Source of the DNA: a virus
Virus record (IMG/VR): IMGVR_UViG_3300006751_000055
Coordinates: 1 to 34,883 of that record
Direction: 5' to 3' (one strand)
DNA length: 34,883 bases
Shown piece after piece: positions 1 through 34,883 of the stretch (position 1 is its first letter; each line of letters starts with the position of its first letter). The notes under the pieces were generated by a model. It saw nothing but the letters and a program-made list of their open reading frames with translations. It made no database searches and was not told the DNA's origin. Both the position numbers and the translations under genes were made by a program.

Positions 1-242
1 ATAAACGATCTCTTAAGTCTAAGCAGTCGCTGGAACTTGACCTTTGCACGTGCATCGGTGTATATTGCTGTTGGTCTTCTGACTTCTCCATCGATCAGTT
101 GCTCACTAAAATCATAAAACTTTGATTTGACCGGAGGCTTCGCATTGACAAATGCTGGTGCTGCCAAAAGCATCATCCAAAAGGTGAGCATCGCCGCAAA
201 CCAAGCAGCACCCCACATAAACTTTTTTGTTCTTACGGACAT
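1..242 (-). CDS. Unknown single-pass membrane or exported protein, cut by the window edge
   Basis: Only the first 80 codons are in the window; the gene runs off the left edge. The start at 242 is chosen because a strong GGAGGGG lies just upstream and the frame is open to the edge; another ATG at 246 overlaps the previous stop but is in a different frame. After the basic start (MSVRTKK) there is one long hydrophobic stretch at about residues 8-30 ending in a signal-peptidase-like AFVNA, so it is either exported or anchored by one N-terminal helix. The following segment, with FYDFSEQLIDGE and later KVKFQRLLRLKRSF, is polar and basic. I do not recognise a domain. It follows the coiled-coil gene by a few bases and is probably translated with it. 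A membrane-associated late protein is an inference. Confidence 0.7.
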   Translation of the reverse strand, partial: MSVRTKKFMWGAAWFAAMLTFWMMLLAAPAFVNAKPPVKSKFYDFSEQLIDGEVRRPTAIYTDARAKVKFQRLLRLKRSF

Positions 243-245
243 TCA

Positions 246-1238
246 TTAGCCCCTCCACATTTTTTTAAATTTTACGAATGACTCGGCGAGGGAATCTTCT
301 TTCTTTTCTTCGGAAGATTCTTCCGACTGCTCTTCTGTTTCTTCGTCTTGTTCCGAGGAGCGTGCCGCTGCTTCGTCGTCTGCCTCTTCGCGAGAAGCTT
401 CTTTCTCGGCTTTTTCTTCTTCTTCTTTTTCTTTTTTTTCCGCTTCTTCGTCTTCTTTGTCAGGTGTCTCTTCCGGTGTTTCTTCTGTTTCTTCTGTTTC
501 TTCTTCTGCCTCCGGCTCGTCTGAAATGTCGGTGGCAGACTCGGCTGCATCGGCGGAAGTCTCGGCTGCATCTGAGGCAGCTTGATAGGCTTTCTCGAAT
601 TCGGCACTAAGCTTGCTGGCTTCTTCTGCTGTTTTCGATGCCTCTTCTTGAGCTTTCTGTCGTTCTGCTGCTGCCGATGCTTGTTGCTTCGACATGGTTG
701 CTGCGGTACCGTCAAGCTGTGCGAATTGTTCCGACGCCTTGTTCAGTTCTTGATTCGATTTCTCGAATTGTGCATTGATTTTTGCCATAGCCGCTTCCAT
801 ATCGGCAGCTTCTTGCGAGGCTGCGGCTGCGGCGGTAGCGGCTTTTGCACTTAGTTCGTCAGCTTTGGCTTGTTTTTCTTGGGCATTGGCTACTGTTTTA
901 AGGGCATCTTCTTTTTTACCATTTGCCTTTCCAGCCTGTTTACGCAACTTTCCTGCATTGTCTCGTGCAGCAATTGCATTTTTATATGCACCTTCGCGAT
1001 CTTTTGCTAAGGACTCTGCATCGGAAGCGACTTTCTTTTCAGCTTCAGCGGCAGAGGATAGAGCATCCATTGCAGCACTACGGGTCTTATGAGCATCCTT
1101 CGCCTTCTTGTACAAATCTGCCAAGCCAGTGTTTGCCTCAATTTCTGCTTTGGCGGCTTTGGCACCAGCATCATCAGCCTCGCGGAGAAACTCTCCCCAC
1201 TCCTTAACTGCAAATTCTGTAAGTCTCTTCTTTCCCAT
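246..1238 (-). CDS. Long Ala/Glu-rich coiled-coil protein with acidic C-terminal tail
   Basis: This 330-residue protein has no recognisable enzyme domain. Residues about 1-25 (MGKKRLTEFAVKEWGEFL) form a short amphipathic segment. Residues about 25-220 are rich in Ala, Lys, Glu and Gln with heptad-like spacing and few prolines, as in a long alpha-helical coiled coil. Residues about 225-315 are almost pure Glu/Asp/Ser/Thr (many EET, EEE and EEKE runs), and a basic/aromatic end (FVKFKKMWRG) follows. Start: AGGAG lies about 7 bases before the ATG. It sits between two probable virion or membrane genes. A fibrous structural, scaffold-like or internal head protein would fit, but composition alone cannot decide. 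ORFs in other frames here are shadows of the biased codons. Confidence 0.75.
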   Translation of the reverse strand: MGKKRLTEFAVKEWGEFLREADDAGAKAAKAEIEANTGLADLYKKAKDAHKTRSAAMDALSSAAEAEKKVASDAESLAKDREGAYKNAIAARDNAGKLRKQAGKANGKKEDALKTVANAQEKQAKADELSAKAATAAAAASQEAADMEAAMAKINAQFEKSNQELNKASEQFAQLDGTAATMSKQQASAAAERQKAQEEASKTAEEASKLSAEFEKAYQAASDAAETSADAAESATDISDEPEAEEETEETEETPEETPDKEDEEAEKKEKEEEEKAEKEASREEADDEAAARSSEQDEETEEQSEESSEEKKEDSLAESFVKFKKMWRG

Positions 1239-1247
1239 TATGTTCTC

Positions 1248-1535
1248 CTAGCCGTGATAATGATGCCAAAAGTCGGAACTCATCAGTGACTGCGCTCTGT
1301 TGGCAAGCCCCGAATCAAGCGCGGCTTTATACGGCTCGGTGCCGCTTTCGATATCTTGTATAGCTTCTCGTGCCGCTTCTTGAATCCCAACAATCCAATC
1401 GATATACTGCTGGACGGGATCTGTGACTTCTTGTTCGACTTCCTCTCTAACAACCTGCGCAGGGTTAGAAAGAGTCATTTTTTCTATCTCTTCAAATATA
1501 AGTTTTTCTAAGTCTTGTTTAGTTATGGTGCTCAT
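1248..1535 (-). CDS. Small protein with N-terminal LIFEEIE address-like helix
   Basis: This is a 95-residue protein. I start it at 1535 (MSTITKQDLEK) rather than at the in-frame ATG at 1616, because AGGAG lies 8 bases before 1535 and the upstream stretch reads like non-coding leader. Residues 7-18 (DLEKLIFEEIEK) form an amphipathic helix resembling the N-terminus of the P-loop protein starting at 12176 (DIKQLIKEEVQK). In my general knowledge such N-terminal helices are common on virion-associated proteins of marine myoviruses. The rest is helical and ends in HHYHG. A CTATTTAT motif lies 20 bases upstream, as before two other late-type genes. Function is unknown; a structural or head-associated role is inferred. 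Confidence 0.75.
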   Translation of the reverse strand: MSTITKQDLEKLIFEEIEKMTLSNPAQVVREEVEQEVTDPVQQYIDWIVGIQEAAREAIQDIESGTEPYKAALDSGLANRAQSLMSSDFWHHYHG

Positions 1536-1555
1536 TGGGTATACTCCTGTCAAAG

Positions 1556-1565
1556 ATAAATAGTC
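1556..1565 (-). promoter_or_regulatory. Candidate late-promoter motif GACTATTTAT
   Basis: GACTATTTAT on the minus strand lies 20 bases before the start at 1535. Similar motifs precede the starts at 13851 (identical 10-mer) and 6404 (AACTATTTAC). T4-like phages use an AT-rich octamer (TATAAATA) as their late promoter, and these sites look like a variant or its complement. The same 10-mer also occurs inside the helicase gene near 25573, so chance is not excluded. Confidence 0.35.
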
Positions 1566-1616
1566 TGTTTTAAAGCAAAATGCAAAAAATGGGCGACGGT
1601 TAAAGTGCCCCTTCAT

Positions 1617-1725
1617 TGTATCACTTATATTAAAAGTATTTTACCTATTTTTATAATGAATGCATGCAATATAGTGCGTTTAAAGAACCTGACAGGGTTT
1701 TTTCTAAAAAAAGAGTATTTATTAT
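1617..1725 (+). promoter_or_regulatory. Divergent intergenic region with candidate plus-strand promoter
   Basis: This AT-rich spacer separates the minus-strand gene starting at 1535 from the only plus-strand gene. It contains a perfect TATAAT at 1652-1657 with a weak -35 (TTAAAA, 1630-1635) 16 bases upstream, pointing toward the gene at 1726. The -35 matches only four of six consensus positions, so this is a candidate. No terminator or operator is evident. Confidence 0.4.
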
Positions 1726-2361
1726 ATGTTTATAAAAGTATTATCTTTATGTGCTGCCTTGCTCGCTCCAGAAAGCACCGGATTAGATCCGCACGGACGA
1801 GCCCTTCACCTCCCACTCCATGAGGACTTCAACATATCTTATAAAGCCTGTATTGTGACAGCCAAGCAAGCAAAAAGATATAACATCGATCCATTCGTAG
1901 CGGTTGCTCTTGCGTATCGTACAACCAAGATGTCTCCCCAGTTGGCTCGAAAGTCATATATATTTCACCGAATACAGCGTATTTTTGGATGCGAAACCAA
2001 TAGCGACAGATTCATAAGAAGTTCTTGTAGCCCCTTTATGTTGACAAGTTTAAATTTAGCCCTATTGGTTGGAGAACATCAACAGAACTATTCAACTGCC
2101 CTGTGTAGTTTTCTGTCTGGTAAAAATATATGCCGTCAAAAAACTGCGCGAGAGGCTAAGATCATAGAAAACATGGCTCGTAGATTTGTGAATGTGTATA
2201 GCCGCACTCACACTAGCTTTAGATGGAAAGATCCTTTTCAAATAAAAGAGAATCCGTATCAAAAGCCTAAAAGCTGGGAAGAACATCAAATGAATAATTT
2301 AAGACGTCCTCGTAGGCTACCAACAATCGAAGAGTTATATCAGAATAACCATCTTAGATAA
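1726..2361 (+). CDS. Exported protein with degenerate lytic-transglycosylase-like segment
   Basis: This is the only plus-strand gene, 211 residues. The N-terminus (MFIKVLSLCAALLAPEST) resembles a signal peptide or lipoprotein-like leader. Residues about 45-75 (AKQAKRYNIDPFVAVALAYR) resemble the start of the SLT/lysozyme fold, where a helix ending in AxxxES carries the catalytic glutamate. Here the expected position reads AYRTTKMSP, so that glutamate appears to be missing. The Cys residues in the middle (GCE, SSCSP, ALCSF, NICRQ) suggest disulfides and export. The C-terminal 50 residues are Pro/Arg/Lys-rich. SD is weak (AAAGAG). A cell-wall-binding role or an inactive muramidase is inferred. 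It may be independently transcribed from the divergent spacer. Confidence 0.6.
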   Translation: MFIKVLSLCAALLAPESTGLDPHGRALHLPLHEDFNISYKACIVTAKQAKRYNIDPFVAVALAYRTTKMSPQLARKSYIFHRIQRIFGCETNSDRFIRSSCSPFMLTSLNLALLVGEHQQNYSTALCSFLSGKNICRQKTAREAKIIENMARRFVNVYSRTHTSFRWKDPFQIKENPYQKPKSWEEHQMNNLRRPRRLPTIEELYQNNHLR

Positions 2362-2410
2362 ACCCCGTTCAGTAAAACAAATATATCACACGCGGTTGAT
2401 ACAGAAATAA

Positions 2411-3322
2411 TCATTTTCCTCGCTCCTTCGGATAAAGCAAATTTGCTTTATCTGGATTTTTCTCTGCAAAAATATTTTTGAGCCGCCTAGTTTCCGACTT
2501 CGACTGACCTAAGATATAACAGTATTTATGTTTTGCTGGGACCTTTCGCTTCTCACAACTATCACGAAAGATGCGTTCCTGTTCCTTAATTTTAATCTTA
2601 ATCTCAGGTGGCACCAGAGTCCAGTCTGGAGAATACTTTTTCATCCAACCTTTCCACGTCTCCCGTGTAATACCAATCGATTCAGCATATTTATAATATT
2701 TTGATTTCTTCCGGAACTCTCGATCACTGAACCACCCCTTCTCTGGATAGTTGGGATCGAGATACTGGTAGGTTGTTCCGCTTGTCTGCCCAAGATAGTA
2801 AAAGTTGCACGCTTGGTAAATAGTACCAAGCTCTTTTGCTTCCGGATCTGAATACGCAGTGAAGTATCTGAACTCTGTGTTCTTGACCATCCACTTGATT
2901 GATTGCATGATCAGCCACGAGCCTAGATTCTTGGGTGCCCACGAAATACAAGCTCCGCGTGATATTAGTTTTTCCCGGTCTCTGTTCTCTCTGCCTAGTA
3001 GGTTTGAAAATGCATTGGGTGTCGCCATCACAATTGTTCCCGCAAGAATACCCTTGTGTCGCGCTATAAACCTGTGTGTGGGTCGCGTCGGGAGCTTTCC
3101 GAGCCACTCGTGTCGTTCGATAAACTGCTTAATCTCTTGGCACTGTTGCTTGTCTTCCTTCGGCACGTACTCAAAAATAAAATCATCAATGCGAAGCTGC
3201 GCAACTGAGTACTCGCAAAGCCCAGCCTCCAGCATGTCATCCTCTAAATTGCGCATGCGCATCTCATATTGCCAGCAGTGTTTCTTATCAAAGTCTTTGA
3301 ATCTCTCATGCACAACGGTCAT
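2411..3322 (-). CDS. Mom-like GNAT-fold protein with C-terminal extension
   Basis: This 303-residue protein has a central region with the layout of Mom-type GNAT proteins (phage Mu Mom modifies adenine in DNA). It shows WLGKLPTRPTHRFIARHKG, then GTIVMATPNAFS, then ISWAPKNLGSWLIMQSIKWM, and finally AYSDPEAKELGTIYQACNF, which matches the family's S-Y-x-D-P...G-T-x-Y-Q-A-x-N-F signature. A basic C-terminal part follows with a helix-turn-helix-like segment (YAESIGITRETWKGWMKKY) and an FRDSCEKRKVPAKHKYCYIL block. From memory such proteins are common in tailed phages and mostly uncharacterised; DNA modification is not shown. It is last in the unit behind the 5.9-6.05 kb promoters and starts one base after the preceding stop. 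Confidence 0.75.
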   Translation of the reverse strand: MTVVHERFKDFDKKHCWQYEMRMRNLEDDMLEAGLCEYSVAQLRIDDFIFEYVPKEDKQQCQEIKQFIERHEWLGKLPTRPTHRFIARHKGILAGTIVMATPNAFSNLLGRENRDREKLISRGACISWAPKNLGSWLIMQSIKWMVKNTEFRYFTAYSDPEAKELGTIYQACNFYYLGQTSGTTYQYLDPNYPEKGWFSDREFRKKSKYYKYAESIGITRETWKGWMKKYSPDWTLVPPEIKIKIKEQERIFRDSCEKRKVPAKHKYCYILGQSKSETRRLKNIFAEKNPDKANLLYPKERGK

Positions 3323-3323
3323 G

Positions 3324-3671
3324 TTAGTTAACCGTCAAACTCAAGCCGAGGTCCTCTGCTCTATTTCTTAACTCAATTATTGCTGGTAAAAACAGCGATT
3401 GAATTATGAACCCTTCTTCCTCGGATATCAGATAATGATCTTCGCCGTTGTGCTCTTGGACTACGCCAGTCTGCGCTATGCGTAGTGTTGCAGATAGCCC
3501 GTCTAGGCTAACAAATAATTCACATAAAGTCTTTACTATGTCTTCTGAGGAACTGCTTCCTGGTGCGGCATAATCAGCCAGATGAGATCTCGTAAGCATC
3601 AATCGGATGTCTGTCTCTTTGAGAAGTTTATCGCACTCATGCTTTTGCAAAAGAAAGCCATTGCCAGCCAT
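3324..3671 (-). CDS. Small protein of unknown function
   Basis: This is a 115-residue protein. The start at 3671 (MAGNGFLLQK) is preferred over the ATG at 3692 because GGAAGGGG lies just before it and it follows the preceding stop (3673-3675) directly. The sequence is a mix of helices (DKLLKETDIRLMLTR, EDIVKTLCELFVSLDG) and short strands (YLISEEEGFIIQSLF). There are no cysteine clusters, membrane segments or nucleotide-binding motifs, and I do not recognise the family. It is translationally coupled to both neighbours in a unit of small genes. Confidence 0.65.
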   Translation of the reverse strand: MAGNGFLLQKHECDKLLKETDIRLMLTRSHLADYAAPGSSSSEDIVKTLCELFVSLDGLSATLRIAQTGVVQEHNGEDHYLISEEEGFIIQSLFLPAIIELRNRAEDLGLSLTVN

Positions 3672-3672
3672 G

Positions 3673-4122
3673 CTACTTGCCCCTTCCCACACCCCAGAAA
3701 TTTCTATTCTTTTTCTGGTCTGTTGTTACGACCAAAACATAAGAAAGCTTTCCATCTTCATCATATTTTCGCTGCTGGGCTTTTAATTGCAGTATCCCGT
3801 ACGGCGCTTTTGGTGCTTTTTTCGCATACTTTTTCCGTGTCGGGGGAGTGTTCAAGTGCTCGATGCACCCTTCTGCAATCTCATAGTCGGAGAGTCCTTG
3901 GTCTATCCACTCGTTGAAATCGCCATCAACACACATCAACACAACATACCTCTTCGAAGGCACGTTCATATGTGAGCTTCCACTGTATCGCCCTAACTTT
4001 TTCTTGTCAGGATTCCAGTTGGGAAGAGTCTTGCCGTACTCAGTCGTCGGTCTAGGCTTGCACGGTATCGGGTTCACTGTTATCAGTTGTTTCGCCGCGC
4101 CCGTCTTCTTTCTTCGTCCCAT
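3673..4122 (-). CDS. Small basic protein overlapping the glutaredoxin gene
   Basis: This is a 149-residue protein with a basic N-terminus (MGRRKKTGAAKQL). The middle (RYVVLMCVDGDFNEWIDQGL, then AEGCIEHLN) could be an alpha/beta fold. The C-terminal part is basic (RKKYAKKAPKAPYG) followed by strands (LSYVLVVTTDQ). The ATG is preceded by AAAGGAG at good distance, and that SD lies inside the glutaredoxin reading frame, so the two genes overlap by 71 bases in different frames. This is longer than the 4-11 base overlaps elsewhere. No domain recognised. The Lys/Arg content would suit nucleic-acid binding, but that is a guess. Confidence 0.7.
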   Translation of the reverse strand: MGRRKKTGAAKQLITVNPIPCKPRPTTEYGKTLPNWNPDKKKLGRYSGSSHMNVPSKRYVVLMCVDGDFNEWIDQGLSDYEIAEGCIEHLNTPPTRKKYAKKAPKAPYGILQLKAQQRKYDEDGKLSYVLVVTTDQKKNRNFWGVGRGK

Positions 4123-4354
4123 CGAGATACTCCTTTAAATCGTCATAGCCGCCAATGAATTTCATAGTGTCTTTATCAAACACTTCCAAGATCAAGGGAA
4201 CTGTCTCTTGATCAAAACTTTCTTTAAGCTCCTCAAGGACAGAGGGAGCCTTATCCATGTATGTGGTTATGTAAGGTAATTCGTTAGCGTCCAATAGCTT
4301 TGTTGCTCTTGTGCAAAACTTACACCTTTTTTTACTAAACAAATGAAAATACAT
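4052..4354 (-). CDS. Glutaredoxin
   Basis: This 100-residue thioredoxin-fold protein has the redox motif C11-K-F-C14 after the first strand (MYFHLFSKKRCKFC), the cis-proline TVP in ETVPLIL, and the glutathione-binding GG in FIGGYDDLKEYL. These are the three hallmarks of glutaredoxins. Phage glutaredoxins usually supply electrons to ribonucleotide reductase or reduce host proteins, and this genome encodes an RNR (NrdJ). The C-terminal 20 residues are polar and extra to the fold; they overlap the start of the next gene. The upstream gene ends four bases before the start. Confidence 0.9.
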   Translation of the reverse strand: MYFHLFSKKRCKFCTRATKLLDANELPYITTYMDKAPSVLEELKESFDQETVPLILEVFDKDTMKFIGGYDDLKEYLDGTKKEDGRGETTDNSEPDTVQA

Positions 4355-4358
4355 TATT

Positions 4359-4679
4359 CTACCCCTTTAATATTTCTTTATTCTTTTTCGCGACCTCGAA
4401 CATCTTGCTTTGAACAATGTTCGGTGACCCAACTACTGTTATATCAATGCCGCTCTGTCCACGATTGATATATATTTTTGTGAATTCTTGACGTTGGTCT
4501 AAGTTATTTGGCAGTAAATTCTCTGATAGGCAACGCTTCATCCTTTCATCTGCACGCATGCATACGATATGTTCTGGATTGATATACACCTCTCTTAGAG
4601 TATACGTTTCTTTTGCGATAGCTGTCCCTTCGTTGGCTAACGCTCTTTGTGGTACAACTTCTGTCAATTTAACATTCAT
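4359..4679 (-). CDS. Small protein of unknown function
   Basis: This is a 106-residue protein starting with MNVKLTEVVPQ. It looks beta-rich in the middle (TYTLREVYINPEHIVCMRAD and later FTKIYINRGQSGIDITVVG) and ends in a Lys-rich helix. The phrase VYINPEHIV resembles the first strands of small FlbD-like proteins, but the similarity is short and I do not assign the family. It overlaps the stop of the upstream gene by four bases, so the two are translationally coupled. No membrane segment, cysteine cluster or catalytic motif is visible. Confidence 0.65.
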   Translation of the reverse strand: MNVKLTEVVPQRALANEGTAIAKETYTLREVYINPEHIVCMRADERMKRCLSENLLPNNLDQRQEFTKIYINRGQSGIDITVVGSPNIVQSKMFEVAKKNKEILKG

Positions 4680-4921
4680 TTTTTAAGCTCCTCATTGGGT
4701 ATAGTTGGATATATGTCAACAATTTCCACCGTCCATTTTTCACCTGCATATATGACTTGGCAATCTTTCAATGTGCCTTCCACCAAGAGCACGTTTGCAG
4801 GTTTCGATGTTTGGATCCACCTAGAGACCACATTGTCATCATCAAGTTGACGTAACCTCACCCCGGCTGGTAGATATACCAGTGCACCCTTAGAATATTC
4901 ATGATGATTTATATTAGTCAT
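4676..4921 (-). CDS. Small beta-rich protein, SH3-like
   Basis: This is an 81-residue protein. The start at 4921 (MTNINHHEYSKG) overlaps the preceding stop by eight bases and is preferred over the in-frame ATG at 4996, which lies inside the preceding gene. Short alternating strands (GALVYLPAGVRLRQL, WIQTSKPANVLLVEG, EKWTVEIVDIYPT) with turns suggest a small barrel. From memory, proteins of this length and pattern are frequent in small-gene clusters of T4-like phages, without known function. There are no active-site candidates. Confidence 0.65.
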   Translation of the reverse strand: MTNINHHEYSKGALVYLPAGVRLRQLDDDNVVSRWIQTSKPANVLLVEGTLKDCQVIYAGEKWTVEIVDIYPTIPNEELKK

Positions 4922-5246
4922 TTGCTTCGACCGTATGTTGTTCTTCAACCGGCTCCGCGAGGGCGTTTTGTCCCAACAGAACCGATTGAAAATCATTGAG
5001 GATTTCCTGACAGTCTTGTAATATTAGATCCAACCGCATCATACGCTTTCGAGCTTCATCAATAGATTCCCAAGCTGTCCGGTAGTTGGGCTGAGTCGAT
5101 GTCAATTCTGTGACAGCCCCCACAAGAGACCTTTCGATTTCCGCATGTGGATCTTCATACTGCCGCACTAGCTCCGCCACACGAGCGGGTACTTCGTCCA
5201 TGTCTACTGTAAAAGATATTCTTACTCTATTATTTGTTTCTGACAA
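4914..5246 (-). CDS. Small helical protein of unknown function, TTG start
   Basis: This is a 110-residue protein. The frame is open further upstream, but AAAGGAG stands five bases before a TTG at 5246 and overlaps the stop of the previous gene, so TTG is the likely start. This removes a hydrophobic segment that would otherwise look like a membrane helix. The product begins LSETNNRVRISFTVDMDEVP, then is mainly helical (VAELVRQYEDPHAEIERSLVG; DEARKRMMRLDLILQDC) with an acidic tail. No domain recognised. It belongs to the small-gene unit behind the tandem promoters at 5.9-6.05 kb. Confidence 0.65.
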   Translation of the reverse strand: MSETNNRVRISFTVDMDEVPARVAELVRQYEDPHAEIERSLVGAVTELTSTQPNYRTAWESIDEARKRMMRLDLILQDCQEILNDFQSVLLGQNALAEPVEEQHTVEAND

Positions 5247-5256
5247 TTGTTCTCCT

Positions 5257-5907
5257 TTACACTGTCTTTTTAGCTTTTTTAATATCCCGTTCTTCACAAA
5301 GAAGAGTCTTAGGGCTACCAACAGGCAACACTCGATAAATCTTGGTACCACGTGCGGCACTTGTTACCGGTTGAGCATCGGATTCAATGACAACCATCAT
5401 CATATCTCGCATCGTGCGATGAGCGTTAGCTCGACCACGGACCCAAGTACCGACCGGATATTTTGGATCGGCTTCGGTCGCAGCGATTACCTTCTTGGCA
5501 TATTTATTTTCACACAACGCACGCCATTGACGTTCAGTGGGAACAAACTCCGGTTCCTCCAAGATCTTTTGAGCAAGATCACGGTAGTAAGGAGGGTTGG
5601 CAAGGTAGTACTCGGCACAGATCTTAGCCGTTGCTCGACGCTCTTCGGTATATTCGCCAGCCCAAGCATTTCGCTGGGCAATTGCTTCATTAGAAAAACG
5701 TTGCTCAATATTATTGAGAGCCTCTACTTGTCGTGAGGTCAAGCCTGAATATTTTTCATTTGCCTCAACAAGCGATTGAAGAAATGCAATAGTGTTCTCT
5801 GGAATGTTGCCGCCTTCAAGTAGAGTTTTAAGGCGAGGTGAGATTGTCTCATCCGTCAAGCGCTCGGCTGGCGGCGAGTGGCGATAATAATTTCGGTAAT
5901 AACCCAT
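5257..5907 (-). CDS. Phage protein of unknown function, first gene of small-gene unit
   Basis: This is a 216-residue protein with AGGGAG six bases before the ATG. The first part is helical (LTDETISPRLKTLLEGG, then a helix containing LTSRQVEALNNIEQRFS). The second half contains KYAKKVIAATEADPKYPVGT, which could be a small barrel, and it ends in a basic tail. From memory the helix-then-VGTWV layout is seen in phage proteins of unknown role. No catalytic motif was found. It is the first gene after two strong sigma70-type promoters, so early expression is expected, and it is coupled to the next gene through an SD overlapping its stop. Confidence 0.7.
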   Translation of the reverse strand: MGYYRNYYRHSPPAERLTDETISPRLKTLLEGGNIPENTIAFLQSLVEANEKYSGLTSRQVEALNNIEQRFSNEAIAQRNAWAGEYTEERRATAKICAEYYLANPPYYRDLAQKILEEPEFVPTERQWRALCENKYAKKVIAATEADPKYPVGTWVRGRANAHRTMRDMMMVVIESDAQPVTSAARGTKIYRVLPVGSPKTLLCEERDIKKAKKTV

Positions 5908-5938
5908 GCTTCTCCCTATTAACCATTAGGACAATTGT

Positions 5939-5967
5939 AGAATACCAAGTTTAAACTCTTTTGTCAA
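5939..5967 (-). promoter_or_regulatory. Sigma70-type promoter, proximal to the gene at 5907
   Basis: TTGACA (5962-5967) is followed after 17 bases by TATTCT (5939-5944). The -35 is perfect and preceded by C, as in most other promoters here. Transcription would start near 5932, about 25 bases before the start codon. Confidence 0.8.
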
Positions 5968-6022
5968 GTAAAAAATGCATTTTAATATAACTTTTTTACT
6001 TTTTATTCTTTCTTGTCTAATA

Positions 6023-6051
6023 ATATATAGGAGTTTATTTAAAGTGTCAAG
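6023..6051 (-). promoter_or_regulatory. Sigma70-type promoter, distal to the gene at 5907
   Basis: TTGACA (6046-6051), a 17-base spacer and TATATT (6023-6028) lie just after the stop of the XhlA-like gene. With the copy at 5939-5967 this makes a tandem pair in a 155-base AT-rich spacer that otherwise holds nothing evident. Confidence 0.8.
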
Positions 6052-6062
6052 TCTTATTTTTA

Positions 6063-6404
6063 TTAACTCACGATAAAAGTCTTAAAAATAACGCTAACCA
6101 CGGCGGCGACACCAGAACCAATAACCATCCATTGCAGTCTTTTCATTCCCTCAATTGTCTCTTCTAGCTTCGCCACTCGAAGATCCCCATCCTTAATAAT
6201 CTGCCGCTCGACGTCACGAATTCTAGAATAAATTCCTTCGTCTGGATTATAAATTGCCTCTTTAAGCTTCCCAATATCTTCACATAAAGATTTGTGTGAT
6301 TGTATTAACTGGTCGATCTTATTAGTTAAATCTAATATATGAGCAGTTATAGTTGGATCAAGCTTTCTTTTTATATCAAGGTTTGTTGTTGTTTCGTCTG
6401 CCAT
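6063..6404 (-). CDS. Coiled coil plus C-terminal membrane anchor, XhlA/holin-like
   Basis: This is a 113-residue protein. The start at 6404 (MADETTTNLD) has AGAGGTG just upstream and is preferred over the ATG at 6413. Residues about 20-85 form a heptad-like coiled coil (ILDLTNKIDQLIQSHKSL; VAKLEETIEGMKRLQ). One hydrophobic helix follows (WMVIGSGVAAVVSVIFKTFI) and ends the protein. This order and size match the XhlA/haemolysin type of phage membrane proteins, some of which assist holins. It follows GroEL at the end of the late-type operon, consistent with lysis, but a structural membrane role cannot be excluded. Confidence 0.7.
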   Translation of the reverse strand: MADETTTNLDIKRKLDPTITAHILDLTNKIDQLIQSHKSLCEDIGKLKEAIYNPDEGIYSRIRDVERQIIKDGDLRVAKLEETIEGMKRLQWMVIGSGVAAVVSVIFKTFIVS

Positions 6405-6429
6405 TTGGTACACCTCTTTTCAGCACACG

Positions 6430-6439
6430 GTAAATAGTT
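6430..6439 (-). promoter_or_regulatory. Candidate late-promoter motif AACTATTTAC
   Basis: AACTATTTAC lies 25 bases before the start at 6404, between the GroEL stop and the holin-like gene. It resembles the motifs at 1556-1565 and 13889-13898. The third copy differs at both ends, so this is the weakest of the three. Confidence 0.3.
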
Positions 6440-6448
6440 TTGTGATTT

Positions 6449-9639
<3,191 letters not shown>

Positions 9640-9682
9640 AAACTACACCCTCGCAATCAAATATAATTAGTCGTTTCCGAGA

Positions 9683-10372
9683 CTAAAACACCTCGTCAGC
9701 GATACCCAATTCAACGGCTTCTTCAGCCGTGAGATAGACATTCTGACGGCGATCAAACAACTTCTTGATGTAGCGTGCGGTCATATTGGTTTCAGCAACA
9801 AGAGCCTTCACATAACGGTCCTGTGTCCACTTGGCTTCATCCAACTCGTTCTCCAAGTTGTGAATCTGACCAACGTGCCCAGAAGCAACGCCGTGCATCA
9901 TAACGCGACAGTTCGCGCCAATCTTTCGCTTACCCTTAGTACCAGCAGCCATCAGGAGAACCCCGGCTGACATGATCTTCCCAATGCCGGTTGTAGCGAT
10001 GGGGGTACCCTCTGATCGGCACCAGCGAATAGTGTCGTATAAAGAAAACATGTCTGCGGCACTCCCGCCGTGCGTCGATAATACTAGTTCAATCGGATCT
10101 GGTATGCAATCGCCGCCGTCGTTCTTTTTTTCGTGTTCAGCCTTCTTCTGCACATTGAGGGCACTTAAAACTCGCAGAGCATATGCAACCTCGCCGATCT
10201 TTTCTTCATCGACCTCGCCATACATATTAATTAATTGTACCTTGGGTTTCTCTTCTTCGGTCGCAAGCAACAAAGATTCGATGAGTTCCGCTGCGGTATT
10301 CTCTTCTGTCTTCTCTTCTGGCTCTTCTTCTACTTTCGGCTTCTTCTTTTTACTAGCAAGATGTGATTTCAA
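9683..10372 (-). CDS. ClpP-like serine protease
   Basis: This 229-residue ClpP/crotonase-fold protease starts at TTG 10372, which has AAGGA seven bases upstream overlapping the previous stop; an in-frame ATG at 10399 is the alternative. An N-terminal Lys/Glu-rich leader of about 45 residues precedes the core. The catalytic triad can be placed: Ser135 in GKIMSAGVLLMAAG, His160 in CRVMMHGVASG and Asp207 in KLFDRRQNVYLTAEEAVELG. STHGGSAADMFSLYDTI matches the ClpP oxyanion-side region. Phages use ClpP-like enzymes as prohead proteases or to alter host proteolysis. No Clp ATPase is in the window, and late-type neighbours favour head maturation, which is inference. Confidence 0.9.
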   Translation of the reverse strand: MKSHLASKKKKPKVEEEPEEKTEENTAAELIESLLLATEEEKPKVQLINMYGEVDEEKIGEVAYALRVLSALNVQKKAEHEKKNDGGDCIPDPIELVLSTHGGSAADMFSLYDTIRWCRSEGTPIATTGIGKIMSAGVLLMAAGTKGKRKIGANCRVMMHGVASGHVGQIHNLENELDEAKWTQDRYVKALVAETNMTARYIKKLFDRRQNVYLTAEEAVELGIADEVF

Positions 10373-10376
10373 AATG

Positions 10377-10682
10377 TTATCCTTTTTTATTTCGGGCATC
10401 GATTCCAAGCTTTGTGGATTTAGGGTTGCCTTTTCGATTCAATTCTATCAGCTTATAAGGAAAATGTTTAGCCCATTTTAACCATTCTTTTTCTGTTCTA
10501 AAATCTCTCGAAAAAAGGAGCACCCTTGTTTGACTAACGGGATTCCAGCCAGAGCCAGACTCTTCCCAATCACTTACCACTCGGAATAGTTTCTTTGCAG
10601 CGCGACCGTCGACATCGTTGACCTGCAACCTATATCGTAAACCTTCGTCGCAATAATCTTCTTTCCATGCAGTTGCTTCCAT
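10377..10682 (-). CDS. Small protein of unknown function
   Basis: This is a 101-residue protein behind a clear SD (GGAGAAGAATC before ATG). It is Trp-rich (AWKEDY, VSDWEESGSGW, EKEWLKWAKHFPYK) and basic at the end. Strand-like segments (RYRLQVNDVDG, TRVLLFSRDF) alternate with helices, suggesting a small alpha/beta domain. No catalytic or metal-binding cluster is visible. It lies between the late-type P-loop and protease genes; its stop overlaps the SD of the protease. Confidence 0.65.
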   Translation of the reverse strand: MEATAWKEDYCDEGLRYRLQVNDVDGRAAKKLFRVVSDWEESGSGWNPVSQTRVLLFSRDFRTEKEWLKWAKHFPYKLIELNRKGNPKSTKLGIDARNKKG

Positions 10683-10696
10683 GATTCTTCTCCGTA

Positions 10697-10978
10697 TTAT
10701 TCTTTAATCTCTATATGAAGCTTTCCTTCTTGTATAGAGAGTTCAAGTTCATCATTAGCATATCTCTGTATCAGACTAACATAATATTGCATCTGTGTCA
10801 AGGAAATTTTCTTGGCGGCACGTTGGTCTAAGCACCAGCCCACAACAGAATTGATAACAAACACCTTCCCTCCGTGAAAAACGTTTTGGTCTTCGTGAAG
10901 AAACTTGTATTTGTTTATAAAAGCTCGTACCAAAGCCTTGCGTGCGCGGCGAACTGTATATCCTTGTCGATCATCCAT
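10697..10978 (-). CDS. Small basic helical protein of unknown function
   Basis: This is a 93-residue protein starting at 10978 (MDDRQGYTVRRARK), where the ATG overlaps the stop of the P-loop gene by eight bases; the longer reading from 11008 lies inside that gene. The N-terminal half is basic and helical (RRARKALVRAFINKYKFLHE). The second half has another helix (LTQMQYYVSLIQRYAND) and a beta-hairpin-like end. No recognised family. Confidence 0.6.
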   Translation of the reverse strand: MDDRQGYTVRRARKALVRAFINKYKFLHEDQNVFHGGKVFVINSVVGWCLDQRAAKKISLTQMQYYVSLIQRYANDELELSIQEGKLHIEIKE

Positions 10979-12176
10979 TTCCTTCAGTAAATAAGGCGCT
11001 GCGAACAAAATCGACCAAATTATCGTAATTTAATGCTTCTTTTTGTGTCATTCCGCGAATAGAATCGTCTCCGGTGTCCTTTTTGCCTCGGACTGCACCT
11101 GAGATAGCCGGTTGATCGGCACTGGGGGCTGTAGCCATTTTTGCTTTGTTGCCCTTTGTCTTCTTCGTAATCATCTTAACCCCACCCAGACCGCTCAAGT
11201 GCTCGGCTGCTGCGATGACGTCAGGATCTTGCAGTTCTTCTTTAGCGGTGGCAATCACCAAGTCGTTTAGATTCTGCCCCAGCTTGCCGCCAGACTTTTT
11301 AACCAGAGTGCGCATGCCCTTCAGCACAGTCTGACCAGCAGGGTTTTCTACCGGAGTGTTAACCCACTGTTGAAGTCTAGCAACGGCTTGCTCCATCTTG
11401 GCTTTCTCGTTCGCAAACGCTTCAGGGTTCTTCTCTGGGTTTAGATCGTCCGGAAGCATGTCTGGTGATATCACTGTAGGCTTCGTCAAGAGATCGCCGG
11501 TATTCAGATCAAAAATATTATTGTAGACATCAGATAAAATGGTCACGTTCTTATTCGCACTGAGTGCCTTAAGATAACCCTGAGATTGTACGACGTCTTG
11601 CTGATATTTTTGTGAAATACCCGCTGTTCTTTCTGCTCCGACAACTCGTTGTCTGCGAGCGTCGCGATCAACAGATGCTTGCGTTGGGACATTGACCATA
11701 AACACGGCAATGTCATAGCCCAGCTTGGTTAGCGCCTCAATACGCTTGACCATCTTTGGTACCTGCTCTCCAGTAGTATCAAATGTGAGAGGATTTGCAA
11801 TACTGATCAGATTGCTTGTGTGTGCTCGGCTGGCATTCTGTAAAATTGTGCGAGAGTGCTGCTGGAGCGCCTCCAGTTCAGCATCATCACCGTCTTCGGA
11901 ATTCGCGAACTTCATACTAATGCCGAAGGCTGGGAACACCTCTTCAATCCGTTCATCGGGATTGGAAACAACAAAATCACTTGGGATACCCAAAAGATTC
12001 TTGCTAATATATGATTTTCCTGACCCTGCGGGTCCAAAGATATAAATTGCCTTGAACGGGTATTTGCTCTTTAGAATACTCTTTTCGTCAAGCATCTCTG
12101 GAGATTCTAACAAAGAGCTATGGCGTGCTTTCTGGACCTCCTCTTTAATAAGCTGTTTAATATCTTTTAGTTGCAT
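10971..12176 (-). CDS. P-loop kinase-like (zeta-toxin/AAA_33 type) protein with N-terminal address helix
   Basis: This is a 401-residue protein. Residues 1-15 (MQLKDIKQLIKEEVQ) form an amphipathic helix like that of the gene at 1248-1535, followed by a short linker. The Walker A is GPAGSGKS near residue 50. A downstream NPDERIEEVFPAFG and the strand ending NPLTFDTTGE (Walker-B-like) fit zeta-toxin/polynucleotide-kinase-like P-loop kinases. An Arg-rich lid candidate follows (DRDARRQRVVGAERTAG). Residues about 240-400 are an extra helical domain ending in a basic and then acidic tail. RBS AGAGGAT. No antitoxin lies beside it. A virion-associated phosphotransferase is inferred from the tag and the neighbours. 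Confidence 0.8.
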   Translation of the reverse strand: MQLKDIKQLIKEEVQKARHSSLLESPEMLDEKSILKSKYPFKAIYIFGPAGSGKSYISKNLLGIPSDFVVSNPDERIEEVFPAFGISMKFANSEDGDDAELEALQQHSRTILQNASRAHTSNLISIANPLTFDTTGEQVPKMVKRIEALTKLGYDIAVFMVNVPTQASVDRDARRQRVVGAERTAGISQKYQQDVVQSQGYLKALSANKNVTILSDVYNNIFDLNTGDLLTKPTVISPDMLPDDLNPEKNPEAFANEKAKMEQAVARLQQWVNTPVENPAGQTVLKGMRTLVKKSGGKLGQNLNDLVIATAKEELQDPDVIAAAEHLSGLGGVKMITKKTKGNKAKMATAPSADQPAISGAVRGKKDTGDDSIRGMTQKEALNYDNLVDFVRSALFTEGNG

Positions 12177-12180
12177 ATTT

Positions 12181-12552
12181 TTATCCTCTCTTTATATTTT
12201 TTTGCATGAACGCCATAGCTTCATCCCAATTATTAAATTTAAAAATCCCAGCTATCGACGATGGCAAGCCACTTTTAAACTTTTCAATCACAGAATCTCG
12301 CCATGCCTTTGTTGCGCGTTCATCCAATGCTTTAATTAGTTCCAAATCATCGCCAGTTACGCCATCTTCTTCTAATTTTTTATATTTCAGTTCTCTGGCG
12401 AAATATATATCTTCATGTACAGTTGACAACACTATCAACAACGATGTTGCTGTCTCAATTGATAATCTGACCAACTGTCCCAAACGGAACAGTTTAGATA
12501 AAATTTGAAAAGCAAATGCTCCCGCAAAAAACCACAATGCTTCTGGACCCAT
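12181..12552 (-). CDS. Small membrane-anchored protein
   Basis: This is a 123-residue protein with SD AGGAGAAT before the ATG. Residues about 4-45 are hydrophobic (LWFFAGAFAFQILSKLF, then LSIETATSLLIVLSTVH), giving one or two membrane helices at the N-terminus. The remaining 75 residues are charged and helical (ELKYKKLEEDG, ELIKALDERATKAW), probably cytoplasmic, with a basic end. It lies between a membrane protease-like gene and the P-loop gene. No family assigned. A role in head assembly at the membrane or in lysis would both fit. Confidence 0.7.
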   Translation of the reverse strand: MGPEALWFFAGAFAFQILSKLFRLGQLVRLSIETATSLLIVLSTVHEDIYFARELKYKKLEEDGVTGDDLELIKALDERATKAWRDSVIEKFKSGLPSSIAGIFKFNNWDEAMAFMQKNIKRG

Positions 12553-12553
12553 G

Positions 12554-13183
12554 TTATTCTCCTGTTTCTAATACTTCTAAAATCTCTAAAATTTCAGGCG
12601 ACAAAAATTTCCCTGATTCTACGTTTTCAATTGTTTTTAAGATGTGTCGTTCTACAAGCCCCTTAAAGGGGAGCATCCAGTAGTAACTAGATCCCGTAAA
12701 CTGATTTCTAAGCCAAAAAACGCTAATTCTATCCCCTGACAGGTGGTGGTGTATGGCTACTGTTACTTTATATGCACGCCACTCCAGCCACGCACGACCT
12801 GGGCTGGGCAATGGCAACAGGAACAAAAGAGCTAGTAGCCACCATAAATTCCAAAAGGCACCGAAGGCAAATAGCGTAAAGATCTGCGGAGATAAATATA
12901 ATATATTAAAAAACCAGCCCAGTCTCTTTCTATCTTTAAGGTGCACATATTCGTGTGCTAATATATTTATTTGCGACGTCAAAGACGCGCTCCACGGCAG
13001 TTCTGGTACGTATACGCGAGGGTAAAGGGTTGTGACGTATCTAGTCATGAAGCCCTTATTAAAAAACAAAACCGCCGACAAGGTGCGCATTAAAAGGCTG
13101 GTTTTCTTACTACAAAGTTGAAATCCCGGTATTTGTTCTTCTATATAACGAACTAACTTACTAAGTTTCTTTTCCGGGCTCAC
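12554..13183 (-). CDS. Membrane-embedded HEXXH metalloprotease-like protein
   Basis: This is a 209-residue protein with a GTG start at 13183 behind AAAAAGG. It contains H77-E-Y-V-H81 in NILAHEYVHLKDRKR, the HExxH zinc site of gluzincin peptidases. Two hydrophobic segments follow (about residues 90-112 and 113-126), and then AWLEWRAY with Glu134, which could be the third zinc ligand, as the downstream Glu is in M48-type enzymes. The N-terminal part carries another semi-hydrophobic helix. The layout resembles small membrane metallopeptidases or metallopeptidase-like proteins. The substrate is unknown; host membrane or lysis-related cleavage is speculation. Confidence 0.75.
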   Translation of the reverse strand: MSPEKKLSKLVRYIEEQIPGFQLCSKKTSLLMRTLSAVLFFNKGFMTRYVTTLYPRVYVPELPWSASLTSQINILAHEYVHLKDRKRLGWFFNILYLSPQIFTLFAFGAFWNLWWLLALLFLLPLPSPGRAWLEWRAYKVTVAIHHHLSGDRISVFWLRNQFTGSSYYWMLPFKGLVERHILKTIENVESGKFLSPEILEILEVLETGE

Positions 13184-13263
13184 GTTGTTGCAACCTTTTT
13201 TCGACCTTTCCGGCGGTATCTGTCTTCACTTATTACCGTTCTTGGGAGAGGATAAATCTATGA

Positions 13264-13851
13264 TTACTTATTAGCTTTCTTGAGAAGGCGAGCAGCTACC
13301 CGACGGGCAACCTCCTGCACGATCTTCTCATCGTCAACTACTTCAACATCGGCTGATTCTAGCTGTGTGAGGCTGTCGTCTGTGTTCTTCGCAGTCTCGA
13401 CTGTCGTAGAGGTTTCATCATCCGTCGTGTCGGTAGCCTCTAAAGCTAACTCATCTTCTACGGGTGCTTCTTCCTCCGGAGCAACTTCTGCATCCAAAGC
13501 GGGCTCATCAAGAGCGGGTGCTTCTTCACCGGCACCAGCGTCAACCGTTACACCGTGTTGAGACAGCGCAGTGGTCATTGCGTCGGCGACAGCTTCTGCA
13601 ACATCTTGTGCAATCTCTGCGGCAGCTTCAGCAGCGGCTGGATCAGCAGCAGGTGCTTCTGCGTCCATTGGAACTTCAGCAGCAGGTTCTTCGGCAGCAG
13701 GAAGCTCTTCCTCTGCACCCAATCCAGCTTCTGGAGCTTCTTCTTCTGGTTCCTCTTCGATGCGATCAAAGAACCCTTCGCCAATTGGTTGAAGACCGGC
13801 AAGTCCCATAAAACGACGAATCGTGTTCTCATCAAGTCTATTATTACTCAT
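13264..13851 (-). CDS. Acidic Ala/Glu-rich scaffold-like protein
   Basis: This is a 195-residue protein with a very strong SD (AAGGAG). The N-terminal LDENTIRRFMGLAGLQP is an amphipathic helix of a kind I associate with virion proteins of T4-like marine phages. The centre is low-complexity Ala/Glu/Pro/Asp and highly acidic, and the C-terminus is a basic helix (VQEVARRVAARLLKKANK). An acidic disordered centre between two helical ends, with the basic end likely to bind the capsid, is typical of scaffolding or head-core proteins, although no sequence match is claimed. It is the first gene after a terminator and a candidate late motif. Confidence 0.75.
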   Translation of the reverse strand: MSNNRLDENTIRRFMGLAGLQPIGEGFFDRIEEEPEEEAPEAGLGAEEELPAAEEPAAEVPMDAEAPAADPAAAEAAAEIAQDVAEAVADAMTTALSQHGVTVDAGAGEEAPALDEPALDAEVAPEEEAPVEDELALEATDTTDDETSTTVETAKNTDDSLTQLESADVEVVDDEKIVQEVARRVAARLLKKANK

Positions 13852-13888
13852 TATATTATCTCCTTAGATGGACAATAGTGTTTCTCAA

Positions 13889-13898
13889 ATAAATAGTC
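13889..13898 (-). promoter_or_regulatory. Candidate late-promoter motif GACTATTTAT
   Basis: The same 10-mer as at 1556-1565 lies 37 bases before the start at 13851 and just after the terminator hairpin at 13913-13943. The position, between a terminator and a structural-type gene with a strong SD, is what a late promoter would show. No sigma70-like -35 is present. Confidence 0.45.
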
Positions 13899-13912
13899 CG
13901 TTAAAACAGTTA

Positions 13913-13943
13913 AACCCCAATCTATAATAAAGTTTTTGGGGTT
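13913..13943 (-). terminator. Rho-independent terminator-like hairpin
   Basis: AACCCCAA and TTGGGGTT form a perfect 8-bp stem with a 15-base loop, two bases after the stop of the sigma-like gene. On the minus strand it is followed by a T-rich but interrupted stretch (TTTAACTGTTTT). It closes the replication block. Confidence 0.6.
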
Positions 13944-13944
13944 C

Positions 13945-14262
13945 TTAGCTGTTATAAGACTCTAAAATATACTTTGCAAGTTCTTCTCTTTTAACACCGA
14001 ACTCTCGGGCTAATGACCTCTCAATTTTCTCTAATGTTTTGTCTTCGATTTGTTTGATCCTCACAAAACTAACATGCAGCCGATCAGCTACTTCTCGTAA
14101 AGTCATGTTTCCTTTGCGTGCGATTGCAAGCGAAGTACAATTCATGTCCTTTTCATAATCAATCCAGTCCCTGCATTCCTTTACCGGGCAGGAAACCCCT
14201 AGCTCTAAACATTTTGCTGAACATTCTGGTATGTTCTTTCTAAGTAAATCTTTCTTTTTCAT
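13945..14262 (-). CDS. Sigma-region-4-like HTH protein with Cys-rich N-terminus
   Basis: This is a 105-residue protein. Residues 52-81 (NMTLREVADRLHVSFVRIKQ, then IEDKTLEKI) match the helix-turn-helix of sigma70 region 4, which in host factors reads LTLEEVAERLGVTRERVRQIE. The N-terminal half has Cys14, Cys18, Cys25, Cys30 and Cys42, a possible zinc site. No regions 1-3 are present, so it is not a complete sigma factor. It could be an anti-host or late-transcription accessory factor, or a simple DNA-binding regulator. It is the last gene before the terminator and the late-type operon, and it overlaps the preceding gene by four bases (ATGA). Confidence 0.75.
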   Translation of the reverse strand: MKKKDLLRKNIPECSAKCLELGVSCPVKECRDWIDYEKDMNCTSLAIARKGNMTLREVADRLHVSFVRIKQIEDKTLEKIERSLAREFGVKREELAKYILESYNS

Positions 14263-14585
14263 ATTTCTGGGTTCTCTCTCTCAATGATGTCAAAAATATC
14301 TTCCACTTCTTCCTCGTTCAATCCAAATTTATTTTTTACCCCCTGTGCTGTTTTGAGTAACCTTTGAGAGTCTTTCCGTTTGGCGTTTGATTGCGCACCA
14401 AGATCACCCTTAAGTCTGTCAATAAAATCAACAATCGCTTCATCTTTATCAACATATCCGGCGATTAATCCTCGGAAAAAGCTACTCTGTGTCAGCCCAT
14501 CATATTTTAAACGCACCTTCATCTCCGCATGTGCTTTGTCGGTCGAATAAAAAACAATCTTTTTTTTATTGTGTCCATACTCCAT
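14259..14585 (-). CDS. Ribbon-helix-helix-like small protein
   Basis: This is a 108-residue protein. The first 55 residues run strand (KKIVFYSTDKAHAEMKVRL) then helix-turn-helix (GLTQSSFFRGLIAGYVD), which resembles a ribbon-helix-helix DNA-binding domain. The C-terminal half is helical, basic and then acidic (KRKDSQRLLKTAQGVKNKFG; EEEVEDIFDIIE). The spacing of SD (AAGG) to ATG is long. It is coupled by ATGA overlap to the sigma-like gene, so the two may act together in regulation. Function is inferred from the fold pattern only. Confidence 0.65.
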   Translation of the reverse strand: MEYGHNKKKIVFYSTDKAHAEMKVRLKYDGLTQSSFFRGLIAGYVDKDEAIVDFIDRLKGDLGAQSNAKRKDSQRLLKTAQGVKNKFGLNEEEVEDIFDIIERENPEI

Positions 14586-14592
14586 AATATTA

Positions 14593-15609
14593 TTACCTTA
14601 GCAATATGTGTGCGTTGCTTTCCACTTGACTAGCACCGGTTTGTTTTAAGAATTTTGCCTTGGACTGAAACTCGCTCATTGTGCGTGCGCCAGTATATGA
14701 AAAGCCACTGCGTATACCCATAGCCAAATCATCCATAATGTTTTTTGCAGCGCCTTTGTATGGGATCGTTGTAGAAACCCCTTCTGGCGCTGATGTCAAT
14801 CGACCTCGCCACGCAGTCTGGGCGTCGCGACTAGCCATACCACGATATACTTTATAATCTAAGCCGTCTCCTTTCGTATGTAGATCGCCAGGACTTTCAT
14901 CGGTACCCGCAAGAAGCGAGCCAAGCATTACAAAGTCTGCGCCAGCGGCTAAAGCTTTAACGATATCCCCAGAGTTTTTAATTCCGCCGTCGGCAATGAT
15001 TGGAACATCAAGCCCTTCGGCAGCGCATTCAAAAATAGTTTGAAGACCGGGTACCCCATGACCCGTTTGAATCCGTGTTGAACAGATTGATCCTCCGCCA
15101 ATATTACAGCGCACGGAATCAGCACCCCAGTCGACCAGATCCCTGAACCCTGGAGCCGTAGCGACGTTGCCAGCCATAATGTGCACAGTATGTCGACTTT
15201 TTATCTCGCCGATGGCGCGTTGAACTAATGCGTGATGACCATGTGCCACGTCAATACAAAGGACATCTGCGCCAGCTTGGACAAGTGAAGAAGCTCTCTC
15301 CAAATAATTATCAGTCACTCCAACAGCGGCACCAAGAAATCTGCATGCAGGATCTCTCAATGCTAGTTCCACTAATCGACACTGTGAACCAATATCGTTA
15401 TAGCGGTGTATAATTCCAAGCCCCCCCTGTTCAGCAACCACGATTGCCATATCACTCTCAGTCACGGTATCCATCGGACTAGATATGATCGGCACTTCTA
15501 ATTTTATATCTTCATCCAATCGATTGGAAATAGAAATTTCCGACCGACTTTCAATATCTGAGTATTGCGGCACTAGCAATACATCATCGTATGTCAATGC
15601 CTCATGCAT
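14593..15609 (-). CDS. guaB: IMP dehydrogenase / GMP reductase family protein, CBS-less
   Basis: This is a 338-residue TIM-barrel enzyme. The start at 15609 ([12 protein letters not shown]) has GGAGG six bases upstream; the longer frame from 15672 overlaps the previous gene. Hallmarks are [12 protein letters not shown], the catalytic loop GGGSICSTR with Cys176, [13 protein letters not shown] for the phosphate, YRGMAS, and the flap [13 protein letters not shown]. The flap and the YTGA-type C-terminus are closer to IMPDH (IMP to XMP, the committed step to GTP) than to GMP reductase. The two CBS regulatory domains of bacterial GuaB (about 488 residues) are absent, so nucleotide feedback through them is lost. 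GMP reductase activity is the alternative. Confidence 0.93.
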
Positions 15610-15868
15610 CCATAGCCTCCTTAATAATTTCTTGAGCTTTGCCCCAGCACTCTGGGCAGTATAGACGAACAATTTCTTCTTTTTCTCTGACTACTACGTT
15701 CCAAGTCATAACCATTTCGCGGTCCTGCTTGTCAAATTCCAGTTCACATGCACTGCACTCATCTGGTAAGTGCTCGAACATATTCATCTTCTGTTTGAGA
15801 TCACGTTCAAGTTGTTTCTTTGCTCGTTTCTTTTGCTTTCTTTTTATTTTTCGATCTATAGAACTCAT
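15602..15868 (-). CDS. Small zinc-ribbon protein
   Basis: This is an 88-residue protein. A very basic N-terminus (MSSIDRKIKRKQKKRAKKQL) precedes a treble-clef-like zinc site: CSAC near residue 38 and CPEC near residue 71, separated by about 30 residues that look like strands (MVMTWNVVVREKEEIVRLY). It overlaps dUTPase by four bases (ATGA) and IMPDH by eight. Such small zinc proteins are widespread in T4-like phages; a nucleic-acid binding role is likely but not shown. Confidence 0.75.
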   Translation of the reverse strand: MSSIDRKIKRKQKKRAKKQLERDLKQKMNMFEHLPDECSACELEFDKQDREMVMTWNVVVREKEEIVRLYCPECWGKAQEIIKEAMDA

Positions 15869-16335
15869 CGATCCCCCGTTGAACCAAATCCGCCGTCGCC
15901 TCGCGAGCTTTGATTATTAATTGGTTCATCAACAGCGACGAAATCACAGGTTTCAATCGGGATCAAAACAACTTGCGCTACTTTGTCACCGGGAAAGATC
16001 TTCTGTGTTGTGTGTCCTAGATTATGTAAATTAATAAAGACCTCTCCATCATAACCCGAGTCGATGACACAAGCACCAACAATCAAGCAACGCTTGGACG
16101 CAATCCCAGACTTTTTTTTTACTTCTAACATATACCCAGGTGGTATTTCAATCCGCAGCCCAGTGGGTACAAGACATGAGTCCCTTGGACCGATCCAATA
16201 TTCATTTTCCTCGCCAATACAGTGATTTCTTTCATCTGGATTGAAACAATAAAAAACATCTGCACCTGCATCGGCTGGGTGTGCCCGTTGTGGTACCTTT
16301 GCGCCATCACGCAAAAACTTCACTTTCAGTTTCAT
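15865..16335 (-). CDS. dut: dUTP diphosphatase (trimeric dUTPase)
   Basis: This 156-residue enzyme hydrolyses dUTP to dUMP and diphosphate, keeping uracil out of DNA and supplying dTMP synthesis. All five motifs are present: HPADAGADVF (1), KKKSGIASK (2), VIDSGYDGEVFINL (3, with the catalytic Asp in IDSGYDG), GDKVAQVVLIP (4) and the flexible C-terminal RGDGGFGSTG (5). Length and order are typical of the trimeric family. SD AAAGG. It sits among other nucleotide genes (IMPDH, DnaE). Confidence 0.97.
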   Translation of the reverse strand: MKLKVKFLRDGAKVPQRAHPADAGADVFYCFNPDERNHCIGEENEYWIGPRDSCLVPTGLRIEIPPGYMLEVKKKSGIASKRCLIVGACVIDSGYDGEVFINLHNLGHTTQKIFPGDKVAQVVLIPIETCDFVAVDEPINNQSSRGDGGFGSTGDR

Positions 16336-16336
16336 A

Positions 16337-16630
16337 TTATTTACCTTTCTTTTTTGTTGATTGAAGAAGTTGTAGCGTCTTAATCAAGCCTTGTGATGCA
16401 ATCAACCGCTCCACCTTCTTAAAATTTTCACGGGCGACGCCCAGAAGACCGTCGTTATCGCCTTCTATTTCCTCAACACCAAGTAACTCTAAAAGACGGG
16501 TTGCCTCTAATCTCATCATACTAATATGATACTCCTTACGATCTTCCGAACAAACGTCTCGTGCAGTAACCGACTCTATTCGATCAGATAGGGATTCAAT
16601 GATCATATACATCTCTTTTTCTTTATTCAT
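16337..16630 (-). CDS. Small helical protein of unknown function
   Basis: This is a 97-residue protein of mostly charged helices (EMYMIIESLSDRIESVTARD, ISMMRLEATRLLELLGVEE, ARENFKKVERLIASQ) with a Lys-rich C-terminus. No domain recognised. It lies between DnaE and dUTPase and its stop is two bases from the dUTPase start codon, so translation is likely coupled. Confidence 0.65.
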   Translation of the reverse strand: MNKEKEMYMIIESLSDRIESVTARDVCSEDRKEYHISMMRLEATRLLELLGVEEIEGDNDGLLGVARENFKKVERLIASQGLIKTLQLLQSTKKKGK

Positions 16631-16639
16631 TTTACTACA

Positions 16640-19600
16640 CTATCCTAAAAGTTTAAAATTATATCTTAAGGATCTCGTGCTGAATCCCCAGTCTTCGCTA
16701 TAATCCAGTCGCGCCATATACGGTCTATTGAGATGAACCACGTCTTTCTTCGGGTCGACAGACCAGCATTTAATAGTGGTGTTTCGACTGGTAGAATCCA
16801 CAACCTTCACTAGCCAATAGGTCCGACCCTTGCGAGTCTGCTTCTCAATTACCTCCCGAGGAATAAACCATGCCACACCAAGGTCATGGTCCCAATCTCC
16901 CAACGGAGGAACACAGTGATCAGCTAACTGCTCCTCTATATAATCATCCATCACTAGTGCAAACGGAAAGACTCCGGTCAAGTTGACCAAGTATTCAATC
17001 TTCTCTTCATCTGTAAAGTCTCCTTCCGGTTCGTACATCTCAATATTTTCGTTTAGCTTCTTACGAGTTTTGGGTCGATCAACCACTGCCGCAGACCAGA
17101 AATGCTTAAGCCCAGAGAAACGATCATCGACTAACTCGTTCAGAGCCTGTGCTCGCACAAGAACATCCAGAGCCTTTTTATTTAATTTAGAATAAATTAT
17201 TTCTTCATCGAATAACAAATCCTCAACAGTATTAAACGGGCGGCGAGTGATAATCTGTTCAATCGCTGCGTCTCCCAATCCCTTGATCGAAGTCAGGGGC
17301 TGAATCAAAGTTCTCCCATCGGCAGAGATCTCCCACACCGTGCCAGATGAATTAATGTCCAGCGCCGCAATTGTAAACCCTTGAGATTTAGCTACATTGA
17401 TTGCTGTTTCTTTTCTGGCTTCTGGCTCTTTGTCCAGAAACGCTGCCATCCACTCTGAAGGGAAATAATGCAGAAGATGGGCACACTGATAGCTAAGAAT
17501 GCTGTAGCTAACAGCGTGGGACTTATTAAAACCATACCCTGAGAAGTACTCGAACTTTTCCCAGAGTCCTTCGGCGAAGGCTTTCGAAAGTCCTTTATCG
17601 ATACAACCTTCGATGAACTTATTGTAGATTTTAATTTTCTTGGCATCTGTGGAGCCTGTTCCCTTTTTAGTTAGAAGCTTGCGGAGCATATTCCCTTCAT
17701 CAAGAGAAAGGTTCTTACCCAGCTTATGTGCCAATAAAGCAATCTGCTCTTGGAAAATCAAGAACCCATAGGTCTCTTCGGTAACCTCTCTAATTAATTC
17801 ATGCCCATAGACAACATCGTTAGGATTGTTTTTCGCCTCCACATATAACTCGTGCACGTTCGCACTCAAAGGACCGGGACGATAGATGGATGTGATCGCC
17901 GAGATATCAATAATACTTGTTGGCTTGGCTTTTTGGCAGAATGTTTGTGCACCTTTCTCTGTGAACTGAAAGACACCAGCCCACTTACCCTTGTGAAAGA
18001 TGTTCTCGTAGATGGCTTGGTCATCAAAATTTATTTTATCTGGATGGAGGTGTTCATCATAATACTCTTTGACCTGTGCGAAGGTTGGATCTGCGATACC
18101 TTTGTGGCGTCGGAGGATGTGTTTAATAGCTCCCTCCATCATTCGCAGAGAAGCCAAGCCAAGGATATCAAATTTAATAAACCCTAGTGGTTCCAAGTGT
18201 CGGACGTTCTGTCCTTCCGACCACGGGGTCTGGCGTACGCCCCCACTGTTAATCAGTGGCATCCATTTATCAAGATTCTCTCCAACCACAACACCACCGG
18301 CATGGCGGCTAACGCTGCGAACCTGTCCGTGTAAAGCCTCGATGTGTGTTTTGATGTCTGGATATTTATCAAAGAACTTCTGAAGCGTTGGGGAGAACTC
18401 CACAACCTCATCAAAGGTTGGGGTATATACTCCTGCTTTGATCCCGTGTTTCTTTTTTGCGATAGGAGTCGCTTCATTAATCATTCGCGATGTGACTGGA
18501 TTAACCTCAATAAAAGGAATCTCATATAGCTTCGCAATGTCCTTGATTAAAGAACGCAGCTTTAATGTATTAAAGTTTGAAATAGGAACAACCGTGCTGT
18601 CGCCCCACTCTTCAATAAGTTGTTCTTTAAGAACCATTGGATCGGAGACATCATAATCAATATCCGGATAATCTGTTTGGTCTCTCCGCATGAAACGCTC
18701 AAAGAGTAGATTATATTTGAGAGGATCGACCTGAGTAATACCGATCAAAAAAGATACTAAAGATCCAGCGGCGGAGCCACGACCTGCGCCGACAAGCTGT
18801 CTTTCGAGAGCTTTGTCTGATATGGTTTTCATTGTCAAGAAGTATTTTGTGAAGCCTCGATCTTCTATAATCTTCAATTCATACTTGATGCGATCCACGT
18901 AGTCCGATAATCTAGGATCGTCTGCGCCCATGTATTTGCGAAGCCCAGTGACACAACACTCTCTCAGTGCGCGTTCGGGTGTCTTACCCTCTGGAACAAC
19001 AAAATCAGGTAAGCGTACCACATCATCAGGCATGAAGGTTTCAATCCGATTATGAGCGATATCGTGCGTGCGTGTGATCGAAGCTTTGATTAAGTTATCG
19101 TCATACTCTTGTCCGAGTGCAAAAGAATATTCTTTATAAGCCTTCCACATCTCATCGCCATTCTTAGGATATAATTCGTAGCCGATATCATCGATGCCTT
19201 CTGGAAGCTCGGTACTCATCCAACTGGGCATGCCTCCTTTACCGAGCCAGCCCAATCGTTTGTAGAGTTCGCGGTCGCGCCACGCCTCTGGACTTGGGTA
19301 GTGACTGTCTGCCGTAGAAACCAACTCCACGCCATACTCTGTTGCGACTTGAATAATATGCTTGTTCAGTTCATGTTGTTCTGAGATGTTATTCCACTGA
19401 AGTTCTCCATACCACCGGTCGCCGAAGATCTTTTGCATCTTCTCGGTGGTCAACCTCATTGCATCCATAATAGCATCAGGACCATCATCTTTATTATCCC
19501 AATAATTGCCAGCATACACACCGCCAAGACAAGCAGACGTGGCAATAACACCTTCACTGTGAGCAGCAAGCATATTGTAATCAACACGAGGATACCGATA

Positions 19601-20065
19601 AAAATTTGTCCCATCATAGCTCTCCGATATGAGCTTAAATATGTTGTTCAAACCTGTTTGGTTCATTGCCAACAAAATAAGATGGTTCCTTTTGTTCAAA
19701 AGACTCTTGGCACGCTTGCTTGCGTTTTCGTCCTCAATAACCAGCCCGCTTTTCTTCTGCTTCTTTTTTGCCTCTTTCGACTCTTCATATGCAGTTTTCC
19801 ACTTTGAGACAGATGGAATAAAATAAGCCTCCACTCCAAAAATCGGCTTAAAATCTTTTCCTTCCGCCTTCATTTTTTTTGCATGCAGAACCTGATAAGA
19901 GAGTCCATTCATATGCCCGTGGTCGGTCAGAGCCAACGCATCGCTTCCGTTTTGATATGCAAAATCCATATGGTCCTGCGGATATCCTAACCCGTCAAAC
20001 AGCGACAAGCCGCTATGTGCATGGAGCCCCACAAAAGGAATGGCTGTCTTTGTTCTTTCACTCAT
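16640..20065 (-). CDS. dnaE: DNA polymerase III alpha subunit (family C, DnaE-type)
   Basis: This is a 1141-residue replicative polymerase, nearly the length of bacterial DnaE. The start at 20065 (MSERTKTA) has AGGAG nine bases upstream. The PHP domain at the N-terminus keeps metal-ligand motifs: LHAHSGLSLFDG, LTDHGHMNG, GVEAY and TADSHY, so metal-dependent exonuclease activity is possible. The polymerase core shows GAGRGSAAGSLVSF and the acidic pair in YPDIDYDVSD (about residue 467), with the third Asp in FIKFDILGLASL (about 632). RHAGGVVVG and GYGFNKSHAVSYSIL are also typical. The C-terminus carries an OB-like stretch. It overlaps the preceding gene by eight bases. Phage DnaE alongside a family A enzyme is unusual. 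Confidence 0.97.
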   Translation of the reverse strand: MSERTKTAIPFVGLHAHSGLSLFDGLGYPQDHMDFAYQNGSDALALTDHGHMNGLSYQVLHAKKMKAEGKDFKPIFGVEAYFIPSVSKWKTAYEESKEAKKKQKKSGLVIEDENASKRAKSLLNKRNHLILLAMNQTGLNNIFKLISESYDGTNFYRYPRVDYNMLAAHSEGVIATSACLGGVYAGNYWDNKDDGPDAIMDAMRLTTEKMQKIFGDRWYGELQWNNISEQHELNKHIIQVATEYGVELVSTADSHYPSPEAWRDRELYKRLGWLGKGGMPSWMSTELPEGIDDIGYELYPKNGDEMWKAYKEYSFALGQEYDDNLIKASITRTHDIAHNRIETFMPDDVVRLPDFVVPEGKTPERALRECCVTGLRKYMGADDPRLSDYVDRIKYELKIIEDRGFTKYFLTMKTISDKALERQLVGAGRGSAAGSLVSFLIGITQVDPLKYNLLFERFMRRDQTDYPDIDYDVSDPMVLKEQLIEEWGDSTVVPISNFNTLKLRSLIKDIAKLYEIPFIEVNPVTSRMINEATPIAKKKHGIKAGVYTPTFDEVVEFSPTLQKFFDKYPDIKTHIEALHGQVRSVSRHAGGVVVGENLDKWMPLINSGGVRQTPWSEGQNVRHLEPLGFIKFDILGLASLRMMEGAIKHILRRHKGIADPTFAQVKEYYDEHLHPDKINFDDQAIYENIFHKGKWAGVFQFTEKGAQTFCQKAKPTSIIDISAITSIYRPGPLSANVHELYVEAKNNPNDVVYGHELIREVTEETYGFLIFQEQIALLAHKLGKNLSLDEGNMLRKLLTKKGTGSTDAKKIKIYNKFIEGCIDKGLSKAFAEGLWEKFEYFSGYGFNKSHAVSYSILSYQCAHLLHYFPSEWMAAFLDKEPEARKETAINVAKSQGFTIAALDINSSGTVWEISADGRTLIQPLTSIKGLGDAAIEQIITRRPFNTVEDLLFDEEIIYSKLNKKALDVLVRAQALNELVDDRFSGLKHFWSAAVVDRPKTRKKLNENIEMYEPEGDFTDEEKIEYLVNLTGVFPFALVMDDYIEEQLADHCVPPLGDWDHDLGVAWFIPREVIEKQTRKGRTYWLVKVVDSTSRNTTIKCWSVDPKKDVVHLNRPYMARLDYSEDWGFSTRSLRYNFKLLG

Positions 20066-20963
20066 TAATATCAACTCCTATTGGATTCCACTCTCTATAA
20101 GAAAGTATACATTTGGCGGGTCTATGTACCGTGTTTCCGCTGCCGGTATACTTACAAAAATTCTGCCAGCTATCAATACCGTAATACCAATCGATCTCCG
20201 ATACTATAGCTTCCTCTACTTTAGCAGATTCAAAAACTTTGTCAAGAGAAAAAAACCTCGCTGACCATTTTTTATGTAGAGGCAATCTTTCAGTAGGGAT
20301 TTCGCCGGATTGTTTCTGTCCCGGTACCTTATCGCCGGTCCCTGAACGGATCACTTTCATATATTCAGAGTAGTCATCTGCATCAAACGTGAACCCCAGG
20401 TATTTTCCCTCGCGAACAGTCTCCCCGAGGTCGCTTAAAAAGAATGCACGGCGGCTAGATATATCTTTTCTATATGGGCGCAACACAGAAGGTTCGTATA
20501 CCCCATACGGGAAAGCGACATAGAACCTATCAGGGGCGACCCAAGTGCTTATCTGGGTTGATGTGTCAAACGCTGACCGAGCACCATATAGCACACTCCA
20601 AGCCAAGCAATCCCGCTTCTTTCGATCATTAGGATGGACAGGGACATAATAAATTGTTACGGGCTTCTTCTCGTCTGTGGGCTTAATACCATAATTTCTA
20701 CCCAGGCATACTGGATCATAAATATAATCTCCGAGCCGGTGACGAATCAATGGTTGCATGTCGTCATTGCATACGACCCAGATTGTTTCGCAACCAGCCC
20801 AGGCACACTCAACCACGGCTCTTTCCACTGCTAGATAGTTCGGAGCAACAGGCATCAAAGAATCGTGCCATGGAAAACTAAAATCCAGCGGCTGTCCAGC
20901 CACGGGAACAATGCCAGCCAAGTGAAACGTCTTTTCACTGATTGTACTTTTACGCAAAGACAT
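20058..20963 (-). CDS. Nucleotidyltransferase-like protein, probably leaderless
   Basis: This is a 301-residue protein. The N-terminus AGIVPVAGQPLDFSFPWHDS followed by a helix with YLAVERAVVECAWAG and then ETIWVVCNDD resembles the Rossmann-like start of sugar-nucleotidyltransferases (GIVPVAG..., IWVVCND), but the GxGTRL loop is not classical. Later parts (DRFYVAFPYGVY, GKYLGFTFDADD) are mixed alpha/beta. From memory, proteins like this occur in T4-like marine phages without assigned function. No SD precedes the ATG; the -10 of a sigma70 promoter ends six bases before it, so the mRNA may start at or next to the AUG. It is coupled to dnaE. An active-site assignment is not possible. Confidence 0.7.
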   Translation of the reverse strand: MSLRKSTISEKTFHLAGIVPVAGQPLDFSFPWHDSLMPVAPNYLAVERAVVECAWAGCETIWVVCNDDMQPLIRHRLGDYIYDPVCLGRNYGIKPTDEKKPVTIYYVPVHPNDRKKRDCLAWSVLYGARSAFDTSTQISTWVAPDRFYVAFPYGVYEPSVLRPYRKDISSRRAFFLSDLGETVREGKYLGFTFDADDYSEYMKVIRSGTGDKVPGQKQSGEIPTERLPLHKKWSARFFSLDKVFESAKVEEAIVSEIDWYYGIDSWQNFCKYTGSGNTVHRPAKCILSYREWNPIGVDINE

Positions 20964-20969
20964 AAGGAT

Positions 20970-20998
20970 ATAATAACAAACTAAAAGATAAAAGTCAA
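20970..20998 (-). promoter_or_regulatory. Sigma70-type promoter placing transcription start at or beside the ATG
   Basis: TTGACT (20993-20998), 17 bases, TATTAT (20970-20975). The -10 is followed by six bases and then the ATG at 20963, so the expected transcript starts at or within a base of the start codon. The -35 overlaps the stop codon (TGA) of the small gene upstream. Confidence 0.7.
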
Positions 20999-21219
20999 AT
21001 TGTATTTATAAGACGAGCCATTTTTTTTAACCTCTCAATCCCGCCATAACGATTGTATAATATTATTTCACCATCTTCAATGGCGGGCAGTTCTTTTTCT
21101 TCTGTGGGCTCTTCGGGTTCTAATTCAATAGGCTCTTCTTCTACCATCCCTGCCCATCGGCGATGTTCTTGTGGTATTAGATTTAAGAATGGGATATTTT
21201 TAATTTCTGTAACTTTCAT
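20995..21219 (-). CDS. Small acidic protein
   Basis: This is a 74-residue protein starting MKVTEIKNIPFLNLIP with AAGAGG upstream. The middle is Glu/Pro-rich (ELEPEEPTEEKELPAIE) and presumably disordered; the C-terminus is a short basic helix (IERLKKMARLINTI). No family. It overlaps the end of the preceding gene by 20 bases and its stop is built into the -35 of the next promoter. Confidence 0.6.
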   Translation of the reverse strand: MKVTEIKNIPFLNLIPQEHRRWAGMVEEEPIELEPEEPTEEKELPAIEDGEIILYNRYGGIERLKKMARLINTI

Positions 21220-22132
21220 TACTGTGCCTCTTACTTGTTTTAATTAATTCATGAAGCATGTTGTAACTGCGACCGTCTGTCACCGAGTGTGCTGAAATGA
21301 TTTCTTCCTCTGTTCGTGTATCGTAGATTATACAATCAGAACTCGGATGTGAAGATACTCCATATGACTCAACATGTCTCTGTTCAGCCTCGATCCGTAC
21401 GGCGTAGTATTTATATTTCGACGGGTTTCTTGTGTCACGACCATTGCGTGCGCCTCGGATACCAGCGCGGCGCATCATGTCAAGAATCTTAAATCGCACT
21501 GCGACGTCAGAGTATTCAATATCGTTCATCTGTTCTTTGGATAAGCGCGAGACAGCGACCAGATCTTTTACATTGCCTCTCTTCGCACCCATTCGAACTG
21601 AAGGATAAAAATATATTTCTCTAGCTAGATCTGAATCATCAAACAGATAGTCATATTCATGACAACAACCAGAACGAACATTGAACCAATCAAAAACTCT
21701 ATATTTTTCCGGAGTATCTAAAAAAGAAACTCCTTGAATATTATCAATGTTGAATATACGCAATGTGTTATAGCTATACTCAACTTTGGTGCCACCCGAA
21801 GTGATAAATGTAGCCACTCTCTGGTGTTCATCTATGCGCATCGAAGAGAGCTTGTTTGATAACGGCAGCTTTCCGGCTACAGACATAGCAAAGAGTGCCC
21901 TGTTCCATAAATCATTTTTCGAAAACCCGACGGTTCGAATACCGTCGGGAGTTTGCATCTTATATATGACAGGGCGTAAAGCAAACGCAGTCAGATCAAA
22001 ATCGGGTTCAAAAAAATCAAACAAAAATGGAGTTGAATCCTGACTGTTTAAAATCAGTGCTGCGTCATTTAGGTATGCATATGTTACGGCAGCTAAACTA
22101 TGACCAACAACAATCTCATCATGATGTCTCAT
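21200..22132 (-). CDS. Rossmann-like protein, possibly dinucleotide-binding
   Basis: This is a 310-residue protein. The N-terminus EIVVGHSLAAVTYAYLND resembles the first beta-alpha unit of FAD/NAD-binding proteins (VVGxxxAA), but the GxGxxG glycines are reduced to one, so cofactor binding is uncertain. The rest is alpha/beta with few motifs; one notable stretch, FDWFNVRSGCCHEYDYLFDD, has a Cys pair and His. It overlaps the GroES-like gene by 14 bases and the following gene by 20. From memory, similar unannotated proteins occur in large marine phages. Function unknown. Confidence 0.65.
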   Translation of the reverse strand: MRHHDEIVVGHSLAAVTYAYLNDAALILNSQDSTPFLFDFFEPDFDLTAFALRPVIYKMQTPDGIRTVGFSKNDLWNRALFAMSVAGKLPLSNKLSSMRIDEHQRVATFITSGGTKVEYSYNTLRIFNIDNIQGVSFLDTPEKYRVFDWFNVRSGCCHEYDYLFDDSDLAREIYFYPSVRMGAKRGNVKDLVAVSRLSKEQMNDIEYSDVAVRFKILDMMRRAGIRGARNGRDTRNPSKYKYYAVRIEAEQRHVESYGVSSHPSSDCIIYDTRTEEEIISAHSVTDGRSYNMLHELIKTSKRHSNESYRN

Positions 22133-22409
22133 TATCTACCAAAGCGAGAACATAGTTCTCCAGTACAAGCTGGTGGGAAACCCCCCTGACCTTCACGCTC
22201 TTGACCATATGTCCCTCAACAACCGCACACTGACCCACCTTGAAAGAAGGCGAGTCAGGCGCAGTAGCTGTTATTCGAACCAGCATATGCTGATCGATGT
22301 TGGGAGCAATATAGCCATCTGGCACCAAGATCGTAGTAGAGTTCTCCTCTTCAACTTCCACTGGTTCGACTAACAAATGCCTATTTTGTGGAACCAAACT
22401 CATTTGCAT
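22119..22409 (-). CDS. groES: GroES-like co-chaperonin candidate
   Basis: This 96-residue protein is the length of GroES (97) and follows its plan. The first strand is PQNRHLLVEPVEVEEENSTT, where GroES has HDRVIVKRKEVETKSAGG. A mobile loop with hydrophobic ILV follows (TILVPDGY), at the place of the GroEL-contacting IVL, then the barrel with FKVGQCAVVEGHMVKSVKV, where GroES has VKVGDIVIF. It ends LENYVLALVD, like SDILAIV in GroES. Identity is low, as for T4 gp31, so the call rests on motif order and on the phage GroEL in the window. The start is ATG at 22409 or 22403; the SD is weak and translation is probably coupled to the upstream gene. Confidence 0.7.
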   Translation of the reverse strand: MQMSLVPQNRHLLVEPVEVEEENSTTILVPDGYIAPNIDQHMLVRITATAPDSPSFKVGQCAVVEGHMVKSVKVRGVSHQLVLENYVLALVDNETS

Positions 22410-22657
22410 GTCTTTCGTACGTGGTTATAGAAGTCCATCAGTTGATCGATATCGGTGTCCTCTTTGACCATTCGATATGCTTTAACTGCCATGCTGATCT
22501 CATCCTTTGAAAGCCAGCCGTTCTCTACATAGTTTGTCTTCAAAGCACGCTTCTGATCTTTATATGGTTCCATTGCGTCCTCAATTGTTCGCAAAGATTT
22601 AATATAAGTCGTAATGCGACCTTCTTTTTCTTGATATTCATTCTCAGGGTTAGACAT
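22400..22657 (-). CDS. Small helical protein, GapR/DUF2312-like
   Basis: This is an 85-residue protein. The start is 22657 (MSNPENEYQEK) with AAAAGGAG upstream, not the ATG at 22696, because a sigma70 promoter's start point falls near 22681. A predicted helix-turn-helix-turn layout (ITTYIKSLRTIEDAMEPYKD, then NYVENGWLSKDEISMAVKAY, then IDQLMDFY) resembles the three-helix DNA-binding GapR/DUF2312 family by spacing of hydrophobics. The similarity is weak, so the assignment is tentative. It heads the unit that includes the GroES-like gene. Confidence 0.65.
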   Translation of the reverse strand: MSNPENEYQEKEGRITTYIKSLRTIEDAMEPYKDQKRALKTNYVENGWLSKDEISMAVKAYRMVKEDTDIDQLMDFYNHVRKTCK

Positions 22658-22687
22658 TAACTCTCTCCTTTTAAAAGTTATAGGACC

Positions 22688-22716
22688 AGTATACATCCTA
22701 TTTGTTCATTTGTCAA
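22688..22716 (-). promoter_or_regulatory. Sigma70-type promoter for the 22657 unit
   Basis: TTGACA (22711-22716), 17 bases, TATACT (22688-22693): near-consensus. It follows the NrdJ stop directly and would start RNA near 22681. Confidence 0.85.
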
Positions 22717-22725
22717 GTATTTTTT

Positions 22726-25173
22726 TTATCCACATTTTGCGTAGCCACATTGACCACACGAGACACAACCATCTTGATAAACCAGACCATCTTCGTCACC
22801 ACACTCTGGACAGCTTTTATCCCCAGCAGGTTCTCCATCTTGAATATAGTTTTTAAGAATTCTAGCGATGCACCTAGCAAAGCTAAACATATCACTATCT
22901 TTATCTTTTTGTAGTTGCTCAACCAAAAGGCGCGGTGGGGCACCATGCCTTAAAGCTAAAGAGATCATTCGAGTAAAAGCCGACTCGTTCGGATTGTCAA
23001 ATACACGAACAATATCTCTTACAACGGTTGTGTCATCGTCAATTCCGAATGTCAAGTCATATCTATTTGTTTTTGTTTTAAATCGATGTTTGGTAAGTCG
23101 ACCCTCTGTGTGACGCTTTGGAATTTCGATCAGGTTTGATAAGCCACCAAGAACTTCGTAGGGACGATCATTATATAGACCAACAAGAATAGTCCACTTC
23201 TCGCCTTTGATAGTAGTGTGATGAATGTCACAGTCAACCACCTCCGGTCTTAGCGGTGCACCGTTCTGAGGGAATACTTCGGTTTCCTCCTTCTTGTTGG
23301 TTACCAGTACTCCGGTGCGACTGCCGTCCACATAAACTGTGATGCCTTTCAAGCCTTCTTTCCAACCCTTCATATAAAGTTTTCCAACAACCTCCGGAGA
23401 TGTTTTTTCCGGAAGATTGATAGTAGAACTAATCGCATGATCAATGTTCTTTTGGATTGTCGCTTGAATTTCTACGCGGCGGGACCAATCTATCTGATCG
23501 CTTTCTACAAAGAAGTCGGGTAAGCCGCCATCTGTTATGTCATCGCACCCATCTTGTTGGTCGCACCAGTCTTGAACATTGTGATGATATACTTTATATT
23601 CTACCCATCGATCCCCTAAATCATCTACGAAATCTGGCTCGATGTCCTGCTCATTGTGGTTCAACTTTCGTCGGCGGATATATGAATTACGAAAAACTGG
23701 CTCCAGCCCTGAGCTAGTACGGGATAGAATTGATACGCTGCCCGTTGGGGCATTTGTTAAAATAGAAATGTTGCGTCGACCGGTCTCGGCAATCATCGCT
23801 TGAATTCGTTTTGGCAAGCGACGGATATACACATTACTCTTTTCTTTTTCCCAATCAAACACTGGGAATGCTCCGCGTTCTTGTGCGAGCCTTGCGCTCT
23901 CTTCGTATGCTTTGTCTCTCAAGGTGCTATAGATCTTGTCGATCACATCCAGACTTTCAGATGCATCGTATGGTAAGCACAAGCACGCAATTGCATCAGC
24001 AAGCCCGTGTGTTCCAAGTCCGGTTCGGCGACCATCAAGACAAGCTGCACGCAACTTTGTCCAAAGCTTCTTTTCGTCCTTGGTATCAGCAATCTTAATT
24101 ATTTTCGCTAACTGATCAGCCTCAAGCTCAACCAAATCATCAGACAGGCGCATTGCCATTGTGATTGTTTCCCCAAATTGCTCGTAGTCGAAATAAGCAT
24201 TCTCGGAAAAGGGTTCTTTCACAAAGTTTTTTAAATTTACAGAAATAAGACGACAACTGTCATGGGATGATAGGGGAATCTCCGCACAAGGGTTCGTTGA
24301 GATGGTCTCAAATCCCACATCAGCATAACATTCGGCTGGAAGATTCTTTTTGATGTTATCCCACATCAACAGACCGGGCTCTGCTGTCTTGGTTGCGCTT
24401 TCAACTATCGCGTTCCACAAATCGCGTGCACGAATTGTTTTTGTGTAGTTTACTGCCTCATCTGGCTCAGAATCCACCGGATATCGCAAAAGGAAATCTG
24501 CGTCCGAGTCAACCGCATGCATGAAATCATCACTTAGTTTCACCGAAACGTTTGCGCCGGTTACCTTCGACAGATCGTGTTTCATGGTTACGAATTTCTC
24601 AATGTCAGGATGTCTAACATCCATTGAAATCATTAAAGCACCACGGCGTCCGTTCTGCCCAACCATTCGACATACATAAGAGTAGAAATCAGCGAATGAC
24701 CATGCTCCAGTAGTTGTACCAGCCGAGTTGTTGACTGGCGTATTTTCAGGGCGAAGTTCCGAGATGTCAACACCAACCCCACATCGACGCTTAAATAGAT
24801 TCGCTAAGTCTTTACCCGTCTCTACAATCGAGGACATATTATCCTCTGGAGAAGACACAACGACACAATTAGATAGAGATGCGTGCACATGGTTGTTGCC
24901 ACATCCAAACATCACAGAGCCCTGCGGTACGATCCGGTCAAACCCATCAAAAGCATCCCGAATCTCTTGATACGATAACTGTCGAGGTCCACCAAACTTT
25001 TCCTCTATCTTCGCAAATTCACTAGCCAGACGATCATGCATGGCGTCTGGTGTTTTTTCTAATATTTCACCCGCTTTATTTTTGAGGGCATATTTGGTGA
25101 GAAAAACATTGGTTGCTAACTCATCGCCCCCAAAATATTTTAAAGTTCTTTCCCGCGCTGTATCAAGTGTCAT
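22726..25173 (-). CDS. nrdJ: Ribonucleotide reductase, class II (adenosylcobalamin-dependent)
   Basis: This is an 815-residue enzyme that reduces ribonucleotides to deoxyribonucleotides using adenosylcobalamin, independent of oxygen. The start at 25173 (MTLDTARERTLKY) has AGAGG upstream; the frame before it lies mostly in the helicase gene. Motifs include SLSNCVVVSSP (first redox Cys), GVGVDISELRP, GRRGALMISMDVRHPDIEKF and the catalytic STNPCAEIPLSSHDSCRL with the radical Cys and Glu, plus TNAPTGSVSILSRTSSGLEP. A TSCPD-like domain and a C-terminal CPECG...CVSCGQCGYAKCG zinc/redox tail end the protein. No NrdB subunit is present, as expected. It follows the helicase by 10 bases. Confidence 0.95.
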   Translation of the reverse strand: MTLDTARERTLKYFGGDELATNVFLTKYALKNKAGEILEKTPDAMHDRLASEFAKIEEKFGGPRQLSYQEIRDAFDGFDRIVPQGSVMFGCGNNHVHASLSNCVVVSSPEDNMSSIVETGKDLANLFKRRCGVGVDISELRPENTPVNNSAGTTTGAWSFADFYSYVCRMVGQNGRRGALMISMDVRHPDIEKFVTMKHDLSKVTGANVSVKLSDDFMHAVDSDADFLLRYPVDSEPDEAVNYTKTIRARDLWNAIVESATKTAEPGLLMWDNIKKNLPAECYADVGFETISTNPCAEIPLSSHDSCRLISVNLKNFVKEPFSENAYFDYEQFGETITMAMRLSDDLVELEADQLAKIIKIADTKDEKKLWTKLRAACLDGRRTGLGTHGLADAIACLCLPYDASESLDVIDKIYSTLRDKAYEESARLAQERGAFPVFDWEKEKSNVYIRRLPKRIQAMIAETGRRNISILTNAPTGSVSILSRTSSGLEPVFRNSYIRRRKLNHNEQDIEPDFVDDLGDRWVEYKVYHHNVQDWCDQQDGCDDITDGGLPDFFVESDQIDWSRRVEIQATIQKNIDHAISSTINLPEKTSPEVVGKLYMKGWKEGLKGITVYVDGSRTGVLVTNKKEETEVFPQNGAPLRPEVVDCDIHHTTIKGEKWTILVGLYNDRPYEVLGGLSNLIEIPKRHTEGRLTKHRFKTKTNRYDLTFGIDDDTTVVRDIVRVFDNPNESAFTRMISLALRHGAPPRLLVEQLQKDKDSDMFSFARCIARILKNYIQDGEPAGDKSCPECGDEDGLVYQDGCVSCGQCGYAKCG

Positions 25174-25183
25174 GCTTTGCCTC

Positions 25184-26551
25184 TTATTTTTTTCTAAATT
25201 CTTTGTACTTTTCTCGCAGTTGTTTACCCTGCTGGGCTGCTGATTGTGCAACGATTTGTTCAACCGTGGTACCATCTGGAGGTAATACTTTTATCTTAAC
25301 CCGTGCCGTGTCCATAAAAATAGGGTAAATAATCCCATCAGGACCATTTCTATTTTTAGCTAAAAAGACTCTGCCCCCGTTTGTATTTTTATCTTCAACC
25401 GTTCTGGAAACAGAAAAAATAAAATCTGCCACAAAGCATTTATTAAATGCTTCCGAGATAGCTTCCATTGTAATTACTTCTGCGTTCAATCCAGACCTAT
25501 TAGTTTGTGACGCAGTATAACACGGGCACTTAAACTCCTGTGCTATACCTCTGAGGTCTTCATAAATAGTCTCTAACTCATGTCTTTTTTCTTTTCTTAT
25601 TACGTTTGGACGCAGTAAATCAGCATAATCAACGATGATTAAATCCGGCTCGATGTTGCGCTGTCGTAACCTCTCCAAATGACTGCGAATAGTGTTCGGT
25701 GATGCCGTCTTGGTTGGATACTCTTTAATTATTAATTGTCCGTCCAAATCTTTTACCGTCTCGTAAATGCCTTCTTTGCAACTAAAGAGTTGCGGAAGTG
25801 GAATGCCTGTTATACAGCTATCATAACGTCCAGCGATAACTGTTGGACCTAGCTCTAGTGTATAGTGTACCACAGTTTTGCCCTGCTTTAAAGCCTCTGC
25901 TCCAAGGTGCACCAACACCATCGATTTCCCTGCGCCTGTTGGGGCGATAACCACTCCTAGCTCCCCCAGTCCAAGACCACCCTTACAATGACTATCAATG
26001 ATCTGCCAGCCTGTACTGACTGGATTACGTGCCTTGATCATAAACCGCTCTTCAAAGTCAGCCATATAATCATATCCGAAATCGGTGCTAGAACCCAGTT
26101 TGAGCGCGTCATTAATAACCGAACTTATCTCGTCAAACGAAGAACCTTCAAGCAGCCCAACAGATTTAATCATCGCCTCTTTGAGCTTTTGCTTTCGGCA
26201 AAAATCAAGAGCTTGGTCCTTAATATATTCTTCGCCGCCGACTTCAATCTCAGATTTATAAATTCTTGCAAAAAAGTCTCTGGTTTGTTTCTGAGTAGCT
26301 GGGTTTTCATCATCAAGTTCTGAGCGTAATACAGACAGCATTGCATCCTTTGAAGGGTGCACGTTATACTTGGCTTTGAAATCAAAAATCTTCTTCGTAA
26401 ACGCTTGCAAATATTTTAACTCAAAGAAGTCTATCGATAGCACCTCTTGAATCTGATCTGCAAAAGCACGTTGTTCCATAATAAGTTGAGCGAGCCCCTC
26501 TTGGAATGCTTTACCAAACTTTGAAAAATCTGCGGATTCGTCACGCGCCAT
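25184..26551 (-). CDS. dnaB: Replicative DNA helicase (DnaB/gp41-like)
   Basis: This is a 455-residue RecA-fold hexameric helicase. The start at 26551 (MARDESADFSKF) has AGGAGG just upstream and overlaps the nuclease stop. An N-terminal helical domain (to about residue 150) precedes the motor: Walker A APTGAGKSM after GELGVVI, Walker B DLIIVDYADLL, then TASQTNRSG and RVFLAKNRNGPDG, which in DnaB/gp41 form the H3/H4 motifs and arginine-finger region. It unwinds the fork ahead of the polymerase; the primase is outside the window. A CTATTTAT 10-mer occurs inside the gene by chance. Confidence 0.94.
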   Translation of the reverse strand: MARDESADFSKFGKAFQEGLAQLIMEQRAFADQIQEVLSIDFFELKYLQAFTKKIFDFKAKYNVHPSKDAMLSVLRSELDDENPATQKQTRDFFARIYKSEIEVGGEEYIKDQALDFCRKQKLKEAMIKSVGLLEGSSFDEISSVINDALKLGSSTDFGYDYMADFEERFMIKARNPVSTGWQIIDSHCKGGLGLGELGVVIAPTGAGKSMVLVHLGAEALKQGKTVVHYTLELGPTVIAGRYDSCITGIPLPQLFSCKEGIYETVKDLDGQLIIKEYPTKTASPNTIRSHLERLRQRNIEPDLIIVDYADLLRPNVIRKEKRHELETIYEDLRGIAQEFKCPCYTASQTNRSGLNAEVITMEAISEAFNKCFVADFIFSVSRTVEDKNTNGGRVFLAKNRNGPDGIIYPIFMDTARVKIKVLPPDGTTVEQIVAQSAAQQGKQLREKYKEFRKK

Positions 26552-27524
26552 TTGCTGCCTCCTCTGCCACAATTCGTCGCATTGTTTGGAACAAACTAGT
26601 CCAGTCAAATGCGCCAAAGCCGTCTGTATTCATCATCTTGAGCACTTCAGTCTTATTAAACTCCAGTGTTGCTTCCTCGACTGTATGCCGAATAATTTTC
26701 TTGGATTGAGGAGAAAAGCTGGGAGTATAAAGCTGCATCAACTTATAGTTCTTTTCTATTATATCACGTCCACCGAGAATGTTATGGTGTGCTTTCAATT
26801 TATTTTCACATTCTTCACAATAATCAATTAGTTCGTCAATCGTGCAGGATCTCTCTTCGGCTAAAAACGGAAACCGCTTAGACATTGTAGCTAAACCAAC
26901 CCCTCCAACACCCTTGAGGTTGTCGCTCTTATCTCCTGCAACAGCGCGTGCAAGAGCAAAGTTCAATGGGTGGATGCCATGTTCTTCTATGATCCTATGC
27001 TTATTTAAAGTAGCTTTTTGGATTGGTCTATGCAATACAGTCTCATCATCACACAACTGGTAAAAGTCTTTATCGCTTGATACAATAACCTTTTGCCAAC
27101 CTCTTAATGAGGACATGCCAACCACATATGCGATCACATCGTCTGCCTCTATCGCAGGAAGCATTACTTGACAGACAGGCATACAATTCAAGTACTCAAC
27201 CAAGCGTGTTTGCTGCCAAACTTTATTTTCCAACTCTTCATTTTCAGAGAGGTTACGAATTTCCCGATTAAGCCGGATGGGTTTGCGACCTTCTTTATAG
27301 TTCTTGTCAACGCTCTTGCGTCGCTGCGAGCCGCCAGCGCCATCCCATGCAATGACGACCTGATCCGGCTTAATGTCTCGAACTAGCTTCTGCAAAATCT
27401 TCAAGAAACCTTTGGTGCCGCCGATGGGTTGACCGTTAGTCGATAGACTAGGATCTACAATATATGCCCTAAAATACATATTGAGAGCATCGATGATTAA
27501 TATTCTAGGCTTGTTAGATGCCAT
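26541..27524 (-). CDS. 5'-3' exonuclease / RNase H, FEN family
   Basis: This is a 327-residue metal-dependent nuclease of the Pol I 5'-exonuclease/T4 RNase H family. Acidic ligands are in LIIDALNMYFRAY (Asp12), VVIAWDGAGGSQRRKS, PAIEADDVIAYV, SSDKDFYQL and the helix-hairpin-helix segment GDKSDNLKGVGGVG. It removes RNA primers and flaps; the family A polymerase of this phage lacks such a domain, so this may be its partner. It is the first gene after a strong sigma70 promoter, followed by helicase and NrdJ in one unit. Confidence 0.94.
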   Translation of the reverse strand: MASNKPRILIIDALNMYFRAYIVDPSLSTNGQPIGGTKGFLKILQKLVRDIKPDQVVIAWDGAGGSQRRKSVDKNYKEGRKPIRLNREIRNLSENEELENKVWQQTRLVEYLNCMPVCQVMLPAIEADDVIAYVVGMSSLRGWQKVIVSSDKDFYQLCDDETVLHRPIQKATLNKHRIIEEHGIHPLNFALARAVAGDKSDNLKGVGGVGLATMSKRFPFLAEERSCTIDELIDYCEECENKLKAHHNILGGRDIIEKNYKLMQLYTPSFSPQSKKIIRHTVEEATLEFNKTEVLKMMNTDGFGAFDWTSLFQTMRRIVAEEAANGA

Positions 27525-27563
27525 GACTCTTTTTGTCCTTACGGGTATTAGTACTTATGAAAC

Positions 27564-27592
27564 AGTATACAACAGGTAACAAATAAAGTCAA
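27564..27592 (-). promoter_or_regulatory. Sigma70-type promoter for nuclease-helicase-nrdJ unit
   Basis: TTGACT (27587-27592), 17 bases, TATACT (27564-27569), just after the stop of the His/Arg-rich gene. RNA would start near 27557. Confidence 0.85.
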
Positions 27593-27595
27593 GAG

Positions 27596-28156
27596 TTAAT
27601 GTCTGCGTTGATGGTGTTTTCTTTTATTTCTTTTATTTCTTTTATGAAAGCGTTGGCGGGGTTTGTGGTGAGGTTTCGTATGTGCCTTATGCCGCCGATG
27701 ATGACGGTGTGGGCGATATCGCTGTGGGCTTTGGGTATGGCTTCGAAATTTTCTTCCGTTACGCAATTGGCGACGGTACCAGCGATAGTTGTAATGAGAG
27801 CGATAGTGCTGATAATAAAAATCAGCTTGATAACCCATGCAGCGGCGATACTGCCGTCGATGCTTTCGCCAATGACGATGAGTGTAGCGCACAACATTGT
27901 CAGGGACGTGCTCATAGAACAACCATGCTCGTTCATAATGATCAAATTCAGCGACTAGAGATAAATCTAGACCAGCATTATACAAATGTTCACTGTGATA
28001 AATCAATGGAGTCTGAGCATACCATACAATAGTATACCCTCTATAATCTATCGCCATCGGCGTTGGTTCACAAGGGATTGCATATGCCGGTGAAGTAGTA
28101 GACGCTAGCGACAACAGAAGAACCGCCACACCTGTATAGAATATTTTATTTTTCAC
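27596..28156 (-). CDS. Secreted His/Arg-rich basic protein
   Basis: This is a 186-residue product starting at GTG 28156, which has AGGAG seven bases upstream inside the end of uvsX; the frame is open further up but unsupported. The first 26 residues are a signal peptide (VKNKIFYTGVAVLLLSLAST, ending SPAYA with cleavage before IPCEP). Residues about 30-85 look folded, with a Cys (IPCEPTP) and aromatic strands. From about residue 90 the sequence becomes Tyr/Arg/His-rich, ending in a tail with HRHHRRHKAHTKPHHKPRQR. Very basic; could bind DNA, LPS, metal or peptidoglycan in the periplasm. No family known to me. A nested minus-strand ORF and a plus ORF in the same DNA are probably shadows. Confidence 0.7.
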   Translation of the reverse strand: MKNKIFYTGVAVLLLSLASTTSPAYAIPCEPTPMAIDYRGYTIVWYAQTPLIYHSEHLYNAGLDLSLVAEFDHYERAWLFYEHVPDNVVRYTHRHWRKHRRQYRRCMGYQADFYYQHYRSHYNYRWYRRQLRNGRKFRSHTQSPQRYRPHRHHRRHKAHTKPHHKPRQRFHKRNKRNKRKHHQRRH

Positions 28157-29282
28157 TTTCAGTCTCCTCTTCATCTCCGTAAAAATCTGATGCTTCGCCC
28201 AGACGCTTGTCAAACTTTAAAATGACTTCCTCATCCATAATTTTAAGCACACGACTGCGAAACTTTTCATCTTGCAATTTGTCTAGCCAGTGTGCTGTTT
28301 GAAATTTATCAACCGAGCCGTCCTCATATACCAACTGATACCACGCTCCAGCATTTTTTAAATTATCAGACCCCTTGATAGCATCCAACCAACTTTCCTC
28401 GTCTTGGACTCCGACTTCCTCGCCCCAAAGGATTTTAAATGCACTCTGGCGACCTTGTGTTCCAAAACGAGATTTCTGAATCTTGGCTTTAACCTCTGAG
28501 CCAATGCGGAACCCGCGATCATCCATAACAAATGCGTTCTTAGCCTTACGTCCTGTGAGCCAGATGCGAAGTGAATACGCATAATGCATTGCTTTTCCAC
28601 CGGGGGTAAAGTATGGAGTGGTAAGCGCTTCGGCAATATTGCTAGTAATATTTGTTTTAAGTTGGTTGAGAACCAAGAAAGTTGACTGACTATTGGCGAT
28701 AGGGACGGTTAACTTTGACATACCCTTCGATAAAATTCTTGGCTTAACTGCCATGGAAGACAGGGGATTAAAGTCTCCCTCAACGTCAGTAGTAGACGGT
28801 GTAAGCGCTAGCGAATCCCATATAAAAAGCATACGGTTCTCGTTTGTCTCCAAGAGATCCTCGATAGTTTCCAATACGAATTCTACCGACTGAGCTTGGA
28901 CATACAACACACGATCCACATCACATCCACCGCGAGCCAGGAACTCCGGATCAATTGCAGATTCTGAATCAAAGTATATTACGTCAATACCCATCTTCTG
29001 TGCGTTAGCTGCGACTTGTGCTGCTAGAAATGACTTCCCTGTAGACTCTAGTCCTGCGATCTCTGTGATCTTTCCTACGGGAATTCCGGCAAGGTGTCCA
29101 CGACAAATAATAGAATCTAGCCATCGAGAGCCTGTGGGAATCCAATCGTTAACCTCTGTTGGGTTTTTCTCTGCGAGATTGTGTGCAACATTGATCCCGG
29201 CTTTTTTGTTAATAAGTGCTCGCATATCTGCAATACTCAACTTGCCGACTTTTGTTTTCTTTCCTGATTTTGGTCTTGCCAT
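28146..29282 (-). CDS. uvsX: RecA/UvsX-like recombinase
   Basis: This is a 378-residue strand-exchange protein. The start at 29282 (MARPKSGKK) is preferred; the ATG at 29297 overlaps the SD. Walker A is GLESTGKSF with ITEIA before it, Walker B-like ENRMLFIWDSLALTPST, and LVLNQLKTN plus a flexible loop follow (TTPYFTPGGKAMHYAYSLRI). C-terminal acidic tail EEETESEK, as in UvsX and RecA. It has homologous recombination and recombination-dependent replication roles, together with the gp32-like SSB in the same unit. An RNA pseudoknot-like element lies between this gene and the preceding isomerase gene. Confidence 0.95.
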   Translation of the reverse strand: MARPKSGKKTKVGKLSIADMRALINKKAGINVAHNLAEKNPTEVNDWIPTGSRWLDSIICRGHLAGIPVGKITEIAGLESTGKSFLAAQVAANAQKMGIDVIYFDSESAIDPEFLARGGCDVDRVLYVQAQSVEFVLETIEDLLETNENRMLFIWDSLALTPSTTDVEGDFNPLSSMAVKPRILSKGMSKLTVPIANSQSTFLVLNQLKTNITSNIAEALTTPYFTPGGKAMHYAYSLRIWLTGRKAKNAFVMDDRGFRIGSEVKAKIQKSRFGTQGRQSAFKILWGEEVGVQDEESWLDAIKGSDNLKNAGAWYQLVYEDGSVDKFQTAHWLDKLQDEKFRSRVLKIMDEEVILKFDKRLGEASDFYGDEEETESEK

Positions 29283-29308
29283 GTTCCTATCTCCCATTAA
29301 TATAAGTT

Positions 29309-29343
29309 AAGGCACCTGATAACCCTATGCCTTCCTGTGGGTT
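29309..29343 (-). repeat. Pseudoknot-like RNA element, copy A (between FKBP gene and uvsX)
   Basis: Minus strand: AACCC (29339-29343), AAGGCA (29328-29333), GGGTT (29321-29325), TGCCTT (29309-29314). AACCC/GGGTT (5 bp) and AAGGCA/TGCCTT (6 bp) interleave, giving an H-type pseudoknot. It begins four bases after the TAG stop of the FKBP gene. Copies B and C share the loop GGGTTA and the CAGG motifs. Confidence 0.65.
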
Positions 29344-29347
29344 CGAA

Positions 29348-29779
29348 CTAACCTTCGGAAATTTCAACTAGTTCTACTTCAAAGTTAAGATCTTTACCCG
29401 CTAGTGGATGATTGTGATCGAGTTCGATCTCTTCATCTTCTATAGAGTTAATCTTGGCTACGAGGGGCTGTCCGGTTGGAGTCGTTCCTTGCACAGAGTC
29501 TCCAACTGAAAAAGCAAAGCCCTCGGGAAAAGCAGCTTTAGGTACCTTTACAATTGCTTCTGGGTTTCGGGGTCCGTATGCTTCGTCAATTCTGAAAGCC
29601 TTGACTTCTCCTACGTTCATGCCAACAACCTCTTTTTCGAACTGTGGAAGAAGACTGCCCGCCCCCAATTGGAAATCTAAGGTTTGACTGCGTGAGCGTG
29701 AATTATCAAACTCCGTGCCGTCATCTAATGTGCCCTTATAATGGACTTTTACACTCTGTCCTTGTTTTGCTTTGCTCAT
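29348..29779 (-). CDS. FKBP-type peptidyl-prolyl isomerase (SlyD-like)
   Basis: This is a 143-residue protein with the FKBP half (VKVHYKGTLDDGTEFDNS, FQLGAGSLLPQFEKEVVGM, KAFRIDEAYGPRNPEAI) and an inserted flap domain (about residues 70-120) closing with ELDHNHPLAGKDLNFEVELV, as in SlyD. It has isomerase and chaperone activity in the cytoplasm; there is no signal peptide or His-rich tail. A phage-encoded folding helper fits the GroEL/GroES-like genes. It lies between two copies of a pseudoknot-like RNA element, like a self-contained cassette, between the SSB and UvsX genes. Confidence 0.93.
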   Translation of the reverse strand: MSKAKQGQSVKVHYKGTLDDGTEFDNSRSRSQTLDFQLGAGSLLPQFEKEVVGMNVGEVKAFRIDEAYGPRNPEAIVKVPKAAFPEGFAFSVGDSVQGTTPTGQPLVAKINSIEDEEIELDHNHPLAGKDLNFEVELVEISEG

Positions 29780-29810
29780 ATTGTATATAATCCTTATTAA
29801 AGTAAAGTTT

Positions 29811-29848
29811 GAGACACCTGTAGTAACCCGTGCCTCCCTGCGGTTTTT
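29811..29848 (-). repeat. Pseudoknot-like RNA element, copy B (between OMP-like and FKBP genes)
   Basis: Minus strand: AACC (29842-29845), GAGGCAC (29830-29836), GGGTT (29825-29829), GTGTCTC (29811-29817). Stem 2 is 7 bp with one G-U; stem 1 (AACC/GGTT) is 4 bp. It starts a few bases after the TAA stop of the OMP-like gene. Confidence 0.65.
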
Positions 29849-29851
29849 TAT

Positions 29852-30346
29852 TTACCAGTTTACGCCAGTGGTCGCTGCACAGCGCCAGAAACTCTTAACA
29901 TCGGGAATGTATGTTACATGAAAGGGAAGACTAAACCGACCTACATCGGCTGTATATCCAATCGCAGTAACAAGATGAACGTAATTATCATCTCCGCCTG
30001 GGTCAAATGGTGCGACGTTAGCTCCAACAGCAAGTTGAAGTTGTTCAGCAAACTCGAACCCAATCAGTAAACTAGCCGAAGGTGCAAAAACACTTTGGTC
30101 TAGCCCTGACACAGAAAAGTTCTCCACAAATAGGATATCGAGCCACTCTCCCCCTCTCAGGGTTTGCTGTAATTCGAATCCCAAAATAAACATATGAGGT
30201 CGACTTAATTTGTCAGTCTGGTCTCCTTTGTGTAGATAGGAATAGCCGAAGCGAACCCCATTTCGCGTTTTCCAATCGCTCTCTTCAGCAAATGCCGGTG
30301 CCGCAAAGCACATGGCTAAAATACACAATAAAATATTTTTTAACAT
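29852..30346 (-). CDS. Outer-membrane beta-barrel-like protein
   Basis: This is a 164-residue exported protein; the start at 30346 (MLKNILLCILAMCFAAP) has AAGGGA upstream. Signal peptide with cleavage after AFA, before EESDW. The mature part (about 145 residues) alternates polar and hydrophobic residues in strand-length runs (VRFGYSYLHKG, MFILGFELQQ, SLLIGFEFAEQLQLAVGANV, VHLVTAIGYTADVGRFSLPF) and ends in Trp (TTGVNW), the C-terminal aromatic typical of BAM-assembled barrels. Size fits eight strands. A role in superinfection exclusion or host surface change is inference. It stands between two pseudoknot-like RNA elements. Confidence 0.7.
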   Translation of the reverse strand: MLKNILLCILAMCFAAPAFAEESDWKTRNGVRFGYSYLHKGDQTDKLSRPHMFILGFELQQTLRGGEWLDILFVENFSVSGLDQSVFAPSASLLIGFEFAEQLQLAVGANVAPFDPGGDDNYVHLVTAIGYTADVGRFSLPFHVTYIPDVKSFWRCAATTGVNW

Positions 30347-30372
30347 TGTTTTTCCCTTGTCATATAAAAACT

Positions 30373-30407
30373 GAGACACCTGATAACCCTGTGCCTCCCT
30401 GTGGGAT
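30373..30407 (-). repeat. Pseudoknot-like RNA element, copy C (between SSB and OMP-like genes)
   Basis: Minus strand: ATCCC (30403-30407), GAGGCAC (30391-30397), GGGTT (30385-30389), GTGTCTC (30373-30379). Stem 2 is 7 bp with one G-U; stem 1 has CCC/GGG. It starts four bases after the SSB stop and is followed by AGTTTTT, so it could also act as a terminator. Confidence 0.65.
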
Positions 30408-30411
30408 TTCT

Positions 30412-31188
30412 TTAACTGCCGAGCAGTTCGTCAAACGCATCAGAAACGGAATTAGCCTCGGAAGACTTACCGCCGCCAGTAGACGATGCATACTTGACGG
30501 TTTCAGTAGAGGCTGCTTCAGCATCTTCATCTGACAAAAGAAATTCATCAAGCATGGCTTGGACGTCTGCCGAAGTTTTGCGATCAAACAGATCCTCAAA
30601 ATTCGGAATGGCATCCAAGATTTCCTTACATCGCTCTGGAGTGACATCTTCGCAAAACTGTGAAGTTGAACGCTTAGGAGTAAGCTTTGTCAGTGGGAAC
30701 TGACCACCCGGAGGCTTGCCGTATACCATAACCAAGTCTGTTCCAGCATCGGTATCAGTAATATCTCCATACTCTGGGTTTAACACCAGATTAAGAAGAG
30801 TTTCGTACGCCATCTTTCCATAGCCCCATACACGAACTCCATGTTCTTCTTCTCCACGAACCATAACGGGAGAAAAGAAACGTTGACGCGCAAAGAGTGA
30901 CTTAGCCATCTTCTTGCTTCCTTCGTTATCTTCTCGCCAAAGGTTGCTAGCAAAATCACAGACAGGACATTCCTCTCCATAATTCTTTTTTGGGCACATA
31001 AACCCAGAGTTCTTGCCCACATTATAGTGGAACCAGTAATCCTTGAATGGATCTCCATCCGCAGTCGGAATAATCCGAATTGTTTGTTCTCCATCCTGCG
31101 GTTTCCAAAACCCGTTTCGTTGGGATTTTCCACCGCGATTTTCAAGAGCGAATTTTCGTTCTTGAATCTTCTTCAAATCAATAGCCAT
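30412..31188 (-). CDS. Single-stranded DNA-binding protein (T4 gp32-like)
   Basis: This is a 258-residue protein. A basic N-terminus (MAIDLKKIQERKFALENRGG) precedes an OB-type core with a zinc site: His54, Cys65, Cys74, Cys77 (FMCPKKNYGEECPVC), the same His-Cys-Cys-Cys pattern as T4 gp32. Further core segments are FFSPVMVRGEE and VWGYGKMAYETLLNLV. A Ser/Glu-rich linker leads to the acidic C-terminal DAFDELLGS, as used by gp32 to contact other replisome proteins. It protects ssDNA and aids UvsX and helicase. It has its own sigma70 promoter upstream. T4 gp32 represses its own mRNA via a 5' pseudoknot; here three pseudoknot-like elements follow in the same unit. Confidence 0.93.
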   Translation of the reverse strand: MAIDLKKIQERKFALENRGGKSQRNGFWKPQDGEQTIRIIPTADGDPFKDYWFHYNVGKNSGFMCPKKNYGEECPVCDFASNLWREDNEGSKKMAKSLFARQRFFSPVMVRGEEEHGVRVWGYGKMAYETLLNLVLNPEYGDITDTDAGTDLVMVYGKPPGGQFPLTKLTPKRSTSQFCEDVTPERCKEILDAIPNFEDLFDRKTSADVQAMLDEFLLSDEDAEAASTETVKYASSTGGGKSSEANSVSDAFDELLGS

Positions 31189-31247
31189 TGGCTTTTTCTC
31201 CTAGTTGTTAAAGTAAACTCAGCTAATCTTCCAAGTTTCTAGTTTAT

Positions 31248-31276
31248 ACTGTAACACAGCATGTTTCTTTTGTCAA
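31248..31276 (-). promoter_or_regulatory. Sigma70-type promoter for the SSB unit
   Basis: TTGACA (31271-31276), 17 bases, TACAGT (31248-31253); RNA would start near 31241, leaving a leader of about 50 bases before the SSB start. Confidence 0.8.
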
Positions 31277-31284
31277 GCACTTTT

Positions 31285-32106
31285 TTATTTTTGTATAGCA
31301 GAACTTCTTGCTACCGCAAAAACATAATCCTGCTCATACTCAGTTGAATATATCCCGTATGATGTTGTCAGGTTATCATGCGCAGTGAGCGCAGCTTGCG
31401 TTTCAATTTTTCCCAAAAGCTCAGAGTCTTCGTTAAGTTTTTCTTTATTTATTGCATAATAATACCACTTCTCTCTCGGATAGTCAAGTGGAAAAAATAG
31501 ATTTTCTTTTCCAGTTGCCATATCAACGATCCCGACGGTCAAAAGCCGAGATGTCTCGTGGGGTGAAGAGAAATTACTTAACACTGGCTTTGTGTGAGTA
31601 TATACCTCAAGCATATGAAGGGTCGACACAAGGGTTTCACGAATCTTTTTATGATATGAAGCTACCGTAAGATTTGGCAATGCTGTTGCAACAGTCGGAA
31701 TATCTACAATCGTCATTTTTTCAAATACCGCTGATCTGGCATATTCCTGTAGCACTCCATATACTGTCGCCTCATTTAAAGAGGGCTTGTCTGAAGATGT
31801 GTGAAGATAAAGTACGCTTATATTACAATTTTTTATATATGATAGGACTCTCAAAGAAGCTGCTGAAATTATGTCTGCGCCGTCAACGATAAATAATACT
31901 TCGCCTTTGACTGCCCTAAAGAAGTTTTTAAACGATGGACACTTTTCCTCATAAAGCACCGGAGAAGACTGTCCCTTGATATATTTAGTCTTGCCGTGAG
32001 CCCTCTTGTTCCCCACTAGAATATTATAAACTTCATACTGAGGGTATTCTTTGAAAACATTTGCGACTGCACATGCCTCTTCTCCTAACCCGATTACCAC
32101 ACTCAT
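31285..32106 (-). CDS. FtsZ/tubulin-like protein lacking the classical GTPase signature
   Basis: This is a 273-residue protein starting at 32106 (MSVVIGLGEEACAVANVF), with GGTGGAG upstream. The order matches FtsZ: an N-terminal beta-loop-alpha with GLGEEACAVANVF (FtsZ GVGGGGCNAVNRM), a strand-loop-helix VLFIVDGADIISAASLRVLS where FtsZ has GGGTGTG, then SVLYLHTSSDKPSLNEATVY like VAVVTKPFNFEGKKR, a segment MTIVDIP like SLITIPN, and NFSSPHETSRLLTVGIVDMA like VDFADVRTVMSEMGYAMM. The glycine-rich GTPase loop is gone, so GTP binding is doubtful. From memory related uncharacterised proteins occur in marine phages. Its stop is at 31285, just upstream of the SSB promoter. It shares a TAATG junction with polA. 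Confidence 0.65.
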   Translation of the reverse strand: MSVVIGLGEEACAVANVFKEYPQYEVYNILVGNKRAHGKTKYIKGQSSPVLYEEKCPSFKNFFRAVKGEVLFIVDGADIISAASLRVLSYIKNCNISVLYLHTSSDKPSLNEATVYGVLQEYARSAVFEKMTIVDIPTVATALPNLTVASYHKKIRETLVSTLHMLEVYTHTKPVLSNFSSPHETSRLLTVGIVDMATGKENLFFPLDYPREKWYYYAINKEKLNEDSELLGKIETQAALTAHDNLTTSYGIYSTEYEQDYVFAVARSSAIQK

Positions 32107-33290
32107 TATCTCCACCTCGCCATGTTTCCAAAGTCTTTTCCCACAGATGCATTAACAACATAACGACCAAGGTCGGTATTGCCAAACGTTATTACCATCT
32201 TTTCTAACAGATCTGCATCTTCCTTTGCAAAATCGACAACCAATGAATCATGTAACAAAAATGATATGTTTGATTTTCGACCCTGTAGTATTTTACCAAC
32301 TTCTATCGCTCTTTTTAAGAGTAAATCGCTCGTTGTACTTTGAATAATATAGTTAAGAGCGTGATGCTTGTCTGCGACAATAGTTCTATTGAAAACGGTC
32401 TTTACACATTTTCCATCGAAGTGTTCTCTTAGCACCTCATCTCGTTCATAGGCTCTATCAGACAGAAAATCCTTAGAGTTTGGATTATATAACCATGCAA
32501 AGATTCTCTTCTTTGCAGCATCTCTCGTCAAGGCACCTCGATAAATATTTTTTATATTCCATTCATGAATGTCGATATCTGGCTGCGCCTTTCCGGAAAG
32601 TGCCAAAAGAGTCCGAAGTTCTGCTGCGTTAAAGTCAAGCTCTAAAAAATAATCGTTAGTGGGTTTTACAACCGAGCGGAAACCTTTATCCAATGTTAGG
32701 ATAGGGAAACTATTCTTACTTGTCGTGAGTCGACCGGTCTTAGATTTGAAAGCCAGATAGTCCACGCGGTGCGCACCTTTTTTAATTAACTTTTTATATA
32801 ATCGGCGGGCGCGGGGAAGAGCCATAAGATTTTTAAGAGCACGTGCGTCGATGTTCAATGGAAGAGTCTTAATGTGACCCAGCATTTTAACCAAGTCTAG
32901 CAGGAAATCATAATTTTCTGGCTTCTCGTAATTATTGAGCACGTGCTCTGTTATCTGATTTCGAATCTCACAGTATTCTAATAAAAAATTCTGTGGTACG
33001 AGATCATAAAAACAATTCTGGTCTAAATCAACTTTCGCAGTGTCACACGCTTTAATATAATTGTGCAGCTTGGCATTTAGTTTAGTCCACTCTTCTTGCT
33101 TATGACTTGGACAGACTTCAGCAATGGATTTTCCACAACAATATAGATTGGCATACTCCACAGGCAAATCAAGGTGCGGTGTGTATTTCCACGTAGCAGA
33201 TAATCCTGAAGGGATGTGATCCCGCACGATATCACCAGAAGTGTAAATACCTGCGCATTCTTTTTTTGTATCGAGGGCTTGAAAAAGCAA
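32106..33290 (-). CDS. polA: Family A DNA polymerase, polymerase core only
   Basis: This 394-residue polymerase is much shorter than Klenow-type enzymes (about 600) and has no visible 3'-5' exonuclease. Motif A is LELDFNAAELR (Asp219), motif B is RDAAKKRIFAWLY with Arg256, Lys260, Phe264 and Tyr268 in the RxxxKxxxFxxxY spacing, and motif C is LLHDSLVVDF (His347-Asp348). SKTGRLTTSKNSFPIL and PDIDIHEWN also match the family. Residue 264 corresponds to E. coli Phe762. The start is probably TTG 33290 behind AGGA; no ATG fits. Translation is coupled to the FtsZ-like gene by TAATG. It may work with the separate FEN nuclease and DnaE. Confidence 0.9.
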   Translation of the reverse strand: MLFQALDTKKECAGIYTSGDIVRDHIPSGLSATWKYTPHLDLPVEYANLYCCGKSIAEVCPSHKQEEWTKLNAKLHNYIKACDTAKVDLDQNCFYDLVPQNFLLEYCEIRNQITEHVLNNYEKPENYDFLLDLVKMLGHIKTLPLNIDARALKNLMALPRARRLYKKLIKKGAHRVDYLAFKSKTGRLTTSKNSFPILTLDKGFRSVVKPTNDYFLELDFNAAELRTLLALSGKAQPDIDIHEWNIKNIYRGALTRDAAKKRIFAWLYNPNSKDFLSDRAYERDEVLREHFDGKCVKTVFNRTIVADKHHALNYIIQSTTSDLLLKRAIEVGKILQGRKSNISFLLHDSLVVDFAKEDADLLEKMVITFGNTDLGRYVVNASVGKDFGNMARWR

Positions 33291-33298
33291 ACAAAGTC

Positions 33299-34504
33299 CT
33301 ATAAGATGGTTATTCTATTTTTCTTAATTAACATATTAGCATATTTCAGCGCATTGTCAAGTCCAAAACGATTATATATTTGAATTATTTCTTTAACGCT
33401 CCTATTAAATGCCGCTGGGGTGAAGTCTATACCTAGTTCCCTCAACCTAATATAGTAAGTTAATTCTAACCAATACGGATCTGGATATAATTCCTCCGCT
33501 TCATCGCTGTCAGGGTCGACTGGGTGACGTTCAACTGCTTTATATTTTGTAGTCTGAGACGAAGATAACAGTCGCGGATTTAGATTAGGAGTTGTCTCAA
33601 TGAAGACAGGATATGATTGACAGTACATTCTATATGAATCAAAAAAGTAATCTCGCAAGTTTTCCAGATCAAACCGATAACTCTGATAATAATATTTTTC
33701 GAAAAGATTTTGAGCAGTTACAGAATATTTTTCCATATGTTTTGCCATTACAGGATGTTGAATATCAGCAATGAGACGCCACGGCTGGTTGGCATCAATC
33801 ATAAAACCATGATTTTGTGCAGACGCTTTATAAAATTCATAGTTAACATCCTGGGTCCATGCGTACTTTGGGGAATCCTTCCCGGCTGGTTTGGTGTCTG
33901 CTATTTCTACCACAAGTCCACAGCCGTGCACTGGATACATACTCGAAAGGATCAAGGCGCTTTGACTCAGCACAGGTAGTGTGCCTCCTGACCCGTCGAA
34001 TAACTCCAAGACAGTCTTGACGTATGACGGGAGATCCACAATTTGGTTTTCTTGGGCGTTTGATTTAAAGTGCCCCGAAACCAACATGTTGGTAAACTCC
34101 TCCAGAAATCGATTGTATGATTGATGTATGCTTACCCAGCCTTTTTTGGGGCTCATATTCTGGATGGCGGGATCGCCGGAAATATTTAATTTTTGTCCTG
34201 CCAAAGCTTTTGTGAAATGGGATTGAAGATCTGTGAAAGCGTCGACAACAAAGTCCACCCCCATGATGGTCTGACCGGCTGGTGTGTTGCGATATTCTTT
34301 CAGATTTGTTTCAGACAAATAAATGATATCACCACGATGGTTTAGTTTGCCAAATAGCTTCTTATCATACCAAAGATCGGCTGTCTCGTCAAGCAAAAAA
34401 GATTCTTTTGTAAAGTTTTTCCAATATTTTCTAAACTGAAAAATATCATACGATTCCATAGTATTATCAGCTATGGCTAAGTTGGATGGATCTGTGTCAA
34501 TCAT
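33299..34504 (-). CDS. Large protein of unknown function
   Basis: This is a 401-residue protein with AAAAGGAG six bases before the ATG. It is rich in aromatic residues and mixed alpha/beta (YDIFQFRKYWKNFTKESFL, FMIDANQPWRLIADIQHPVM, EKYYYQSYRFDLENLRDYFF). No nucleotide-binding, metal or catalytic motif recognised. From memory the MIDANQPWRLIADIQHP block resembles unannotated proteins of large marine myoviruses. Its 3' end contains a promoter for polA. A structural or replication accessory role are both possible. Confidence 0.7.
   Translation of the reverse strand: MIDTDPSNLAIADNTMESYDIFQFRKYWKNFTKESFLLDETADLWYDKKLFGKLNHRGDIIYLSETNLKEYRNTPAGQTIMGVDFVVDAFTDLQSHFTKALAGQKLNISGDPAIQNMSPKKGWVSIHQSYNRFLEEFTNMLVSGHFKSNAQENQIVDLPSYVKTVLELFDGSGGTLPVLSQSALILSSMYPVHGCGLVVEIADTKPAGKDSPKYAWTQDVNYEFYKASAQNHGFMIDANQPWRLIADIQHPVMAKHMEKYSVTAQNLFEKYYYQSYRFDLENLRDYFFDSYRMYCQSYPVFIETTPNLNPRLLSSSQTTKYKAVERHPVDPDSDEAEELYPDPYWLELTYYIRLRELGIDFTPAAFNRSVKEIIQIYNRFGLDNALKYANMLIKKNRITIL
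33333..33360 (-). promoter_or_regulatory. Sigma70-type promoter for polA, inside the 401-residue gene
   Basis: TTGACA (33355-33360), 16 bases, TAATAT (33333-33338), within the last codons of the preceding gene. RNA would start near 33326, about 35 bases before the TTG start. Confidence 0.6.
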
Positions 34505-34518
34505 GATTTCTCCTTTTA

Positions 34519-34883
34519 CTATTTAGTCATCCAATCCCACACTGCGCCCGCGTGGGCGATTGGGCTCGTCGCGGTGTAGATGGCTTGAACGGCGTCTGCA
34601 CGCGCTTTCTTTTCTTCGTCCAACTTTTCTTGGACGGCTTCGGCGTAATCGTTCTTAGCTTCTTCTGCGGCGATGCGCTTCTGCTCGGCGATCTCTTCGG
34701 GTGTGGCGTTGGGAACGGCTTTTGGCGCGTTGGGATCTACCCACAAAGGTTTGTGGTTGTTTGTAAGCCAACGCTCTGTAGCTTCCGCCATCGTATCTGC
34801 TTCCGCCATCGTCGGGTATCCACTAACGGTTAAAGTCCACCCTTGCTCGTTGATTGTACTGTGCATTGAAATGTTCTGGTAAT
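34519..34883 (-). CDS. Small helical protein, possibly cut by window edge
   Basis: The frame is open to the right edge. An ATG at 34866 (MHSTINEQGWTLTVSG) could be the start, giving 115 residues, but no SD precedes it, so the true start may lie outside the window. The first part has a strand and a short helix (TMAEADTMAEATERWLTNN); the second half is a long charged Ala/Glu/Lys helix (PEEIAEQKRIAAEEAKNDYA, then EAVQEKLDEEKKARADAVQ) ending AVWDWMTK. No family recognised. Its last codons are followed by the SD of the next gene. Confidence 0.65.
   Translation of the reverse strand, partial: YQNISMHSTINEQGWTLTVSGYPTMAEADTMAEATERWLTNNHKPLWVDPNAPKAVPNATPEEIAEQKRIAAEEAKNDYAEAVQEKLDEEKKARADAVQAIYTATSPIAHAGAVWDWMTK

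Follow-up and report, generated by a model that had tools for sequence, protein, structure and literature searches.

The translational operator of T4 gene 32 consists of a pseudoknot, followed by an unstructured A/U-rich stretch and then the ribosome binding site (PMC535899, PMC3014915). The STAXI motif (RF01728; PMC2864571) has likewise been described as pseudoknots that recur close to ssb and further DNA-handling genes. The L17 downstream element (RF01708) is a conserved RNA structure located directly after the coding sequence of a bacterial ribosomal gene, where it possibly provides 3' UTR feedback. The PeSL (early promoter plus stem-loop) cassettes of T4-type phages are intergenic structured elements tied to the modular shuffling of small genes.

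The element analyzed here resembles the T4/T2/RB69 gene 32 operator in being an H-type pseudoknot, both stems of which covary, and in its link to a gp32-family SSB. A ribosome binding site follows in both, and the U-rich tail seen in 46% of copies may be the counterpart of the operator's A/U-rich unstructured stretch. However, the T4 operator resides in the gene 32 leader, whereas the present element is located 3' of ssb and of other genes in several copies, and has nearly invariant loops with a loop 1 of 5 nt versus 1 nt in the gene 32 operator (T2 anatomy). Identity with STAXI was considered from its description and is unsupported. STAXI forms a tandem array of 153 positions whose loops are UUCG, whereas the present element occurs as single 33-nt units, one per gene; loose Rfam scans gave no STAXI match. 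A STAXI control search was silent in 14 of 14 control genomes and is uninformative alone. Like the L17 downstream element, the present element is a conserved structure directly following a coding sequence, but the L17 element belongs to a bacterial ribosomal gene, and the present one has no Rfam match to that family. It shares with intrinsic terminators and REP-like 3' stabilizing hairpins the slot after ssb in relatives and a similar distance from the stop codon, but differs from them in its pseudoknot, its nearly invariant loops and its optional U-run. The likeness to PeSL cassettes lies in the intergenic structure and the small-gene shuffling; unlike those cassettes, spacers of ~27 nt between element and start codon leave little room for a promoter.

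Results

Three copies in the window

The window is a viral record of 34.9 kb. Its minus strand carries three copies of the shared element, in the spacers that separate ssb, a 175-aa ORF, the FKBP gene and recA, at the places given by the first-pass annotation (Table 1). They begin 7–8 nt past the stop codons of ssb, the 175-aa ORF and FKBP. Covariance-model scores of 45–54 bits (E 1e-8 to 1e-10), together with the recurrence of the same element (468 hits in 326 fetched loci, with 380 unique contexts), exclude a chance resemblance. None of the window copies was called a terminator on the transcribed strand. The nested fold energy of single copies is ordinary (z −1.7 to +0.2), with only the stem 2 hairpin predicted; thus, the case for the pseudoknot rests on comparative evidence.

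Table 1 Features of the window and anatomy of the three copies.
Feature	Position	Strand	Details
recA/UvsX recombinase	28146..29282	-	Pfam PF00154, E 1e-35; PHROG 97
Copy C, after FKBP	29309..29341	-	53.7 bits; S1a CCC, L1 ACAGG, S2a AAGGCAT, linker A, S1b GGG, L3 TTATCAG, S2b GTGCCTT
FKBP/SlyD-like peptidyl-prolyl isomerase	29348..29779	-	Pfam PF00254, E 9e-19
Copy B, after 175-aa ORF	29811..29844	-	45.1 bits; S1a ACC, L1 GCAGG, S2a GAGGCAC, linker G, S1b GGT, L3 TACTACAG, S2b GTGTCTC
ORF with signal-peptide-like N-terminal stretch	29852..30346	-	likely ATG at 30346
Copy A, after ssb	30373..30405	-	53.0 bits; S1a CCC 30405-30403, L1 ACAGG 30402-30398, S2a GAGGCAC 30397-30391, linker A 30390, S1b GGG 30389-30387, L3 TTATCAG 30386-30380, S2b GTGTCTC 30379-30373
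ssb, gp32-like single-stranded DNA-binding protein, 258 aa	30412..31188	-	Pfam gp32 PF08804, E 1e-13; PHROG 1192, E 2e-24
ssb leader hairpin	31215-31238	-	8-bp stem, loop AAGATTAG, then ACTTTAAC and Shine-Dalgarno; outside the pseudoknot family

The ORF with a signal-peptide-like stretch has no match in Pfam or PHROG. A GTG at 30379 falls within stem 2 of copy A, and such GTG 'start codons' within stem 2 are ORF-calling artefacts. Further phage genes, recognized mostly by reading ORFs, occupy positions 6449-8035, 9683-10408, 14593-15672, 16640-20074 and 32106-33290. From ORF reading alone the phage apparently encodes a GroEL-like chaperonin, a ClpP-like protease, an IMP-dehydrogenase-like protein and a DnaE-type polymerase, and a piece of a PolA-like polymerase was recognized by a Pfam match.

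No Rfam 15 family was detected in the window at the gathering score. When the threshold was relaxed to an E value of 5, nothing was found on the L003 element and a chance snR35 match appeared elsewhere in the window stretch; at E values up to 1, nothing was found on any element of six loci. A nucleotide search of 50,697 cultured-phage records returned only matches of ~17–22 bases, with E near 1 and inside coding genes, and no such element was found in the literature outside subscription journals. We rate the element as a new family of RNAs within a familiar general type, the structured intercistronic element.

Homologues and the structure of the pseudoknot

A protein search with the SSB identified 80 related viral contigs. 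Most of them display the pattern CC[A/G]CAGG-stem-[A/G]GG...CAG-stem after the ssb stop codon, and the covariance model finds a match in 60 of them, including two weak ones (E 0.01–0.03). Pattern scans of viral contigs added further loci, and de-duplication by context resulted in 380 copies with 325 distinct sequences.

The consensus is an H-type pseudoknot of 33 nt, comprising a stem 1 of 3 bp, the loop RCAGG, a stem 2 of 7 bp, a one-base linker and a loop ending in CAG. Stem 2 reaches 99.6% pairing over 64 distinct sequences; at 4 of the 7 pairs both sides vary, and the whole structure exceeds 500 of 500 shuffles and all slid controls in both the number of paired cells and the covariation score. 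The CC/GG pairs of stem 1 are nearly invariant, and its third pair covaries. Among the 325 sequences the third pair is C-G in 148, A-T in 97, G-C in 23, T-A in 13 and T-G in 20, such that all four Watson-Crick forms occur; it is paired in 93% of sequences versus 47% after shuffling, and none of 2000 shuffles reached as high a value. In the lineage of L240 and L258 the CC/GG core is swapped for a fully paired CGC/GCG, as read by eye. The shuffle statistics are inflated by the kinship of the sequences, which affects neither the occurrence of four pair types nor the comparison with slid controls.

Covariation in homologues, which the first-pass annotation had proposed as a test, is thus present. 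Hundreds of homologues back both stems of the pseudoknot that it had described, and the compensatory variation it had noted in stem 2 extends to them. Its proposal for stem 1 holds in part: the CC(C) does pair with the loop GGG, but the additional AA/TT pairing is not supported, as a fourth pair (position −2 with loop[4]) is paired in 46% of sequences versus 50% after shuffling. Stem 1 is thus 3 bp long.

Wobble pairs are confined to one polarity: read in the mRNA sense, there are 171 G.T cells and no A.C cells, which points to selection on the mRNA-sense molecule. On this comparative evidence the element is one that acts as mRNA.

Hardly any variation is seen in loop 1, at the end of loop 3 or in the central bases of stem 2 (GGC/GYC), and contacts between loops and stems may be inferred from this. 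The linker base goes with the sequence of loop 3: A occurs with ..TCAG (96 copies) and G with ..ACAG (183) or ..ATAG (40). In a third subtype, found in some of the homologues, an additional hairpin of 5–8 bp is inserted in loop 3. Tables of subtype by gene, drawn up for linkage to the upstream or the downstream gene, are confounded by phylogeny.

Genomic context and distribution

An ORF stop codon lies at most 75 nt upstream of 370 of the 380 copies, at a median distance of 10 nt and with 80% of the distances (the 10–90% range) within 7–16 nt. A co-directional start codon lies downstream of 371 copies, with a median of 27 nt between knot and start. Most copies (339 of 380) follow ssb on its own strand in the same locus, and the majority of these also precede recA. 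Confinement to the ssb-recA spacer was, however, overturned by a wider scan. Copies also follow genes for Hc1 (PF07432), cold-shock (PF00313), FKBP, cytidylyltransferase-like (PF01467) and 67-aa family proteins; the 67-aa family has no match in Pfam or PHROG. The same small genes recur in varied orders, each followed by a copy, and some contigs contain a series of 3–4 gene-plus-knot units with no ssb nearby. In L345 (8419-9285) and L338 (11716-13179), for example, FKBP, a 67-aa GYELR..LLGMA protein, a cold-shock protein and an Hc1-like histone are each followed by a knot.

Several records of 131–204 kb carry just 1–2 copies. In one phage record of 180 kb the sole detected copy is ~110 kb from a divergent, 35%-identical ssb, and one of 172 kb has two copies by ssb and one ~95 kb away. 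The absence of ssb from the shorter records means little, since these may be fragments.

Nearly all 380 copies come from viral contigs, and the carriers are many uncultured, largely marine phages. A pattern search of genome contigs found 10 candidates, 2 of which fit the element; the other 8 are without the full motif. In L198 (CP070664.1, a WOR-3 MAG) the order ssb-element-recA lies inside the MAG chromosome, and in L204, a Flavobacteriales MAG contig, a series of copies is located behind small ORFs. Both are probably phage DNA, and their location is a possible hint of hosts.

Terminator hairpins and U-rich tails

Of 286 ssb loci, 27 had a T-tailed hairpin called behind the gene; this number is a maximum, as a few of the calls are doubtful. 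Several of the 27 occupy the slot of the knot with similar spacing. In relatives without the knot, ssb is often followed by a GC-rich hairpin and a T-run, which in loci such as L017 lie only tens of bases before recA; terminators so close to recA are presumably leaky. Mapped on the SSB tree, knot and hairpin would have changed places ~5 times, only 1–2 of which are forced by well-supported branches. The exchange supports, but does not prove, a shared job for the knot and the terminator hairpin. In L043, ssb is directly followed by a pseudoknot-like structure whose loops differ (AAACCG..GGCAGAC..GGGTT..GTCTGCC) and which has ATTTTTATTTTTT behind it; this structure is perhaps an intermediate between knot and terminator.

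A U-rich tail, defined as at least 5 T in 8 within the next 12 nt, follows 46% of copies versus 8.5% of the regions upstream of control start codons, a control that includes coding sequence. The frequency varies with the downstream gene, from 58% before recA to 11% before Hc1 and 8% before the 67-aa gene. With the tail in fewer than half of the copies, the family does not have the form of a terminator, in which a GC-rich hairpin is directly followed by a U-run; the element is not ordinary terminator sequence.

A hairpin in the ssb leader

The covariance model and the descriptor detected no copy of the knot in the ssb leader; every copy was either 3' of ssb or in the vicinity of another gene. 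The leader contains a different hairpin, outside the pseudoknot family (Table 1), that is 98.3% paired over 29 leaders, with double changes at 8 of 8 pairs. Its loop is 8 nt long, e.g. GATATTAG, and the flank ACTTTAAC precedes the Shine-Dalgarno sequence. The hairpin occurs in the leaders of L003–L077, with or without a 3' knot and including phages with the terminator hairpin. It is reminiscent of the T4 gene 43 hairpin operator (PMC3014915) and is a better candidate for SSB autoregulation than the knot.

Discussion

We tentatively favor, at somewhat short of an even chance, a knotted intercistronic element of the mRNA 3' end that protects or attenuates messages. The cis-acting module would be a rigid 33-nt H-type pseudoknot which, judging by its position, lies just clear of a ribosome that terminates at the stop codon before it and would fold behind the last ribosome. 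The folded knot would block 3'-to-5' exonucleases and so stabilize the message of the upstream cistron, and copies with a U-rich tail would also promote partial transcription termination. Messages of ssb and of other, probably abundant, small genes would thereby be kept stable while the genes that follow would be lowered. This reading draws on the fold, seen in the covariation of both stems; on the acting strand, seen in the wobble polarity; on the position after stop and before start codons; on the terminators in the same slot of relatives; on the enrichment of U-rich tails; and on the occurrence of copies behind Hc1, cold-shock, FKBP and ssb genes, as 3' protection would suit genes with products that are probably required in large amounts. 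Terminator or mRNA protection was among the roles listed by the first-pass annotation and is the most plausible of them, but not in the form of a plain terminator. Against the 3'-end reading, over half of the copies are without a U-run, and the invariance of the loops and of the middle of stem 2 suggests more than a passive roadblock needs, pointing either to a specific partner or to strict demands of the tertiary fold. A bolder version, possible but doubtful, is a new class of phage RNA, a 3'-end mRNA cap in which a protein-free rigid knot stops 3'-to-5' exonucleases behind each cistron and which spread as gene-plus-knot modules among uncultured phages; it would be the phage counterpart of exonuclease-resistant viral RNAs, facing in the opposite direction.

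The U-rich tails could instead mean that the knot is itself a leaky terminator, with a partial stop at the U-rich stretch 4–8 nt downstream and a step down from ssb to recA. The enrichment of tails, the canonical terminators of relatives, which must leak so close to recA, and the L043 structure are all in its favor, but 54% of copies are without a U-run, the tails track the downstream gene and not the element, the tail control takes in coding sequence, and a terminator has no need of conserved loops; we regard it as rather unlikely. Those loops would be accounted for by a dedicated trans factor, such as a phage or host RNA-binding protein, an antiterminator or a decay factor, that reads RCAGG and CAG. 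Loop and mid-stem bases are nearly invariant across phages with SSBs ~60% identical, and the linked states of linker and loop 3 also fit, but tertiary contacts alone could account for the invariance and no candidate partner gene was identified, leaving such a factor unlikely. The SSB itself might be the partner, nucleating on the knot, spreading over the next ribosome binding site and repressing recA and the small genes. The layout is near that of the T4 gp32 operator (PMC535899, PMC3014915), and the great majority of copies are downstream of ssb. However, the knot is absent from the ssb leader, the sole copy of the 180-kb record is remote from its divergent ssb, series of copies stand behind FKBP, cold-shock and Hc1 genes in contigs without ssb, and ssb has its own covarying leader hairpin, also in knot-less phages. 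The gp32-style autoregulation suggested earlier is weakened accordingly, and an SSB operator is decidedly improbable.

The remaining readings place the function in DNA, in the next gene or in the stop codon. As DNA-level cassette joints, the repeats would drive the recombination that shuffles gene-plus-element modules, like integron attC sites or the T4-type stem-loops. Although recurring small genes in different orders with a copy after each agree with this, an attC site is a nested hairpin of bottom-strand ssDNA, whereas here the stems interleave and the wobble polarity, confined to the sense strand, reveals selection on the mRNA-sense molecule. Such a joint is very unlikely, and the shuffling of modules may be a by-product. 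Riboswitches commonly take the form of a small H-type pseudoknot whose loops are conserved, as in the preQ1 and SAM-II types, and the element could in principle sense a metabolite and act on the next gene. A riboswitch is more improbable still, given that the downstream genes share no pathway, that the upstream stop codon sets the spacing, that one operon holds several copies and that Rfam gives no match. Stimulatory pseudoknots have a similar spacing of 7–13 nt from the stop codon, which is what a signal for readthrough or frameshifting would have in common with the element. That proposal is rejected as having next to no likelihood: there is no conserved in-frame extension past the stop, stop-to-knot distances have no period of 3, a second in-frame stop follows within 3 codons in about 20 of 181 copies, the extensions vary in length and mostly end after some 20 codons, and open frames through the knot are trivial because the knot consensus is stop-free in every frame.

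The element constitutes a previously undescribed and well-supported family of RNAs; its members in uncultured phages number in the hundreds, and it was found in neither Rfam nor cultured-phage records. The ssb leader hairpin adds a second, separate candidate, in this case for SSB autoregulation outside the T-even phages. If the knot does block exonucleases or attenuate transcription, it would be a rare case of structured 3' elements provided one per gene, and a tiny portable genetic part with which to tune genes within an operon.
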